This document shows, in pieces, positions 1 through 64,000 of a stretch of 64,000 nucleotides of DNA. The notes beneath the pieces are model-generated. The model was not told the DNA's origin. It saw only the letters and a list, made by a program, of their open reading frames with translations, and searched no databases. How positions within the stretch are numbered: position 1 is the stretch's first letter; every line of letters begins with the position of its first letter. The stretch spans positions 804,610-868,609 of the forward strand of contig NZ_SOBW01000008.1 of the NCBI RefSeq assembly GCF_004364975.1, read 5' to 3'. Both the position numbers and the translations under genes were made by a program. The DNA comes from Gelidibacter sediminis. GTDB lineage: Bacteria > Bacteroidota > Bacteroidia > Flavobacteriales > Flavobacteriaceae.

Positions 1-113
1 TGAAGTAAATCACTAAAGATTGAGAGAGATGCAGTTGATCAGTCAACTTACTGTTTAAGCATTTAATAGGCAACGCCAGCATCATTTTTAAACAACACAC
101 ACAATTAGACACT

Positions 114-1508
114 ATGAGTACAGATAAAAAAACATTTGCTACAGTCAATCCGGCAACTGAGGAGGAGATTGCAACCTATACATATATGACCAGCGAGACT
201 GCGTTTAAAGCGGTGGAAGAGTGCCATAGCGCTTATCTCGAGTGGCGGACAAGGCCGGTTGAAGATCGAGCTAAAATTATTAAATCCATTGGAAAGGAAT
301 TAATTAACCAAAAAGATAAATTGGCAAAATTGATGACTGAAGAGATGGGGAAGCTCTTAAGGCAAGGTCATCAAGAGATAGAGCTTTGTGCTGGCATTTG
401 TGAGTTTACAGGTACTGAAGGTATTAAGTACCTTAAAGATGAGGAAAGAGATCTGGCTGAGGGCGGAAAAGGAATCATAACATACTCTCCAATAGGTGTT
501 ATATATGGTATTCAGCCTTGGAATTTCCCAACTTATCAGGTCATTAGATATTCTATAGCCAATTTATTGGCAGGAAATGGTATTTTATTAAAACATGCTA
601 AAAATGTAACTGGCTCAGCTTTGTTATTGCAAGAGATTTATAATACGGCTGGACTACCAAATGACTTGTTTAAGGTACTTATTGTAGACCATGACCTATC
701 GGACAAAATAATTGAACATGATTTGGTGCGTGGCGTAACCTTAACCGGTAGCTCTGAAGCTGGCCGAATTATCGGAAAAAAAGCAGGTGCTGTGTTAAAG
801 AAAACGGTTCTGGAATTAGGAAGTAATGATGCATATTTAGTGCTAGATGATGCTGACGTGGCATTGGCTGCAAAAACCTGTGTACAAGGTCGTATTTATA
901 ACAATGGTGAAACTTGCGTTTCAGCAAAACGTTTTATTGTGACTGAAAAAGTATACGATCAATTTCGGGACGCTTTTATTGAGGGCATGAAAGCGATAGT
1001 GACTGGAGATCCTACTGAAAAATCTTCTAAGATGGGACCATTAGCTCGAAAAGATTTACGAAAAACGCTCCATGAACAAGTAGAAGAAAGTGTGAAAAAA
1101 GGTGCCAAAATTAGTTTGGGTGGAGTAATACCCGAAGGCAAAGGATATTATTATCCAGCAACAGTTTTAGAAAACGTCACCCCAGGACAACCAGCTTATG
1201 ATGATGAATTATTTGGACCTGTAGCATCCTTAATTAAGGCCAAAGACAATGAAGACGCCATGCGAATTGCCAATGATAGTCAATTTGGATTGGGTGGGGG
1301 CATATTTTCCAATAATGAGGATAAGGCCATCCAATTGGCAAGAGAGCATTTTGACACAGGAATGGTTAACATCAACTCATTCGGATTGGCAAGGCCAAAT
1401 ATGCCATTTGGAGGTATTAAAAATTCAGGATTTGGCAGAGAACATGGCGGATTTGGGATTCGTGAGTTTGTAAATGCAAAATCCATTTATATTCCAAGAA
1501 AAGATTAA
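114..1508 (+). CDS. NAD(P)-dependent succinate-semialdehyde dehydrogenase
   Basis: An aldehyde dehydrogenase superfamily enzyme of 464 residues that probably oxidises succinate semialdehyde (or a similar short semialdehyde) to the acid with NAD(P)+ in the cytoplasm. Visible features are PWNFP in the N-terminal cofactor domain, LTGS around the Rossmann region, the general base Glu234 in LELGSND, and the catalytic Cys268 in GETCVSAKRF. The 34-residue Glu-Cys spacing and the length fit the family, closest to the YneI/Sad type. It has no signal peptide. A decayed GlcG-like gene follows 23 bases downstream. The family call is firm; the exact substrate is inferred from overall resemblance. Confidence 0.85.
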   Translation: MSTDKKTFATVNPATEEEIATYTYMTSETAFKAVEECHSAYLEWRTRPVEDRAKIIKSIGKELINQKDKLAKLMTEEMGKLLRQGHQEIELCAGICEFTGTEGIKYLKDEERDLAEGGKGIITYSPIGVIYGIQPWNFPTYQVIRYSIANLLAGNGILLKHAKNVTGSALLLQEIYNTAGLPNDLFKVLIVDHDLSDKIIEHDLVRGVTLTGSSEAGRIIGKKAGAVLKKTVLELGSNDAYLVLDDADVALAAKTCVQGRIYNNGETCVSAKRFIVTEKVYDQFRDAFIEGMKAIVTGDPTEKSSKMGPLARKDLRKTLHEQVEESVKKGAKISLGGVIPEGKGYYYPATVLENVTPGQPAYDDELFGPVASLIKAKDNEDAMRIANDSQFGLGGGIFSNNEDKAIQLAREHFDTGMVNINSFGLARPNMPFGGIKNSGFGREHGGFGIREFVNAKSIYIPRKD

Positions 1509-1531
1509 TCAATTATTTAAAATAAAATTTT

Positions 1532-1925
1532 ATGAACATTACATCAGGCAGAGGCAATCATAGTTAAGGCTAAAGAAAAAGCACAGGAAATTGATACAAA
1601 AATGAATATCTCTATAGTAGGTGTAAGTGCAAATCAGGTCGCATTTGTCCGTATGGATGGCGCATAGTTAAGGAATGCAGATATCGCCTTAAAAAAAGCT
1701 AAAACTGGAAAATTTTTTGATATGATCAATGGAGACGGTGGTAATTTGTCCCAACGTAGGACGTCACTATACACTATTGAGTATTCCAATGGCGGTTTAA
1801 TTACGTGTCCAAGAGGTATACCAAGTAAAGATCCTCAAGTACAGATAATTGATGTCATAGGAGTGAGTGAAAGTTTAGTTGAAAATGACCATATGGTTGC
1901 ATCAGCTGGTGCTTCAGCATTATAA
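1532..1925 (+). pseudogene. GlcG/HbpS-family (DUF336) gene, frameshifted and interrupted
   Basis: The frame from 1542 to 1925 reads HQAEAIIVKAKEKAQEI, then MNISIVGVSANQVAFVRMDGA, a TAG stop at 1665-1667, then LRNADIALKKAKTGKFF and further family blocks (LYTIEYSNGGLI, GIPSKD, IGVSESLVENDHMVASAGA). That order is the heme-binding GlcG/HbpS family of about 135 residues. The only plausible start, ATG at 1532 (MNIT), lies in another frame, so 2 or 5 bases appear lost just after codon 4. The TAG sits where the family usually has Trp (DGAWLGS), which suggests TGG to TAG. Two independent lesions argue for a dead gene rather than one sequencing error. A start at ATG 1722 would give only the last 67 residues. 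Confidence 0.85.
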
Positions 1926-1957
1926 GTTAAATTTAAAAAAAAAAAAAAAATAATATT

Positions 1958-2377
1958 ATGAAATTCAATAGAACAGCCAAGGCCCACTGGGAAGGTGGTG
2001 GCAAGGATGGTAAAGGAACATTAACAACGGAAAGTGGCGTGCTAAAAGAAGCTCCTTATGCCTTCAAAACACGATTTGAAGATGCGGTTGGTACCAATCC
2101 GGAGGAATTAATCGGAGCGGCCCACGCAGGTTGCTTCACAATGCAATTGAGCTTTTTTATAGTGGAGGAGGGATTTACAGCAGAAAGTTTAGATACACAA
2201 GCAAGAGTCTATTTTGAAGACGGGAGCATACCACAAATTGAATTGGATCTTAAAGGTAAAGTGCCTGGTATGGATAAAGACAAGTTTAATGAATTGGCCA
2301 CAAAGTCTAAAGAGAATTGTCCGGTATCTAAATTGTTGAATGCTGATATATCGTTAAAAACTTCTTTTGAAAGTTAA
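1958..2377 (+). CDS. osmC: OsmC-family peroxiredoxin
   Basis: A 139-residue OsmC/Ohr superfamily protein expected to reduce organic hydroperoxides with a two-cysteine thiol mechanism in the cytoplasm. The N-terminal KAHWEGGGKDGKGTL and the segment NPEELIGAAHAGC are characteristic of OsmC proper. The reactive cysteines are Cys59 (HAGC) and Cys121 (ENCPVSK). Length matches the family. The start is preceded by a run of about 16 A residues, which may spread the ribosome-binding region. It stands alone downstream of the dead GlcG-like gene and is followed by a hairpin terminator at 2526. Confidence 0.93.
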   Translation: MKFNRTAKAHWEGGGKDGKGTLTTESGVLKEAPYAFKTRFEDAVGTNPEELIGAAHAGCFTMQLSFFIVEEGFTAESLDTQARVYFEDGSIPQIELDLKGKVPGMDKDKFNELATKSKENCPVSKLLNADISLKTSFES

Positions 2378-2525
2378 GTCATCCTGATTTATCTAACATT
2401 GCATCAAGGTATTTGGATAGATTTATCTAAATTTTTATTTCTGTTAATGAAGCCAATGCCTATACAAATTTATGATTGAAATGGTCGTATTGCACTACTA
2501 AATCCATCCGATAAATAACAATTTT

Positions 2526-2553
2526 AAAAGAGGCGATGCAACGTCTCTTTTTG
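2526..2553 (+). terminator. Rho-independent terminator after osmC
   Basis: The arms AAAAGAGGCG and CGTCTCTTTT form a 10-bp stem with one G-U pair around the loop ATGCAA, followed by T residues. It lies 148 bases after the osmC stop and immediately before a promoter-like box for the next gene. Confidence 0.7.
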
Positions 2554-2561
2554 TATTTTTG
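2554..2561 (+). promoter_or_regulatory. Possible promoter -7 box for the EamA gene
   Basis: TATTTTTG matches the Bacteroidota -7 consensus TAnnTTTG and lies 37 bases before the ATG at 2598, directly behind the preceding terminator. I see no clear TTTG at the -33 position, so this is tentative. It supports the ATG at 2598 over an upstream start at 2559. Confidence 0.35.
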
Positions 2562-2597
2562 CGCATTACTTTTCGTCACTTTTCCACTTTATACCTT

Positions 2598-3521
2598 ATG
2601 AGCAGTTCAAAAAATACATTTTTAATAATACTCGCTTTTTTTTCTATTTATGTTATTTGGGGTTCTACTTATTTACTCAACAAAATTGCAGTAACAGAGC
2701 TACCACCATTTATGTTGGCTTCTATGCGATTTGTAACAGCCGGCATCCTCATTTTTATAATTGCTAAACTTATGGGAAAATCTTTAGCTATTACTAAAAG
2801 ACAGTTCCTCAATACAGTGATTGCTGGATTTTTGTTTTTAACTTTTGGTAACGGCATTGTGGTGTGGGCACTTAAATACGTAGATTCTGGGTTTGCAGCT
2901 TTGGAGATTTCTGCGCAACCGTTGGTAGTGTTGATTTTGATGCGCATATTTCAAGGAAAAAAGATTAAGGCCATGTCTCTATTAGGCGTCATTTTAGGTG
3001 TTATTGGTATTTATTTATTGGTCAGTCAAAATGAAGTGGTAAGTAAAGAAGGATCTATATTGGGGATGATCATGATTTTTGTCTGTATGGTAAGTTGGGC
3101 TGCAGGCAGTTTGTTTGTGGGTAAGGCTGATTTGCCTTCCAATTATTTCGTCAATACCGGTTATCAAATGTTTGCAGGTGGTATAATGTTAATAGTGTTC
3201 AGCTTGTTATTTGGAGAAACATGGAGTTCACCACATATTTGGAGTGAAAAAGTTCAGATGTCCATGGGATTGTTAATTGTTTTTGGCAGCATTGTGGCCT
3301 TTACCTCATTTAATTTTTTGCTCAAAAGGGTATCTCCAGAAAAGGTAGCCACTTCCACCTACGTCAACCCCATTATAGCTTTATTGTTAGGATGGTATTT
3401 CCTAAACGAGGTAATTACGACACAATCCATAATTGCAGCCATTGTTTTACTGACAGGGGTCTATTTTATCAATACAAAGAAAAAACTCGTGCTTTTTGCT
3501 CGTTTCCGTAATAGAATTTAA
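2598..3521 (+). CDS. EamA/DMT-family transporter
   Basis: A 307-residue inner-membrane protein of the drug/metabolite transporter superfamily. It has about ten hydrophobic segments arranged as two EamA repeats, with the first-helix signature IYVIWGSTYLLNKIA and ASMRFVTAG typical of amino-acid or metabolite exporters of the RhaT/YdcZ-like group. The second repeat ends with STYVNPIIALLLGWYFLNE, the usual EamA closing block. I chose the ATG at 2598 (MSSSKNTF) because the upstream in-frame start at 2559 would add 13 residues overlapping the promoter-like box. The substrate is unknown. The dehydratase gene begins 23 bases downstream and may be co-transcribed. Confidence 0.88.
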   Translation: MSSSKNTFLIILAFFSIYVIWGSTYLLNKIAVTELPPFMLASMRFVTAGILIFIIAKLMGKSLAITKRQFLNTVIAGFLFLTFGNGIVVWALKYVDSGFAALEISAQPLVVLILMRIFQGKKIKAMSLLGVILGVIGIYLLVSQNEVVSKEGSILGMIMIFVCMVSWAAGSLFVGKADLPSNYFVNTGYQMFAGGIMLIVFSLLFGETWSSPHIWSEKVQMSMGLLIVFGSIVAFTSFNFLLKRVSPEKVATSTYVNPIIALLLGWYFLNEVITTQSIIAAIVLLTGVYFINTKKKLVLFARFRNRI

Positions 3522-3544
3522 ATATCTTTAAGTTTTAAGCAGTC

Positions 3545-4483
3545 ATGGATAAACAGACTTTACATAACACAAGAGCGCGCATTTTACCCTATGTACACAA
3601 CACGCCAATATTTACATCACATTTATTGGATGATATGTCCGGTGCAAAATTGTATTTTAAATGCGAGAATTTTCAGAAAATGGGAGCCTTTAAAATGCGT
3701 GGTGCTGTTAATGCTATTTTACAATTGTCCACTGAACAGCAGGAGCGAGGGGTTGTTACACATTCTTCAGGTAATTTTGCACAAGCCTTGTCTTTGGCAG
3801 CTAAAATTTTAAATGTCCCTGCATATATAGTAATGCCAGACAATGCCCCAAAGGTTAAAAGTGAAGCAGTCGTGGGTTACGGTGGAAATATTACGTTATG
3901 CGCTGCAACCATTGCTGCTAGGGAAGCAGCCGCTGCAAAAATTGTTGCTGAAAGAGGCGCAACATTTATTCATCCTTCCAACAATTTGAACGTTATTTTA
4001 GGAAATGCTACAGTGGGAATGGAGCTCTTACAAGCTCATCCTAATTTACAGATGATTGTGTCGCCTGTTGGTGGAGGAGGATTGATAGCCGGCACTGCAT
4101 TATCTTCACATTTCTTTGGTGTGGATTGTAAAACCATTGGGGGAGAACCCAAAGTTGTGGATGATGCCTATAGATCAATGCAAACTGGTCAAATTGAAAA
4201 AAATGAAGTCAGTCATACTATTGCTGACGGATTGAGAACACAACTAGGTGATATTAATTTCCCTATCATACAGCAATACGTTGATCATATTATTTGTGTA
4301 GAAGAACAGGAAATTATCCAAGCTATGAAATTACTTTGGGAGCGCTTAAAAATAGTTGTCGAACCATCCAGTGCAGTGGCTTTTGCAGCGGTATTAAAAA
4401 ATAGAGACTATTTTAAAGATCAACACGTTGCTATTATACTTTCTGGGGGTAATGTTGATCTAGAAACTATCAAATTTTCATGA
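3545..4483 (+). CDS. PLP-dependent threonine/serine dehydratase
   Basis: A 312-residue fold-type II PLP enzyme. The lysine that forms the Schiff base is Lys50 in QKMGAFKMRGA, the SSGN substrate loop is at 74-77, the phosphate-binding GGGGL is at 176-180, and LSGGNVD is near the C-terminus. No ACT domain follows, so it resembles catabolic threonine dehydratase or serine racemase rather than feedback-regulated biosynthetic IlvA. Expected reaction: deamination of L-threonine or L-serine to 2-oxobutyrate or pyruvate; serine racemisation cannot be excluded from sequence. It sits 23 bases behind a metabolite exporter gene. Confidence 0.88.
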   Translation: MDKQTLHNTRARILPYVHNTPIFTSHLLDDMSGAKLYFKCENFQKMGAFKMRGAVNAILQLSTEQQERGVVTHSSGNFAQALSLAAKILNVPAYIVMPDNAPKVKSEAVVGYGGNITLCAATIAAREAAAAKIVAERGATFIHPSNNLNVILGNATVGMELLQAHPNLQMIVSPVGGGGLIAGTALSSHFFGVDCKTIGGEPKVVDDAYRSMQTGQIEKNEVSHTIADGLRTQLGDINFPIIQQYVDHIICVEEQEIIQAMKLLWERLKIVVEPSSAVAFAAVLKNRDYFKDQHVAIILSGGNVDLETIKFS

Positions 4484-4500
4484 GCCATCTGGTTTTTAAT

Positions 4501-4515
4501 CGTCAATAATTGACG
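4501..4515. other. Perfect 15-bp dyad after the dehydratase gene
   Basis: CGTCAATAATTGACG has two 7-bp arms around a single A. It is followed by TTTATG. It may be a weak terminator (loop TAA) or a protein-binding site; neither can be decided here. Confidence 0.35.
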
Positions 4516-4592
4516 TTTATGTAATTTGCTTACCTTTTAACGTTTAAATCAAGCGTTTATATGTTTTTTTACTTAAACATTAGTCAATCCTT

Positions 4593-4600
4593 TAATTTTG
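4593..4600 (+). promoter_or_regulatory. Possible promoter -7 box
   Basis: TAATTTTG fits TAnnTTTG and is 25 bases before the ATG at 4625. No convincing -33 TTTG was seen. Confidence 0.35.
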
Positions 4601-4624
4601 AAGTAATTAATAGGTAGTTGACAT

Positions 4625-5248
4625 ATGAAAAATCTAAATTTTATTCTCATAATGGTATTGGGGTTTACGACAGGTTTTGGAGTTAACGCACAAGAACCTG
4701 GTTCGGAAGAATCAGTTAATTATCAAGATCGTCATCCCATTTTTGATTATTCAGAAACAGTTTTGAATAGTATCGATTCAGTACCGGATTTTAATTCAAA
4801 ATCCAATCCTTTAAAAATTACTGGAACAGTATATATGAGTGATGGGATGACACCAGCCCAGAATGTTATTTTATATATTACGCAGTCAGATGAGCATGGA
4901 CAATATCAATTGAAAAATAAAGCAGATAAGCGCTATGTGTTTCATCAAGCGTGGGTAAAAACACAAGCTGATGGAAGTTATACTTTCTATACTTTTGTTC
5001 CTGGGAAAGAGCGAAGAAGTAATACTCTAAAACGTATTCATTTGGCAATTAAAACCCCAACAGGCATGGTGGTACAAGCCAATGATCTTGTTTTTGACAA
5101 TGACCCATTACTAAGAAAATCTTGCAGAAAAAAACTAGCCAAAAAGGGATTTGACTCAATACTTAAATTGGAAAAGAAGGGCAACATCTCTGTGGCCAGG
5201 AAGAATATCATTCTTGACAAGTCTGTAATGCAGATTGCACAAAATTAA
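4625..5248 (+). CDS. Secreted intradiol-dioxygenase-like protein, probably non-catalytic
   Basis: A 207-residue protein with a signal peptide (about residues 1-22, ending NAQ). The core follows the intradiol ring-cleavage dioxygenase beta-sandwich: ITGTVYMSDGMTPAQNVILYI, then AWVKTQADGSYTFYTFVPG, IHLAIKTP, and LVFDNDPLL. Known catechol dioxygenases bind Fe(III) with two Tyr and two His, the latter as HIH. Here the HIH position reads RIH, the Tyr expected just before it falls in PGKERR, and the HGY block reads VFHQAW, so at least two of the four ligands appear missing. I therefore infer an exported binding or structural relative rather than an active dioxygenase. Followed by a bidirectional terminator. 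Confidence 0.7.
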   Translation: MKNLNFILIMVLGFTTGFGVNAQEPGSEESVNYQDRHPIFDYSETVLNSIDSVPDFNSKSNPLKITGTVYMSDGMTPAQNVILYITQSDEHGQYQLKNKADKRYVFHQAWVKTQADGSYTFYTFVPGKERRSNTLKRIHLAIKTPTGMVVQANDLVFDNDPLLRKSCRKKLAKKGFDSILKLEKKGNISVARKNIILDKSVMQIAQN

Positions 5249-5280
5249 ATTGATTTCGAACGTCATTTATTTTTTGTCAT

Positions 5281-5308
5281 AAAAAAAACCCACAATTTGT
5301 GGGTTTTA
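5281..5308. terminator. Bidirectional terminator between convergent genes
   Basis: AAAACCCAC, loop AATTT, GTGGGTTTT with A and T tracts on either side. It lies between the stop at 5248 (+) and the stop at 5329 (-) and can serve both. Confidence 0.8.
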
Positions 5309-5328
5309 GTACTTTTACAAGCATTCGA

Positions 5329-5592
5329 TTAGCTTTTATTAGCTAACTCATTCACGTCAGTCTTCACATCCGATTTAACGTTTTGAGCGCTATTTTTTAA
5401 GCTGTCTAGGTTTGATTTTACTGAAGATTCAACTTCAGTGTATGTATCTTTAACCTTTTGACCTACGTCGTTAACTTTGGAATGAAGTTTATTTTTCTGT
5501 TCAGGAGATAAGTTTTTATATTTCCACCAGGCAAAAACACCTGCTCCAAGTCCTAATAAGGCCAATAACCCTTTTCCTTGCTGTCTTTTCAT
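5329..5592 (-). CDS. YtxH-like small membrane protein
   Basis: An 87-residue protein with a positively charged start, one membrane segment (about residues 9-23, GLLALLGLGAGVFAWWKY) and a long charged helical tail in which VKDTYTEVESSVK, LDSLKNSAQNVK and DVKTDVNELANK show an approximately 11-residue amphipathic rhythm. This is the layout of YtxH/general-stress envelope proteins. Its role is unknown. It is a single gene, convergent with the dioxygenase-like gene and sharing its terminator. Confidence 0.7.
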   Translation of the reverse strand: MKRQQGKGLLALLGLGAGVFAWWKYKNLSPEQKNKLHSKVNDVGQKVKDTYTEVESSVKSNLDSLKNSAQNVKSDVKTDVNELANKS

Positions 5593-5873
5593 TATTTAAG
5601 TTTTTAGTTTGATTTTGTTCTTTAAAGATAAGCTATTTTTAGATTAAAGAATAAATATTTTAATTGATTGTGAGAACTTTAATAGCTTATTAAGAAAGTT
5701 TTAAGAAGTTTATAGACATCTTATTTATTGGCCTTCACACATCGGTATCCAAACATAAAAAATAATAATATAATCTAACCAATTCAGCTAGCTTAGTAAG
5801 TTAATTTGCTTATAAAACTGAGTATAGAATTGATTATTAGGTTGTAATGTTTTAATTTAGAAAAAAACAAAAT

Positions 5874-6242
5874 ATGAAAAATGTAATTACAGTCCTAATA
5901 CTCTTATTTTCAAGTTCAATATGTGCTCAGATTCCTGATGGCGTAGATAGCCCGAGTATAAAACATGAAGCCGATAGAATAACAAATGCCTATGATAAGC
6001 ATTTAGGCCTTACGGGAATTCAATTTCCGTTGTTCAAAAATAAGGTTGCCGATTATTTGAAACTAGCCCAAAAGATCAAAAATAACAATGAGGGACGTGA
6101 GGAGTTAGATGCGTTATTAGAACTTCAGGCGAATGAAACCTTAGCCATGAGCGATATACTGACCCAAGCGCAACACAGAGTTTATAAACGACTTAAAAGT
6201 ACGATTCAGCCCTTAAAAGTTATAAAAGTAAAAGAGGATTAG
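5874..6242 (+). CDS. Small secreted helical protein of unknown function
   Basis: 122 residues with a signal peptide (residues 1-18, SSSICAQ). The mature part is helical and charged, including LGLTGIQFPLFKNKVADYL and LLELQANETLAMSDILTQAQHRVYKRL. The LGLT..Q and LTQAQ elements recall LTXXQ/Spy-like periplasmic proteins, but resemblance is weak and I do not assign the family. The gene is isolated: 281 AT-rich bases separate it from the divergent YtxH-like gene, and the next gene is convergent. Confidence 0.65.
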   Translation: MKNVITVLILLFSSSICAQIPDGVDSPSIKHEADRITNAYDKHLGLTGIQFPLFKNKVADYLKLAQKIKNNNEGREELDALLELQANETLAMSDILTQAQHRVYKRLKSTIQPLKVIKVKED

Positions 6243-6255
6243 TTGGGCAAATAAC

Positions 6256-7122
6256 TTATTTAAATTTTAATTTTACCAAATGAATGGTTGCAGGTCCGCC
6301 CGCTGATTCGTTTGAGATATAGAGATCGCCAGTGGCACTAAATGTCATTCCTTCTGGTTGTGGGAAGTTTAGTTCGTCCAATTTATAAGCCCACTTTGGT
6401 GTGCCTTGGGGGTCCATTATTAGTAATTTCGGATTTCTTCCTTCTAAAATATAAATCTCTTTGGTAGTGGGATGCACAGCAATTTCAGATGGATAGAAAG
6501 TTTTCTGAAGTTTTTTATGTCTGAAAGGTTTTAGTATATCTGAGGCCATTTCTATTTTATATGTGGGCGAATTTCTATCCATATTTTGGCTGGACAATGA
6601 AATACTGTAAATACCTTTATAATCGTCTTTTAAATCCGTGTCTTTAGGTACGGTCAACAGTGTACCTTCCTTATTTGAATAGGTAAGAGATTCTATATTG
6701 TTTGATGATTCGAAATCAGTTTGATATGAGCTTACTGATTTTTTTTCGCTATCCCAATCTTTAATTTCATAGAGCAAACCATCACTTTGCATCACGTATA
6801 AATCATTTTTATAACGAGCAATAGCTTCAAAATCGCCATGATCTGCAAATGGAATTTTCCTCGTGATTGTTTTGGTATTTAAATCATATATGTATACAAT
6901 ACCGTCTTCATCCTGTACACAAGCAATAGTTTTATTATCTAACCACACAATGCCACTAACTTCATCAAGATCTGAGGGCAGCTCCCAAGTTTTTTCTATG
7001 GTGTAATTAGCACTGCCTTTTTTCAATTCAGCGTTTGCATCATTCACTTTTGCAAATCCAATAACCGCTATTCCAATTAGAAGAGCCACAAAAAATCCTA
7101 TATAAATTGTTGATTTTTTCAT
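6256..7122 (-). CDS. SdiA-regulated-like beta-propeller protein
   Basis: 288 residues with an N-terminal membrane anchor or signal (residues 4-24). The rest reads as repeated beta-propeller blades: DLDEVSGIVWLDNKTIACVQDEDGIVYIYD, HGDFEAIARYKNDLYVMQSDG, NIESLTYSNKEGTLL, FYPSEIAVHPTTKEIYIL and QPEGMTFSATGDLYISNE (each quoted only as its own block). The repeated E-(G/A/S)-(I/L/M) at blade starts matches the SdiA-regulated family, whose biochemical role is not settled. It may be an exported phytase-like or esterase-like propeller, but I see no metal site to prove it. It lies just upstream of the two-component genes on the same strand in map order, but 84 bases beyond the kinase stop. Confidence 0.75.
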   Translation of the reverse strand: MKKSTIYIGFFVALLIGIAVIGFAKVNDANAELKKGSANYTIEKTWELPSDLDEVSGIVWLDNKTIACVQDEDGIVYIYDLNTKTITRKIPFADHGDFEAIARYKNDLYVMQSDGLLYEIKDWDSEKKSVSSYQTDFESSNNIESLTYSNKEGTLLTVPKDTDLKDDYKGIYSISLSSQNMDRNSPTYKIEMASDILKPFRHKKLQKTFYPSEIAVHPTTKEIYILEGRNPKLLIMDPQGTPKWAYKLDELNFPQPEGMTFSATGDLYISNESAGGPATIHLVKLKFK

Positions 7123-7206
7123 AATGTAAATTTCTGTGTCAAAGTTCTATTTTAAAACTGAAAAGAATTAGGAATAATTTACTAAACCTCCATATTTAAT
7201 ACAAAA

Positions 7207-8481
7207 TTAACCACCCTTTGGAAAATATAAATTGAAATAGTGCTGATCTTTGAACGAGTATAAAAGTTCGATCGCATATTTTTCTGAAATTGCCTTTGCA
7301 ATCGCAAGTCCTAATCCTGTAGATTTTTTATCAACACTAATTTTTTTGAAACGTGAAAATATCAGGTTAGTATCTAAAGCAATAGGACTACCAAAATTAC
7401 TTATCACAATTGAATTTTGATGGACTATAATGGTCACGGTATTATTCTGTGAACCATGTACAATGGCATTTTTTATCAAATTGGTCAATAATACAATGGC
7501 CAGGTCTTTATTCATTTCAAACTTTAGCCGTGCGCGATAATCAATCTTTAAATTGATGTGTTTGTGTGAAGCTAAGTCTTGAAAATCTTCGGTTATAGTG
7601 GCAATTAGTTGATTAAAATCTATGGGTTGCTCATCTATGAATTGTTTATTTTCTATTTTTGACAGTAACAGTAAGGATTTGTTTAGGCGGGTTAATCGTC
7701 CTAAATCGTCTAATATAGAAGCTAAGGTTTTGAACTCTGCCTCTGATAAATTGGTATTTTCCAAAAATAACTCCAATTTATTGATGCTAATTGCCAAAGG
7801 TGTTTGTAGTTCATGTGATGCGTTTTCAATAAAATGCTGTTGCTCTAAATACCGCGCCCTGCTTTGATCTATTAAAGTGGTGATGGATTGATTGAGTAAC
7901 TTAAACTCTTCTATCGTGGTGTCTTTTGTTTTGATCTGGTGGTTTTTTTCAATTCTAAAATTTGGCAATTGTGACATTAGACTATGAAAAGGTTTCCAAA
8001 TTTTTTTGAGCATCAAATTGTTTAATACAATAATGGTAATCATAAGCGAGAGATATAACACAATCAGATAGGTTACTAAGTCCCTAATTAAGTCATCCTC
8101 TTCTACCATAGACGTTATGAATTTTATCTTATAATACGCGTCATTATATTTCATTTTGGTTTCAAAAACTCGTACAGGTTCAAAATCTTTTTCGTTGAGC
8201 ATATACATTAAAGTGTCAGAATACCGCGTTTCAAACTTATCGTAATACTGTCTAGAAATAGGGGTAATACTGTGGTTCCATAGCTCTAGGTCCTTATGTT
8301 CCAATATTTCAGGGTTTGCTGGTAACCGCTGCAAAAGCAATACCTTTTGATTGTCCAGCCCATCATCCAGACTATCATAAATTTCATCAAGCATGGCATA
8401 ATAAAATATAAATGCCCATATTGTGATGAGTGGCACCAATAGGATGGCTAGGTATTTTGTAGTATGATTGAGTAATTTCAT
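7207..8481 (-). CDS. Sensor histidine kinase
   Basis: A 424-residue inner-membrane histidine kinase. Membrane segments lie at about 10-30 and 133-156 and enclose a ~100-residue periplasmic sensor region without a recognised domain. The phosphoacceptor is His223 in ENASHELQTPLA; the N-box holds Asn334 and Asn338 (TNLIKNAIVHG), and the G2 box is STGLGLAIA at 388-396. The start codon overlaps the regulator stop by 4 bases (ATGA), so the pair is translationally coupled. The divergent PepSY-like gene at 9346 is a likely target or partner, as in other Bacteroidota PepSY/two-component loci (inference). Confidence 0.93.
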   Translation of the reverse strand: MKLLNHTTKYLAILLVPLITIWAFIFYYAMLDEIYDSLDDGLDNQKVLLLQRLPANPEILEHKDLELWNHSITPISRQYYDKFETRYSDTLMYMLNEKDFEPVRVFETKMKYNDAYYKIKFITSMVEEDDLIRDLVTYLIVLYLSLMITIIVLNNLMLKKIWKPFHSLMSQLPNFRIEKNHQIKTKDTTIEEFKLLNQSITTLIDQSRARYLEQQHFIENASHELQTPLAISINKLELFLENTNLSEAEFKTLASILDDLGRLTRLNKSLLLLSKIENKQFIDEQPIDFNQLIATITEDFQDLASHKHINLKIDYRARLKFEMNKDLAIVLLTNLIKNAIVHGSQNNTVTIIVHQNSIVISNFGSPIALDTNLIFSRFKKISVDKKSTGLGLAIAKAISEKYAIELLYSFKDQHYFNLYFPKGG

Positions 8482-9152
8482 GAGATGACCTCAAGTTTAT
8501 AACCTACACCGTACACTGCTTCAATAGTTATGGTGGCATGCTCAAGTTTTTTTCTGAGATTCTTAATTTGTGAATAAATAAAATCAAAACTGTCTGCTTG
8601 GTCAATATGATCTCCCCACACATGTTCTGCTAAGGCTGTTTTGGTTACCAATCTTTTTTTATTAGTAATCAGGTACATCAAGATATCATACTCTTTTCGG
8701 TTTAGCACTAAGGGTTGGTTCTCAACCATGACTTCTCTGGTTTCAGGAAAAATGGATACATTACCAATACTAATATGAGGGTTGCCATCAAAATGACGAC
8801 GTCTTAACACCGCTTTTACCCGTGCATGAAGTTCAGACATATGAAAGGGTTTTGGTAGATAATCATCAGCACCTAAATTCAGACCTGCCAATTTATCGTC
8901 TAATGAGTCTTTGGCAGAGACAATAATTACACCTTCATCTTTCCCAGAAGCCTTCAAAGTTTTTAATAATTCTAATCCATTGCCATCAGGTAATGTAATA
9001 TCCAACAAAATACAATCATAATCATAAACCCCAATTTTATGAAGCGCAGCAGAATAATCAGTAGCCGTTTCTACAATATAATGTTGACGTTCCAAGGTCT
9101 GCCTCATATTCTCCAACATTTCGGGTTCGTCTTCTATAATCAATAATTTCAT
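8478..9152 (-). CDS. OmpR/PhoB-family response regulator
   Basis: 224 residues with a receiver domain followed by a winged-helix DNA-binding domain. The phosphoacceptor is Asp51 (LLDITLPDG), the acidic pocket is EDE at 7-9, and the conserved Lys101 lies in LPKPF. The C-terminal part has LNRKEYDILMYLITNKKRLVTK and the recognition-helix region DSFDFIYSQIKNLRKKL. I chose the ATG at 9152 (MKLLIIEDEP) because the receiver begins there; the in-frame extension to 9173 adds seven residues with no family match. It precedes the kinase and overlaps it by 4 bases. Confidence 0.94.
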   Translation of the reverse strand: MKLLIIEDEPEMLENMRQTLERQHYIVETATDYSAALHKIGVYDYDCILLDITLPDGNGLELLKTLKASGKDEGVIIVSAKDSLDDKLAGLNLGADDYLPKPFHMSELHARVKAVLRRRHFDGNPHISIGNVSIFPETREVMVENQPLVLNRKEYDILMYLITNKKRLVTKTALAEHVWGDHIDQADSFDFIYSQIKNLRKKLEHATITIEAVYGVGYKLEVIS

Positions 9153-9345
9153 AAAGAGCGTTTTTTGTTGCAATCTTACTATTGAAAACTATAATCATTT
9201 AGGAATACTTCTAAAATAATCAAAATGGTTTTGGTGCAACGGTGGATAAATAGAATTTTAGAAAAGCTTAACATATAAAAATTGTTATTCCTAATTTGTT
9301 ACAGTTTTGGGCCCTTTCTTTGTATCAAATTAAAATAATAATATC

Positions 9346-9786
9346 ATGAAAAATTTAAAAATAGCCGCTGTACTATTATTTGCAACAGCAACTATTAGTG
9401 CACAAGATTTAAAAACTAATGAAGTACCAGCTGTAGTACAAAATGCGTTTTCTACTGCCCATAATAACGCAACTGATGTGGAATGGGAAAAAAAAGCTGA
9501 GCACTATAAAGTAGAGTTTGAAGTCAATAACATGGAACGGGATATATGGTATGATAGCAACGGGGCTGTTGTAAAGTCGGAAATGGAAATTTCAGAAGGT
9601 GAATTGCCTGCAGCCGTTGCAAAAGCTGTTAAGGATGCATATACCGATTACAAAATCGATTCAATAGATGTGCTTGAAATGAATGGAGAAAAAACATATG
9701 AGATTGAAATTGAAAAGGGTTGGTTAAAAGAACGTAAGCTGATTATAGATGCTACGGGAAAAGTGATCAGCGATTTAGAAGATTAA
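9346..9786 (+). CDS. PepSY-like secreted protein
   Basis: A 146-residue exported protein: signal peptide (residues 1-19, ATISAQ) and then two PepSY-like (DUF2874/BLIP-like) repeats, around VPAVVQNAFSTAHNNATDVEWEK and LPAAVAKAVKDAYTDYKID, each followed by a YKVEFE or YEIEIE strand and a glycine turn. The mature protein is acidic. Relatives are periplasmic and of unknown mechanism, and commonly lie beside two-component systems, as here (the regulator gene is divergent, with a shared 193-base control region). A strong terminator follows at 9812. Confidence 0.82.
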   Translation: MKNLKIAAVLLFATATISAQDLKTNEVPAVVQNAFSTAHNNATDVEWEKKAEHYKVEFEVNNMERDIWYDSNGAVVKSEMEISEGELPAAVAKAVKDAYTDYKIDSIDVLEMNGEKTYEIEIEKGWLKERKLIIDATGKVISDLED

Positions 9787-9811
9787 TTTATTATAGTGTA
9801 GTGATTTAATT

Positions 9812-9847
9812 AAAGGGATTGAAACAGCGTTTCTATCCCTTTTTTTA
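9812..9847 (+). terminator. Rho-independent terminator after the PepSY-like gene
   Basis: AAAGGGAT pairs with ATCCCTTT, and inside it GAAAC pairs with GTTTC around AGC. The stem is followed by seven T residues. Confidence 0.85.
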
Positions 9848-9862
9848 TAATATAAATTTTTA

Positions 9863-10546
9863 ATGTATATATCAGAGTATCGCGTTTTACTAATATTGAT
9901 TATCCTTTTTTTATCTTTAAAAACAAGGTCGCAGAATACCTTATCAAGTTATTTTGAACCATCAATTTCGCTATCATATCAAGTCAGTTCGAAGTACAGT
10001 CATAATTTTGGAATTGAAAGCAGAAATAGTATATATCATAATGATAAATTAGTCTTTAAGATGAAGCAAATTGATATCTCCCATTTATCTGAATTCCAAT
10101 GGAACGCACAATATGCTATTGGATTTGGGCTACAATTCCGTTCAGAACATACGTTTGATACTACCAAAAAAAATGAGTTCAGGCTGCAACAAGAGTTGGC
10201 CTATAGCCCTTCTTCCAAAAATTTACAAATACATCATAGGTGGCGCATTGAGCAACGACTATATACGTCAGTTTCAAAACACCGATTTAGATACCAATTA
10301 AACTATAAAATTCCATTGACGCCAAAGCAAGTTTACGAGACGTACGTGACAATTGAAACTGAAAGTCTGTTAGAACTAGCTAAAACTCAAAAGCCAGAAT
10401 TAGAGCAGCGGGTTGGCATGGGTGTTGAATAGACGTTGAATACAAGTTCCTCATTCCAAATAGGTTTAGAATATCAATTGGAGAATTTTACACAGCAATT
10501 ACAACATGAAATTTTTATTTCTGCCGAATTGGGCCTTGAGCTATAA
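9863..10546 (+). pseudogene. DUF2490 outer-membrane protein gene interrupted by TAG
   Basis: The open frame from ATG 9863 stops at TAG 10430-10432 after 189 residues, yet the same frame continues without interruption to TAA at 10546 and reads TLNTSSSFQIGLEYQ, LENFTQQLQHEIF and ISAELGLEL, which are beta-strands closing a DUF2490 barrel (227 codons in all). The part before the stop has a signal peptide (LILFLSLKTRSQ), alternating barrel strands, WRIEQRLY, FRYQLNYKIPL and the family-like ELAKTQKPELEQRVGMGVE. The TAG fits a CAG-to-TAG change. A protein lacking the last two strands of the barrel is unlikely to insert. It follows the PepSY-like gene and its terminator by 16 bases. Confidence 0.75.
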
Positions 10547-10602
10547 CAATTTTTAAAATAATCTTCATCCCACACAAGCCAGATCTATGACAGACTAATG
10601 CT

Positions 10603-10752
10603 TTATTCCGGCTGTTCAGAATCATCAGTTTTTTTGCCACTCATCATAAAGCTTATAATTATGCCTACTAAGGCAATGCACACCAGTGCAAAAATTATGA
10701 TCATTATTACGCCATTGTTCCAATTGGCATCTAAAAATGTTGGTTGATACAT
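10603..10752 (-). CDS. 49-residue single-span membrane protein
   Basis: A short frame: start ATG at 10752, stop at 10603, reading MYQPTFLDANWNNGVIMIII, FALVCIALVGIIISFMMSG, then KKTDDSEQPE. One clear membrane helix (about residues 14-36) has an uncharged N-terminal side and a charged cytoplasmic tail. The amino-acid pattern and clean ends suggest a real small gene, perhaps related to the tiny membrane proteins that accompany electron-transfer or transport complexes, but I do not recognise it. Confidence 0.6.
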   Translation of the reverse strand: MYQPTFLDANWNNGVIMIIIFALVCIALVGIIISFMMSGKKTDDSEQPE

Positions 10753-10920
10753 CGTATTTATATTAAGTTGTCATCCAAAATTAAACCTTTACGCACATAT
10801 TAAAAATGATTAATGTCAGCTAACTCCAACATAAAAACTAATGATTTGATACTATTAAAAATTCTTTCATAATATTCATTAAAATAAGCATGAAATCATT
10901 TTTTAAATATGGAAATTGTA

Positions 10921-10928
10921 TAATTTTG
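10921..10928 (+). promoter_or_regulatory. Possible promoter -7 box
   Basis: TAATTTTG fits TAnnTTTG, 22 bases before the ATG at 10951. No clear -33 element. Confidence 0.35.
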
Positions 10929-10950
10929 CAACGCCTTAAAACACAGAAAA

Positions 10951-11322
10951 ATGAAGCCATATATTATAATGATCCTCATGTTGTTTTCAATAAGATCAGT
11001 AGCCCAAATTGATTATAAACGACAGTTGGACAGTTTAACAACAGTCCATAAAGTATGTACCATTGAAAACATGATTAGAAATCATCGGATCAAGCTCGAT
11101 CAATTAAAAAAGGAAAAGCGACGACTTAATGCCCAATTAACGGATATACAGAGTTTTAAATTGGGGCGCACAGAAGCTGAAAAAGAGGAGCAGCTCTTTG
11201 AGGTTAATACCTTACTAGAGGCAAATGCACAAGCGCTTACCAATGCAACCGTTTATTTGACATCACTGATCAATGATTTAGTTATTGCCAATGATGATGT
11301 TAAAAATTGGCCAAAAGAATAG
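10951..11322 (+). CDS. Secreted coiled-coil protein of unknown function
   Basis: 123 residues with a signal peptide (residues 1-18, IRSVAQ). The mature protein is almost entirely a charged heptad-like coiled coil: IRNHRIKLDQLKKEKRRLNA, TEAEKEEQLFEVNTLLEANA. It has one Cys (CTIENM). I recognise no family. It stands alone and runs convergent to the CDGSH gene with an inverted-repeat element between. Confidence 0.65.
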   Translation: MKPYIIMILMLFSIRSVAQIDYKRQLDSLTTVHKVCTIENMIRNHRIKLDQLKKEKRRLNAQLTDIQSFKLGRTEAEKEEQLFEVNTLLEANAQALTNATVYLTSLINDLVIANDDVKNWPKE

Positions 11323-11339
11323 TCAATTGTCAGTATAAT

Positions 11340-11407
11340 GGGAGTGTTTAATGAGTCATAATAAAGTTTAAGTCTGGTAAAGACTATATGCCATGTAAAA
11401 CACTCCC
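11340..11407. terminator. Nested inverted repeat between convergent genes
   Basis: GGGAGTGTTT (11340-11349) pairs with AAACACTCCC (11398-11407). Inside, AGTCT (11371-11375) pairs with AGACT (11381-11385) around GGTAA. The element fills the space between the stops at 11322 (+) and 11421 (-), so a bidirectional terminator is the simplest reading; the 48-base interior is unusually large and a small structured RNA is possible. Confidence 0.5.
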
Positions 11408-11420
11408 TTTACTCTGTAAA

Positions 11421-11645
11421 TCACACCTTTTTAGGGGGTAGCGCAAAGGCTACCGCATCATGCTCAAAATGGTTGCGATGTGAGCCGTCACAAAATGGTT
11501 TATTGGCAGATAGACCACATCTACATAGAGAGATCACATCTCTACCGCCTAAATCATATGCATTACCATCTTTATCTACAATTTCGAAATCTCCTTCAAC
11601 TCTTAATGAGCCATTGTTGTTAACTTTTAGGATTGTTTTACTCAT
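11421..11645 (-). CDS. CDGSH-type iron-sulfur protein
   Basis: A 74-residue protein holding one CDGSH domain. The [2Fe-2S] ligands are Cys41, Cys43, Cys52 and His56 in SLCRCGLSANKPFCDGSH, the three-Cys/one-His pattern of the family. It is a soluble cytoplasmic protein with no membrane anchor. Family members carry redox-labile clusters and are linked to iron or redox balance; the partner here is unknown. Single gene. Confidence 0.93.
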   Translation of the reverse strand: MSKTILKVNNNGSLRVEGDFEIVDKDGNAYDLGGRDVISLCRCGLSANKPFCDGSHRNHFEHDAVAFALPPKKV

Positions 11646-11911
11646 AGCAATTATATTAGATATTTTGTTAGGATATATTATGCTAATTTAGGCTAAGTTT
11701 TTCAATTTAGAAGTGAAACATTAAGTTTGGGCAGTTGACCAACTATTAAACAAAGACTTGGATGTAGAAATTGAATTTTATTAGGTCTTAACTTCAAAGT
11801 TTGTATGCTTTGCAAGGATTAACAAAGCACTAACAGAAAGAGTGCGGTAAATGCCTTAATTTAGTGATTTCAAACCATCTTAGGCCCTAGTCATTAAATA
11901 TTCTATGCCAC

Positions 11912-12922
11912 ATGAAATTTACCACCACTGCGTATTCCATATTAGATTTGGCTCTCGTTTCCGAAGGTCACAGCCTCAAACAAACCTTTAATAATTCACT
12001 TTTATTGGCGCAACACGCAGAGCGTTATGATTATACTCGTTTCTGGCTCGCTGAACATCACAACGCGGTCAATATTGGCAGTAGTGCTACCTCTGTGCTT
12101 ATAGGATATATTGCGGAAGGTACAAATACCTTGCGGATAGGCTCTGGCGGGATAATGCTTCCTAACCATTCGCCGTTAATTGTGGCCGAGCAGTTTGGGA
12201 CTTTAGGTTCCTTATATCCTAACCGGATTGACTTAGGGTTAGGTAGGGCACCAGGAACTGATAGGGAGACAGCACAGGCTATCAGATCGGATTTTATGCA
12301 AGCTGCACATTCTTTTCCTGAGGACTTGGATGCCATTCAACAATATTTCTCAACGGACAACGCACACTCTAAAATTAGAGCTACTGTAGCAGAAGGGGTT
12401 GATGTACCACTATATATTTTAGGTTCAAGTACTGATAGTGCTCATTTGGCCGCCAGAAAAGGATTGCCTTACTCTTTTGCAAGTCATTTTGCAACGCGCC
12501 ATTTGGAAGAAGCAATAGCGATTTATAGAAAGGAATTTCAACCTTCAGAGGTCTTAGCTGCGCCGTATGTTATGGCGGGGGTAAATATTATTATTGGAGA
12601 AACCGATGCTGAAGCCGAAAGTTTTGCCACGTCTTTAATCCGAATGTTTTTAGGCATATTTACAGGGAAGCGCGATTATATGCAGCCACCAACTGCCATG
12701 ACTCAGGAGTATAGAGAAATTATGGCGCATCCGCAAGTGCATCAAATGTTGAAATATTCCTTTATAGGTAGCAAAGCAACCGTTAAAGCCCAAGTGAAGG
12801 ATTTCTTAGAGACTCACAAAGTAGATGAGCTTATTGCGGTAACCAACATTTATGATATTCAAGACAGGATTCGTTCTTACGAATTGTTTGCGGAGATTAT
12901 GGAGGAGTTGAATGAAGAGTAA
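11912..12922 (+). CDS. Luciferase-like flavin-dependent monooxygenase (MsnO8 type)
   Basis: 336 residues, a TIM-barrel member of the bacterial-luciferase-like family that would use reduced FMN or F420-like flavin. The N-terminal block YSILDLALVSEGHSLKQTF, the segment RFWLAEHHN, and RIGSGGIMLPNHSPL followed by VAEQFGTLGSLYPNRIDLGL and GRAPGTD match the MsnO8/YvbT-like subgroup. Substrate unknown. The 266 bases upstream hold no gene I can support. No co-directional partner overlaps it; the helicase gene has its own promoter-like box. Confidence 0.9.
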   Translation: MKFTTTAYSILDLALVSEGHSLKQTFNNSLLLAQHAERYDYTRFWLAEHHNAVNIGSSATSVLIGYIAEGTNTLRIGSGGIMLPNHSPLIVAEQFGTLGSLYPNRIDLGLGRAPGTDRETAQAIRSDFMQAAHSFPEDLDAIQQYFSTDNAHSKIRATVAEGVDVPLYILGSSTDSAHLAARKGLPYSFASHFATRHLEEAIAIYRKEFQPSEVLAAPYVMAGVNIIIGETDAEAESFATSLIRMFLGIFTGKRDYMQPPTAMTQEYREIMAHPQVHQMLKYSFIGSKATVKAQVKDFLETHKVDELIAVTNIYDIQDRIRSYELFAEIMEELNEE

Positions 12923-13014
12923 ATTGAGCCACATTTAAGACCATTTCATATTAGTGTAAGACCTTACCAAGGCATTAATATCCCATACCATGTCATTCTC
13001 TGCAAAAGTGTGGT

Positions 13015-13022
13015 TATCTTTG
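13015..13022 (+). promoter_or_regulatory. Possible promoter -7 box for the DEAD-box operon
   Basis: TATCTTTG fits TAnnTTTG 14 bases before the ATG at 13037. Because it overlaps the upstream in-frame ATG at 13010, it favours 13037 as the true start. Confidence 0.4.
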
Positions 13023-13036
13023 CCAAAAATATTTTT

Positions 13037-14383
13037 ATGTCGCAATCATTTTCTGATTTAGGTATCAATAATCAATTACAACAAAGTTTAAAAATTTTAA
13101 ACATTTCTGTACCTACAGAAATTCAAATAAAAACCATTCCAGTTATTCTAAATCAGAACGAAGATGTTGTGGTATTGGCAAAAACTGGAACCGGGAAAAC
13201 TGCAGCTTTTGGTTTGCCTTTGTTGCAATTAATTGATGCTGAAAACACGGCTGTACAAGCCCTAATTTTAGCACCTACAAGAGAATTAGGACAACAAATT
13301 TTTAATAATATTACTGCCATTGCTGGAGAAAGCTCACAACTTTCTATAGCTTCCGTTTGTGGCGGAATCCCCATCAAATCGCAAATAGAACGTTTAAAAT
13401 TGACCACTCATATCGTAATTGCAACTCCAGGAAGATTACTTGACTTGGTTAAACGTGGTGCCATTGATCTCAAGAATATTCAATATTTAGTTTTGGATGA
13501 AGCAGATGAAATGGTCAGCACTTTAAAAGATGAGGTCGACGCCATCATTAAAAGCATTCCAAAATCGAGACGTACCCTATTGTTCACTGCTACCATGCCT
13601 GGAGCCATCAAACAATTGGTTCAAAATTACATGTCAAAACATGTGTTACATATAGAAGCTGATATGGCATCTGTTGGACATCAGGGTATAGATCATCAAT
13701 ATGTGGTGGTGGAGCCTATTGAGAAATTGGAGGTATTGCTACATTTTTTAAATTCAAAAGAAGGTGAACGCGGTATCATCTTTTGTAAAACGAAAGCAGC
13801 TGTTAATAAGCTAGCCAAAAATTTAGCTATCAATAAATTTCCTTCCGGAGCGCTTCACGGGAGTTTGACTCAGGGGATTCGCGATCGGATTATGGGGCAA
13901 TTTAGGGAAGGGTATATTGATATTTTAGTAGCTACAGATCTGGCAGCGCGTGGTATTGATGTTAAAGAAGTCTCCTACGTAGTCAATTATCATTTGCCGG
14001 ACACTTATGAAGCTTATGTGCATAGAAGTGGGCGTACGGCAAGAGCAGGTGCTAAAGGATTATCCTTAACCATTCTGCAACAGGAAGAAGTTGAAGATAT
14101 TGCCGATTTTGAGAATGAACTAGGCATTGTTTTCAGCACAATTAAAAAAGCAGACGCCCAAAGTATTGAAGAGAATAACACCCTTTTATGGGCCAAAAAA
14201 ATATTCAAGACCAAGCCTAATCGAGACGTTTCGGAAGATCTAAAATCGAAGATTAAAACTGTTTTTCATCATTTAACCAAAGAGGAGTTGGTGGATAAAA
14301 TCCTGGCGAATTACTTGGCACAATCTCATATTGAAACGCCTAAACCAGCAGTTTCTAAGTCACCTAAAAAGAATAAAAAATAA
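13037..14383 (+). CDS. DEAD-box RNA helicase
   Basis: A 448-residue SF2 RNA helicase. In order: Q-motif (FSDLGI...PTEIQ, 5-30), motif I AKTGTGKT (48-55), Ia PTRELGQQ (80-87), Ib TPGRLLD (130-136), II DEAD (154-157), III TAT (184-186), then the second domain with IIFCKTKA, ATDLAARGID and HRSGRTARAG. The C-terminal tail is short, Lys-rich and ends KSPKKNKK, a likely RNA-binding extension. It probably remodels ribosomal or structured mRNA. The stop overlaps the start of the next helicase gene by one base (TAATG), so both are made together. Confidence 0.94.
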   Translation: MSQSFSDLGINNQLQQSLKILNISVPTEIQIKTIPVILNQNEDVVVLAKTGTGKTAAFGLPLLQLIDAENTAVQALILAPTRELGQQIFNNITAIAGESSQLSIASVCGGIPIKSQIERLKLTTHIVIATPGRLLDLVKRGAIDLKNIQYLVLDEADEMVSTLKDEVDAIIKSIPKSRRTLLFTATMPGAIKQLVQNYMSKHVLHIEADMASVGHQGIDHQYVVVEPIEKLEVLLHFLNSKEGERGIIFCKTKAAVNKLAKNLAINKFPSGALHGSLTQGIRDRIMGQFREGYIDILVATDLAARGIDVKEVSYVVNYHLPDTYEAYVHRSGRTARAGAKGLSLTILQQEEVEDIADFENELGIVFSTIKKADAQSIEENNTLLWAKKIFKTKPNRDVSEDLKSKIKTVFHHLTKEELVDKILANYLAQSHIETPKPAVSKSPKKNKK

Positions 14384-15696
14384 TGGCAAATACAATCAAA
14401 GACCAACAGGATATTTTAGATAAATTAAATATCCAAACCTTGCACCCAATGCAGGAGGAGGCCATTTCCGTAATTTCAGAAAACGTCAACACCATTTTAT
14501 TGTCCCCAACAGGCACAGGAAAAACATTGGCGTTTTTATTACCATTATTAGATACACTAGATCCAACAGAAAGTGATGTTCAGGCATTAATCATTGTGCC
14601 ATCGCGAGAACTCGCCATTCAAATTGAGCAAGTCGCTAGAAATATGGGTTCTGGGTTTAAGATTAATGCAGTTTATGGTGGAAGGCCAATGGCTAAAGAT
14701 AAAATTGAGCTGAAGCATACACCAGCGGTTTTAATTGGTACGCCTGGTCGAATTTTGGATCATTTTGATGCCGATCGTTTTTCGAAGAAAAGTATAAAAA
14801 CACTTATTTTAGATGAGTTCGATAAATCTCTTGAAGATGGATTTGAGGACGAGATGAAACATATAATTGGTCAGTTACCAAGTATTAATAAGCGCATCCT
14901 TACGAGTGCCACTCAACTTGAAAAAATTCCAGGATTTGTGCGTTTGGATAAACCCGTAACTGTTAATTATCTAAATGTTAAACGTAAATCTACACTATCT
15001 ATTAGAACCGTGGTGTCTCAAAAGCCAAATAAACTACCTATACTACTAGAGCTTTTACACCATATTGGTAATGAGCAAGGCATCATATTTTGTAATTTGA
15101 GAGAAGATATAGACCGATTGAGTCACTTTTTAAAGCGCAACAATATAAGTCATTCGGCTTTTTCTGGAGGTATGGAGCAGCAGGATAGAGAACGATCTCT
15201 TATCACTTTTAGAAATGGCACGAGTCAAATATTGTTAGCGACGGATTTGGCCTCGAGGGGGATTGACATTCCTGAGCTTAAATTCATCATTCATTACGCA
15301 TTACCAAAACATAAGGAAGAATTCATCCATAGAAATGGTAGAACTGCGAGAGTCAATAGTAAAGGAACGGCATATATTTTAAAAGGTAGTGATGAAACCT
15401 TGCCAGATTTTGTCAACGATGCTCAAGGTATAAAGATTTCCAAAAAGGCACCTGTTACAGCACCACAATGGGAAACCCTATTTATTTCCGGTGGCCGAAA
15501 AGATAAAATCTCAAAAGGCGATATTGTGGGGCTTTTTATGAAACAAGGAGGACTTACGCAGGAGCAATTGGGTACTATTGAGCTCAAACAAGATTGTGCA
15601 TTTATTGCTGTGCCACTAAATGAAGCTAAACGCATCGTCAGCCTTCTGGACAATACGCGCTTGAAGAAGAAAAAAGTAAGGATAAGGGTATTGTAA
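14383..15696 (+). CDS. DEAD-box-like helicase with DEFD motif II and DbpA-type RNA-binding domain
   Basis: 437 residues. Motif I SPTGTGKT (41-48), Ia PSRELAIQ, Ib TPGRILD, motif II DEFD (144-147) in place of DEAD, motif III SAT (175-177), and in domain two FCNLRED, ATDLASRGIDIPE and HRNGRTARV. The Q-motif is shortened (LNIQTLHPMQ). The last ~75 residues, including GGRKDKISKGDIVGLF and CAFIAVPLNEAKRIV, match the DbpA RNA-binding domain that in DbpA contacts 23S rRNA. Asp and Glu of motif II needed for ATP hydrolysis are kept, so activity is expected. I infer a ribosome-assembly role; the paired upstream helicase overlaps by one base. Confidence 0.92.
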   Translation: MANTIKDQQDILDKLNIQTLHPMQEEAISVISENVNTILLSPTGTGKTLAFLLPLLDTLDPTESDVQALIIVPSRELAIQIEQVARNMGSGFKINAVYGGRPMAKDKIELKHTPAVLIGTPGRILDHFDADRFSKKSIKTLILDEFDKSLEDGFEDEMKHIIGQLPSINKRILTSATQLEKIPGFVRLDKPVTVNYLNVKRKSTLSIRTVVSQKPNKLPILLELLHHIGNEQGIIFCNLREDIDRLSHFLKRNNISHSAFSGGMEQQDRERSLITFRNGTSQILLATDLASRGIDIPELKFIIHYALPKHKEEFIHRNGRTARVNSKGTAYILKGSDETLPDFVNDAQGIKISKKAPVTAPQWETLFISGGRKDKISKGDIVGLFMKQGGLTQEQLGTIELKQDCAFIAVPLNEAKRIVSLLDNTRLKKKKVRIRVL

Positions 15697-15715
15697 TTAG
15701 AGATATGAACCCTTA

Positions 15716-16456
15716 TTATTCTTTAATTCTGATCGGTTTCAAGCGAATTATACCTACGGCATCCAAGATTCTAATAACTAAGTAAGTCATATCAATTTCA
15801 TACCATTTTACGCCAAAGTTTGCTCTACTGGCGTGTCTGTGGTGGTTATTGTGATAGCCTTCACCCATCATTAAAAAATCAAAACGGAATAAATTCTTAC
15901 TGGTGTTTTTCATTTTATAATTGACATAGCCATAAATATGTCCAAACCAATTGATGATTACACCGTGGATTGGCGCCATTAAAAAAGTAACAGGAAGTAA
16001 AAGCCATTGCCACCATGCCGTTGCGAAGTATACAAATACTAAAACATAAAAGGTTATCCAAAGCAATCTTGAAAAACGAGAGCCTGCAAACTTATCAAAG
16101 GCAGCCCATTGTGGTACATTTTTAGTGAATTTCTGATCTACTTCTACCCGTTGATCGTTAATATCTTGATAGATAGTTTTCGTTTTCCACATCATCGCGA
16201 ATAAATTATCGTCGTAAGAAGGGGAGTGTGGATCTTTTTCAGTATCTGTATAAGCATGGTGCATACGGTGCATGATGCCGTAACCATAGGCACTCAAATA
16301 ACTGGAACCTTGAAAAATCCAAGTGAGTACAAAAGTGATGCGTTCCATTGTTTTAGACATCGTGAACACTTGATGTGCAGCGTAGCGGTGTAAAAAGAAT
16401 GACTGAAAGAATAGGCCGCCGTACCAAAGTACTAAAACGAAAATAACAATTACCAT
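15716..16456 (-). CDS. Delta-9-type acyl-CoA/acyl-lipid desaturase
   Basis: A 246-residue integral-membrane di-iron desaturase. All three histidine boxes are present: HRYAAH (about 23-28), HRMHH (near 64-68), and HNNHH in GEGYHNNHHRHASRANFG. At least four hydrophobic segments. It introduces a double bond into saturated acyl chains, adjusting membrane fluidity. Length is at the short end but normal for bacterial desaturases. Convergent with the helicase pair, and 70 bases from the Crp-type regulator on the same strand, which could control it (inference). Confidence 0.92.
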   Translation of the reverse strand: MVIVIFVLVLWYGGLFFQSFFLHRYAAHQVFTMSKTMERITFVLTWIFQGSSYLSAYGYGIMHRMHHAYTDTEKDPHSPSYDDNLFAMMWKTKTIYQDINDQRVEVDQKFTKNVPQWAAFDKFAGSRFSRLLWITFYVLVFVYFATAWWQWLLLPVTFLMAPIHGVIINWFGHIYGYVNYKMKNTSKNLFRFDFLMMGEGYHNNHHRHASRANFGVKWYEIDMTYLVIRILDAVGIIRLKPIRIKE

Positions 16457-16525
16457 AAAAAACTTTTTTTACAAAGGTAAACTGATAGCAGTCGCAAAAC
16501 AATGAACCTAGGTCAAGTAATCTTA

Positions 16526-17095
16526 TTATAAACGTTTTCTAATTCGGCTAAGTGCCTGAGCTGTAATGCCAATATATGAGCTGATGTATTTTAACGGAAT
16601 AACTTTTAGGAGTTCTGGGCGTTCCTTAAAGAGCTTCATATAGCGCTCTTCAGCACTAAGGTTTAATAGGTTCTGCTCACGTTTAGATTTGATTAAAAAG
16701 AGTCGTTCCGCTGTTAAGCGACCAATGAGGTTGCCAATTTGTGTGGTTTTATAAACTTCTTGTAAGTCGTCATAAGAGATGCTCAAAAGTGTTGTCTCCG
16801 TGAGTGCTTGAACCTGATAAGCGGACGGTGTTTGGGTTAGAAAGGAGTCATATGCACTGACAAACTGATCTTTAAAACTAAAACCAAAAGTGATTTCTTT
16901 TTCTGGATTGTCTTTAGGTATAAATAAACGTACAACACCTGATTCAATGAATGAAATATAATTTTCAATCTCATTGACTTTTAAAAAAACGGACTTTTTA
17001 GGAATAACACGACGGTGCAATTTTGAAGTGAAAAAATCCCAATCTTCGTCGGCTATAATGGCAATTTGATCAAGATAAGCTCTGATTTGATTCAC
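16526..17095 (-). CDS. Crp/Fnr-family transcriptional regulator
   Basis: 189 residues: a cyclic-nucleotide-binding-like beta roll (to about 115; FIESGVVRLFI, EITFGFSFKDQFVSAYDSFL) and a C-terminal helix-turn-helix (PLKYISSYIGITAQALSRIRKRL region). No N-terminal cysteine cluster, so it is not a classical oxygen-sensing Fnr. This is the common Bacteroidota Crp-like type whose ligands are mostly unknown. It lies between the desaturase and the NO reductase genes on the same strand, but a terminator at 17272 separates it from the latter. Confidence 0.9.
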   Translation of the reverse strand: MNQIRAYLDQIAIIADEDWDFFTSKLHRRVIPKKSVFLKVNEIENYISFIESGVVRLFIPKDNPEKEITFGFSFKDQFVSAYDSFLTQTPSAYQVQALTETTLLSISYDDLQEVYKTTQIGNLIGRLTAERLFLIKSKREQNLLNLSAEERYMKLFKERPELLKVIPLKYISSYIGITAQALSRIRKRL

Positions 17096-17271
17096 GGTGC
17101 TGTTATGAGGGTTTTACGAAGGTGCAAAGATAAGGATTTGGCTTGGTTTGACAATTTCAAACTTAGAGGTTTAAAACATGATAGATGATCGCACTGATGT
17201 TGCAAATAATGTCTCATCACCAAAATGGTTATGAACCAAGATATAAAGTTGAATTAGCATTATGGAAATAT

Positions 17272-17304
17272 AAAAAAGGTCAGTATATGCTACTGACCTT
17301 TTTT
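17272..17304. terminator. Strong bidirectional terminator after norB
   Basis: AAAAAAGGTCAGTA and TACTGACCTTTTTT make a perfect 14-bp stem around TATGC. It lies 17 bases beyond the NO reductase stop on the minus strand. Confidence 0.9.
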
Positions 17305-17320
17305 AAGTGTTTTAATATAT

Positions 17321-19549
17321 TTAATGTCCTACTTTTTTTCTTTTAAAGTTATATAATGTTTCATCTATCGTAAACCAACAGAAGTAAAAAATTCCCACTG
17401 AGAAAATAACATCGCCAATCATGCGTAACCATTTTAAGGTTTGGACTACAGGAGAGTATAATAAATCTGCATCTCTCGCAAATGAATAGCCTTGTGTTAT
17501 GGATGTATACGCTTGAATAATTCCTATAGGTAATAAACTAAAAACAACCATAGCTACCAATCCAATGTTTAACAACCAGAAAGCGCGTTTCAATTTTGTG
17601 TTTTCCCATATACGATCAGAATAAAAACGAAGACAAATAATAATGAAGCCCATACCTAACATGCCATAAACACCAAATAAAGCGGTATGTGCATGGACGG
17701 CGGTGGTATTCAAACCTTGTATATAGTACAGTGCAATTGGCGGATTAATCAAGAACCCGAATACACCGGCACCAATAAAATTCCAAAAGGCAACAGCAAT
17801 AAAGAAAAAGATGGGCCATTTGTATTTTTGAATCCAATCTTGACTTTTTAACAGGTTCCAGTTCTCTCTAATTTCAAACCCCATTAAGGTTAAAGGCACT
17901 ACTTCTAGCGCACTGAATGTAGCGCCTAGCGCTATGGCCTGTACAGGTGTTCCGGAGTAGTACAAATGGTGTAATGTTCCAATAATACCACCAGCTAAAA
18001 AGATGGCTGCAGACGCTACAGAGACACGACCTGCAGTTTTTGTGGAAATCACTTTCATTCTCGAAAATATAAAGGCGATCACTACGGTTGCAAACACTTC
18101 AAAGAAGCCTTCCACCCATAAGTGAACTAACCACCACCTCCAATAATTGATAACTGGGAGACTGCTGTTTTCTCCATACATTAATCCAGAGAAAAAGAAT
18201 AAGCCAATGGCCACCACTGACACAAGCAAGATGATTACAAGATCTCTAGATTCATCTTTCTTATTAATGGCGTACATTAAATGTCTTCCCACCATGATCA
18301 CCCATAATACAAGGCCAATGGCTAAGACATATTGCCAAAAACGGCCTAAATCCATATACTCATAGCCTTGATGCCCAAAGAAAAAATTGGTGGTTAAATC
18401 GAGAAACTGATGTACCCCCAACCATTCTCCAAGCATAGAGCCTAACACTATAATTAGTAAGGCAAAGAATAGAAAATTGATTCCAAAAACTTGATATTTC
18501 ATTTCTTTACCAGAAATCATCGGTGCCAAGAAGAGTCCAGTAGCTAACCAAGTGGCAGCAATCCAAAAGATGGCCAACTGTGTATGCCAGGTTCTGGTGA
18601 TGGAATAAGGTAAAAATCGTGACAAATCATAACCAAAAAACGCTTGTCCCTCAACTGTATAATGCACGGTCAGAGCTCCTAATATAACTTGCAAGCCAAT
18701 CAATAATGAAATGACTATAAAGTATTTTAACACCGCTTTTTGAGAGCCCACCAATTGTAATTTGGATAACGGATCTAAACCTGGTTTTTCTAATATTTCA
18801 CCTTTTTCGTGATTTCTTAAATAATAGTAGGTTAAGATCCCGATGAACAATAACAGCAATACAATGGACAATCCTGACCAAATTAGTGAATCATCAGTAA
18901 TTAAATTGTCAATTAAAGGCTCATGTGGCCAGTTGGATGTATAGGTGTAATCTTTTTCTGGCCGATTGGTGCTTGCCGCCCAAGACGTCCAAAACAAAAA
19001 GGCATTAAGCTGTCCTAATTTTTCAGTATCGGTTAAAGCACCTTTCGGAATGGCATATTGCTCATGGCCTTCAGAAAAAATAGAACTATAATGTTTGATG
19101 TTTTCTGAAATAGCATCCCAGCGCACCTGAGATATAGTGATGGTTTTGGTAGTAGGGTTGAAGGTGTTCGTCTTAACATCCTTAATTAAGCGGGCCTTGA
19201 TGGCTGCCTTTTTTTCCACATCAAGGTCGTCATAAGCAGTATTGTAATCCTTTTGTGCCCAATGCTCCAGCATATAAACTGCTTCTTTATGTATCCAATC
19301 TGCCGTCCAATCAGGAGCTACATAACTTCCGTGACCCCAAATAGAGCCAACTTCCATACCGCCAATGGACTCCCATACATTTTGACCAATCTGAATATCG
19401 GCCTTGGTGTAAACAACTGAATTGGTTTCTTTAACAATCACCTGTTCAGGAATGGGAGGTTGGGTTTGATACACTTCAGTCCCAATCCAGATTAGGACGA
19501 CGAATGATAATACGACTACGCTGATAAATGCGATCCAAATTTTTCTCAT
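17321..19549 (-). CDS. norB: Quinol-dependent nitric oxide reductase (qNOR)
   Basis: A 742-residue, 14-helix inner-membrane enzyme that reduces two NO to N2O with electrons from quinol. The long N-terminal extension fused to the catalytic core (IGQNVWESIGGMEVGSIWGHGSYVAPDW, given as its blocks IGQNVWESIGG and GSIWGHGSYVAPDW) marks the single-subunit qNOR type. The core holds HLWVEGFFEVFATV with the catalytic-site glutamates of NO reductases and the paired histidines HLYYS and HAHTALFGVYG that bind heme b3 and non-heme iron. The cupin gene ends 20 bases upstream, so both are likely one transcript. Role: NO detoxification or partial denitrification; no other denitrification gene is present here. 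Confidence 0.95.
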   Translation of the reverse strand: MRKIWIAFISVVVLSFVVLIWIGTEVYQTQPPIPEQVIVKETNSVVYTKADIQIGQNVWESIGGMEVGSIWGHGSYVAPDWTADWIHKEAVYMLEHWAQKDYNTAYDDLDVEKKAAIKARLIKDVKTNTFNPTTKTITISQVRWDAISENIKHYSSIFSEGHEQYAIPKGALTDTEKLGQLNAFLFWTSWAASTNRPEKDYTYTSNWPHEPLIDNLITDDSLIWSGLSIVLLLLFIGILTYYYLRNHEKGEILEKPGLDPLSKLQLVGSQKAVLKYFIVISLLIGLQVILGALTVHYTVEGQAFFGYDLSRFLPYSITRTWHTQLAIFWIAATWLATGLFLAPMISGKEMKYQVFGINFLFFALLIIVLGSMLGEWLGVHQFLDLTTNFFFGHQGYEYMDLGRFWQYVLAIGLVLWVIMVGRHLMYAINKKDESRDLVIILLVSVVAIGLFFFSGLMYGENSSLPVINYWRWWLVHLWVEGFFEVFATVVIAFIFSRMKVISTKTAGRVSVASAAIFLAGGIIGTLHHLYYSGTPVQAIALGATFSALEVVPLTLMGFEIRENWNLLKSQDWIQKYKWPIFFFIAVAFWNFIGAGVFGFLINPPIALYYIQGLNTTAVHAHTALFGVYGMLGMGFIIICLRFYSDRIWENTKLKRAFWLLNIGLVAMVVFSLLPIGIIQAYTSITQGYSFARDADLLYSPVVQTLKWLRMIGDVIFSVGIFYFCWFTIDETLYNFKRKKVGH

Positions 19550-19569
19550 GTGTTCTAGTAGGTTTTAAG

Positions 19570-19908
19570 TTAGGCAACAACATTATTGACGCGCTCAACA
19601 CTGTCATTTTTTGACAACGATAGGCGTATAATAGCGTCTTGGGTACAGTGTAAATCGTGAGGCACGTTTGGATCTAAAGTGATGAGATCTCCCTTTTTTA
19701 GTTGTAGTGTTTGACCATTGACACCAAAATCTATCGCTCCTTCAAAAATCTCTACAACAATAGAAGAGGGGGCTTTATGTTCTTTCATTTGGTGGCCTTT
19801 GCGCATGGCAATTCTAATTTCCTTTGAGTGGTTGCTCTCTAGGAGAACAGTGACTGCTGGCTTGTCTGATTTATAAACCAATTGATCTGTTAGTGATGCT
19901 GTTTTCAT
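19570..19908 (-). CDS. Cupin-domain protein in the NO reductase operon
   Basis: 112 residues forming one cupin beta-barrel. Motif-like segments are HQMKEHKAPSSIVVEIFEGAIDF and LKKGDLITLDPNVPHDL with a His (PHDLHC) that could bind metal. Such small cupins are often found beside NO or denitrification genes in Bacteroidota, but the function is not established. It is co-directional with norB (20-base gap) and preceded by a dyad at 19941 placed like an operator. Confidence 0.85.
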   Translation of the reverse strand: MKTASLTDQLVYKSDKPAVTVLLESNHSKEIRIAMRKGHQMKEHKAPSSIVVEIFEGAIDFGVNGQTLQLKKGDLITLDPNVPHDLHCTQDAIIRLSLSKNDSVERVNNVVA

Positions 19909-19940
19909 AAATAAAAAATATCTAAATGTTAATTAGTATA

Positions 19941-19960
19941 AAAAGGTCTTTTTGTCCTTT
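19941..19960. promoter_or_regulatory. Dyad upstream of cupin-norB, candidate regulator site
   Basis: AAAGG (19942-19946) and CCTTT (19956-19960) flank a 9-base AT-rich centre, 34-52 bases before the cupin start and overlapping the stop codon of the Rrf2-type gene. A similar half-site pair lies upstream of the Rrf2-type gene itself (20338-20362). I infer binding by a shared regulator. Confidence 0.4.
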
Positions 19961-20300
19961 ATTGATGTAAATGATTTAAGTTTTTGCGTGGAATGACTGA
20001 AATTTTATGGCTGTGGCCAACACTTTCAGTGTGATGTTGTGTATTATGTTTAAGTTCTTTTCTAATCTTTAGAAAAACACTCCTCCGAGTTTCACGCACT
20101 ATAAAAAAGCGGTTATATAAACTTTTTACAGATTCAAAGAGATTGCACTTTGCCATTTGCACTAAAATTTTAGCTTTAAAAGCAGGAGGGAAGTCTTCCG
20201 CTTTTAAAATAGTTGTTACATTCACTTTTCCTCCAAAATACGATGGTTTTGCTCTGAAAATGACGGGTCTTAATCTGTACTCACAAGACTTAGAAAACAT
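19959..20300 (-). pseudogene. Shortened Rrf2-family regulator without C-terminal cysteines
   Basis: The first ~66 residues follow the Rrf2 winged-helix domain (MFSKSCEY, VNVTTILKAEDFPPAFKAKIL, ESVKSLYNRFFI), but with unusual changes: GIRA is RLRP and the GPYGGF wing turn is SLYNRF. Normal Rrf2 proteins have 130-150 residues with a three-Cys [Fe-S] cluster in the middle. Here there are 113 residues, the frame jumps to FLKIRKEL, which resembles the family's late helix, and no Cys occurs after residue 52. An internal deletion of the cluster region is the likeliest explanation. It could still be a cluster-free DNA-binding protein. It lies upstream of and co-directional with cupin-norB, where an NsrR-like NO sensor would be expected. 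Confidence 0.55.
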
Positions 20301-20609
20301 AGTGGTGATTTAGTCTGCAAAAGTAAATCAAAAATCTATAAAGGACAATTTTATCCTATATAAAATTATGAGTATTTTTCATGGTAATTTATAGGGTTGA
20401 ATGTCAATAAATTAAGTTACTATAATGGCTGAGCAGACGGCAATGACAGATTATATTATTTAAAAGTCATACTTTAAAAAAAAATCCGCTATGTTTACAA
20501 TTCAAGAGAATTTATACCATATAACATAAAAGTCGCACCCTAAGAATTGTAAAAATAGATAACAATCAAAACATAAAGTTTGTTATTTGTTTTCAAACAT
20601 TTTAAAGTA
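20301..20609. other. Divergent intergenic region
   Basis: 309 AT-rich bases between the Rrf2-type gene (-) and the symporter gene (+). It holds the dyad at 20338-20362 and presumably the divergent promoters. I see no small gene or terminator in it. Confidence 0.6.
20338..20362. promoter_or_regulatory. Dyad upstream of the Rrf2-type gene, candidate autoregulatory site
   Basis: AAAGGA (20340-20345) and TCCTAT (20354-20359) with AT-rich flanks TATA/ATATA. It lies about 40 bases before the regulator's start and resembles the dyad before the cupin gene. Confidence 0.4.
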
Positions 20610-22118
20610 ATGATTGCATCAGAAACCTTAGTGACTTATATGTGGATTTTATTGGCCGTTTACGCAGCGGTCATTTTATTTTTTGTGATTAGAGGTGCAC
20701 GTAAAAATAAAGATCTTCAGGATTATGCGGTTGGAAATATTGGGTTCCCTGCTTGGGTTGTCGGATTATCTTTGGCAGCATCTATGACCAGTGCGGCAAC
20801 CTTTATCATCAATCCAGGATTTATAGCGCTATACGGTATTTCAGGTGTGATTTCTTTTGCCTTGGTATTGCCCCTTGCAGCATTTATTTCGTTGATTGTG
20901 TTTACCAAAGGTTTTGCCAAACAAGGGAAAGCCGTTAAGGCCACTACAATGGCACAATGGATTGGTAAGCGCTATAAAAGTAAAAACTATGCTATTTTCT
21001 TCGCGTTTGTCGCACTCTTATTAATGACATTTATCGTATTGATTAATGTTGGGCTTACCCAAGTCATTTCAAAATCTCTGAATGCAGAACCTTTTTACGT
21101 GTTGATGGCGATTACCACGTTTGTATTTGGATATATGATGTTTGGTGGTGCAAACTCTATGGTTTATACCAATACTATTCAAGCGATTATCATGTGTATA
21201 GTGGCCATCATTTTAATTGGTTCTGGTGCGGAATATTTTACGGACGGGATAGATGGTTTTATGCAAAAATTAAATGCTATCGACCCTAATTTAACTAAGC
21301 CAACCAATCCGTCAAGTTTCCTTTTTCGTGATTATTTTGAAATTATCGTCACCCAAATTGTCATTGGTGTCGCTATTGTTTGTCAACCGCACATCATCAC
21401 CAAATCATTATTATTAAAAGATGCAACTAAAGTAAACACGTATCTATTTAGTGGAATTGCGTTTATGGTCATCTTCTTTTTGGTGGTTATTGTTGGGCTT
21501 TACGCCCGTATCAATTTTCCGGATTTCACCGTCAACGGCACAACCTTAAAAATGGATGAAATCATTCCAACCTATGTGGTCACAAAATTCTCTGTAGGTG
21601 TTGGACTAGTAATTGTGGTGGGGCTAATTTCCGCAGGATTATCTACCTTGGAGAGTTTGATACAATCCTTATCCATCACCATTACGTCAGATATTATTAA
21701 TCCGCTGTTTAAGGATAAGTTTACTAAAAACACTATTTCTATCAATAAAGCGGTAATCGTAGTACTAGGAATTGTGAGTTTCCTGTTGAGCTGGAACCAA
21801 ATTAAAAATCCGGATATTAGTGTGGCTATTTTCGCGCAAAACGGTGTGTATGCCTATTTTGCCGCTGCTTTTGTACCGGTGTTATTCGGAACATTCTTGA
21901 AAAACGTTTCTACAAGGTCTGTCTTTATTGCCAGCATCACCGCTATTGTGGTTCATTTTGGAATTTATTATGGCAGATTAACCCCGTATATGCAAGAGCC
22001 GGTTAACAATCCTGGAGTATCTGCAGCAATTGGAATTGTAGTATCACTCATTGTAGGGTATATATTTTATAAATTAGACGAAAAGAAACAACGTGGACAC
22101 ATTAGATTGGATAGCTAA
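20610..22118 (+). CDS. Sodium:solute symporter (SSS family)
   Basis: A 502-residue inner-membrane carrier of the SSS family (Na+/pantothenate-, proline- or monocarboxylate-type). It has about 13 hydrophobic segments, the early block DYAVGNIGFPAWVVGLSLAA with SMTSAATFI, and GLISAGLSTLESLIQSLS, the Na+-site helix of this fold. Substrate is not readable from sequence. I chose the ATG at 20610 (MIASETL) over 20580 because the first 10 extra residues do not fit a helix start. It overlaps the acyl-CoA ligase gene by 26 bases, and the downstream genes suggest a short hydroxyacid or keto-acid (inference). Confidence 0.9.
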   Translation: MIASETLVTYMWILLAVYAAVILFFVIRGARKNKDLQDYAVGNIGFPAWVVGLSLAASMTSAATFIINPGFIALYGISGVISFALVLPLAAFISLIVFTKGFAKQGKAVKATTMAQWIGKRYKSKNYAIFFAFVALLLMTFIVLINVGLTQVISKSLNAEPFYVLMAITTFVFGYMMFGGANSMVYTNTIQAIIMCIVAIILIGSGAEYFTDGIDGFMQKLNAIDPNLTKPTNPSSFLFRDYFEIIVTQIVIGVAIVCQPHIITKSLLLKDATKVNTYLFSGIAFMVIFFLVVIVGLYARINFPDFTVNGTTLKMDEIIPTYVVTKFSVGVGLVIVVGLISAGLSTLESLIQSLSITITSDIINPLFKDKFTKNTISINKAVIVVLGIVSFLLSWNQIKNPDISVAIFAQNGVYAYFAAAFVPVLFGTFLKNVSTRSVFIASITAIVVHFGIYYGRLTPYMQEPVNNPGVSAAIGIVVSLIVGYIFYKLDEKKQRGHIRLDS

Positions 22119-23598
22119 ATGGGCGGATTATACGCCTGAAAAAATTGCAATCACTTCGTATGACTCGAATAAAAGTTATACGTATAGCGACTTGCACAAC
22201 TATGCCAATCAATTAACTAAAAAATTTGCTGCACGCCATATAGAAGAAGGTGACAGAATAGCTGTTTTATCTGAGCACGGTTTGGAATATATTGTACTGT
22301 TTGTGGCGTGTCAGAGAATGGGCGTGATTATGGTGCCTCTAAATTACCGACTGTCGCAACGTGAGATTTCAAAGCTCATTGCCGACTGTACGCCAAGTTT
22401 ACTTATTTATAATCAGAACCATCAACCTAAAGTAGCACAACTCGCCAATCAAAATTTAAAAACAATTTCGTTTGACACCTTAAGAGATTACTATGAATCC
22501 CCTAGTGCTACTCCAGTAAAAAACTTCGAGATTAAAGAGGATAATCCTTTATTTATATTTTACACTTCCGGCACCACGGGTACTCCAAAAGGCGTTATTT
22601 ACACCAATAAGATGTTATTTTGGAACAGTCTCAACACGTCTATGCAACTCGGAATCACTTTTAGGGATTCTACCATTAACATTTTGCCTCCCTACCACAC
22701 TTCTGGGTGGAATGTATTTATCACACCTTTATTGCACAAAGGTGCTCATATAGGCATGTTAGAAAAATTTGATGCTGAAAAAACCTTGTGTTTGTTAGAA
22801 CTTAACAAGACCACCTTGTTTATGGCGCTTCCAACAATGCTCTTGATGATGCAAAAAGCACCTATTTTTAAAAATGTTAACCTCCGCAAATTACGTTATA
22901 TCATTTCAGGAGGCGAGAAAGTCCCTTCAGAACTCGTTGCCTATTGGAAAGAAGAAAAAAACATTTACATCAGGCCAGGCTATGGTTTAACGGAAGCCGG
23001 ACCAAGCATTACCTCGTTACATCATAAAATGGCGCATCTTAAACCAAATTCCATTGGGAAACCCAACTTTTATTTAAGTATAAAAATCGTCAATAAAAAA
23101 GGTGATGTGGTGCCGCCAACTGAAGTAGGGGAACTGTGCATTAAAGGCGATATTGTTACCCCTGGATATTGGAATAATTCGGTAAAAACAAATAACAAAA
23201 TAAAAAAAGGATGGCTTTTTACGGGCGACTTCGCCTATAGTGATGCAGAAGGTTTTTTGTATATGAAAGGCCGAAAAAATGACATGTATATTTCAGGTGG
23301 CGAAAATATTTATCCGCAGGAAATAGAAACCCAATTGGAAGCTATGGAAGCTATTGATAAGGCGGTAGTGTTAAGTGTAAAAGATGAAAAATGGGGCCAA
23401 TGTGGCATTGCCTTTGTAGCCTCATCAGACGCACAACTCTCTGTAGCTGAAATAAGGACATTTTTAAAACCTAATCTCGTCGCATTTAAACATCCTAAGT
23501 ATATCTTTATATTAAACGACATTCCGCAGACAAGTTTAGGGAAAGTATCCCGAAAACAACTCTTAACGTACTATAATACAATCACAGCCAAACCATGA
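22093..23598 (+). CDS. AMP-forming acyl-CoA ligase
   Basis: 501 residues of the ANL superfamily, starting at GTG. Core motifs: YTSGTTGTPKGVIYTN (A3, P-loop), GYGLTEAGPS (A5), GWLFTGDFAYSD (A7), RKNDMYISGGENIYPQEIE (A8) and SLGKVSRKQLL with the catalytic lysine (A10). It converts a carboxylic acid, CoA and ATP into acyl-CoA, AMP and PPi. The length is that of medium/short-chain FadD-like ligases, shorter than acetoacetyl-CoA synthetases. The start overlaps the symporter by 26 bases and the stop overlaps the hydrolase gene by 4, a tight operon. Likely substrate: the acid imported or released by neighbouring proteins. Confidence 0.92.
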   Translation: MDTLDWIAKWADYTPEKIAITSYDSNKSYTYSDLHNYANQLTKKFAARHIEEGDRIAVLSEHGLEYIVLFVACQRMGVIMVPLNYRLSQREISKLIADCTPSLLIYNQNHQPKVAQLANQNLKTISFDTLRDYYESPSATPVKNFEIKEDNPLFIFYTSGTTGTPKGVIYTNKMLFWNSLNTSMQLGITFRDSTINILPPYHTSGWNVFITPLLHKGAHIGMLEKFDAEKTLCLLELNKTTLFMALPTMLLMMQKAPIFKNVNLRKLRYIISGGEKVPSELVAYWKEEKNIYIRPGYGLTEAGPSITSLHHKMAHLKPNSIGKPNFYLSIKIVNKKGDVVPPTEVGELCIKGDIVTPGYWNNSVKTNNKIKKGWLFTGDFAYSDAEGFLYMKGRKNDMYISGGENIYPQEIETQLEAMEAIDKAVVLSVKDEKWGQCGIAFVASSDAQLSVAEIRTFLKPNLVAFKHPKYIFILNDIPQTSLGKVSRKQLLTYYNTITAKP

Positions 23599-24530
23599 AA
23601 CAGCTAAGCTTCCTTTTTGCATTTATTCTTTTTAACGCTTGTGTATATTCTCAAAAACCTATGAAAGAGCTACTTTCTGATTATGATTTTAAAAGCCAAA
23701 TGGTTACAGTGGACGATTTGGAAATCAGTTATATCAAAGAAGGTTCCGGAGAAAAAACATTGCTTTTTGTACATGGGTTGAGCAGTAATGCTGATGCATG
23801 GTCTAAAAATATTGATGCTCTTAAAAATGAGTATACCTGTGTGGCTTTAGATTTACCTGGTTATGGAAAATCTTCTAAACCTGAGGCAGATTACACAGCA
23901 TCATATTTTGCTGAAATTCTATACAAATTTATTGAAAAGTTAGCCTTGAAAAACATTATTTTGGTAGGTCATTCAATGGGTGGGCAAGCAAGTGTTAAAT
24001 TGGCTGTACATCATCCTGAAACTATAGAAAAACTGATTCTTGTGGCACCAGCAGGTTTAGAGCAGTTTTCTGAAGCTAGCGGTAACCTTATGAAATCCTT
24101 TTTAACACCGGAATCTGTTAAAAACACCACGGATGAACAAATTGTAAAAAACTACGCTTTAAATTTTCATGATCAGCCTGAAGAGGTTTCAAAAATGATA
24201 GCGGACAGAATCCGAATTAAAGAAGCTTCAGATTTTGATGCCCATTGCAATGCCATTGTTAACAGTGTTTCTGGTATGTTGAATGATCCAATTCACAACG
24301 ACCTGAAATCTATTTCGCAGCCCACATTGGTTATTTTTGGAGATAAGGATATGTTGATTCCAAACCGTTATTTTAATCCAACGCTTACTACTAAAGCGGT
24401 TGGTGAAATCGCGTTAAAGTATATTCCAAATGCTCGTTTGGAATGTATTGAAAATGCAGGTCATTTTGTGCAATTTGAAAAGCCATCTGAGGTTAACGCA
24501 CTCATCCAAGAATTTGTGTCTGGAAACTAA
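23595..24530 (+). CDS. Exported alpha/beta hydrolase
   Basis: 311 residues with an N-terminal signal (residues 1-20, LFNACVYSQ; possible lipobox Cys16, though FNAC is not canonical). Alpha/beta-hydrolase fold: HGLSS oxyanion region, nucleophile Ser127 in GHSMGG, acid in FGDKDMLIP and His in NAGHFVQFEKP. An esterase or lipase-like enzyme acting in the periplasm or on the membrane. It overlaps the ligase gene by 4 bases, so it probably releases an acid that the ligase activates (inference). Exact substrate unknown. Confidence 0.9.
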   Translation: MKQLSFLFAFILFNACVYSQKPMKELLSDYDFKSQMVTVDDLEISYIKEGSGEKTLLFVHGLSSNADAWSKNIDALKNEYTCVALDLPGYGKSSKPEADYTASYFAEILYKFIEKLALKNIILVGHSMGGQASVKLAVHHPETIEKLILVAPAGLEQFSEASGNLMKSFLTPESVKNTTDEQIVKNYALNFHDQPEEVSKMIADRIRIKEASDFDAHCNAIVNSVSGMLNDPIHNDLKSISQPTLVIFGDKDMLIPNRYFNPTLTTKAVGEIALKYIPNARLECIENAGHFVQFEKPSEVNALIQEFVSGN

Positions 24531-24617
24531 ATCAATTTTAAATTTAACATCATTCTATTTATTTAGAACCATAAGCAGGATGCCTTATAACCTACAGTTT
24601 CTGCTATATTTGAAACC

Positions 24618-26033
24618 ATGAAGACGAAGCTTAAAAAATTCACTGAATTTAGCAAAACGATATTGCCAAACGAAGCTAAATACCTTCAGGGACAATATCA
24701 ATTTGTCGATGAAGAAAAGCTTCAAATCATCCAATTGGTTATTGCCAATGCACTGTCTCAATCTACAAGAAAGGATTATGACGATGCCATAGATAAGCGA
24801 AAATATTCTTATATAAAAGATTGGATTGCACGGAAATTGCTAAGCATAGACGTTGATGCCACTATTGGTTGGCTCATGTCCTTGAATCAGAAAATCCTAA
24901 CGGATGCCATATCATCAAATGAAGAAAAGCAATTCCTGAACTATATCAGTGGTTATAAGGCAGTCGATTTTAATTTCCAGAATTTATATGAATTAGCCAA
25001 AGAATATAAGTCATTTCTATTGGTGAGGATGCGGTATAAGGACCATCAAGTCGTGGCTGATTTTATTAAGGAATTCAATCCTTCCTATTCAAAAGCCATC
25101 ACTATAAAGGAAAAATTATACACCGCCACAACTGAAATCACCAATCAATACACCCTCAATAATAACGAAACGAAGCATTTGGAAGCGTGGTTATTGGAAG
25201 TTTTTAATGATGATTTCATTAGCGGTAAAAACAGGTATCAGGCCTTTGTATTACTCGCCTTCATGTATACCAATTACAATGAAAATGATAAGTTAAAAGT
25301 GCTATTCGATCAAATTGACTTTTACTTCAGTCAAGGAAAAATGTATTCAAGACGTTTGTTATCCAATTATTATGCGAGTCGTGTACTACTGCATTCCAAA
25401 CAAGATGAATTGAAGGAAGCTGAATATTATGGCTATCTCTCCATCCGTCAAAACAACAATGACACCCTGATGTATTTGAATAATCTGGTTGCCATTTTGT
25501 TGCGTAATAACAAACCTGATAAGGCGTATCTGTTGTTGGAGAAACATAAAGATCTTTATAAGGAAACCCATAATTACCATCAAAAAATAGGGTATTGTTC
25601 CTACCAAATTCGCGTCTTATCTGAACTTCATAAAAACGAACTTGCGGAAGCTACCGCCAAAACTTTTTTGAGAAAGTATAAAAACGAAGTCTTAAAACAC
25701 CGTTGGCACCATTTTTTCACCTCCTATATTGGAACCTTAATCGCGCAGGAGAAATATGAAGACGTTTTAAAACTTTCCACAAAATTCGGACTCATAGAAA
25801 AGGAGGAAGAACGCCAGAAACAAAAGAATTATGTGCCAAATATTTCATGGAGTATATCCTTGTCGCGCTATATGGAAGGCAAGATCAATTCAACGCGTTT
25901 ATTGGACGAAATAAAGGCGCCACTCATAGATATCAAACCCACCACAAATCAAAAACAATTGATGATTAAGGTGATTGATCGGCTTTCAAAAAATTTACCT
26001 GAAGCCTTTTTAAAACTAAAGTCACATATCTAA
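24618..26033 (+). CDS. Large alpha-helical protein of unknown function
   Basis: 471 residues without a signal peptide or membrane segment. The whole length is helical and rich in charged and aromatic residues; blocks such as YQAFVLLAFMYTNYNENDKL, EAEYYGYLSIRQNNNDTLMY and NNKPDKAYLLLEKHKDLY look like degenerate TPR-type repeats. I do not recognise a family. A TAnnTTTG match (TATATTTG, 24605-24612) ends five bases before the ATG, which would give a nearly leaderless transcript. It lies between the hydrolase and the TonB receptor in a same-strand run and may be an accessory or regulatory factor. Confidence 0.75.
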   Translation: MKTKLKKFTEFSKTILPNEAKYLQGQYQFVDEEKLQIIQLVIANALSQSTRKDYDDAIDKRKYSYIKDWIARKLLSIDVDATIGWLMSLNQKILTDAISSNEEKQFLNYISGYKAVDFNFQNLYELAKEYKSFLLVRMRYKDHQVVADFIKEFNPSYSKAITIKEKLYTATTEITNQYTLNNNETKHLEAWLLEVFNDDFISGKNRYQAFVLLAFMYTNYNENDKLKVLFDQIDFYFSQGKMYSRRLLSNYYASRVLLHSKQDELKEAEYYGYLSIRQNNNDTLMYLNNLVAILLRNNKPDKAYLLLEKHKDLYKETHNYHQKIGYCSYQIRVLSELHKNELAEATAKTFLRKYKNEVLKHRWHHFFTSYIGTLIAQEKYEDVLKLSTKFGLIEKEEERQKQKNYVPNISWSISLSRYMEGKINSTRLLDEIKAPLIDIKPTTNQKQLMIKVIDRLSKNLPEAFLKLKSHI

Positions 26034-26190
26034 GTTTCTATAAAATTTCATAGCATATATAATGTGTCTATAGGATTTAAAGTCTATTTATAGTATAAAG
26101 TCACACTTAAAACCTTTTGGTTTTGCCGCGTTTTGTTTTGTAATTCATAATAGATTGCCACCTAAACGAACTCAATCCATATTCACAATT

Positions 26191-28680
26191 ATGAAAAAAC
26201 TACTCTTTTTACTAACCTTAATTGGTTCTTTTGTGGTTAACGCCCAAGATACAGGAACCGTAAGCGGCTTAATTACAGATGCCAAGGGCATGCCTTTATC
26301 TGGTGCAACTGTGTCTATTAAAATTCTGAATAAAGGTGCCATGACTGATTTTGATGGCCGTTATACCATTGAAAATGTCAATGTTGGCACGTATAACGTG
26401 GCTGTTTCCTATATTGGTTACGAAACGAATACCAAGAATATTTTGGTAACTGCTGGTCAAACAACCCAAGTGGATGTCTCTTTAAAAGATTCTGATACAG
26501 TGTTGGATGAAATTATCTTAACTGCAAACAAAAAGCCACAAAAAATTACAGATGTTCCAGCGACTGTAAATGTGATTACTGCGAGAGAAATTGAAGAATT
26601 TCCTAGCTTTAATATAGGTGAACTTGCGGCAAGACAAAAAGGGGTAGACTTTGTAAGAAGTGGTGTTTTAGGAACTGGAATTAACATAAGAGGTTTTAAT
26701 TCTGCTTTCAACTCTAAAAACTTACAAGTTACTGATGATCGTTTGTCTTCTCTGATTGCTACCGGATTGCCATTAGGCTCATTTTCTACGGTAACTAAAG
26801 ATGATATTGAACGAGTTGAAATTCTTTTAGGACCTAATGGAACACTTTACGGACCTAATGCGCATAACGGGCTTGTGAGTACCATTACAAAAAAACCTAG
26901 AACTTCTGAAGGCACAACTTTTGCAATTGGCGCAGGTAACCAAAGTGTTTTAACTGCAAGATTGAGACACGCACAAGTAATTGACGACAAATTTGCCTAT
27001 AAATTTCATTTTGAGAGATCTCAAGGAACGGAATATGATTATGTTGACAGTGTATATGTAGGCACAAAAGCTTACAAAGAACTTGAATTGGATCGCGATT
27101 TCGATTCCCAAAAATATGGTGCATCTTTATACTACAAGCCTACCAAAGGTTCTGAATTGATTGGTTATTACGGCCATAGTAACACGAACAATATTGGCGC
27201 TACCAATGCGGGGCGTAACCAAATTAAAGACTGGAGTATTGATGTGGCACAAGTAAAATTTGTGTCTAAAAACTTCTTTGCGAATACATACTATACTTGG
27301 AGTAAAACAGATGATACCTATGCCATGAATCAGCGTACCCAAAACTACGTTTCATTTATTGATAACGGATTTTCTGAACAGGAAGCCCGCGAGCGCTCCT
27401 ATACAGAGCAATGGTTTCCTACGGGTGAAGGAACGGGAATTGTGTTGCCACGAGGTGCGGTGTTTAAGGATGCTTCAAAACGTTTTAATGCTGAAGCGCA
27501 ATACAATAATAATTGGGATGCCTTTTACCTTACTCTAGGCGCTCAGTATCAACTTGACATGGCAGATTCTAAAGGAACTTATTTATTGGATGATGGTGGT
27601 ATAGATTTGGCACAAACAGGTATCTATACACAGTTGGAGTATAAATTAGAAGACTCAGGATGGGGATTTCTCCTTGGCGGTCGTTTGGATAACCATGATT
27701 TATACGGGTCCAATTTTATCCCTAAAGCTGCTATTACCAAAAAAGTAAATAATGGCACTTTTAGAATAACTTATGGTAAAGGAATTGCCGTGCCATCTAT
27801 TCTAAACTTAAAAGGAAATTTATTTGGTGGCTTAGTTTTAGGAAATGGGGAAGGTTTCACACTAAAAGATGGTACTAAAATTGCCAAATTGGATGTAGAA
27901 ACCATCAATTCTTATGAAATTGGCTACAAAGGCAAAATTTCAGACAAATTGTTTATTGATACGAATGCCTATTATAATCAGTCGGATAATTTTATAAGTC
28001 CATTAGTGAATGTTGCGGGTACGGCTACAGGAAACTTTGTGACGCATGTTGGAGACAAACCAATTGGTGAAGTTGTACAAGGGTCTAACGGTGCATTTAT
28101 ATTGACCTATTTAAACTTTGGCTATGTAGATACTTACGGACTTGATGTTGGCCTAAACTACTATTTTACTGATAGTTTTAGAGCGGCGTTTAATTACTCT
28201 TATTTTGATCGTGATCTTGACTTAACAGATATGGCTAACGATGGTAATTTAGATGGAAAAGTTCTTGAGAGTGAATTGCCTATCAATACACCAAACCATA
28301 AATTTAGCTTAGGGTTTCACTATAATCAAGGGAAATTTTACGGTTCTATTTTTGGACGTTATGTTCAAAAATACGATTTCTTCTCAGGAATTAATATTGC
28401 TGCGAAAACGCAAGACTTAGATGGTGATGGTGTAAATGAGATTGTTGAAAACGCTAGAGTTGGTAGAACTTGGAATTACGGTCAATTGGGAGGTTTTACA
28501 GTAGATGCTAATGCAGGTTATAACTTTACAGATAATTTGTCTTTAGGGATGAGCATTACAAATTTATTCAATGCTGAAGTAAGAGAATTTGTGGCGTCAC
28601 CAGTAATCAATACGTTGATTTCTTTTGAGCTAAAATACAAAATCAACTTCTTTAAAAATCAGACAGTAGCAACCAACTAA
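26191..28680 (+). CDS. TonB-dependent outer-membrane receptor
   Basis: 829 residues: signal peptide (SFVVNAQ), an N-terminal carboxypeptidase-regulatory-like domain (about 25-105; GLITDAKGMPLSGATVSI), a plug domain (VNVITAREIEEFPSFNIGELA, NIRGFNSAFN, LGPNGTLYGPNAHNGLVS) and a 22-strand-type beta barrel ending in FELKYKINFF. Imports a large or scarce substrate with TonB energy. No SusD partner is adjacent, unlike in typical polysaccharide loci, and the set of neighbours (hydrolases, ligase, hydroxybutyrate dehydrogenase) suggests an ester or oligomer. I chose ATG 26191 (MKKLLFLL); the in-frame start at 26155 would disturb the signal. Confidence 0.93.
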   Translation: MKKLLFLLTLIGSFVVNAQDTGTVSGLITDAKGMPLSGATVSIKILNKGAMTDFDGRYTIENVNVGTYNVAVSYIGYETNTKNILVTAGQTTQVDVSLKDSDTVLDEIILTANKKPQKITDVPATVNVITAREIEEFPSFNIGELAARQKGVDFVRSGVLGTGINIRGFNSAFNSKNLQVTDDRLSSLIATGLPLGSFSTVTKDDIERVEILLGPNGTLYGPNAHNGLVSTITKKPRTSEGTTFAIGAGNQSVLTARLRHAQVIDDKFAYKFHFERSQGTEYDYVDSVYVGTKAYKELELDRDFDSQKYGASLYYKPTKGSELIGYYGHSNTNNIGATNAGRNQIKDWSIDVAQVKFVSKNFFANTYYTWSKTDDTYAMNQRTQNYVSFIDNGFSEQEARERSYTEQWFPTGEGTGIVLPRGAVFKDASKRFNAEAQYNNNWDAFYLTLGAQYQLDMADSKGTYLLDDGGIDLAQTGIYTQLEYKLEDSGWGFLLGGRLDNHDLYGSNFIPKAAITKKVNNGTFRITYGKGIAVPSILNLKGNLFGGLVLGNGEGFTLKDGTKIAKLDVETINSYEIGYKGKISDKLFIDTNAYYNQSDNFISPLVNVAGTATGNFVTHVGDKPIGEVVQGSNGAFILTYLNFGYVDTYGLDVGLNYYFTDSFRAAFNYSYFDRDLDLTDMANDGNLDGKVLESELPINTPNHKFSLGFHYNQGKFYGSIFGRYVQKYDFFSGINIAAKTQDLDGDGVNEIVENARVGRTWNYGQLGGFTVDANAGYNFTDNLSLGMSITNLFNAEVREFVASPVINTLISFELKYKINFFKNQTVATN

Positions 28681-28691
28681 GTTTCTTAAGC

Positions 28692-29474
28692 ATGTCAAAA
28701 ATACAAGTGAATAACATTGAACTTGATTATGAAGACCATGGAAAGGGACAAGTGCTTCTATTGCTTCACGGATTAGGATCAACAAAAAAAGATTGGGACG
28801 CTCAAGTCCCTTTCTTTTCTAAAAACTATCGCGTTATTACGGTAGACTTAAGAGGCCATGGCAACTCTAGCATACCAACAGATGATTATGGCGTACTGGT
28901 GATGACTGAAGATGTCAAAACCTTTATGGACCTGTTGCAAATTGACAAGGCTACCCTGGTAGGGTTTTCAATGGGCGGCGCTATTGCTTTTCAGATGGCA
29001 GTAAGCCATCCCAACTATATTCATAAAATAGTGATTGTTAATAGTAGTCCGGATTTCAATAACATGGGAACCATTGGCGAAGAATTGCTTAATAGTAGAA
29101 CTCAATTTTTGAAAACTAAAGGCTTGAAACTACTAGCAAAAGAGATTGCGTTTAATATGTTTCCTGAACCACACCAGTTCAAATTGAGAAATGCCTTTGA
29201 AGAGCGATGTAAAAATAATAACCACAATGCCTATTATCAAGCTTTTGTGACTTTGATGAACTGGGGACTGGGAGCACAATTGGAGACAATTAAGGCAAGA
29301 ACACTTGTGGTGGCGTCTGATATGGATTATACACCTGTGGCCTTTAAACAGGCGTATGTAGAGAGGATGCAAAACGCACAGTTAGCTGTGATTAAAAATT
29401 CAAGACACGGTGTTGTTTTAGATCAACCAGACGCGTTTAATAAAGTGCTCGAAAAATTTTTAAAAAATGAATAA
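28692..29474 (+). CDS. Cytoplasmic alpha/beta hydrolase
   Basis: 260 residues without a signal. HGLGSTKKDW oxyanion loop, nucleophile Ser93 in GFSMGG, acid in SDMDYTP and His in SRHGVVLDQP. It resembles the enol-lactonase/esterase branch of the fold. It begins 12 bases after the receptor gene and overlaps the dehydrogenase gene by 8 bases, so it probably hydrolyses an imported ester or lactone to the hydroxyacid oxidised by the next enzyme (inference). Confidence 0.9.
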   Translation: MSKIQVNNIELDYEDHGKGQVLLLLHGLGSTKKDWDAQVPFFSKNYRVITVDLRGHGNSSIPTDDYGVLVMTEDVKTFMDLLQIDKATLVGFSMGGAIAFQMAVSHPNYIHKIVIVNSSPDFNNMGTIGEELLNSRTQFLKTKGLKLLAKEIAFNMFPEPHQFKLRNAFEERCKNNNHNAYYQAFVTLMNWGLGAQLETIKARTLVVASDMDYTPVAFKQAYVERMQNAQLAVIKNSRHGVVLDQPDAFNKVLEKFLKNE

Positions 29475-30237
29475 AATCGTACTCATTACAGGAAGCACTA
29501 GTGGTATAGGATTGACCATAGCGAAGAAATTCGCAAAGAATGGTTATCATGTAATGTTTCATGGTTTAGAAACAAACGGTGCTGAGATTGCAGAAAAAAT
29601 AGGCGCGAAGCATAAGGTAAAAGTGGCCTTTTCTAATGCGAATTTATTACAACCTGAAGCTGTTGAAGGTTTGATTGCGGAGACCATTTCTAAATTTGGA
29701 GCGTTGCATGTATTGGTGAATAACGCCGGAATTCAACATGTGTCGCCAATTGAAGACTTTCCAAATATCAAGTATGAAAACATTATTGCCATTAATATGA
29801 ATGCAGTATTCTATGCTTCAAAAGCGGCTTGGGGTCAGATGAAACAGCAGAAATTTGGTAGGATTATCAATATTTCTTCCGTCCACGGATTACGAGCATC
29901 CGAATTTAAATCGGCTTACGTGGCGGCCAAACACGGCGTCATTGGGATGACTAAAGTTTTGGCTTTAGAAGGTGCACCTTTTAATATTACCTGTAATGCC
30001 ATTTGTCCTGGCTACGTCAAAACACCTTTGGTGGAAGGCCAGATAAAAGATCAGGCCAAAGTCCATAATATGACGGAAGAAGAAGTGGTTGAAAAAGTCA
30101 TGCTTAAAAAGCAAGCCGTAAAACAATTTGTCCCAGCAAAAGCCATTGCAGATATGGCAATTTTGTTAGCCAAAGAATCTTCAACAACAATTACTGGGAC
30201 CTCATTCACCCTAGATGGCGGCTGGAGTGCCCAATAA
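29467..30237 (+). CDS. 3-hydroxybutyrate dehydrogenase-like SDR
   Basis: 256 residues of the classical short-chain dehydrogenase family: GSTSGIG nucleotide loop (8-14), NNAG, catalytic Ser in ISSVHGL, YxxxK as SAYVAAKHG, and LDGGWSAQ at the end. The blocks NNAGIQHVSPIEDFP, GLRASEFKSAYVAAKHGVIG and CNAICPGYVKTPLVEGQI are those of D-3-hydroxybutyrate dehydrogenase (3-hydroxybutyrate + NAD+ to acetoacetate). Related hydroxyacid dehydrogenases cannot be excluded. Last gene of the locus, followed by a terminator at 30271. Confidence 0.88.
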   Translation: MNKIVLITGSTSGIGLTIAKKFAKNGYHVMFHGLETNGAEIAEKIGAKHKVKVAFSNANLLQPEAVEGLIAETISKFGALHVLVNNAGIQHVSPIEDFPNIKYENIIAINMNAVFYASKAAWGQMKQQKFGRIINISSVHGLRASEFKSAYVAAKHGVIGMTKVLALEGAPFNITCNAICPGYVKTPLVEGQIKDQAKVHNMTEEEVVEKVMLKKQAVKQFVPAKAIADMAILLAKESSTTITGTSFTLDGGWSAQ

Positions 30238-30270
30238 TACTACTGCTAATTTAATTTTAATAGTTGAGTT

Positions 30271-30305
30271 CAATGCCCCGACGGTTCCGCTTTCGGGGTA
30301 TTGTG
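30271..30305 (+). terminator. Terminator after the hydroxybutyrate dehydrogenase gene
   Basis: CAATGCCCCGA pairs with TCGGGGTATTG, interrupted by one mismatch, around an 11-base loop; TGTTTTA follows. Confidence 0.6.
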
Positions 30306-30376
30306 TTTTATGATTCTAAATTAATGACTATTTCAATTTAAGTCTGAATTGAATGAATTTATAAAATTAATCGTAT

Positions 30377-30440
30377 CCCAAATTCTCCTCCTTTTTAAGG
30401 AGGAGTGGATTCGGTAGAGATGCAGAAGACGCGGTTGTTT
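30377..30440 (+). repeat. Palindromic intergenic repeat, copy 1 of 3
   Basis: Stem CTCCTCCTT (30385-30393) / AAGGAGGAG (30397-30405) then GTGGATTCGGTAGAGATGC and GAAGACGCGGTTGTT. The same layout recurs at 31111 and 31340. Confidence 0.8.
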
Positions 30441-30509
30441 TTAAAATGATTCTCACTTGATTTCGCATTTCCAATTTTCGTAAATTGTAGGAATCTAAAT
30501 TTATTCATA

Positions 30510-31064
30510 ATGGATCAGGTAACTTCATTTGATTGGGCACGAATATTTGTAGGGGAACAGCCCTTGTTCTTCTTGGCCGAACTGTTTTTACGCGTAGTGG
30601 TCATTTATATTATGGCTATATTGTTATTGCGGATAGCTGGAAAACGCTCCCGTCAACAACTTACCACCCTAGAGCTGTTGTTGGTGATTGCTTTAGGCTC
30701 CGCCGTGGGCGATGTGATGTTTTATCCGAGTGTGGCAATACTTTATACCATTATCGTCATGTTAACGATCTTGATTTTGCAGCTCCTCATCGAAAAACTA
30801 AAAACAAGATTCCCACGATTTGACAAATTTGTCGATTCAAAACCGACTTTGATCATAAAAGATGGCCAATTTATAGAAGAAAGCTTAACATCAGAGAATC
30901 TTACCAAAGCTGAGATTTACAGTTCGCTACGACTAAAAGGAATCCGAAATATGGGTGAAGTAGAATATGCCTATTTAGAAATACCCGGACAAATTAGTGT
31001 CTTCAAATTTGAAAAGGGCCAAGAAAGAGACGGCTATGTTTTAGTGCCGTACCAAGAAGAATAA
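30510..31064 (+). CDS. DUF421/YetF-family membrane protein
   Basis: 184 residues: about three membrane segments in the first 90 residues (FLRVVVIYIMAILLLRIAG, LELLLVIALGSAVGDVMF, YTIIVMLTILILQLLIEKL) and a cytoplasmic domain with KPTLIIKDGQFIEESLTSENLTKAEIYSSLRLKGI. This is the DUF421/YetF family, whose role is not settled; some members affect spore or membrane properties. It sits between two copies of a palindromic repeat, and part of its 3' end reappears at 31189 as a fragment. Confidence 0.9.
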   Translation: MDQVTSFDWARIFVGEQPLFFLAELFLRVVVIYIMAILLLRIAGKRSRQQLTTLELLLVIALGSAVGDVMFYPSVAILYTIIVMLTILILQLLIEKLKTRFPRFDKFVDSKPTLIIKDGQFIEESLTSENLTKAEIYSSLRLKGIRNMGEVEYAYLEIPGQISVFKFEKGQERDGYVLVPYQEE

Positions 31065-31110
31065 AATGAATCTATCTATATACAATAGAAATTCATGAAA
31101 TACATCAGGA

Positions 31111-31188
31111 CCGCAAAATTCTCCTCCTTTTTAAGGAGGAGTGGATTCAGCTTCAGCAAAGAAGCAGAGGACGAGGTGGTTTTTTTTG
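31111..31188 (+). repeat. Palindromic intergenic repeat, copy 2 of 3
   Basis: Same CTCCTCCTT/AAGGAGGAG stem followed by GTGGATTC, GAAGCAGAGGACGAGGTGG and an eight-T run. It lies between the DUF421 gene and the DUF421 remnant. Confidence 0.85.
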
Positions 31189-31248
31189 AAAGAACTAATT
31201 ACAGCTGAGTTATACAGTTCGCTGCAATTAAATAGAATTCTTGATTAA
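31189..31248 (+). pseudogene. DUF421 gene remnant
   Basis: The frame AAA GAA CTA ... reads KELITAELYSSLQLNRILD then stop. The intact upstream gene reads NLTKAEIYSSLRLKGIRNM, and the nucleotides agree too: AGCTGAG, then TACAGTTCGCT, then TTAAA/CTAAA in the same order. I take it as the leftover 3' piece of a second, duplicated DUF421 copy. Confidence 0.7.
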
Positions 31249-31339
31249 AGAAGTATAATATACCTTTCCGATATCCTCAGGATAATTCTATCTTATCAAT
31301 GAGTATATATTTTACTATAAATTTTATAAGTTTTGAAAT

Positions 31340-31410
31340 CCCAAAATTCTCCTCCTTTCTAAGGAGGAGTGGCTTCTGATTCCGCAGAGAAGCAGAAGAC
31401 GAGGTGGTTC
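31340..31410 (+). repeat. Palindromic intergenic repeat, copy 3 of 3
   Basis: CTCCTCCTT (31349-31357) / AAGGAGGAG (31361-31369), then GTGGCTTCTGATTCCGCAG and GAAGACGAGGTGGTTC. It lies just before the 3' end of the esterase gene (-). Confidence 0.85.
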
Positions 31411-31454
31411 TGAAGCAGAATCAAACCTAAAACCTCAATCCTCACCCCTCAAAC

Positions 31455-32198
31455 CTATTTCAACAAAGGCTCCAAAGTCTCCCAAACCGTTTCTGCCAAA
31501 ATTTTATGCCCCTCTACATTCGGGTGAATACCATCACCTTGATTTAAAGCAGCAATGCCACCAACATCCTTCAATATAAATGGAATAAATTCTAGGTTAT
31601 TTTTTTCGGCAAGATCAGCATACAATTCTCTAAATCCGGTGGTGTACGTTTTACCCATATTTGGAGGTAGTTCCATCCCTGCAAGAATAATAGTCGTCTC
31701 TGGGCTTTTTGATTTTACCACATCAATAATCGCCTGTAAATTGGCGCGCGTTTCAGACAAGGCCACACCACGTAAACCGTCGTTGGCACCCAATTCTAAC
31801 AAAAAGATATCAATAGGTTGCTTGATGACCCAATCAATTCTGCTTTTTCCACCCGCCGTCGTTTCACCGCTGACGCCTGAATTGATAACCGTATAATTCA
31901 AATTTAAAGAATCAATTTTTTGTTGCACCAAAGCCGGATAAGCTTCAGTCGTATCCTCCAAGCCATAGCCTGCCGTGATACTATCCCCAAAACATAAAAT
32001 AGTTTTTGTGGCAGTTGTTGGCGTTGTTGATTCTTCAACCAGGGTGTCAGTCTGTTCGATATTTGTAGTTTTTTTTGTATCAGAATCGCCACAAGAAAAC
32101 AACAACAATGGTAAGATAAAATAACAAAACTTTATGAGTTTATGCCTGCTGGACGTTGGTAGATGTAATTGCAATTGTTTATTTTGAGCCTCGAACAT
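31455..32198 (-). CDS. tesA: SGNH/GDSL lipoprotein esterase (TesA-type)
   Basis: 247 residues. A hydrophobic lead ending LLLFSC (lipobox, Cys36) suggests a lipoprotein. SGNH blocks: GDSIT with nucleophile Ser73, SGVSGETTAGG (block II), LGANDGLRG (block III) and DGIHPNVEGH (block V, Asp and His). This is the arylesterase/thioesterase I/lysophospholipase group. It is divergent from the YbbA-like ABC gene with only 25 bases between starts, as in the conserved tesA-ybbA-ybbP arrangement, which supports the call. The N-terminal 20 residues before the hydrophobic part are unusual; a later start is possible. Confidence 0.9.
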   Translation of the reverse strand: MFEAQNKQLQLHLPTSSRHKLIKFCYFILPLLLFSCGDSDTKKTTNIEQTDTLVEESTTPTTATKTILCFGDSITAGYGLEDTTEAYPALVQQKIDSLNLNYTVINSGVSGETTAGGKSRIDWVIKQPIDIFLLELGANDGLRGVALSETRANLQAIIDVVKSKSPETTIILAGMELPPNMGKTYTTGFRELYADLAEKNNLEFIPFILKDVGGIAALNQGDGIHPNVEGHKILAETVWETLEPLLK

Positions 32199-32223
32199 AA
32201 ATCGCTATTTAAATTAAAATTAA

Positions 32224-32913
32224 ATGTCAAAGATATTAAAGATTACTGGGTTGGAAAAAACATATACCAGTGGTAACAAACAATTAACGGTCTTACACGA
32301 CATCTCTTTTGAGGTTGAGAAAGGCCAAACCTTTTCTATTGTCGGACCTTCAGGCAGCGGAAAGACCACCTTGTTAGGAATTTGTGCTGGTTTAGACCAA
32401 CCCAATGCCGGCAATGTGGAGTTATGTGGACAGGGCTTAAATAGCTTAAATGAAGACCAGCGCGCACAATTGCGGAACAAAAATGTCGGATTTATTTTTC
32501 AGAATTTTCAGTTGTTACCAACCCTTACCGCCCTCGAAAATGTAAGTGTGCCTTTAGAATTACAGGGCGCGAAAGATGCTACCCAGAAGAGTAAAATCTT
32601 ATTGGAAAAAGTAGGACTCGGTGATCGAGTGCACCATTATCCGTCGCAACTCTCGGGTGGCGAACAGCAGCGTGTAGCCCTAGCGCGCGCGTTTGCAAAT
32701 TCACCATCCATTTTATTTGCTGATGAACCTACAGGTAACTTAGATGAAGAAACAGGAGAGAAGGTCATTCAATTATTATTTGACCTCAACAAAGAAAATG
32801 GCACCACCTTGGTGATCATTACGCACGATTTAGAATTGGCCAACCGAACCCAACAAATCCTAAAACTTAAAGGCGGAAAAATAGTAACCAATCAACTGAC
32901 TTCAGCACTGTGA
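32224..32913 (+). CDS. ABC transporter ATPase (YbbA/LolD-type)
   Basis: 229 residues: Walker [11 protein letters not shown]-loop FQNFQLLP, signature [14 protein letters not shown], Walker [13 protein letters not shown], and the H-loop ITHDLE. The DEPTGNLD plus LSGGEQQR combination is the MacB/LolD/YbbA clade. Partner of the FtsX-like permease that follows (GTGA overlap), and divergent from the TesA-type gene. The substrate is unknown in this family. Confidence 0.94.
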
Positions 32914-35456
32914 ACAATTCCAATAACAACACTTCCTTACAAACACCTTGGCTTTTTAAAATGGCTTGGCGTGATGCCAAAGCTAGCATAGTACGCTTAC
33001 TTTTATTTATGGCGTCCATTATTTTGGGTATTGCCGCCGTGGTGTCTATTCAATTATTTAGCACGAATTTAAAGGACAATATTCAGCGTCAGTCAAAAAA
33101 CTTGATGGGAGCTGATTTTATCATCGATTCCAGACAAGTACCAACTGAGCGTGCGCAAGCCATTATCGATTCTTTACAGCCTGATGCTTCTGAAGTCAAA
33201 TTTGTATCCATGATTGCGTTCCCTAAAAATGGTGGCACAAAATTGGTACAGGTGCGTGGTCTTGAAGGTAGTTTTCCATTTTATGGAAGCCTCGATACAG
33301 AGCCTTCTGCTGTTTCCGGAACCTACCAAGAATCTGGAGGAGTGCTAGTGGATGCCACTTTAATGTTGCAGTTTAACGTTAACCCTGGAGATTCCATCAA
33401 AATTGGAGAATTGACACTTCCAATTGCCGGCGCATTAAAATCGATTCCGGGAAGTTCTGCGTTTTCGAGTTCTGTAGCGCCGCCAGTGGTTGTTCCGTAC
33501 CGATTTATAGAAGCCACTCAATTATTGCAATTTGGAAGTCGAAAGGAATATCAATATTATTATAAGGTTTCGGATACTATTAATCTGAAACAACTTCAAG
33601 ATCAATTAGAGCCGCAACTCGATTTGGAGAATGCCGATTTAGACACGCATACCAGTACTACCAACCGCTTGGGAAGGCGTTACGACAACGTGGGCAAGTT
33701 TTTGAATTTAGCCGCTTTTATTGCCTTGTTATTAGGGTGTATAGGTATAGCCAGCTCGGTGCATATTTATATTAAAGAAAAATTACGGGCCATCGCTGTT
33801 TTAAAATGTATGGGAGCATCCCGACTTCAAAGTTTTCTGATTTTCTTGATTCAAATTGCGGGCATCGGGATTGTTGGCGGCTTAGTAGGCTCGCTGATTG
33901 GGGTGGGACTTCAACAATTATTTCCATATCTGCTTAAAGACTTTTTACCGTTCACACTGGTCATCAGTATTACGCCAGCACCTATTTTGATTGGGGTGTT
34001 CTTAGGGCTGTTCATGTCCGTATTATTTGCGCTGTTGCCCTTATTACGCACTTGGTATGTATCACCTTTGGATGTGCTGCGCGTGGATGAAAAAGCCTCT
34101 CAAGAACCTACTAAAATCCGACTTCTTGTATTTGGAGCCATATTGGTGTTCTTGTATTTATTTTCATTGTGGTTGATAAAGGAGCCGCTCTATGCTTTGG
34201 CATTCGTGGCTGGTACCCTGATTACTTTTATGATTTTGGCCGGGGTTGCCTTAGGGTTTATCAAAGCCGTAAAACGCTTTTTTCCTAAGCACTGGAATTT
34301 CACCGCGCGTCAAAGTCTGCTAAATTTATTTCGCCCTAATAACCAAACCGTAGTTTTAGTGGTGGCGATTGGCTTGGGGACATTTTTAATCAGCACCCTG
34401 TATTTCACTAAAGACATTCTGTTGTCAAAAACAGAAGTAGGGCAGACTTCAGAAAATGCCAACATCATCGTATTAGATGTGCAACCGCCGCAATTGGATT
34501 CGGTAGCTCAAACTATTACGGAGAACAGTTTACCTGTTCTTAATAAAATTCCGTTGGTGACTATGCGGATGCACAGTCTTAATGGAAGATTGGTGAATGA
34601 ACTGCGTCAAGATACCACTCGCCAAATCCGCGGTTGGGTCTTAAACCATGAGTTTAGAACGACCTATCGGGATGCCTTGACGCCATCCGAGGAAGTGGTA
34701 GAAGGCGAGTGGGTTTCGCAAATCAATACCAATGATCCTATAGCCATCTCCATTTCAGATAATTTAGCCGACGATGCCAAACTGAGCGTAGGCGATCCTG
34801 TAGTCTTTAATGTTCAAGGTGTATTGATGAAAACCACCGTAGGCAGTATCCGTAAAGTAGATTGGGCACAAATGCAGCTCAATTTTACCATTGTTTTTCC
34901 TGCAGGTGTACTGGAACAGGCACCACAATTTAATGTGCTGACCACATCTGTACCTGACGATGCCAGTTCGGCAGCGCTGCAACAGAATTTGGTCTCCAAT
35001 TTTCCCAACGTCACCATCATTGATTTGCGCCAGGTCTATACCCTGGTGGAGGATATTTTAGATCAGGTTTCTTGGGTGATCAACTTTATGGCCTTTTTCA
35101 GTATCATTACGGGAATTATTGTCTTAATTGGCTCGGTAAGAACTAGCAAATACCAAAGGATTAAAGAAAGTGTCTTGCTACGAACCTTGGGTGCAAAAAA
35201 TTCACAGATTTTACAAATTTCAGCTTTTGAATATGTGTTTTTAGGGTTGTTGGGAAGTTTGGTAGGTATTATCCTTGCCCTCATCAGTAGTTTGTGTTTG
35301 GCACTTTTTGTATTTAAAGAACCTTTTATACCGTCACTAATTCCATTTATAGTGTTTCTACCAGGTATTACCTTGTTAGTACTGGTCATTGGCTTGAGTA
35401 ACATTCAAACCGTGTTGAGAAGTTCACCGTTAGAGGTATTGCGGCGTGAAGCATAA
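32910..35456 (+). CDS. FtsX-like ABC permease (YbbP-type)
   Basis: 848 residues starting at GTG inside the ATPase stop (GTGA). Two FtsX-like cores (each with three or four helices, around 260-390 and 710-840), plus helices near 20-40, 400-450 and 480-500, and large periplasmic loops. The last block, SNIQTVLRSSPLEVLRREA, is the coupling-helix-like end of this family. With the ATPase it forms the YbbA/YbbP machine found next to TesA-type esterases; its physiological cargo is undetermined. A strong terminator at 35478 closes the operon. Confidence 0.93.
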   Translation: MNNSNNNTSLQTPWLFKMAWRDAKASIVRLLLFMASIILGIAAVVSIQLFSTNLKDNIQRQSKNLMGADFIIDSRQVPTERAQAIIDSLQPDASEVKFVSMIAFPKNGGTKLVQVRGLEGSFPFYGSLDTEPSAVSGTYQESGGVLVDATLMLQFNVNPGDSIKIGELTLPIAGALKSIPGSSAFSSSVAPPVVVPYRFIEATQLLQFGSRKEYQYYYKVSDTINLKQLQDQLEPQLDLENADLDTHTSTTNRLGRRYDNVGKFLNLAAFIALLLGCIGIASSVHIYIKEKLRAIAVLKCMGASRLQSFLIFLIQIAGIGIVGGLVGSLIGVGLQQLFPYLLKDFLPFTLVISITPAPILIGVFLGLFMSVLFALLPLLRTWYVSPLDVLRVDEKASQEPTKIRLLVFGAILVFLYLFSLWLIKEPLYALAFVAGTLITFMILAGVALGFIKAVKRFFPKHWNFTARQSLLNLFRPNNQTVVLVVAIGLGTFLISTLYFTKDILLSKTEVGQTSENANIIVLDVQPPQLDSVAQTITENSLPVLNKIPLVTMRMHSLNGRLVNELRQDTTRQIRGWVLNHEFRTTYRDALTPSEEVVEGEWVSQINTNDPIAISISDNLADDAKLSVGDPVVFNVQGVLMKTTVGSIRKVDWAQMQLNFTIVFPAGVLEQAPQFNVLTTSVPDDASSAALQQNLVSNFPNVTIIDLRQVYTLVEDILDQVSWVINFMAFFSIITGIIVLIGSVRTSKYQRIKESVLLRTLGAKNSQILQISAFEYVFLGLLGSLVGIILALISSLCLALFVFKEPFIPSLIPFIVFLPGITLLVLVIGLSNIQTVLRSSPLEVLRREA

Positions 35457-35477
35457 ACACAACTACTAGTAAAATTT

Positions 35478-35508
35478 AACCGTTCCGAATTCTTCGGGAC
35501 GGTTTTTT
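35478..35508 (+). terminator. Terminator after the YbbA/YbbP operon
   Basis: AACCGTTCCGAA and TTCGGGACGGTT form a 12-bp stem with a G-U pair, loop TTC, and six T residues. Confidence 0.9.
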
Positions 35509-35597
35509 ATTTTATAGCCGCACTTAATCGGCTATTATTTAATTCATATTCACTGATTTATTCCGTAAATTGAGTGCTAATCATTTATACATAAAAA

Positions 35598-35777
35598 ATG
35601 CGTAACTTACTATATTCATTACTCATCCAATTACCACCGGGGACTCGAAACCCAGATGATAACAGTCCCATGGATTTTTCCAATCCCTTTGATCTCATTG
35701 TCTATATCATTCTGCCCATTCTATTGATCATCTTTTATATATTATGGAGAAGGAGCAAAAGACGCAATAGAGACTAG
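35598..35777 (+). CDS. 59-residue membrane protein
   Basis: A short frame (MRNLLYSLLIQLPPGTRNPD then DNSPMDFSNPFDLIVYIILP and ILLIIFYILWRRSKRRNRD). One hydrophobic N-terminal stretch, a short Pro/Asp-rich loop and a clear membrane helix (about 33-50) ending in a strongly basic tail. Good start context after TATAC-AAAAA and an exact stop before the next gene. The function is unknown; I recall similar short proteins in flavobacterial genomes but cannot name the family. Confidence 0.65.
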   Translation: MRNLLYSLLIQLPPGTRNPDDNSPMDFSNPFDLIVYIILPILLIIFYILWRRSKRRNRD

Positions 35778-35821
35778 AATCTGTTTAAGACTTGAATTAA
35801 TCCACTAACAATAACCTTTCC

Positions 35822-37024
35822 ATGTTACAAAATGTTTTAATAGAACGTCAAATTTATGCTTCAGAAGAACATAAAATGATGCAACAAATGATTCAAGATT
35901 TCATAAAAAATGAGATCATGGATCATATAGACGAATGGGAAAACAATGGCATGGTCAGTCGCGAGATTTGGGAACGTGCGGGCGAATTGGGATTGTTGTG
36001 CATTGACATGCCCGAGCAGTATGGTGGCAGTGGATTGGATTATAGTTTTAGTGCGCTCTTTATTGAAGAATTAGGCAAAGAAGGCATTAACGGCCCAGGG
36101 TTTTCATTGCATTCAGATATTGTAGCACCTTACCTTTTAAAATATGGGACGAAGGCTCAAAAAGAGGCATACCTCCCAAAAATGGCTTCCGGTAAAATGA
36201 TCACGTCTATCGGGATGACTGAGCCCAATTGTGGAAGCGACTTAAAAGCGATTAGAACTACTGCTGTTGACAAAGGAGACCATTATTTGGTTAACGGACA
36301 GAAAACTTTTATCACCAATGGGTATATGTGCGACATGTCTATTGTTGCTGTAAAAACCCATCCGGGGACAGAAAAAGAAGGCGTGTCCTTATTGATTATG
36401 GAAAGTGCTTGGAATGGATTTGAAAAAGGCATTCCGTTTAAGAAAATTGGCATGAAAGCTCAAGATACCTGCGAGCTGTTTTTTGATAATGTTAAAGTCC
36501 CCAAAGAAAATTTATTGGGTGAAGAAGGTTTAGGCTTTAAAATTATGATGACTGAATTGGCCAGAGAACGCTTAACAGTAGCACTAAACGCCATTGGTGG
36601 GGCAGAAGGAGCCATAGAAAAAACCATTGCTTATACCTCTACCAGAACGGCGTTTAAACAACCTATTGCCGGTTTCCAGAACACCCAATTCAAGTTGGCC
36701 GAATGTGCCACGCAACTACAATTACATCAAGCGTTTTTAGACCGCTGTACCCAATTGTTATCGACACATCAACTCACTGCTGAAAGCGCATCTATGGCGA
36801 AATATTCTGCCACCGAAATGCACAGTAAAGTAGTGGACGAATGTCTACAGCTTTTTGGAGGCTATGGCTATATGTGGGATTACCCAATCGCGCGGATGTA
36901 TGCCGATAACCGTGTGGCCAGAATTTACGCTGGAACCAATGAAATCATGAAAATATTGATTGCGCGTGGCTTGTTTAAGGAAGTGTTTGAGCAGATGAAG
37001 AAAGAATCTAGACCGATTCGCTGA
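35822..37024 (+). CDS. Acyl-CoA dehydrogenase (long-chain/isovaleryl type)
   Basis: 400 residues of the flavin-dependent acyl-CoA dehydrogenase family. Blocks: GMTEPNCGSDLKAI (FAD/substrate loop), the middle beta domain with KTFITNG, TELARERLTVAL, FGGYGYMWDYPIARMYADN and RIYAGTNEIMKILIARGL. The position of the common catalytic Glu (YEGT) is Ala (YAGT), while the alternative base Glu in ELARERL is present, as in long-chain and isovaleryl dehydrogenases. The C-terminal SRPIR and stop derive from the adjacent tandem repeat (see repeat at 37011), so the original tail may have differed. Confidence 0.93.
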   Translation: MLQNVLIERQIYASEEHKMMQQMIQDFIKNEIMDHIDEWENNGMVSREIWERAGELGLLCIDMPEQYGGSGLDYSFSALFIEELGKEGINGPGFSLHSDIVAPYLLKYGTKAQKEAYLPKMASGKMITSIGMTEPNCGSDLKAIRTTAVDKGDHYLVNGQKTFITNGYMCDMSIVAVKTHPGTEKEGVSLLIMESAWNGFEKGIPFKKIGMKAQDTCELFFDNVKVPKENLLGEEGLGFKIMMTELARERLTVALNAIGGAEGAIEKTIAYTSTRTAFKQPIAGFQNTQFKLAECATQLQLHQAFLDRCTQLLSTHQLTAESASMAKYSATEMHSKVVDECLQLFGGYGYMWDYPIARMYADNRVARIYAGTNEIMKILIARGLFKEVFEQMKKESRPIR

Positions 37025-37400
37025 TAGAATTAAGAATTAAGATCGCTTCGCTATTAGAATTAAGAATTTAGACCGCTTCGCTGCAAGAATCAAGAATCAA
37101 GATTTGGATGGTGGAAATGTTTATGTTTTAATTTCAGATTTAAAATTTCGTGAAATTCGTGCAATTCGTGTCCAATAGAATCAAGACCGCTTCGCTGCTA
37201 GAATCAAGAATCAAGACTTGGTTGGTGGAAATGTTTATGTTTTAATTTTAGATTTAAAAATTCGTGAAATTCGTGCAATTCGTGTCTTATAGAATTAAGA
37301 CCGCTTCACTGTTAGCATTTAGAATCTAGATTTGGTTGGTGGAAATGTTTATGTTTTTAGTTCAGATTTAAAACTTCGTGAAATTCGTGCAATTCGTGTC
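37011..37400 (+). repeat. Tandem repeat array, 30-bp then 114-bp units
   Basis: The unit GACCGCTTCGCTG...GAATTAAGAATTA recurs every 30 bases at 37011, 37041 and 37071, and a larger unit recurs every 114 bases at 37071, 37185 and 37299, each containing TTGGTTGGTGGAAATG (or close) and TTCGTGAAATTCGTGCAATT. The first 14 bases are the last codons and stop of the acyl-CoA dehydrogenase gene. No coding potential in the array. Confidence 0.9.
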
Positions 37401-37568
37401 AAAAAAACACGCACTTCATTAAAGATGCTTTACAATTGGAGTTTCGTAACTGTATATTTCTTGTGTTTTCTCAAAGTAGATGTATTAGAAACATGAATTC
37501 GCGCTTCAGCTCATCAAAAAATCACGTATCTTTAGCATTCTTATAAAAGCTAAAATCCCAATGAATTT
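37401..37568. other. Intergenic region without a gene
   Basis: 168 bases between the repeat array and the next gene. TATCTTTA about 37 bases before the start is close to the Bacteroidota -7 box. I see nothing else. Confidence 0.5.
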
Positions 37569-38513
37569 ATGAAGTATGTGATGTCATTACTGTTTGTCGT
37601 CTTATTATTTGGCTGCAAAGAAGTGAATTCTAATGACGAAAATAAACTACGAAAATTTGTAGAACAATGGAATGAGGCGCATACACTTTTAAAATCGCCT
37701 TATTTAGCACCTAATTACATGAATGTGGTCTCCTATTACGGGAAACAACGCACCAGAGCACAAGTCATGCAGGACAAAAAGATGCTATTTGAACAATTTC
37801 CTGATTATACCCAAAGTATTTTAAACGATGAAATTGAAGTCACGGAAGAGGCAGGAAAATATTTGGTGACCTTTACCACACACGTTAGGTATAACGGAAT
37901 AGAAACTGATTACGATTCTTATCTATCAGTAACAATTAAAAACGGCGATTTTAGAATCCTACGAGAAGGCGTGGCTGAATCAGGTAACAATTTGGATGCT
38001 CCTATTTTTCCGAAGGCACGCGAAAATAATCGCATTATCGCTAATAAAAGGCAGCTTTTTGGCGATTTTAATGGCGATGGATTATCAGATTATGCCACGG
38101 TCATTTCCCCAGAAGTAATCTCAACTGAGACGACTGAAGGTCAAAATAACGATGGCGTAAAATGTAAAGGTGGGTGTGAGAGCATTATCGTTTTTAGTAG
38201 TAGCGACTTAGAGAATATCACCATAAAAGGAGCGTACAAATCGGAGCTAGAAAACCTCAAGGACCTGAATAGAGATGGTGCTGATGAGATTGGCTTTTGG
38301 GATATCAAGCCCACATCCAAGACCTTATACGTGTTTAATGCCACCAATGGCGCCTTACTTACCCAACCGATTTTTATTAACACCACAGTGCATAAAGGCT
38401 TAAAACTTATTGATGTTTTTAAGAAATCAGGTGTCAACAAAATTACGGTTACCCGCAGTGTGGAGCAAGATGGCAAATGGGCACTAAAAAGCCAAATTAT
38501 TATGTTGGACTAG
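37569..38513 (+). CDS. Lipoprotein with NTF2-like and FG-GAP-like parts
   Basis: 314 residues; lipobox LLFGC (Cys16) predicts an outer-membrane or periplasmic lipoprotein. The N-terminal half (25-135) looks like an SnoaL/NTF2-like domain (VEQWNEAHTLL, ILNDEIEVTEEAGKYLVTFT). The C-terminal part has calcium-type FG-GAP/VCBS blocks, FGDFNGDGLSDYATVI and LKDLNRDGADEIGFWDIKP. I do not know a function. Convergent with the 2H-phosphoesterase gene, whose stop lies 4 bases away. Confidence 0.75.
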   Translation: MKYVMSLLFVVLLFGCKEVNSNDENKLRKFVEQWNEAHTLLKSPYLAPNYMNVVSYYGKQRTRAQVMQDKKMLFEQFPDYTQSILNDEIEVTEEAGKYLVTFTTHVRYNGIETDYDSYLSVTIKNGDFRILREGVAESGNNLDAPIFPKARENNRIIANKRQLFGDFNGDGLSDYATVISPEVISTETTEGQNNDGVKCKGGCESIIVFSSSDLENITIKGAYKSELENLKDLNRDGADEIGFWDIKPTSKTLYVFNATNGALLTQPIFINTTVHKGLKLIDVFKKSGVNKITVTRSVEQDGKWALKSQIIMLD

Positions 38514-38517
38514 ACTT

Positions 38518-39207
38518 TTATTTCGATTCCCAAAGTAATTTTCTGGCCGTTCCATAGTTCCCCAATTGATACAGCGCTAAAGTAGGGGCCATAAATTTTG
38601 TTGGACGAAATTTATGAGTCTCTAAACTATCTAAAACGGACGTATCTGCTACGCCTAAACTGATGTGCGGATTATAGTTTTCATAGCTGTGATCACTCAC
38701 AAACTTCGGTACGTAGGCAAATGTAAAATCGTCAATAGGCGTTCCATCCTCATTTTGCACATACGATGCTTGGGAACCATTGCTCAAACTGAACGGTTCT
38801 AAAATTTTAATCACCTTTTCATGTAGTCGCATGAGCGGTTCACTTTTTTCGATCCCCATTGAAGCGAAACTTGCTTCTTGGCCCTTATTATATTGGAGTT
38901 TGTCCACCAAAAGGGTCTCATTTTCTATGGTTTCATAAAGCCCCTCGAGTACTTTTTCTATTTCAGGCACATCGCTTTCATTGACATAGGCCTGTATTAG
39001 GGTGATGTGGGGAATATGTTGAGCGTCTAAAGTAAAATTGTTTGGATTGTTTTCTAACACCGATTTGTTCAAAGCAACCGCTTGATTATATACGTCTTGG
39101 GGAAGCGTGAGAAGTACATCGATAGCGATGACGTTTTCTTGCTTTTGTCCACAGGAATAGGTAAGGGTCAGGATTAAAAAGGAAATGATCAGGTACTTCA
39201 ACTTCAT
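38518..39207 (-). CDS. Exported 2H phosphoesterase-like lipoprotein
   Basis: 229 residues starting at ATG 39207 (MKLKYLIISFLILTLTYSC), giving a signal with lipobox TYSC (Cys19). The mature protein has the paired H-x-T/S motifs of the 2H phosphoesterase superfamily: HIT (67-69, in QHIPHITLIQ) and HIS (181-183, in YNPHISLGV). Related enzymes (LigT, cyclic phosphodiesterases) act on 2',3'-cyclic or 2'-5' linked nucleotides. An exported location is uncommon and may mean a role with extracellular cyclic nucleotides or a non-enzymatic one. The longer in-frame start at 39285 would hide the signal, so I reject it. Confidence 0.78.
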   Translation of the reverse strand: MKLKYLIISFLILTLTYSCGQKQENVIAIDVLLTLPQDVYNQAVALNKSVLENNPNNFTLDAQHIPHITLIQAYVNESDVPEIEKVLEGLYETIENETLLVDKLQYNKGQEASFASMGIEKSEPLMRLHEKVIKILEPFSLSNGSQASYVQNEDGTPIDDFTFAYVPKFVSDHSYENYNPHISLGVADTSVLDSLETHKFRPTKFMAPTLALYQLGNYGTARKLLWESK

Positions 39208-39329
39208 ATTAACACGTAAATTAATGCGGTCAAAAATAACCAAAATGTGACACATTCCCTTTTTTAAGGCTTTAATAACGCACACTTCGTTGTTAGCTTT
39301 TCAACCAGGAACATTTTAATTGTTATTGA

Positions 39330-40505
39330 TTAAGCATCCAAAACCACAGTTTCCTTTTTCGCCGTTTTATTAATTTTTAATTGCAATAAAAACACCATCG
39401 CTATAAACGCCACTCCAAAAATGAGCAATAACATTATGATTTCTGAGGATACGGAGGCAAAATCGCCACCATAAAAAGCTATTTTACGAAATGCACTCAA
39501 AAATTGCGTCACCGGAATAAACTGCGCCACACTTGCAATAACCTCAGGAATTGCAGCCGTCGGCCAGGTAAATCCGCTCAAAATAAATGCAGGCGTAGAG
39601 ATGACCATCAATAATTCGGTTGCTTTTAACTGACTAGGGATGGCGATAGAAAATAACATTCCAATAGCCATAGACGCCAAGGTCAACAAGATGGTTAGGA
39701 CCAACATTGGGAAATTGAAAATATCTGCCGTAATCTTAAAAAATGGGAAAAATGAGCTAACAATTCCCCAAATAAAAGGCAACATGATTAAAAATGGTGT
39801 CGCTTTTAGTAAAATAAGGTATAACGACGACTTGTGATTTTTTACCAAATTCGCAAAATACCCATCTTCAAAATCTCTTGAAAACGCCAAAGCCATTGCT
39901 AAAAATATAATTTGTTGCATAATAGCAGCCATAATCCCTGGCAACATAAACGTCACATAGTTTCCGGTAGAATTATAGAGTTTATTAAAGTTGATTTTAA
40001 AACTTTCGAAGGATGCTTTGGCCTGGTCTGGATGCATGCCTTGTTTTTTAAGCCCTTCAATTTCAATCCCTGCATTCATCGTCATCAACACCGTGTTAAT
40101 GTGATTACTTGCCGTGTTGGCGTTCACGATATTGGCCATGTTCAAATCTACACGAATTTCAGGGTGCTTCTTTTGTAGCACGTTCTTTTCAAAATCGGTA
40201 GGAAAGGTAATCACTGCCGCATATTGCTCGGTAGGCATTTCGGCAACAATATTCCCAGAAGTTGGGCGCACATCTTTTACAAACAAACCTTCATTTGCTA
40301 TAAACGCATCAATAATTTGATCGGTTACCGGACTGCGGTCTTGATCTACAATAACAATCGGTAAATCTTTAACCTTGGCCTGTTGGTATACAAAGCCGAA
40401 CAAAATTCCGTACCCAATTGGGGCTCCGAAAAAGATAGCCATCAATACGCTATTTGAAAAAATACGCTTGAATTCTACCTTAAGTAAGCTTTTGAAATCT
40501 TTCAT
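39330..40505 (-). CDS. ABC-2-type permease of an efflux system
   Basis: 391 residues with a membrane helix at about 15-38, a large periplasmic domain (GSIV..AVITFPTDFEKNVLQ region, 50-180) and five C-terminal helices (AAIMQQIIFLAMALAF, LILLKATPFLIMLPFIWG, FNFPMLVLTILLTLASMAIG, FILSGFTWPTAAIPEV). This is the YhhJ/YbhR type that works with an HlyD adaptor and TolC. No ATPase gene is next to it, and there is one permease gene rather than two. It lies 6 bases downstream of the HlyD gene stop in the same operon. Confidence 0.88.
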   Translation of the reverse strand: MKDFKSLLKVEFKRIFSNSVLMAIFFGAPIGYGILFGFVYQQAKVKDLPIVIVDQDRSPVTDQIIDAFIANEGLFVKDVRPTSGNIVAEMPTEQYAAVITFPTDFEKNVLQKKHPEIRVDLNMANIVNANTASNHINTVLMTMNAGIEIEGLKKQGMHPDQAKASFESFKINFNKLYNSTGNYVTFMLPGIMAAIMQQIIFLAMALAFSRDFEDGYFANLVKNHKSSLYLILLKATPFLIMLPFIWGIVSSFFPFFKITADIFNFPMLVLTILLTLASMAIGMLFSIAIPSQLKATELLMVISTPAFILSGFTWPTAAIPEVIASVAQFIPVTQFLSAFRKIAFYGGDFASVSSEIIMLLLIFGVAFIAMVFLLQLKINKTAKKETVVLDA

Positions 40506-40511
40506 GGGTTA

Positions 40512-41468
40512 CTATTTGATAAGAATGGTTGCGTTAGTATAAAACTGTTGTTTGGATACATCTGATGTTGGCACCACTTTCAATTCATAGATAGACTCAG
40601 ACAAGTTGTATAAAGGCGCCGTACTGGTAATGTCAGCATACTGTGCCATTTGTTTAATAGCGACAATTTTAGCGCTTGTCTCATCTTTTGTATAAGGATT
40701 GATTAACGTCAATTCCTGACCCAATTTGAAGTCGTAAATTTTAGATTCCGGAATGGTAAATCTGAAATACAGACTGTTGGTTTTGTAGCCATTAAACATG
40801 GTATAGCCCGGCGTTAACAATTCGCCTTCCTCTAAACTTATGGTCTCCACAGTCATATCTGCTGGGGCAATCATATATTGTTCATCAGAGGCTGACAAGA
40901 CTTCTTCCTTAGCACCTACGGCACGGTCCAATTGGCCTTGTGCCTGTGCGATTTGTTCTGAACGCGCTCCTTTTCTAACCTCATCACGCTTTGCTTCCAA
41001 AGCTTTTACTTGAGCTTTAGCCATATTGAGTTTCATACGTACCTCATCAAATTGCTGTTGACTCACCAGCGAATCCTGATACATGTTTTGCAATCTGTTA
41101 TACGACTCTTGGGCAAACTCCAATTGCGCTCTACCAGAGTTTAATTGGCCTTCAATTTGGTTCAACTGTTCAATTGTAGCGCCGTTAGTAGCCAGATTTA
41201 ATTGACCTTTGGCAGCCGTTATAGCTCCTTCAGCCTGTGCAAGTTTTGCATTGACTTCAGGGGTATTCATCAATGCTAGTGTATCACCTTTTTTAACCGT
41301 TTGACCTTCTTCAACGTAAATTTTTTCAATTCGTCCACCAATTTTGCTGCTAACAGCAATGGTTTCAAATTTCACTTTTCCACGGTTGGAAGTTATTTTA
41401 TCGTTTTTACAAGCGTTTAAAGAGAGTAGGGCAAAAGCGCCTAAAAGTATGTGTGTATATGTTTTCAT
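40512..41468 (-). CDS. HlyD-family membrane-fusion adaptor
   Basis: 318 residues; signal or lipobox (LLSLNAC, Cys20). The barrel-sandwich lipoyl-like pieces IGGRIEKIYVEEGQTVKKGD and MIAPADMTVETISLEEGELL flank a long coiled coil (about 75-185; INQIEGQLNSGRAQLEFAQ type). Periplasmic adaptor linking the inner-membrane permease to the TolC-like channel. It lies between the TolC and permease genes with a 19-base gap from the former. Confidence 0.93.
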   Translation of the reverse strand: MKTYTHILLGAFALLSLNACKNDKITSNRGKVKFETIAVSSKIGGRIEKIYVEEGQTVKKGDTLALMNTPEVNAKLAQAEGAITAAKGQLNLATNGATIEQLNQIEGQLNSGRAQLEFAQESYNRLQNMYQDSLVSQQQFDEVRMKLNMAKAQVKALEAKRDEVRKGARSEQIAQAQGQLDRAVGAKEEVLSASDEQYMIAPADMTVETISLEEGELLTPGYTMFNGYKTNSLYFRFTIPESKIYDFKLGQELTLINPYTKDETSAKIVAIKQMAQYADITSTAPLYNLSESIYELKVVPTSDVSKQQFYTNATILIK

Positions 41469-41487
41469 GTCTTAAGTTGTTGTAGGG

Positions 41488-42861
41488 TTAGTAAGTGAGG
41501 ATGCCTTTGGCGTGTAACAAATCGGCTACAGCACGGCGTTCGTTAAAATAGGATTCTTGTAATTTAAAATTGGCTTTTTCAACATCATTTAATGCATCAA
41601 GCACATCGTTAATGGACGCTAAATTGTTTTTATACTGTTTGTTGATCATTTCGTAAGTGTCATTTGCCAATTCAATTTCTTTCTGCACAATTGTGGTGTT
41701 TTGCAGTGCCGCCTGATATGTTAATTCTGCTTTTGTGATACTCAAAGCAATCATCTCTTCAGCATCTTCTATTTGGTCACGGTATCTTTGACTTTCCAAA
41801 AGCGTTTTTTTGCTGTTCAATCGGGATTGGTTGCCATCAAAAATCGTCCATCGCACACCTGCACCAATAAACCACTTAGGATCTAGGAGCGATAAATCGT
41901 CTTCAATAAATTCATAATGACCTTTTACCGCAATTTTCGGAATAAAACTGCTTTTCTCCATTTTGGCTTTGTATAGGGTCGCTTTTTCAGCTTCTTCCAA
42001 TGCCTTAATTTCGTTGCGCTTTTCAACGTTAGCGACTTCTGAAACTGCAAAGGATTGCAATTCTGGATCTAACAATCTTAAATTTTCTTTCGTTTCGCCT
42101 GTCAATTGGTGTAGAAGTTCAATAAGTAAGATGTTGTTGTGTTCAAACTCTAATTGTTTGCCTGCCAATTGCTGTTGTGCCAATTCAATTTTTTTCCTGC
42201 TGATAGGTGTCGCCAAGCCATTTTCAATCGCTTTTTTCACATAAAACACCTGTTCGTTTAAATAGTCTTCAGATGCCGAAAGGACTTTTTTAGAGGCTTT
42301 TACCAAGGCTAATTTGTCATAAGCTTCAATAATTTGTAAAGCGACTTTGTCTTTTTCGGCTAGTCCTACATAGTTTAGGGACGATTCTTTATGTCGACTT
42401 GCCTTTAGGGCGTTGGTCGCTTCGAATCCGCTAAACAATACCCAATCTAAATCCACCGACGATTTTAAAATGTTTTTATTTTGAAGGTTGGGAACTTCTG
42501 TTAAAGGAATATTTTCAGGAAACGGTGTATTAAATGGAATCCCAATAGCATCCTTAATGACCAATTTCTGAGTCCCAATCAGTAAATTCCGAGTGTTTTC
42601 ATCAAAGGTAATGTCGTCATTCAGCCTTGTGTAGCTCCCGTTAAGAGTGATTTTTGGCAAGAAAACAGACTTCGCTAATTGCTGATCTATTTGCGCTTGT
42701 GCGGCATCAATTTGATTGGAATTGACCTGATGATTCTTAGTGATGCCTTTTTGAATCAATTCTTTAAGTACAGGATCTAATTGTTGTGCTGAAAGTGACG
42801 ATGGGACTGCAATTGCAACAACCATCAAAAATAATCTTAAGACACTGTTTTTTAAATTCAT
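41488..42861 (-). CDS. TolC-family outer-membrane channel
   Basis: 457 residues; signal peptide ending SSLSAQQ. Two TolC-like structural repeats with long helices (ELIQKGITKNHQVNSNQIDA, KELIQ) and beta-strand pairs (KITLNGSYTRLND, KIAVKGHYEF). Outer-membrane exit duct for the HlyD/ABC-2 efflux system encoded downstream. First gene after the divergent-free 148-base gap from the Crp-type regulator. Confidence 0.93.
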   Translation of the reverse strand: MNLKNSVLRLFLMVVAIAVPSSLSAQQLDPVLKELIQKGITKNHQVNSNQIDAAQAQIDQQLAKSVFLPKITLNGSYTRLNDDITFDENTRNLLIGTQKLVIKDAIGIPFNTPFPENIPLTEVPNLQNKNILKSSVDLDWVLFSGFEATNALKASRHKESSLNYVGLAEKDKVALQIIEAYDKLALVKASKKVLSASEDYLNEQVFYVKKAIENGLATPISRKKIELAQQQLAGKQLEFEHNNILLIELLHQLTGETKENLRLLDPELQSFAVSEVANVEKRNEIKALEEAEKATLYKAKMEKSSFIPKIAVKGHYEFIEDDLSLLDPKWFIGAGVRWTIFDGNQSRLNSKKTLLESQRYRDQIEDAEEMIALSITKAELTYQAALQNTTIVQKEIELANDTYEMINKQYKNNLASINDVLDALNDVEKANFKLQESYFNERRAVADLLHAKGILTY

Positions 42862-43009
42862 TAGTAAATGGTTTTAAATACTAGGCAAAATTACGTATCA
42901 ATATCTTGATTTCCTTTGACCTATGTCAAAAAAACGGAGGTAGGTGTAAGGTTTGAGGGTGTAAGTTGTAGGTTTGAAGTGGATTTCAAAATGTTGATTA
43001 GTGAATACT

Positions 43010-43567
43010 TTACTTACGGATGCGGCTGAGGGTTTCTTGGGTCATGCCCAAATAAGAAGCAATATGGCCAAGCGGTACTTGATGGACAATATCAGGGAAT
43101 TCGGCCAACATATAATCGTAGCGTTCTTTGGCGGTTTGAAATTGGATGGCGTTGAGCTTATTCACAATTTTAGTGAGCATTTCTGTTGTCACTAATCTTC
43201 CTAATTTTTCCATCTTGTGGTATTTTGCAAAGAGTTGGTCTATGTCTTTTTTTGATATGCTAAATACCACGGAATCTACCAAGACTTCCAAATTGTACAA
43301 GCTTGGTGTTTGTTGAAAAAAACTGTCGGCGCTGGTCATAAATTTTCCAACTCCAAAAAACCATTGGGTAATTTCTTTTCCGTTTTCATTAGTGTAAAAA
43401 CTTCGGCCCATACCTTGTTCTATAAAATATAAGGTTTTGCATATATCACCTTGATTAACGAGTAGCTGGCTTTTAGATACAGTCTCTTTTTTGAAATGAC
43501 TTTGGATGTCATTCAATTCTTTATTTGTAAAAGGAACCAAAGTGCCAAGAAATTCATATATGCTCAT
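43010..43567 (-). CDS. Crp/Fnr-family regulator upstream of the efflux operon
   Basis: 185 residues: cyclic-nucleotide-binding-like fold (NQGDICKTLYFIEQGMGRSF, FFGVGKFMTSADSFFQQ) and a C-terminal HTH (HIASYLGMTQETLSRIRK). Single cysteine in the beta roll (GDIC), no Fe-S motif. Same strand and 148 bases upstream of the TolC gene, so it may be its regulator (inference). The ligand is unknown. Confidence 0.9.
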   Translation of the reverse strand: MSIYEFLGTLVPFTNKELNDIQSHFKKETVSKSQLLVNQGDICKTLYFIEQGMGRSFYTNENGKEITQWFFGVGKFMTSADSFFQQTPSLYNLEVLVDSVVFSISKKDIDQLFAKYHKMEKLGRLVTTEMLTKIVNKLNAIQFQTAKERYDYMLAEFPDIVHQVPLGHIASYLGMTQETLSRIRK

Positions 43568-44053
43568 AGTATAGTGCTAAACCTTATTAATATTGGCATT
43601 TGACAAGATAGGTAAAAATGTAAAACAGCAAAAGACACTAATAACAATTACTGTTTTTTATTAAAAACTGATCACTAAAATAATCATCAAACCCAAGGAA
43701 ATCTTCCCCAAATACATCTGATTCAATCTCTTAATTTAAAAGTTGGACAGCATGTGCTAAACCAGTTTTTAAAACTTATTTTAGACATATTTTTTTTACA
43801 TTGGATTAATTGACTCATCAGTATAAGGACTGGTATCACAATAAATAGAATCTCTCACACCATCTAAAAACAAATGCCTAATTTTGCAGTCATTTGTTGA
43901 CAGAGCTTCAAAACTTTCCTTTCCAGTTAAATTTAAGACATCGCAGAATATAGCCATTTAACGATTTGGCTTAAAAATATTATGTTGATGATGGAAGTAT
44001 TGCATGTCAATTAAACGCATCAGGACATTAAGGTATTCTTTATTCATGAAGAT
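43568..44053. other. 486-base intergenic region
   Basis: Upstream of the divergent regulator and the MFS gene. It holds a TAATTTTG box at 43879-43886, which would give a 5' leader of about 160 bases for the MFS gene. I see no gene or stable hairpin in the rest. Confidence 0.5.
43879..43886 (+). promoter_or_regulatory. Possible promoter -7 box
   Basis: TAATTTTG matches TAnnTTTG, followed by CAGTCATTTG. It lies far (168 bases) before the MFS start at 44054. Confidence 0.3.
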
Positions 44054-45244
44054 ATGTACACACGAGACTCTAACGGCTTAAACAAGGCTTCACGAACGCT
44101 ATTGCTAATAGGCGTATTATTTGTGGCTATCAATCTTAGACCAGCCCTTTCTAGTATTGGTCCCTTGGTAGATCTGATAAGTCAGGATTTTGGATTATCA
44201 GATACGCTACTCGGACTGCTCACTACCATACCACTAATAGCATTTGGCATTGTATCTACCATCACACCTCTTTTTACCAAACGTTTTGGCATTGGAAACA
44301 CTTTGTTAGCCGCCTTAATTTTACTGACTTTAGGCATTGTAATCCGTTCTATAGCGGGTGTGTTTGGGTTGTATTTGGGTACCATTTTATTGGGTATTGC
44401 CATTGCGTTTGGTAATGTCTTGCTCCCTGCGTTAATCAAACGAAACTTTCCTCATAAAGCAGGATTTGTGACCAGTTTATATTCAGGTATCATGTCTCTA
44501 GGGGCTGCAGTCGCGGCGGGCCTAAGTTTTCCTTTGGCTGTAGAATTTAATTTAGGTTGGCGAGGCTCTTTAAGTGTGTGGGCGGTATTGTCCATAATAG
44601 CATTAATCATATGGATTCCTAATATTAAACGGCTTGACCGATCCGTACCTAGCAGAAGTTTTAAGGTGGCCATGAAAAGGTTAAGCAGTTCAGTATTGGT
44701 GTGGAAAATGGCACTATATATGGGACTCCAGTCTTTGACGTTTTATGTGATTTTGGCTTGGCTGCCTGCCATTCTTATGGATAGAGGTTTTGACGCCTCC
44801 TATGCAGGTTGGATGTTGTCACTGTCTCAGGCCACTGGAATTATCGGTGCTATTGTAATTCCTATTTGGGCCGGTTCAAGAAAAGATCAACGCTTGATTA
44901 TTGTGTCTTTAATAATCATTGAAGTAGTGGCTTTGGTTGGCTTAATTTTGCCAGGCATGGCTTTGGTGGAGCTTTGGGTTGGACTTATTGGATTAGTGCT
45001 TGGAGGCACTTTTGGATTGGCCTTATTGTTAATTGTTTTGCGTTCAAAAGATGCTGAAACAGCTGCCGAACTTTCTGGAATTGTACAATCTATTGGGTAT
45101 CTGATTGCAGCAACTGGCCCGTTTATTGTTGGCCTCATTTACGACCTAACACAATTATGGGATTATGCTTTGGCACTTTTAGTTGCTGTTGCAATAACCA
45201 AGTTGGTTATGGGTATTGATGTAGGTAAAGATAAAAAGGTTTAA
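44054..45244 (+). CDS. MFS transporter, CynX/NimT-type
   Basis: 396 residues with 12 membrane helices. The opening block LFVAINLRPALSSIGPLVD is the hallmark of the CynX/NimT (cyanate/nitroimidazole) branch of the major facilitator superfamily, and RFGIGNTLLAALILLTLGI follows. The substrate is unknown. Single gene in a 220-base spacer on each side. Confidence 0.92.
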   Translation: MYTRDSNGLNKASRTLLLIGVLFVAINLRPALSSIGPLVDLISQDFGLSDTLLGLLTTIPLIAFGIVSTITPLFTKRFGIGNTLLAALILLTLGIVIRSIAGVFGLYLGTILLGIAIAFGNVLLPALIKRNFPHKAGFVTSLYSGIMSLGAAVAAGLSFPLAVEFNLGWRGSLSVWAVLSIIALIIWIPNIKRLDRSVPSRSFKVAMKRLSSSVLVWKMALYMGLQSLTFYVILAWLPAILMDRGFDASYAGWMLSLSQATGIIGAIVIPIWAGSRKDQRLIIVSLIIIEVVALVGLILPGMALVELWVGLIGLVLGGTFGLALLLIVLRSKDAETAAELSGIVQSIGYLIAATGPFIVGLIYDLTQLWDYALALLVAVAITKLVMGIDVGKDKKV

Positions 45245-45466
45245 CATTTAATGAGTTGTCTTTAAAAATTTGGCCATCTGCATGTAGTGGCTAACGTGTG
45301 CCTTTGACATCAGTATTTATTCATTTCTGATCTATCGTTTATAATCTTAAGCATTTACTAGTGCGCTTCACAATCATAATTTAAAAATTTATTTTAGTTT
45401 CATAATTATTGATTATCAATGTTTTAGTGGTCATAAATTTTTATCTTTAGAGGTAGTAACTCTTAT

Positions 45467-47233
45467 ATGACTTCTAAATTGAAACACTATTTTATACCCA
45501 TTTTGTTGTTGTGTATCTCTATGGCCAAATCAAACGCGCAAAATGGAGCCTTATCGAGTGATGAAGCATACGCTCAATATAAGAATATAAGTGATTCCAT
45601 GGCTATTTCATTCCCTGAAGATGATATAAAAACATTCAGGCGATCATCTTTTAATGAAACCCAATTGGAAAAATATCTATCCATGCATTTTAAGCGGATG
45701 GATCTCCTATCCCATATTAAAGGACATCATATTTTTGTGCTAAACAGTTATCTGCATTCTGGCAATTGGTTTAAAGCTATAGGTTTCCCGAAGGAATCCA
45801 TTAAATCCTATCAAAGTTTCTTTCTTCATTATCAGTTGGTAGAACATGAGTTGTCTGAAGAGGATAAAAATGGTTTTAATGTGATGCGGTTTTTTGCTCA
45901 TGGTATTCTTGCTGAAAATTATGCCAATCTTGGACAAATGGATAGCGCTGAACAGCAGCACCAACTGAATATGGACTTTACCCGCAACCTTGATAATTTC
46001 TATTATCCTTCGGCTATTAACAATTATGGATTGCTCCTGTATTGGCATAAAAAAGAATTGGATTCAGCCCTTCATTATTTTCAGAAAGCTTATCAAATCA
46101 CAGCATTAAAATTCCCTACGCACACATTAATAGGGAGTATACGCGATAATATTGCAGATGTTTATGTTGAACAAAATCTTCATGAAAAAGCGCAACCGCT
46201 ATATGCTCTCAATTTCGATTTTTATAAAACAGCAATTAATGAGAGAACCTTAAAAAAGGATATACCCCGCCTAATTAGTGCTGGCGCCCAATTGCTGACA
46301 AGTAATATTCAATTAAATAGGCTAGGGGCCGCACAGCAAATTTATGAAGATTTAGAAACCATTGTAAAAAATCAGGAAAATTCCAATTCTATCCAACCTG
46401 AATCCTATTTAGAATTTTTAAAAGCAAAACAATACCTTTTACAGCAACAACATAAAATTGACGCTGCATACACCACTGCAAAACATATTTATGCGTATTC
46501 TGATAGTATTCATAAAGTTGCCGCCATAACCGATAAACGTTGGCAAGAGGAGTTTAATGACGCCACTATTGATAGAATTGCGCTCAATTTTAAAATTGAT
46601 CAAATGGAAAAGGAGAATAAAATTAAAAGCCAGAGTGCAAAATTAAAGTTAATAGGATTGGTCTCCTCCGTGTTTATTTTACTCTTACTGATTCTGTTTT
46701 TAAGCAGACGCCAACATTTGGTCAATGCCAAGACCAAACAATTGCTGGCCGAACAGCAATTGGAAAATTCAGCCTTAAAGGTGAAGCAGCTTCATTCTGA
46801 AATTAAGTCTAAAGAACGCGATTTATCAGATTTTGCAATTAGCTTAACCCAGAACCAAGAGTGGACCAAACATCTTGCAGAACATTTAGAAGCGATTAAA
46901 TTAGCCCCACCTGAAGATCGCGATGTGCTGTTGGAAGCCTTAGATCAGGATATTAATAATAAAATAAGTTTTGATAGTGATACACGGGAATTCTTTGAGC
47001 GCTTAGACAAATTAAGTGATGCATTTTATAGTAAACTTACCTCGCTGTATCCTAATTTAAGCAAAAATGAAATCAGATTATCTTCTTTAATTCGCTTAAA
47101 GATTGAAAGTAGAAGTATTGCTACGCTTCAAAATATTACTATGGCTTCACTCAATACAAGCCGTTATCGGCTCAGAAAAAAACTCGATCTTTCTGAAGAT
47201 GTCGATCTTGACACTTTTATTCAAAATTTGTAA
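45467..47233 (+). CDS. TPR-containing membrane protein with C-terminal HTH-like domain
   Basis: 588 residues: signal (SNAQ at 22-25), a periplasmic helical TPR-like array (about 60-340; PSAINNYGLLLYWHKKELD, ADVYVEQNLHEKAQPLY), one membrane helix (about 394-414) and a cytoplasmic coiled coil leading to a compact domain (about 535-588: LSKNEIRLSSLIRLKIESR, ATLQNITMASLNTSRYRLRK) that reads like a LuxR-type HTH. Domain order matches the TPR-TM-HTH one-component regulators found in Bacteroidota. The signal it senses is unknown. TATCTTTA near 45439 is a weak promoter match. Confidence 0.82.
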   Translation: MTSKLKHYFIPILLLCISMAKSNAQNGALSSDEAYAQYKNISDSMAISFPEDDIKTFRRSSFNETQLEKYLSMHFKRMDLLSHIKGHHIFVLNSYLHSGNWFKAIGFPKESIKSYQSFFLHYQLVEHELSEEDKNGFNVMRFFAHGILAENYANLGQMDSAEQQHQLNMDFTRNLDNFYYPSAINNYGLLLYWHKKELDSALHYFQKAYQITALKFPTHTLIGSIRDNIADVYVEQNLHEKAQPLYALNFDFYKTAINERTLKKDIPRLISAGAQLLTSNIQLNRLGAAQQIYEDLETIVKNQENSNSIQPESYLEFLKAKQYLLQQQHKIDAAYTTAKHIYAYSDSIHKVAAITDKRWQEEFNDATIDRIALNFKIDQMEKENKIKSQSAKLKLIGLVSSVFILLLLILFLSRRQHLVNAKTKQLLAEQQLENSALKVKQLHSEIKSKERDLSDFAISLTQNQEWTKHLAEHLEAIKLAPPEDRDVLLEALDQDINNKISFDSDTREFFERLDKLSDAFYSKLTSLYPNLSKNEIRLSSLIRLKIESRSIATLQNITMASLNTSRYRLRKKLDLSEDVDLDTFIQNL

Positions 47234-47441
47234 ATTCTTATAAAACAGCCATTTTGGAGCCTAAATCACTGGTTGTCTATTAAATGTCTATGGCTTGTAT
47301 ATCAGCTGTCTATACTCATTCTAAAAATTTACAGTCCATCTTTTTTAATTTAGTGCTGTCCTAAAATCAGAGTTACTCCCTCAAATTTCCTAAGTGTTCT
47401 TAGCGTCACACCTTTGTATAATTTTAAAACACCTTACACTC

Positions 47442-47957
47442 ATGAAAACAAGTATCCTCGGTTTAGTATTTTTAGGAATGACCAGCCTCATGCCCGCACA
47501 AAATGATTTTGCAATGGTTACACCAGAGTATAGCCATAGCGTAACCTCTAACAAACCCGTTGTTAAAAACGGTCAGTATTTATCGAAAATGACGTTGCAA
47601 CCTGAAGCTGTGCGCGTTATTAAATTACAGTCCATAGCAGCCAACTATGACATTAGTGCAAAGTCTATTTACAATGCAAAAACATCACAAACGTATTCGG
47701 TAGTTATCAAATCAGCTGAAAATTATATCAAAGCCATTTATGACCATGATGGGACCATCATTAAATGTGAAGAGTTTTACAACAATGTGAGAATGCCCTA
47801 CCAGATCAGCAGCGAATTGGCAAAAGAATATCCAGGTTGGGAGTTTCATAAAATCCATTACACCATTGATTACGCTTTAAATGAAACGCCAATCTTTGTG
47901 TATGAGGTCATATTAAAAAAAGGGAAAACCTCTAAAAAAGTTCAAATTACACTTTAA
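47442..47957 (+). CDS. Small secreted protein, possibly PepSY-like
   Basis: 171 residues from ATG 47442 (signal MKTSILGLVFLG..MPAQ). The mature part has AENYIKAIYDHDGTIIKCEE and YQISSELAKEYPGWEFHK followed by a YEVILKKGK strand, which resembles the PepSY-like fold, though weakly. The upstream in-frame ATG at 47394 lies before the signal and is rejected. It follows the TPR-HTH gene by 208 bases on the same strand and may be a target of it. Confidence 0.65.
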   Translation: MKTSILGLVFLGMTSLMPAQNDFAMVTPEYSHSVTSNKPVVKNGQYLSKMTLQPEAVRVIKLQSIAANYDISAKSIYNAKTSQTYSVVIKSAENYIKAIYDHDGTIIKCEEFYNNVRMPYQISSELAKEYPGWEFHKIHYTIDYALNETPIFVYEVILKKGKTSKKVQITL

Positions 47958-48055
47958 ATATTTTGGATTTTGTTATGATGCTCGTGAATTAGGGCATATG
48001 TATGGCGTACACGATACGTTGCTCAGTGTTACTCAGCAATAAGACTATAGAAATT

Positions 48056-48091
48056 AAAAAAGGCTGTCCTATTTAAAAGACAGCCTTTTTT
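48056..48091. terminator. Bidirectional terminator
   Basis: AAAAAAGGCTGTC and GACAGCCTTTTTT enclose CTATTTAAAA. It lies between convergent genes ending at 47957 (+) and 48113 (-). Confidence 0.9.
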
Positions 48092-48112
48092 GATGTTCAA
48101 AAAGTGAGCATG

Positions 48113-48919
48113 CTATTTCAAACTTTCTAGTAACTTTTCTGCTACCAACTCAGAAGACGCTGGGTTTTGACCAGTAATCAAATTCCCATCTTGAATGGCA
48201 TAAGCTGCCCAATCTTCTTTTTTAGAATAGATCCCGCCATTTTTACTAAGCATATCTTCCACTAAAAAAGGAACAACATCAGTTAATTGTACAGCCGCTT
48301 CTTCAGTATTTGTAAATCCAGTCACCTTTTTGCCTTTGACTAATGGATTGCCTTCAGCATCTTTAACGTCTTTTAAAGCCGCAGGTGCATGACATACAAA
48401 AGCAATAGGTTTCTTCTGACTGTTGAATTTTTCAATTAAAGCAACAGATGTTTTATCATTTGCCAAATCCCATAAAGGACCGTGACCACCTGGATAAAAC
48501 ACGGCATCAAAATCATCCGGATTCATATCTGCCAATACTTTGGTGTTTGCAATTAATTTTTGCGCTTCGGCATCATTATCAAAACGCTTCGTCGCTTCTG
48601 TAGCCGCATCTGGAGCATCACTACTTGGGTCAATTGGTGCAGCACCACCTTTTGGCGTTGCAATAGTAATGTTGGCACCTTTGTCTAATAAAGTGTAATA
48701 TGGGTTTGCAAATTCTTCAACCCAAAACCCCGTTTTTTTTCCTGTATCTCCTAATTTATCGTGAGATGTTAATACAAATAAAATGTTCATGTCTTTTTTA
48801 TTTTTAATGTTATTCTGATCTTCTGAAACGATTTCAGAAGCTGATTTAGTGTGATCCTCTTTACAACTAGATGTGGTAATGAGGGTTAAAATTACTGCGA
48901 GTGATGGTATTAGTTTCAT
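48113..48919 (-). CDS. DJ-1/PfpI-family lipoprotein (Hsp31/glyoxalase-type)
   Basis: 268 residues. A lipobox-like lead (TTSSC, Cys19) suggests export. Core of the DJ-1/Hsp31 fold: FYPGGHGPLWDLA, nucleophile-elbow Cys176 in FVCHAPAAL, and a glutamate in GFWVEEF. Relatives deglycate proteins or convert methylglyoxal without glutathione, which fits the neighbouring aldehyde reductases. A lipoprotein form is unusual. Last gene of the TetR-controlled operon (4 bases from the alcohol dehydrogenase). Confidence 0.88.
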   Translation of the reverse strand: MKLIPSLAVILTLITTSSCKEDHTKSASEIVSEDQNNIKNKKDMNILFVLTSHDKLGDTGKKTGFWVEEFANPYYTLLDKGANITIATPKGGAAPIDPSSDAPDAATEATKRFDNDAEAQKLIANTKVLADMNPDDFDAVFYPGGHGPLWDLANDKTSVALIEKFNSQKKPIAFVCHAPAALKDVKDAEGNPLVKGKKVTGFTNTEEAAVQLTDVVPFLVEDMLSKNGGIYSKKEDWAAYAIQDGNLITGQNPASSELVAEKLLESLK

Positions 48920-48922
48920 AAC

Positions 48923-50083
48923 TTAATAGGCCATTTTTACAATCTTCTCAACTTTATCCGGAGAAAGATTTTGATGTTCTCCTAATCCTAACCAGCCGCG
49001 TTCTGTAAAACGTTTTGAGATCGTTTCCGCCGTACCTTCGTAATCTTTAGTGTAATCAGATAGTTTTGTGTCTATTCCCAATTCGTGGAAAAATGCCACT
49101 GTACGTTCAATAGCTGCATAAGCTTTATCATCGGTACTTCCTTCAGTGATATTCCAAACACGTTCACCATATTGTGCCAATTTTTCTTTCTTAGCTTCAA
49201 AATTATACTTGTAATGGCTTGGAGCAATGACTGCTAAAGTTCGGGCATGGTCAATTCCGAATAGTGCGGTTAATTCATGGCCCATAGCGTGAACAGCCCA
49301 ATCTGTAGGAACTCCTTTTTGTAACAATCCGTTTAAGGCCATGGTACAGCTCCACATAAAGTCGGCAGCCGCTTTATAGTCCGTTGGATCCTTTATTACT
49401 TTTGGAGCCACTTCAATAATGGTCTGTAAAACGCTTTCTGCAAAACGATCTTGTAAAAGTGCACCGTTAGGATAGGTCATATACTGTTCTAGCACGTGGG
49501 TAAACGCATCGGTCAATCCGTTGGCCAATTGACGTTCAGGAATGGAACTGATCACTTGCGGATCTAAAATGGAAAATTCCGGAAATAATCCAGGCCCGCC
49601 CATAGCGAGTTTTTCTTTAGTTTCTGCCCTGGTAATTACTGCGCCTGAATTCATTTCAGAACCTGTTGCAGGTAAAGTCAACACCGTTCCAAACGGCATT
49701 CCTTTTTCGGTTTTAATGTTTTGGGTTAAAATATCCCAAGGGGTATCGCCTTCAAATAGGGCAGCAGCCGATAAAAATTTGGTGCCATCAATCACTGATC
49801 CACCACCAACGGCGAGTAAATAGGTGATGTTTTCATACTTGATAACCTTTAAGGCCTCCATCAACACGGCGTATTCCGGATTGGCAGGAATGCCGCCAAA
49901 CTCAATGACCACAAAGTTTTTTAATGCAGATGTAACTTGATCATAAATGCCGTTTTTCTTAATACTTCCACCACCATAGAGTAATAGTACTTTGGCATTT
50001 TTAGGAATTTCATTTTCTAGTTTTGCTATCGTGTCCTTTCCAAAAATGATTTTGGTCGGGTTTTTAAATTCAAAATTGTTCAT
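48923..50083 (-). CDS. yqhD: YqhD-like iron-dependent alcohol/aldehyde dehydrogenase
   Basis: 386 residues of the group III iron-containing alcohol dehydrogenases. NPTKIIFG start block, GGGSVIDGTKFLSAA nucleotide binding, and metal ligands in LANGLTDAFTHVLE (Asp, His), then AVHAMGHELTALFGIDHA (His, His). The GSVID/GTKF context is of the YqhD/butanol dehydrogenase branch, NADPH-dependent reducers of short and alpha-oxo aldehydes. Lies 23 bases after the CurA-like gene; expected to act in the same aldehyde detoxification. Confidence 0.92.
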   Translation of the reverse strand: MNNFEFKNPTKIIFGKDTIAKLENEIPKNAKVLLLYGGGSIKKNGIYDQVTSALKNFVVIEFGGIPANPEYAVLMEALKVIKYENITYLLAVGGGSVIDGTKFLSAAALFEGDTPWDILTQNIKTEKGMPFGTVLTLPATGSEMNSGAVITRAETKEKLAMGGPGLFPEFSILDPQVISSIPERQLANGLTDAFTHVLEQYMTYPNGALLQDRFAESVLQTIIEVAPKVIKDPTDYKAAADFMWSCTMALNGLLQKGVPTDWAVHAMGHELTALFGIDHARTLAVIAPSHYKYNFEAKKEKLAQYGERVWNITEGSTDDKAYAAIERTVAFFHELGIDTKLSDYTKDYEGTAETISKRFTERGWLGLGEHQNLSPDKVEKIVKMAY

Positions 50084-50106
50084 TATTTAATGTTTTTTTT
50101 AGTTAA

Positions 50107-51105
50107 TTATAGTTTAACAATCATTTTCCCAGTGTTTTTACCTTCAAATAAGTCGATAAAAGCAGTTGGGATATTGTCAAATCCTTCCACGACTGTCTCA
50201 GTGTAGGTCAATTTATCTTCAGCTAACCATTGTGATAATTGTGTCATGGCTTCTGGAAATTTCTCAGCGTAATTAGACACAATAAAACCTTGCATCAGTG
50301 CACTATTCTTTACCAAAAATGGCTGTACACTCAAGCCTTTAGGAAGTTGGGTATTATTATATACAGAGATGGCACCACAAATGACCATTCTTGCAAATTT
50401 GTTGATGCTAAAAAATACTGCATCAGAAATGGGGCCGCCAACATTGTCAAAGTAGATATCAACACCGTTCGGCGCTGCTTCAGCAATGGCAGCCGGCATA
50501 TCTTTGGTCGTGTTATAATTGATTCCTGCATCAAAACCGAATTTCGATTTGAGCATCTCAATTTTTTCATCGGTACCTGCAATGCCTACCACTCGTAATC
50601 CGAGGAGTTTGCCAATTTGACCTACTACCGAGCCAATAGCTCCAGCAGCTCCAGATACCACTAGAGTTTCTCCAGCTTTTGGTTGTCCTATTTGGGTTAA
50701 GCCTAAATAGGCGGTCAAGCCGGTCATGCCTAAAATTCCTAAATACGCACTTAAAGGTGCTTTAGATGGATCGACTTTTAAAAGACCTTCACCACTGCTT
50801 ATTTGTTGGGTTTTCCAATCGAGCATACCAGAAACATAATCACCTGCTTTGAATCGCTCGTTTTTGGAAGCAGTTACCTTAGCTATAACACCAGAATGAA
50901 TTGGTTTGTTGAGTTCAAAAGGTGGTACATAAGATTTTGCGTCGCTCATGCGACCTCTTAAATAAGGGTCTACGGAAACATATACGGTCTCTAAAAGGAG
51001 TTCCCCATTGGCAATGGACGACTCGGTATTGTCAGTAACAAATTCGAAATCTGCTAAAGTAGGGGTTCCTTTTGGTCTGTTTTTTAATAATATAGTCTTG
51101 GTCAT
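50107..51105 (-). CDS. NADPH-dependent oxidoreductase, CurA/YncB-type MDR
   Basis: 332 residues of the zinc-free medium-chain dehydrogenase/reductase family. YVSVDPYLRGRMSD at the start, the NADP loop GAAGAIGSVVGQIGKLLG, and YFDNVGGPISDAVF are the prostaglandin-reductase/CurA blocks. It reduces alpha,beta-unsaturated ketones or quinones. Thirteen bases separate it from the nitroreductase gene, and it is in the operon under the TetR regulator. Confidence 0.92.
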   Translation of the reverse strand: MTKTILLKNRPKGTPTLADFEFVTDNTESSIANGELLLETVYVSVDPYLRGRMSDAKSYVPPFELNKPIHSGVIAKVTASKNERFKAGDYVSGMLDWKTQQISSGEGLLKVDPSKAPLSAYLGILGMTGLTAYLGLTQIGQPKAGETLVVSGAAGAIGSVVGQIGKLLGLRVVGIAGTDEKIEMLKSKFGFDAGINYNTTKDMPAAIAEAAPNGVDIYFDNVGGPISDAVFFSINKFARMVICGAISVYNNTQLPKGLSVQPFLVKNSALMQGFIVSNYAEKFPEAMTQLSQWLAEDKLTYTETVVEGFDNIPTAFIDLFEGKNTGKMIVKL

Positions 51106-51117
51106 GATATGTTGTTT

Positions 51118-51753
51118 TTAGTTTATAATTGTTACTAAATCAGCCATAGGTTTTCGCACCTTAACCAAATTTACCAACCAATCTTCTTCTTCTTCTTTTC
51201 TATAGCCTAAGGGCAATAACACTGCGCTGCGTAATCCTTTTTCACGAAGCCCTAAAATAGTGTCTACGGCCTCCGCCTCGAAACCTTCTATAGGCGTCGC
51301 ATCTACACCTTCAAAAGCAGCCGCTATAATGGCTTGCGAAAAGGCAATGTAGGCTTGCTTTGCAGCATGATGATAGTTTTCTTCAGCATCTTGTTGAGGA
51401 TAGGATCCGAGCAACATCTGACGGTAATTCTCCCAGCCCTCATTTTTAAATCCGCGAATCTCGTTGGTCAAATTGAACATATAGTTGATCCGATCCTCAG
51501 TATACGTATCCCATGCCGCAAAAACGAGTAGGTGAGAACAGTCTGTAATGACCGATTGATTCCAAGCTACCGGTCTGATTTTCTCCTTTAACTCTTGATT
51601 TTTAATCACCATGATCTCAAAGGGTTGTAGGCCACTTGAGGTGGGCGCCAAACGGGCTGCTTCTAAAATGTGTTCAATTTTATCTTCAGGAACAGCCTTG
51701 CCATTCATTGCTTTTGCGGCATAACGCCAGTTCAATTTATCTAATAATTCCAT
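51118..51753 (-). CDS. NAD(P)H-dependent nitroreductase (NfsB-type)
   Basis: 211 residues, FMN-dependent nitroreductase family. N-terminal WRYAAKAMNGKAVPEDKIE, then APTSSGLQPFEIMVI (FMN phosphate), and VDATPIEGFEAEAVDTIL with LPLGYRKEEEEDW. Reduces nitroaromatics, quinones or other electrophiles. First enzyme of the operon, 130 bases downstream of the TetR gene stop region. Confidence 0.92.
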   Translation of the reverse strand: MELLDKLNWRYAAKAMNGKAVPEDKIEHILEAARLAPTSSGLQPFEIMVIKNQELKEKIRPVAWNQSVITDCSHLLVFAAWDTYTEDRINYMFNLTNEIRGFKNEGWENYRQMLLGSYPQQDAEENYHHAAKQAYIAFSQAIIAAAFEGVDATPIEGFEAEAVDTILGLREKGLRSAVLLPLGYRKEEEEDWLVNLVKVRKPMADLVTIIN

Positions 51754-51883
51754 ATCTACGTTATCGTACTATTTGTTTATAATTTCAGCTCTAATAAAAG
51801 CTTCTTTTAAAAGTTTAATTCTGTTACACAACGCCTATTTGCAATACTCCAGACCACAAATCTTAATACTTAATTCTCAATAC

Positions 51884-52462
51884 TCAATTCTTAATACTGC
51901 TCCAAGCCGATTGATAGGCATCTTCTAATTGTGAAGCCTCCAACTGAAATGCGCCACGTTTTTGTGCCATCATTAAAAATGACAACGGATTGATGGCATA
52001 GGCATACAATAAATAGTTGGACATGTTTTTGATCAATCCTTCTTTTTTACCGCGTTCCCAAAGGTCGAGTAGGGGTTGTAAATGTTTGATGCCTTCCTGC
52101 AAACTTGGTTCGTCTATAATTGGAGTGTTATCACATTGCGCCAGAAACATTGCGTTTTCAGATTCGTTGAGTTTAAAATCGGCAATGCGTTTCCAAATAA
52201 TCTCAAAACCGTGTTCTACAGACATATCAGTAGTATAAGTTTCAAAGGCATAACTGGTGTACTGCGCTTTGACGTCGATATAGGTTTTGTTGACTAAATC
52301 TTGCTTATTTTCAAAATATAGATAAATGGTCGCCGGAGAAACATTGGCCATTTTCGCAATCTTACTCATAGGTGTTGCGTGAAAGCCATTATTGTTTACC
52401 AACTCAATGGTGGCCTTTATAAGCGCGTTGCGTTTGTCAATACTTTTTTGAAGTTGTGCCAT
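51884..52462 (-). CDS. TetR/AcrR-family repressor of the electrophile operon
   Basis: 192 residues from ATG 52462 (MAQLQKSIDKRNALIK). HTH in the N-terminal domain with IAKMANVSPATIYLYFENKQ; the C-terminal half is all helical and variable, the ligand pocket. The start at 52462 is preferred because the operator dyad lies 34 bases upstream. It precedes nitroreductase, CurA-like, YqhD-like and DJ-1-like genes on the same strand. Expected to release DNA when an electrophile or aldehyde binds. Confidence 0.92.
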   Translation of the reverse strand: MAQLQKSIDKRNALIKATIELVNNNGFHATPMSKIAKMANVSPATIYLYFENKQDLVNKTYIDVKAQYTSYAFETYTTDMSVEHGFEIIWKRIADFKLNESENAMFLAQCDNTPIIDEPSLQEGIKHLQPLLDLWERGKKEGLIKNMSNYLLYAYAINPLSFLMMAQKRGAFQLEASQLEDAYQSAWSSIKN

Positions 52463-52496
52463 GTTATCTTTAAATCTGATACAAATATACAATAAA

Positions 52497-52510
52497 AATG
52501 AACGTTCATT
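52497..52510. promoter_or_regulatory. TetR-type operator
   Basis: AATGAACGTTCATT is a perfect 14-bp palindrome, with the TGAACGTTCA core seen at many TetR/AcrR operators. It lies 34 bases upstream of the TetR start and is the likely self-repression site. Confidence 0.8.
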
Positions 52511-52531
52511 CTTTTTTTAACAAAGGTTTAG

Positions 52532-52596
52532 GGTTCCAGGTCTAAGTGGTCCTAATGGAATCCTATTAGGATCACTGTTTTAAGGAACCTAGAACC
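52532..52596. other. Two-stage inverted repeat between tetR and nhaC
   Basis: Outer arms GGTTCCAGGT (52532-52541) and ACCTAGAACC (52587-52596); inner arms AGTGGTCCTAAT (52545-52556) and ATTAGGATCACT (52565-52576) with one G-U pair. It sits 12 bases after the nhaC stop (minus-strand sense). Poly-T does not directly follow, so it is not a classic terminator. Confidence 0.6.
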
Positions 52597-52608
52597 ATAT
52601 ACTTAAAG

Positions 52609-53922
52609 TTATTTTTGGGCCCTTATGCGTGCCGGTGCCTCGCGCTTTAAGATGATAAATAGGGTCGTAGAGGCGAACAGCAGGAGGAGATACCAAGAAT
52701 TTCCAACCAAATCAACATAACTGATTTTGCCATTGGCGAAACTTAAAATCATCAATACTTGCGCGCCATAGGGTAACAGTCCCTGGGTGATACACGCAAA
52801 AATGTCTAAAGTGGAGGCCGTTTGCTTAGGGTCTAGGGCATAATCATCATTGATAGATTTAGCGATGGCACCAGAAATGATAATGGCCACGGTATTATTG
52901 GCAATGGCGAGATTGACGCTCGACACCAAGGCGCCAATCCCAAATTGGGCGGTTTTTTTGTTATTGATTACCGTTTTTATGTTGACCAATATAAATTCGA
53001 TACCACCGTTAAAGGCAACCAGCGCTGCTAAACCACCCGTTAATAAGGAGAGCAGAAATATTTCGGTCATATTGGTAAAGCCGGTGTAGGCGATGCGGGT
53101 GAATTCAATGATCGAGAAATCGCCATAAAACAAGCCTAATAGTCCTGCGGTAATGACGCCCAACACCAAGGTAACAAACACATTGACTCCAATGATAGAT
53201 AGGATGATCACCATCAAATAGGGCGCTATTTTTAAGGCCGAATAGCTGTAAGCTACCGTATCTGAATCAGTTGGTTCCAACGCCAAACCTTGATAAATAA
53301 GAATACCGATAGTCGCCACGGCAGCGGGAAGAGCAATTTTGATATTGGCTTTAAATTTGTCGCTCATTTTGACGCCTAAAGATTGGGTGGCCGCAATAGT
53401 GGTATCGGAAATGACTGATAAGTTATCGCCAAACATAGCCCCGCCCAACAAGGCGCCACAAAGGATGCCCAATGAGAAGTCGCCCGTATCCGCAAAGCCA
53501 ATGACGATAGGTGCCAAGGCAACGATAGCACCCACCGACGTTCCGGTAGACACAGATAGAAATGCGGCAATCACAAATACCCCAAAATAAATATACTGGC
53601 TACTAATCAGGTCCATACCCAGATGCACAATAGTATCTACACTTCCGGTGGCTTTGGTGACCGCGGCGAAAGCTCCCGCCAGGAGGTAAATCATACACAT
53701 GGTAAGAATCTTAGGATCGCCACAACCTTCTAAAAGTGTCTTGATCTTAACTTCTACGGATTGTCTAAACAGTAAAAACGCCACTAAAATTCCGGCGATG
53801 ACGGCAATAGGCGCGGGGAGGGCATAAAAATCATCTTGGATGATGCCAACACTTAAAAAGGTGATGATAAATACAAAAAATGGGATTAAAGCTTTAAAAC
53901 TGGGGGTCACTGTACTGGTCAT
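52609..53922 (-). CDS. nhaC: NhaC-family Na+/H+ antiporter
   Basis: 437 residues, about 11 membrane helices, starting at ATG 53922 (MTSTVTPSFKAL). The blocks FLSVSTGTSVGAIVALAPIV, GALLGGAMFGDNLSVISDTT and NNTVAIIISGAIAKSI mark the NhaC family. It exchanges Na+ for H+ across the inner membrane, in keeping with a marine lifestyle. The alternative start at 53976 adds 18 non-conserved residues. Confidence 0.9.
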   Translation of the reverse strand: MTSTVTPSFKALIPFFVFIITFLSVGIIQDDFYALPAPIAVIAGILVAFLLFRQSVEVKIKTLLEGCGDPKILTMCMIYLLAGAFAAVTKATGSVDTIVHLGMDLISSQYIYFGVFVIAAFLSVSTGTSVGAIVALAPIVIGFADTGDFSLGILCGALLGGAMFGDNLSVISDTTIAATQSLGVKMSDKFKANIKIALPAAVATIGILIYQGLALEPTDSDTVAYSYSALKIAPYLMVIILSIIGVNVFVTLVLGVITAGLLGLFYGDFSIIEFTRIAYTGFTNMTEIFLLSLLTGGLAALVAFNGGIEFILVNIKTVINNKKTAQFGIGALVSSVNLAIANNTVAIIISGAIAKSINDDYALDPKQTASTLDIFACITQGLLPYGAQVLMILSFANGKISYVDLVGNSWYLLLLFASTTLFIILKREAPARIRAQK

Positions 53923-54526
53923 GAGTCTGTCTTTACAGAATCGCAACGGGAGGAGGATAGCAAATAATGAGGACATGGGATAACGTTTGTTCCAAAGTAT
54001 TTGGCTTATCTATTTAGCACCTTGCTCGTTAATGCAGGTTGCTATCTCTCTATGAGATTCTTGATAATTAAGTGGGCAAAAGTAAGGGATTTTTTATAGT
54101 AAAAATGAAAAGGTTGGAGAATTTTCAAGAAGAATCTTCTAGTACTAATTGTGAAAAATTACCAGATTGAGATTTTAATTAAAACCTACAATTATGTCAG
54201 ATCACGTAAAAATCCATATTCCCAAAACTGTAATATCTTTGTTCTTTTTTTTTGTTATATAACTATGGAAAAAAAAACTTTAAAGATTTCTTTTGTGCAT
54301 GTTAGCAATAAATCCATTTTAGTGGTTGGTATAATCTTTATTAAATAGTTTTTCTTAAACTTTATACTCAAGGTTCAATTCGCTAGAATCGTCTAAAATA
54401 TATTTTAACGTATATTTTTCCAATATCCGAGATTTTTGTTAAGAGTGGCAATATAAATCTTAAAATAAAATTTGTTCTATAATTTATATTATGTAAAATA
54501 GAATTTCATAGCAGAAAGAATGGCCT
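53923..54526. other. ~600-base intergenic region
   Basis: AT-rich region between the antiporter and the DUF4251 gene. A TAnnTTTG match (TATCTTTG, 54234-54241) points right, but only a 27-codon frame follows it. I see no support for a gene or a stable hairpin. Confidence 0.5.
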
Positions 54527-55096
54527 TTATTCCTTGCCATCTTCCAATGCACTCACCCGACCTGTATATTCAATTGAACTTCTGGTTGTGGACTGTACGT
54601 TGATCGTGCTTCTTAAATTTGGGTATAATGTAATTCGCATATCGTAATGTTCGCTGTTGCGGTATTTGTCATCAATCCTAAATCGAATCTCTACAGCGTG
54701 CTTAGCATCGTCTTGAATAACTTCATACGCTTTAGGCACATCATCAAACTCAATACTAGTTTTATTGGCATTATAACCACCACCAAAATTCTGTTCACCA
54801 AAAAATGGCAAATAACCGCTAATACTATCGCCTTTAATGGTCAATTTATTGGCGTTTGTGGTCAAGTCAATATTGTTGGCGTTATTGCCAGGACCTAAAA
54901 TATTTGAATTGGCCACTCTACTAAACGCTGCAGATGCAAATGGTGAAGCACTGTTGGAGATAATCACTAAAGATCGCGAGTCGACTAATTCCTTTAAGTT
55001 TTGATAGGCAATATCATCCTGTGGTGTAAACTCTTTGGATGAACCACATGCTATTAGCACCAAAAAGAGCGCGCTATAAAGAAGTACATTTTTCAT
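54527..55096 (-). CDS. DUF4251 lipoprotein
   Basis: 189 residues: lipobox LIACG (Cys17) then the DUF4251 layout with YQNLKELVDSRSLVIISN, NNIDLTTNANKLTIKGD, SGYLPFFGEQNFGGGYNA and FDDVPKAYEVIQDD. A small Bacteroidota lipoprotein family of unknown role. Single gene, bounded by the repeat-rich spacer upstream. Confidence 0.88.
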   Translation of the reverse strand: MKNVLLYSALFLVLIACGSSKEFTPQDDIAYQNLKELVDSRSLVIISNSASPFASAAFSRVANSNILGPGNNANNIDLTTNANKLTIKGDSISGYLPFFGEQNFGGGYNANKTSIEFDDVPKAYEVIQDDAKHAVEIRFRIDDKYRNSEHYDMRITLYPNLRSTINVQSTTRSSIEYTGRVSALEDGKE

Positions 55097-55540
55097 AGTT
55101 ATTAATTTACGAATTTTTTTGGAAGTGATTCCGATGGTTTTACTAAACTATTCTTAAAATTTTGTTATGAGAAAAGAGAAGTTTTGGACACGAATTTCAC
55201 GAATTGACACTAATTTCTCTGTGGAATTCTGTGTATCTCTGTGTAACTATTTCTTAGAAAAGAGAGAAGAGTAAAAAGTAAAGAGATGTTTTGGACACGA
55301 ATTTCACGAATTGACATGAATTGATATATATTGAATCCCAAGATGTACTCTGGTGATACCCTTAAATTACTGTTTTTCCGCATCATTCGTGACATTGGTG
55401 AAATTCGTGTCAAAAAAACATTTATTTAATTTACACGAGTTTTTCTCTGTGGAACTCTGTGTAACCTCTGTGGATCTCTGTGTAACTTTTAGAAAAGATA
55501 ATAGAAAGAAGAGACCACCTTTGTAGTACCATCGTGTCAA
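55097..55540. repeat. Repeat-rich spacer with CACGAATT-type elements
   Basis: Two copies of TTTTGGACACGAATTTCACG-AATTGACA begin at 55182 and 55289 (period 107), and an inverted copy (GGTGAAATTCGTGTCAAAAA) lies at 55397-55416. A second motif, TCTCTGTGGAATTCTGTG...CTCTGTGTAACT, occurs at 55216-55248 and, expanded, at 55445-55488. No coding frame. The GAAATTCGTG element also occurs in the array at 37140-37400. Confidence 0.8.
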
Positions 55541-55578
55541 AAAAAAAGAGCATCCACAGTGTCCTGTAAATGCCCTTT
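55541..55578 (-). terminator. Terminator after the metalloprotease gene
   Basis: On the minus strand: AAAGGGCAT, 16-base loop, ATGCTCTTT, then T residues. It follows the metalloprotease stop by 20 bases. Confidence 0.7.
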
Positions 55579-55597
55579 CATCTTAAATATTCTTGTT

Positions 55598-58069
55598 TTA
55601 TTTTGGATCTAAAATCAATTCAATGCGTTTTATGGCATCTTGATAGTGGTATTTTGTCTCCGTTTGAGCCACTGAATTTTTGCGGTTAATCAATTGATTT
55701 TTCAGAGTGTTCAACTCCCCTCTCACTAACGCTCTAACGTCTGATTGGTTAACATTATAATACGATCCCCATCGACTTGGTTTCAATTCTTCAGTCATCA
55801 AATAGGCCATTCGGTCTATATAAGCACGCTGTAAGTTACGACGGTAAACATCAACACTTTGGTGGCTAGTGAGTTCTTTCCAAATGCCTTTACGCATGTC
55901 TTGCAACAGTTCCAACGCCGAATAATTTTCAGTACTAATTGCTATGCCATCAATTAATCTGCCCATCACGTCAAAATCTAGAATATTATTTAAATGTCTG
56001 GCCTGAGCGTTTCTAAACCTCTCCGTATACCCCGTGTGGTCTATATTTTGAAGAATTTGAAAGTCAATCATCCATGTAGGTGTTGCAAAAGTATTGGTTT
56101 GTAACCATGCCATGGCCGCCTTTTGGTCGGCTTTAGGAGCAGCAGTATAAATGACACCACCTTGCTGCGGTCGTTTGGTGTTTTCATAAACCCCACCAAT
56201 ATGTGTGGCAACATGACCAATATAGCGGTTCCAAACCCCTAACAACTCCCCTTGCAATTCTTTCAAATCTTCATAATCATTGGTCTTATCGCTGGTCCAC
56301 TGCGGTAAATTTGCTGCAACATATTGCAAATTTTTGAGTCCGTAAGTACTCGCTTTAATAGAATTGTTACCAATATCTTCCGTTTGTGACGACGGATCAA
56401 AACGACTGCTCTGTTTGCCGTATTTAAATCGTGGATCATCAGCTTTATCCAAAATCCACTGATTCAAGGTTGGCTTCTCCCCTTCTGTGGTTGCGCCTGG
56501 AATAAAGCGGTAGCCCCAATTGGTGACATAATGATCATACGGTCCCATCTGACGGATAAAGCGTATATTCTGATCGCCTGGTTGGGCAATATAATTATAA
56601 CGGGCATAATCCATTAAACTCGCAGCAATGCCATGTTCTTGAGTGAACGCACCATCCCGATAACTTTCTACATCGTAAGCGTTACTAGCCGCCATATTAT
56701 GAGGAAATCCTAAGGCGTGACCTACCTCATGCGCAATAACCATGCGCATCATTTCCCCTATTTCTTCATCGCTCGTTTCTAAAGTACGTGCAGACGGATT
56801 GGCAGCACCAGTCTCAAGCATGTAACGGTTTCTATATGAACGCAAATGGTTGTGGTACCATATGATATCACTTTCAATAATTTCTCCGGTGCGCGGGTCC
56901 GATACACTCGGGCCTACAGCATTCCTTGTAGTGCTCGCCACATAACGGACTACCGAGTATCGGATATCTTCAGCGCTAAATTCTGGATCTTCTTCATAAG
57001 TTGGAGGATCTTTCGCAATAATGGCATTTTTAAAGCCTGCGGTTTCAAATGGTTTTTGCCATTCTTCAATCCCTTGCTTAATGTATTTGCGCAGCTTTTC
57101 AGGGGTGGCAGGATCTAAATAATACACAATTGGTTTGATGGGCTCTACCAACTCTCCTCTATTATAGGCCGCAAGATCTTTAGGTTCCAATCGCCAGCGA
57201 CGTATGAATGTTTTTTCATCAGCTTTCAAAGCTTCACTACTATAATCAACTTGACTAACCGTAAAAAAACCAACCCTTGGGTCAGCAAGTCGCGGTTGCA
57301 TGGGCACTGTAGGTAATAGAACCATAGATTGATTCATCTGTAAACTGATAGTTTCCGTTTCAGGTAACATAGGTGGTTTTGAAGCATTGTACGTAAAGTC
57401 TTGAACGATTTCAATATTCAGAGGAAAACTTTTTGCAGAAGTGATAAAACTTCTAGAGTCATCCAAGTTGCGGACCTTATAGGTATCACGTAAGCTTGCC
57501 GATAGACCGCTGATGGCTTTAACATCGGTACTGTAAAATTTGGTCACATCAATAACCACTGCAGATGAATCTTTGTTAAAAGCTGCAATATCAAATGCAT
57601 ATAAAGTAGGTTCGTAATTATTTGCCTTTACGGAAATATTGATGGGCAAACTGTCATGAGCAACTGCGTTATATGATTTGACCTTGATGAGTATCTTATC
57701 CTGAAACCGTTCCCAAGTAATTAACTGTTCATTAGCCTTTGACCCTGCATTCATATAACCACCACCTAAATTAGACGGTAATTTTGCCATACGGCTCACC
57801 AACAGCATATCCTTATTGAGCAAACTATCTTGGATTTCAAAAAAATACTTATCCTTTATTTTATGGATTTTGAACAATCCATCATCTGTAACAGCCTCCT
57901 TTGTTATGACTTTGTCATAAGGCCTGATGGCGTCCTCTTTCTTTTTTTCAGGTGCCGGTGCGGTGACCTCATTTTTAGATTTTTTCTTCTTTCTTGCAGA
58001 TTGTGACTGTACGTTAAGCGGATTGAGGAGCCCTCCAAAAAGTAGTGCCCACAGACATAATTTTTTCAT
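55598..58069 (-). CDS. Secreted zinc-dependent metalloprotease (DUF5117/5118 type)
   Basis: 823 residues with a signal (LLNPLNVQSQ) and a Lys-rich linker (KKKKSKNEV). The N-terminal domains (DUF5118/5117-like; about 60-300) precede a metzincin-type core with HEVGHALGFPHN (HExxH at 447-451 and a third His two residues past the Gly). Large helical C-terminal region with NATxxx-type and LLQDMRKGIW segments. The protein fits the secreted metalloproteases common in Bacteroidota; substrate unknown. Single gene with its own terminator. Confidence 0.93.
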   Translation of the reverse strand: MKKLCLWALLFGGLLNPLNVQSQSARKKKKSKNEVTAPAPEKKKEDAIRPYDKVITKEAVTDDGLFKIHKIKDKYFFEIQDSLLNKDMLLVSRMAKLPSNLGGGYMNAGSKANEQLITWERFQDKILIKVKSYNAVAHDSLPINISVKANNYEPTLYAFDIAAFNKDSSAVVIDVTKFYSTDVKAISGLSASLRDTYKVRNLDDSRSFITSAKSFPLNIEIVQDFTYNASKPPMLPETETISLQMNQSMVLLPTVPMQPRLADPRVGFFTVSQVDYSSEALKADEKTFIRRWRLEPKDLAAYNRGELVEPIKPIVYYLDPATPEKLRKYIKQGIEEWQKPFETAGFKNAIIAKDPPTYEEDPEFSAEDIRYSVVRYVASTTRNAVGPSVSDPRTGEIIESDIIWYHNHLRSYRNRYMLETGAANPSARTLETSDEEIGEMMRMVIAHEVGHALGFPHNMAASNAYDVESYRDGAFTQEHGIAASLMDYARYNYIAQPGDQNIRFIRQMGPYDHYVTNWGYRFIPGATTEGEKPTLNQWILDKADDPRFKYGKQSSRFDPSSQTEDIGNNSIKASTYGLKNLQYVAANLPQWTSDKTNDYEDLKELQGELLGVWNRYIGHVATHIGGVYENTKRPQQGGVIYTAAPKADQKAAMAWLQTNTFATPTWMIDFQILQNIDHTGYTERFRNAQARHLNNILDFDVMGRLIDGIAISTENYSALELLQDMRKGIWKELTSHQSVDVYRRNLQRAYIDRMAYLMTEELKPSRWGSYYNVNQSDVRALVRGELNTLKNQLINRKNSVAQTETKYHYQDAIKRIELILDPK

Positions 58070-58154
58070 TAAATGGCGTTTTTATTAAGGTTCATAAATA
58101 TAGCAAGAAGTTTTAAACTAAACATGGACTAAATACAGACAAATGTCCAAACAC

Positions 58155-58192
58155 AAAAAAGGCCTTATCCATTTACAGATAAGACCTTTTGT
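58155..58192. terminator. Terminator after the NADP-binding gene
   Basis: AAAAAAGGCCTTATC and GATAAGACCTTTT with one mismatch, loop CATTTACA. It lies just after the stop at 58210 on the minus strand. Confidence 0.8.
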
Positions 58193-58209
58193 ATCCTATG
58201 ATAATGTGC

Positions 58210-58833
58210 TTAGATCATCGATTCGAGTTCTGCTCTATTCACCGCTTTTCCATAAATTTTTTGATCAGGGTCCATGATTTTCGTTTTGCTTAAATCGCCA
58301 ACATATACCGCATCAAATCCAATGTCTTCAATGAGTTGTTGGGTCACACGCTTACTATCTTCATCTTGTGCAGCAAATGGTACTGCCACTCGGTCTTGAT
58401 CACGCCACGCTTTCGTTTTTAAATGATCGGCTTTTATGGTATTAAATGCTTTGGCCGTTCTTGCCGTCCCAAATTTCATGGCGGTGTATTCTGAGGCATT
58501 TCTATTGCTGTCTGTTACCTCTTGTGCCATTGCACCATCGAGTTCTGGGTATGGGTTTGTCGCATCAATAATTACGCGATTTCCATATTCGCCAGCATAG
58601 AGCTCAGCCAATTCATCAATGGCTTTAAAAGGTACGGCTAATAGATACACATCAGCATTGGCTTCAAACGCTTTTTCAACGCTCACCGCCTTGGCATTGC
58701 TGCCGCTATCTCTGACCAAATCGTTTAACTGTTCTGGATGGCGTGAGCTGAAGAGCACTTCGTGTCCTGCTTTTGCCCAATGTTTTCCTAAATTTCCGCC
58801 GATATTTCCACTTCCTATAACTCCTATTTTCAT
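58210..58833 (-). CDS. NADP-binding oxidoreductase (F420-NADP reductase-like)
   Basis: 207 residues, a Rossmann protein starting with MKIGVIGSGNIGGNLGKHW and FSSRHPEQLND, the opening of the F420-dependent NADP oxidoreductase/ProC-like family. DLSKTKIMDP and ADVYLLAVPFKAIDELAELY continue it. This family also includes F420-independent dehydrogenases, and there is no F420 pathway visible nearby, so the cofactor partner is uncertain. Confidence 0.85.
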   Translation of the reverse strand: MKIGVIGSGNIGGNLGKHWAKAGHEVLFSSRHPEQLNDLVRDSGSNAKAVSVEKAFEANADVYLLAVPFKAIDELAELYAGEYGNRVIIDATNPYPELDGAMAQEVTDSNRNASEYTAMKFGTARTAKAFNTIKADHLKTKAWRDQDRVAVPFAAQDEDSKRVTQQLIEDIGFDAVYVGDLSKTKIMDPDQKIYGKAVNRAELESMI

Positions 58834-59017
58834 CTGTTTAATTTTTAACTGTTACTAAAACCATCTTGAAGATCAAGATTGCTAATTACAAGTTAACTTG
58901 AATTAATAGAAAGCGCTTGCCGAATTGCGCATAATCTTGACCCAATTCAACTTTTAACAGATAGTTGGCAAAATTAAACAAATAGGTAAGCTAATTCAGA
59001 TTCTAAAAAGGAGATGC

Positions 59018-60574
59018 TTATTCTTCTGGTGGATAACCGTGAATTTCTTCAAAAACCGTGTCAAAATTCTCTCTGATATAGGCGCGTAATTTCATACGGT
59101 AATCGTCATGCAGCCATTTTACAAAATTGAAGGTGCTTTTACTGATACATTGTGTATAACGCTCCAAACGATGATTGATATCATCTTCCAACAATTTCAT
59201 GAGAGCGAGTGCATCATAAACATCTTCGCTGTTTTCAACACATATTTTGGTGTGATGGGCAATAGATTGCTCCAATAAAACCTTTGAAGAATCGCCATTA
59301 TTTACAGAGTCAATATAGGCCTGTTTCATATCGAAATAGACTTCTTTAGAATTCGCAAATTCCTTGCGAATGGCATCGGGCATCTCATATCTAAAATTGG
59401 CCTCAATATCATCATCATTAACAATGCTATCTAAATAATAATTTGGAGATCCGAATATTCTTTGCCAATCAATATCCGCACCCCACGGTCCGAAACGGTG
59501 CATATTGTTACCTAAATCGATAATCTTAAAGACCTCTTTACCTTCATAAATACGAGACCCACGTCCCACCATTTGATAATATAATGCCAAAGACTTTGTA
59601 GCTCTGTTTAGAATAATGGTATCTACAGATGGTTCATCAAAACCTGTAGTCAAAATACTTACTGATGATAAAATAGCATTTGGCGTTTCTTTAAACCATT
59701 TTAAAATAGCTTTACGTTCTTTTTTAGAAGCGGTATTATCTAAATGTGCAATGGTATACCCTGCTCTTTTAAAGGTATCATAAACATGTAAAGAAGTGTT
59801 GATCCCGTTGTTGAAAATCAAGGTCTTCTTATTTAAGGAGTGTTGCTCATAGGCATACACCACTTTTCTTAACATGTCTGTATTGGTGTAGAGATCTTCA
59901 GAAGATTTAACGGTATAGTCGCCGTTAGAGCCCACTTCCAATGAGGTCAATCCAACATTATATTGATAAGTTTCGGCCCGAGACAAAAAGTTATTTTCAA
60001 TAAGGGATTCTATAGTTTCACCAGTAATCAGTTCATTATAATTATCCTTCATTGGTAAATCTTTATTAGAACTCAACGGAGTTGCCGTAACGCCGAGAAT
60101 AAAGGATTTTTCAAAGTACTTAAAAAGTTTAGTAAAAGAATTGTAATGAGCCTCATCAATAATAACCAAACCGACATCTGATATATCCAACATATCCTCT
60201 TGGAGCCTATTGTTCAAGGTTTCTACCATTGCTACAAAACAGCTATAGTCGGCCTGATCATCCAAATTAGCCTTACTGTCTACCACCTTGTTGCTTACGT
60301 TAAATTCCGTCAACATTTTTGAGGTTTGCTTGAGCAACTCAATACGGTGGGTTAAAATCACAGCTTTTTTGTCGTGATTCTTCAAGTATTGTCTTACAAA
60401 TTCAGAGAATATAACCGTTTTTCCGCCACCAGTAGGCAATTGGTAAAGTAAATGATAATCTTCAGGAGCTTCATCGAAAGCTTTAAATACTTTATCGATA
60501 GCTTTTTTCTGATAATTATATAAATCTTTTCCGGTTTGACGTTCTAAATTTTCTGAAATGGTTTTTACAGACAT
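59018..60574 (-). CDS. SF2 DEAD/DEAH-type helicase
   Basis: 518 residues. Walker A LPTGGGKT (46-53), DEAH (140-143), VTATPL (motif III), and in the second domain ILTTGFDEPSVDTIILNRAT and YYQMVGRGSRIY (motif VI). The remainder (YHFCC... N-terminal DUF-type region plus a C-terminal Asp/Glu-rich tail) resembles the type III restriction/RecQ-like helicases. I chose ATG 60574 (MSVKTI); an in-frame TTG lies 6 bases earlier. It is divergent from DUF1853/topoisomerase III genes. Confidence 0.88.
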   Translation of the reverse strand: MSVKTISENLERQTGKDLYNYQKKAIDKVFKAFDEAPEDYHLLYQLPTGGGKTVIFSEFVRQYLKNHDKKAVILTHRIELLKQTSKMLTEFNVSNKVVDSKANLDDQADYSCFVAMVETLNNRLQEDMLDISDVGLVIIDEAHYNSFTKLFKYFEKSFILGVTATPLSSNKDLPMKDNYNELITGETIESLIENNFLSRAETYQYNVGLTSLEVGSNGDYTVKSSEDLYTNTDMLRKVVYAYEQHSLNKKTLIFNNGINTSLHVYDTFKRAGYTIAHLDNTASKKERKAILKWFKETPNAILSSVSILTTGFDEPSVDTIILNRATKSLALYYQMVGRGSRIYEGKEVFKIIDLGNNMHRFGPWGADIDWQRIFGSPNYYLDSIVNDDDIEANFRYEMPDAIRKEFANSKEVYFDMKQAYIDSVNNGDSSKVLLEQSIAHHTKICVENSEDVYDALALMKLLEDDINHRLERYTQCISKSTFNFVKWLHDDYRMKLRAYIRENFDTVFEEIHGYPPEE

Positions 60575-60685
60575 TCGCAATGGAGCTTAGGCATTTGTAT
60601 TAGTAAGAAGCTGCAAAGATAAGTGTATTAGAGGGGTATTGCAATATTTCGTATAAAAGATATTTGTAATTTGCGACGGATTATT

Positions 60686-61492
60686 ATGGATACAGTTACT
60701 TTACAACGAAATTTTGAAGGATATGTCAACACACCTTTACTTTGGTGTGATGCTCCAGTTTACGGATTGAAACCCTATGTTATGGGTTCATATTCAATTG
60801 AACATCATATCATCCCAAACGGTAAAAATCTTAGACTTGGGAAGCTTGTGGAACAATTTGTATTCCACGAAATGGCAGCCGATCCTTCTTGTATTATTTT
60901 GGCCAAAAACATTCAGATACAAGATGACAAGTTAACCATTGGCGAATTGGATGCTTTATTGGTGACCAATACTGGGCCTGTGCATCTGGAAATCATCTAT
61001 AAATTTTATCTGTATGATCCAGATGTAGGAGATAGTGAATTGGCACATTGGATTGGCCCAAATCGGAAAGATGCACTGGTGCAGAAACTGAACAAACTTA
61101 AAGAAAAACAGTTGCCACTCCTCTATCACCCAAAAACACAACCGCTGATTAAAAAACTAGGATTGAACGCCTCAGACATTCAGCAACAGGTCCTCTTTAA
61201 AGCCCAATTGTTTTTGCCATTACATTTTAGAGGCGATGCTTTTAGCCAATTAAACCTTGAGTGTGTAAACGGGTTTTATTGTAACAGCGCTGATCTTGCC
61301 CAGTTTAAAGCCCATTTATTTTATATTCCCAGCAAGCTCAATTGGATCATGGACCCTGATGACAACGTGAGTTGGCTAGATTATGAAGATTTTATGGTGG
61401 ACGTTATGGTTTGGCTACACGAACATCGATCGCCCTTATGTTGGCTGAAGACTGGCACGTACATTAAAAAATTCTTTGTAGTCTGGTGGTAA
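60686..61492 (+). CDS. DUF1853-family protein, PD-(D/E)XK nuclease-like
   Basis: 268 residues. The middle holds LVEQFVFHEM, then GELDALLV and HLEIIYKFYLY, which looks like the D...ExxxK core of the PD-(D/E)XK fold, with basic residues nearby. The end has CWLKTGTYIKKFFVVWW. This is the DUF1853 family, of unknown function, possibly a nuclease-like DNA/RNA-binding protein. I chose ATG 60686; a TTG 15 bases before starts the same frame. It lies between a helicase and a topoisomerase III gene. Confidence 0.75.
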   Translation: MDTVTLQRNFEGYVNTPLLWCDAPVYGLKPYVMGSYSIEHHIIPNGKNLRLGKLVEQFVFHEMAADPSCIILAKNIQIQDDKLTIGELDALLVTNTGPVHLEIIYKFYLYDPDVGDSELAHWIGPNRKDALVQKLNKLKEKQLPLLYHPKTQPLIKKLGLNASDIQQQVLFKAQLFLPLHFRGDAFSQLNLECVNGFYCNSADLAQFKAHLFYIPSKLNWIMDPDDNVSWLDYEDFMVDVMVWLHEHRSPLCWLKTGTYIKKFFVVWW

Positions 61493-61697
61493 ATTTTATA
61501 ATCGATTCATCCCCAAACAGATTGTGGGTTTAAACAGAATCCTTGCCAGATGTCCACAAAAAGTTTTACTTTGCACAGGTAATTTTGCAGGGTTCAATCA
61601 GCGTTTCAAACTCTATTAAATTTACCATTAATCAACTTTATTTTGGGTTTATGCCCCCAAATATTGAGCACCATTAATCAAACACCAAAATCTAATT

Positions 61698-63998
61698 TTG
61701 AAAGTCTGTATTGCCGAAAAACCGAGTGTTGCCCGAGAAATTGCAGCTATTTTAGGAGCCAATAGTAAACATGATGGATACTATGAGGGCAATGGCTATG
61801 CAGTAACCTATACGTTTGGGCATTTGTGTACCCTTATGGAACCCAATGATTATAAACCGCATTGGAAAAGTTGGGATTTAAATAATTTACCCATGCTGCC
61901 CGAAAAGTTTAAAACCAAGGTGGTCAGCAATTCTGGCATTCAGAAGCAATTTAAAATTGTCAAAAAACTGTTTGATGGCGCTGATGTGGTCATTAATTGT
62001 GGTGATGCGGGCCAGGAAGGAGAATTGATTCAACGTTGGGTATTGGACCAAGCCAATTATAAAGGTAAAGTGCAACGCCTATGGATTTCTTCATTAACCT
62101 CAGAAGCCATCAAAGAAGGTTTTGAGAACCTGAAACCCTCTGAGCAGTATGATAATCTTTTTTATGCTGGATTTTCTAGAGCCATCGGCGATTGGTTATT
62201 AGGCATGAACGCCACCAGATTATACACCCTTAAACACGGGGGCTATAAGCAAGTACTATCAGTTGGACGCGTGCAAACGCCTACACTTGCCATGGTGGTC
62301 AACCGATTTAAGGAAATTGAAAATTTTGTACCACAGCCCTATTGGGAATTACAAACTCTTTATAGAAATGTTGTATTTAGTTATGAAGAAGGTCGGTTTA
62401 CCAAAATGGAAGACGGTGAAATTCTGGCCAATAAAGTAAAAGAACACGAGTTTGAAATCGTCTCTATTACCAAGAAAAAAGGCAAGGATTATGCACCAAA
62501 ACTCTTCGATCTTACGGGTTTGCAGGTGTATTGCAACACTAAGTTTGGTTTTTCAGCGGACGAAACTTTAAAAATTGTCCAAAAGTTATACGAACAGAAA
62601 GTGGTGACCTACCCGAGAGTAGACACCACCTTTTTACCTAATGATATTTATCCAAAGGTTCCAGGGATTTTAAAGAACTTGACAAAATATGCGCCACTGA
62701 CCACGCCGCTTTTAAATAAAAAAATTAAAAAATCGGCTAAGGTTTTTAACGATAAGAAAGTTACAGATCACCACGCCATCATTCCTACGGGTGTGGAAAG
62801 TCCGTTGCAATACAACCAACAACAGGTCTACGATATTATTACAAGACGTTTTATAGCGGTATTTTATGACGACTGTGCCGTGTCTAATACCACAGTGATT
62901 GGAAAAGCAGTCGACGTAAATTTTAAAGCTACTGGAAAGGAAATCTTGAGTAAAGGCTGGCGTGTCGTTTTTGAAAGCGCTTCCAGTTCAAACAGTAACA
63001 GCGCCAAAGAAAATTTACTACCAAGTTTTGTAAAAGGTGAAAAAGGTCCGCACGAGCCGTCGTTTTTAGAAAAACAGACCAAACCGCCCAATCAATTTAC
63101 AGAAGCTTCCCTCCTACGGGCTATGGAAACCGCAGGAAAACAAGTGGATGATGATGAGATGCGCGAACTGATGAAGGAAAATGGAATTGGCCGTCCCTCA
63201 ACACGAGCAAATATTATAGAAACGCTTTTTAAACGCAAGTATATAGAGCGCAATAAGAAGCAGGTCTTACCTACTCAAATTGGAATCCAGCTGATTGACA
63301 CCATCCAAAATGAACTTTTAAAGTCGGCGGAGTTGACCGGGATGTGGGAAAAACAGTTAAAAGATATAGAAAAAGGTACTTATAGTGCGGCCCAGTTTAT
63401 TGCGAACATGAAGAAAATGGTGGATGCCTTGGTATATGAAGTGCGGAGCGAAACCAATCGTGCCAATATTTCACACACCCAAGCTGTACAGAAAACCGTT
63501 GCCAAAAGAGAAACGAAAAAGAAGGCAGGCATAACTTCAGAACAGTGTCCGAAATGCAAACGAGGATATTTGATTAAAGGGAAATCGGCTTTTGGATGTA
63601 GCAACTTTAAGAATGGGTGTCGTTTTGTGCTTCCCTTTAAATTTAAAGACAAAAAGATTTCAGAAAAGCAATTTATTAGATTACTCCAAAAAGGTTCTAC
63701 CGTCAACTTAAAAGGATTTCAAACGGAGACTGGAGAATTGGAAGGACTCCTACGTTTTGATGATAAATTTCAACTGGTTTTGGAGCCAAAGAAATCGGCC
63801 AAAAAAGCGCTTCTCGATACACTGACCTGTCCTAAATGCAAAAAAGGAACGGTTATCAAAGGCAAAACAGCCTATGGGTGTAGTGCCTATAAATCAGGCT
63901 GTGATTTCAGATTTACCTTCGACGAGGTTCGTAAAAAATCAGAAGGAAAAAAAATGAGTAAGGAATTGGTATATAGCATTTTAAATGGAGACATCTAA
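61698..63998 (+). CDS. topB: DNA topoisomerase III (type IA)
   Basis: 766 residues starting at TTG, since MKVCIAEKPSVAREIAAIL is the canonical opening and no ATG lies in frame for over 30 bases upstream. TOPRIM domain with GDAGQEGELIQRW (EGE-D region), the active-site Tyr305 in VTYPRVDT, HHAIIPTG, and GIGRPSTRANIIETL. Two C-terminal zinc ribbons: CPKCKRGY...CSNFKNGC and CPKCKKGT...CSAYKSGC. It relaxes and decatenates DNA, acting with RecQ-type helicases elsewhere. The stop codon ends two bases before the window end. Confidence 0.95.
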   Translation: MKVCIAEKPSVAREIAAILGANSKHDGYYEGNGYAVTYTFGHLCTLMEPNDYKPHWKSWDLNNLPMLPEKFKTKVVSNSGIQKQFKIVKKLFDGADVVINCGDAGQEGELIQRWVLDQANYKGKVQRLWISSLTSEAIKEGFENLKPSEQYDNLFYAGFSRAIGDWLLGMNATRLYTLKHGGYKQVLSVGRVQTPTLAMVVNRFKEIENFVPQPYWELQTLYRNVVFSYEEGRFTKMEDGEILANKVKEHEFEIVSITKKKGKDYAPKLFDLTGLQVYCNTKFGFSADETLKIVQKLYEQKVVTYPRVDTTFLPNDIYPKVPGILKNLTKYAPLTTPLLNKKIKKSAKVFNDKKVTDHHAIIPTGVESPLQYNQQQVYDIITRRFIAVFYDDCAVSNTTVIGKAVDVNFKATGKEILSKGWRVVFESASSSNSNSAKENLLPSFVKGEKGPHEPSFLEKQTKPPNQFTEASLLRAMETAGKQVDDDEMRELMKENGIGRPSTRANIIETLFKRKYIERNKKQVLPTQIGIQLIDTIQNELLKSAELTGMWEKQLKDIEKGTYSAAQFIANMKKMVDALVYEVRSETNRANISHTQAVQKTVAKRETKKKAGITSEQCPKCKRGYLIKGKSAFGCSNFKNGCRFVLPFKFKDKKISEKQFIRLLQKGSTVNLKGFQTETGELEGLLRFDDKFQLVLEPKKSAKKALLDTLTCPKCKKGTVIKGKTAYGCSAYKSGCDFRFTFDEVRKKSEGKKMSKELVYSILNGDI

Positions 63999-64000
63999 AG

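Follow-up and report, generated by a model that had tools for sequence, protein, structure and literature searches.

A conserved SusD-less TonB receptor locus of marine flavobacteria that may serve the use of D-3-hydroxybutyrate esters or short oligomers

Polysaccharide utilisation loci of the SusCD type are Bacteroidota systems, and TonB receptors are suited to scarce or large ligands. 3-Hydroxybutyrate is the monomer of PHB, a plastic that ranks with the most widespread storage polymers of bacteria and from which the extracellular depolymerases of other bacteria set free soluble oligomers. No Gram-negative uptake route for these soluble oligomers was found in the open-licence PMC papers searched.

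The DNA analysed here (the window) is a stretch of 64,000 nucleotides from Gelidibacter sediminis (GCF_004364975.1, contig NZ_SOBW01000008.1, forward-strand positions 804,610–868,609). Its ORF list contains seven ORFs in positions 20610–30237, all on the + strand. Based on Pfam and NCBIfam, the block begins with a sodium:solute symporter (SSS, SSF family, 20610–22118), an AMP-forming acyl-CoA ligase of FadD/MenE-like type with a GTG start (ANL, AMP-binding, 22093–23598) and an alpha/beta hydrolase whose N-terminus resembles a signal peptide by eye (ABH1, Abhydrolase_1, 23595–24530). These are followed by an all-helical protein with an N-terminus that is not signal-like (HEL, 24618–26033, from the ORF and sequence analysis) and a TonB-dependent receptor with a CarboxypepD_reg N-domain (TBDT, 26191–28680). 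The last two genes encode a second, PcaD/esterase-like alpha/beta hydrolase, also with an N-terminus that is not signal-like (ABH2, Abhydrolase_1, 28692–29474), and a D-3-hydroxybutyrate dehydrogenase of the SDR type (BDH, TIGR01963, 29467–30237). SSS and ANL overlap by 26 bases, ANL and ABH1 by 4, and ABH2 and BDH by 8. The initial annotation had described a seven-gene same-strand run with exactly these overlaps, and every ORF lies where it was placed; the protein classes given there likewise agree with Pfam and NCBIfam (SSF, AMP-binding, Abhydrolase_1 for both hydrolases, a plug with a TonB beta-barrel, and TIGR01963).

As in SusCD loci, a CarboxypepD_reg TonB receptor, an exported hydrolase, an inner-membrane transporter and catabolic enzymes are clustered. 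Unlike in those loci, neither a SusD nor a glycoside hydrolase is present, and esterase-type hydrolases, an acyl-CoA ligase and a 3-hydroxybutyrate dehydrogenase are found instead. The Pfam and NCBIfam searches gave no SusD-like partner for TBDT among the seven genes, in agreement with the initial annotation, and no carbohydrate-active enzymes among them. The locus would be a SusD-less variant of the TonB nutrient locus.

The block is strongly conserved in marine flavobacteria, its cultured hosts including Gelidibacter, Winogradskyella, Tenacibaculum, Lacinutrix and others. The complete seven-gene order is retained in 46 fetched loci (44 distinct), a strong positive outcome of the gene-order check proposed with the initial annotation, and the median overlaps across these loci (−26, −4 and −8) equal those of the window. 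The flanks vary: upstream, the norB-like and cupin genes occur in 3 of 55 loci, and beyond the seven genes any protein cluster recurs in at most 11 of 55. A plasmid search with TBDT gave 407 records, none covering 80% of the receptor at one place and all below 60% identity.

The gap between ABH1 and HEL is 87 bases in the window (median of 2 across the 46 loci) and that between HEL and TBDT is 157 bases, so two transcription units are likely. Each is preceded by a box, AAAGTC[AG][CT]AC, about 52 bases before a -7-like element; this arrangement is new here. Upstream of SSS, the motif matches a proximal copy (AAAGTCGCAC, 20529–20538, +) and, 66 bases before it, a distal copy (AAAGTCATAC, 20463–20472, +), and the putative -7-like element TATTTG (20584–20589, +) lies 53 bases after the AGTC of the proximal box. 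In the HEL–TBDT gap, the motif match AAAGTCACAC (26097–26106, +) is followed 52 bases after its AGTC by the putative -7-like element TAGATTG (26151–26157, +). The shorter pattern AGTC[AG][CT]A occurs upstream of SSS in 44 of 47 loci (two or more copies in 37 of 47) and in the HEL–TBDT gap in 46 of 47, where the +52 spacing to a -7-like element was counted 34 times in 47 gaps. The two units are probably switched together via this box. An Rfam search of 20250–26250 gave no match up to E 1, which places the box outside any listed RNA family. Genome-wide, AAAGTCRYAC has 24 exact matches, compared with 50 for the reversed pattern used as a control. Three of the 24 belong to the locus: the proximal box of each unit, followed at +52 or +53 by a -7-like match, and the paired distal copy. 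A wider regulon may exist, since near cases were found elsewhere in the genome at L152 (+54 and +63, away from any long frame) and L148 (+55, within a frame of 145 codons), and the matches L137 and L151 lie outside long frames, without a -7-like match at such spacing.

The evidence on the substrate comes mainly from BDH. It scores 336.8 bits against TIGR01963, above the curated cut-off of 307.05, and its nearest PDB relatives are 3-hydroxybutyrate dehydrogenases. Residues Q90, H140, K148, Q192 and W253, the equivalents of which we take to hold the substrate, are retained in 46/46 BDHs, and the set occurs in 0/11 FabG-like SDRs from other receptor loci. The window protein shares with bacterial D-3-hydroxybutyrate dehydrogenases (TIGR01963, PDB 1wmb) an above-cut-off score, the presumed substrate residues and the catalytic tetrad N110, S138, Y151 and K155. 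Across the BDHs, the N, Y and K of the tetrad are present in 46/46, as is the S (45 matched by pattern, and one, whose row contains unread letters, judged by eye); the P. fragi equivalents of this Asn-Ser-Tyr-Lys tetrad are named in one paper (PMC2572057). These features support, at the level of sequence, the oxidation of D-3-hydroxybutyrate by BDH, which the initial annotation had called 3-hydroxybutyrate dehydrogenase-like.

Unlike such dehydrogenases in general, BDH stands, in the family sample, only beside this TonB receptor, in carriers without a PHA synthase. TIGR01963 was found in 6 of 149 genomes of the family, in all six at this locus and as the sole above-cut-off match in each, and these six are exactly the genomes with a receptor at least 69% identical (Fisher p 6e-9, ignoring kinship). 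In 395 genomes of the phylum, four of six BDH carriers fall among 22 receptor carriers (p 1e-4); the other two have BDH without the cassette, which counts against the hydroxybutyrate reading. Taken as a whole, the handling of 3-hydroxybutyrate by the locus is well supported.

The plug (PF07715, 59.3 bits) and barrel (PF00593, 113.5 bits) of TBDT are above the Pfam cut-offs, and its match to the SusC/RagA model is weak (99.1 bits, cut-off 368.25). The match to the siderophore receptor model is also weak (88.6 bits, cut-off 223.5), and sequence relatives in the PDB include Cir, BtuB, PhuR and FhuA, mostly across the plug. TBDT could on these grounds be a siderophore or cofactor receptor with neighbours that are merely co-located, but gene order and overlaps are fixed in 46 loci while the flanks change, both units share the box and receptor and BDH co-occur in 6/6 genomes, and we consider this explanation highly improbable.

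As to the hydrolases, ABH1 and ABH2 share the alpha/beta hydrolase fold with the intracellular short-chain PHA depolymerase (NF050089) and are the proteins nearest to this model in the window's genome. They differ from it in falling far below the cut-off (105.5 and 99.3 bits, respectively, against 300) and, for ABH1, in looking exported. The two hydrolases were the top matches to the model in 8/8 carrier genomes tested (76–94 bits), which counts little given the cut-off of 300 and an 82-bit match in a cassette-free genome (G013). The window's genome gave no match to the depolymerase family PF10503 at E 1e-10, so it has no known secreted enzyme with which to begin at the polymer itself. A search for PHA synthase domains in 15 genomes, of which 14 carry one or the other form of the locus, gave none, so the acid has an external source. 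The interpretation offered with the initial annotation thus stands for gene order and BDH; import by the receptor and opening of the substrate by the hydrolases keep their conditional status, neither hydrolase reaching a depolymerase cut-off.

The ligase of one relative (L023) exceeds the MenE cut-off (351.6 against 330.15 bits), and that of the window is below it (301.8). A CoA-transferase pair potentially activating acetoacetate is encoded elsewhere in 8 of 9 genomes, which makes ANL dispensable for this step and leaves it without a clear job. This would fit a different natural product bearing a 3-hydroxybutyryl ester or amide, such as a decorated polysaccharide, a lipid or a signal (e.g., 3-hydroxybutanoyl-homoserine lactone), from which the hydrolases free 3-hydroxybutyrate as a side product while ANL activates another acid. 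The identity of BDH is compatible with such a product, and a scarce or large ligand would suit the receptor. However, judged by the recurrence of extra clusters given above, the block has no enzyme for sugars, amides or lipids as a constant companion, and we regard this alternative as rather unlikely.

A second form of the locus, new here, was found in other Bacteroidota. FabG and an odd FabH-like protein replace ABH2 and BDH, and the receptor, hydrolase, symporter and ligase are common to both forms. The FabH-like protein has Cys-Thr-Tyr in its active site where Cys-His-Asn is expected. In one genome (G528), a hydrolase and a BDH adjoin a FabH-form cassette, a separate instance in favour of the link between BDH and the receptor locus. 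At E 1e-85, TIGR01963 had no match anywhere in 11 of 12 FabH-form genomes, so 3-hydroxybutyrate may be one among several acids that the core serves. The common core and the lack of the hydroxybutyrate residues in FabG-like SDRs would suit 3-hydroxy acid esters of other short or medium chain lengths (e.g., of 3-hydroxyvalerate or 3-hydroxyhexanoate from mixed PHA), to which BDH and the ligase in one form, and FabG with the FabH-like protein in the other, would be tuned. The retention of all five residues in every BDH of the window's form argues against this, and we consider it improbable.

HEL is a protein family dedicated to this locus and new here. It matches no Pfam or NCBIfam family above cut-off, and its residues 120–471 may form a Rap/TPR-like solenoid, a part that would place it nearest to Rap-type TPR regulators. 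HEL was found in 8 of 149 genomes of the family, with the receptor present every time. We infer that it is the best candidate for a sensor or regulator within the locus.

Based on the above results, we suggest that this conserved block, with its SusD-less TonB receptor, takes up and catabolises D-3-hydroxybutyrate esters or short oligomers, the best reading, with a probability of roughly 0.5. The oligomer or ester would enter the periplasm through the receptor and be cleaved there by ABH1, which is exported judging by its sequence. The acid or dimer would then pass to the cytoplasm through the symporter, where ABH2 may complete the hydrolysis. BDH would convert D-3-hydroxybutyrate to acetoacetate, a step backed by the family cut-off and residues. 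Acetoacetate would be activated by ANL or by the CoA-transferase pair, and then split to acetyl-CoA, an established pathway. The box would probably co-switch both units, with HEL as putative sensor or regulator.

Joined together, these elements would make up the first TonB-dependent system for 3-hydroxyalkanoate oligomers, a picture that we put forward tentatively, at somewhat less than even odds. In it, cells free of PHA synthesis would scavenge breakdown products of the storage polyester of other bacteria (or of bioplastic) via a SusD-less receptor; HEL, an undescribed TPR family, would sense the substrate and act through the box 52 bases before the -7 element; and in relatives the inner half would be swapped for FabG and the FabH-like enzyme with the altered triad, which would release ester acids directly onto CoA. 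HEL and, because of their altered active site, the FabH-like proteins are two groups that deserve study. The locus, whose parts are named, whose promoter box is defined and whose hosts include cultured strains, is a testable candidate for oligomer uptake, of relevance to marine carbon flow and the fate of PHA bioplastic.

In the window, the block at 20610-30237 on the forward strand is a probable locus for TonB-dependent uptake and catabolism that lacks SusD. A check of the ORFs returned the seven genes, the strand and the three overlaps stated in the initial annotation, and domain searches matched its protein classes: a Na+ symporter (SSS), an acyl-CoA ligase (ANL), an exported-looking hydrolase (ABH1), a helical TPR-like protein (HEL), a TonB receptor (TBDT), a second hydrolase (ABH2) and a TIGR01963 dehydrogenase (BDH). 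A receptor scan of named species genomes gave 47 loci, to which stretches from further genomes were added for a gene-order set of 75; the receptor was found at the threshold used in 72 of them (L070-L072 fell below). This set is skewed to close relatives, because the receptor of the window was the starting query. The complete order SSS-ANL-ABH1-HEL-TBDT-ABH2-BDH was present in 46 of the 72 loci, so the gene order is conserved; these include two duplicate pairs (L021 = L050 and L105 = L056). Contig ends truncate an additional record, L035. The overlaps of 26, 4 and 8 bases equal the medians over the 46 loci, in which the HEL-TBDT gap has a median of 153 (range 72-165, with mechanical start codons). 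Outside the seven genes, protein clusters recurred in at most 11 of the 55 loci compared.

The receptor of the window shares 94% identity with its counterpart in an uncultured Gelidibacter, where norB-like and cupin genes lie upstream of the locus as they do in the window; the host is therefore presumably a Gelidibacter. At 16526-19908, divergent from the locus, the window carries genes for a Crp-like regulator (cNMP_binding), a nitric-oxide-reductase-like protein and a cupin-like protein, the last two named by eye; among the compared loci, this set also occurs in L026-L028.

Family and phylum samples are less biased than the receptor-seeded set. The receptor matched at E 1e-60 in 9 of 149 family genomes and was present in 8 of 9 genomes of the genus. 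The nine family genomes comprise six with the form of the window (the source genome of 3.56 Mb included), two with a second, FabH form (G011, G080) and a distant one (G024). Within the family sample, BDH and HEL are exclusive to the locus: TIGR01963 was above cut-off in exactly the six window-form genomes, each time at the locus, and HEL was present in eight genomes, namely the receptor genomes minus G024 (Fisher tests 6e-9 and 2e-12, respectively, uncorrected for kinship). Among 395 phylum genomes, the receptor profile was found at E 1e-120 in 22 and TIGR01963 in 6, of which 4 also had the receptor (p 1e-4). The other two BDHs lie in other neighbourhoods; that of G165 retains the motifs, and that of G305 is without Ser-x-His-Gly and has Tyr replacing Trp.

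Alignment of the HEL-TBDT gaps, in which little besides is alignable between genera, revealed one nearly invariant word, and the box AAAGTC[AG][CT]AC is shared by this gap and the region upstream of SSS. Its core, AGTC[AG][CT]A, occurred in 46 of 47 gaps (1.2 from letter shuffles; missing from L019). Ahead of SSS, 44 of 47 loci had it (3.2 from shuffles; missing from three Tenacibaculum loci, L043-L045). Here n is the window plus 46 loci, duplicates included, and the shuffle figures are descriptive only, since the word was picked out by inspection of rows that are related to one another. At least two copies precede SSS in 37 of 47 loci, with a spacing of 65-67 in the checked rows. A -7-like putative promoter element lies at +52 from the box in 34 counts in the gap; upstream of SSS there are 29 counts at +52 and 32 at +53, the overlapping patterns counting a site twice. 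The genome of the window holds 24 exact matches, fewer than the 50 for the control, and those at the locus best fit a promoter arrangement. HEL is a candidate sensor or regulator of the locus. In the 14 FabH-form loci (mechanical ORFs), no intergenic box was found before cassette genes, except one in L122.

The FabH form (14 of 72 loci) combines the receptor with a FabH-like gene, SSS, ABH1 and ANL; the gene labels include FabG in 9 of these 14 loci and HEL in 5. The catalytic triad of FabH is Cys-His-Asn. The FabH-like protein retains the active-site Cys, with Thr and Tyr at the His and Asn positions (14/14). KSIII-like acyltransferases with other altered triads are known, such as ChlB3 with Cys-His-Asp (PMC9573744). 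Members of this subfamily (L063:13341-14432, L023:11694-12680, L106:16759-17781 and 11 more) adjoin a TonB receptor, a symporter and a ligase. A GbsR/CudC-like HTH gene stands at the cassette in L109 (5977-6474) and six more FabH-form loci; it never accompanies HEL in 60 loci, a pattern confounded by taxonomy. In a receptor tree of 61 rows (quick method, midpoint root, long branches), a single branch (SH-aLRT 99) sets apart the 46 BDH-form rows among FabH-form rows.

One genome, G528, has both inner modules (L158:1270-13517): its operon reads FabG-FabH-SSS-ANL-ABH1-HEL-TBDT, the last five genes as in the window, with a divergent hydrolase-BDH pair alongside, the BDH being 61% identical with identical motifs. 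This arrangement links the core to the oxidation of hydroxybutyrate a second time, and points to an exchange of the inner module. However, TIGR01963 gave no hit in 11 of 12 FabH-form genomes searched.

More distant receptor relatives (34-40%) in L108, L115 and L025 occur without the cassette. Genes for histidine kinases and for response regulators of the LytTR type lie close by, named as such in L108 and assigned by similarity grouping in L115 and L025; these receptors perhaps take a different substrate. In L119, a Cache-domain methyl-accepting chemotaxis protein (14685-16730) adjoins two ligases and a distant receptor relative.

The solved structures closest to BDH are D-3-hydroxybutyrate dehydrogenases. 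Q90, H140, K148, Q192 and W253, whose equivalents we take to hold the substrate, were found in 46 of 46 BDHs; the 11 FabG-like SDRs of other receptor loci all lack them. The catalytic tetrad of 3-hydroxybutyrate dehydrogenase is described in PMC2572057.

The N-terminus of ABH1 is signal-like in most printed rows, some with a lipobox-like Cys (by eye). On the scl-PHA depolymerase model, ABH1 and ABH2 scored 99-106 bits, below the cut-off of 300; across nine genomes they were the top matches in all 8 carriers, some by a slight margin, and the cassette-free G013 gave 82 bits. Among solved relatives, 8ynv, named a poly(3-hydroxybutyrate) depolymerase, ranked 2 for ABH1 and 4 for ABH2, alongside many other esterases. 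The best models for ANL were FadD- and MenE-like, none reaching cut-off, and the L023 ligase was above the MenE cut-off.

The substrate class proposed in the initial annotation, hydroxyacid esters or oligomers, is the best available reading. The receptor would import oligomers, the hydrolases would cleave the esters, and the ligase would presumably activate an acid. A CoA-transferase subunit pair (PF01144) is encoded elsewhere in 8 of 9 tested genomes, G013 among them; the one exception, G057, has a fragmented assembly. In a study of PHBH degradation in seawater, Flavobacterium is among the genera network-linked to the polymer, an association that is circumstantial only (PMC10317964). A search of 15 genomes (14 with the receptor, 1 without) turned up no PHA synthase domain, and the genome of the window gave no match to the PF10503 depolymerase family at E 1e-10; therefore, the 3-hydroxybutyrate probably comes from outside the cell, and the host itself probably has no known secreted depolymerase to release it.
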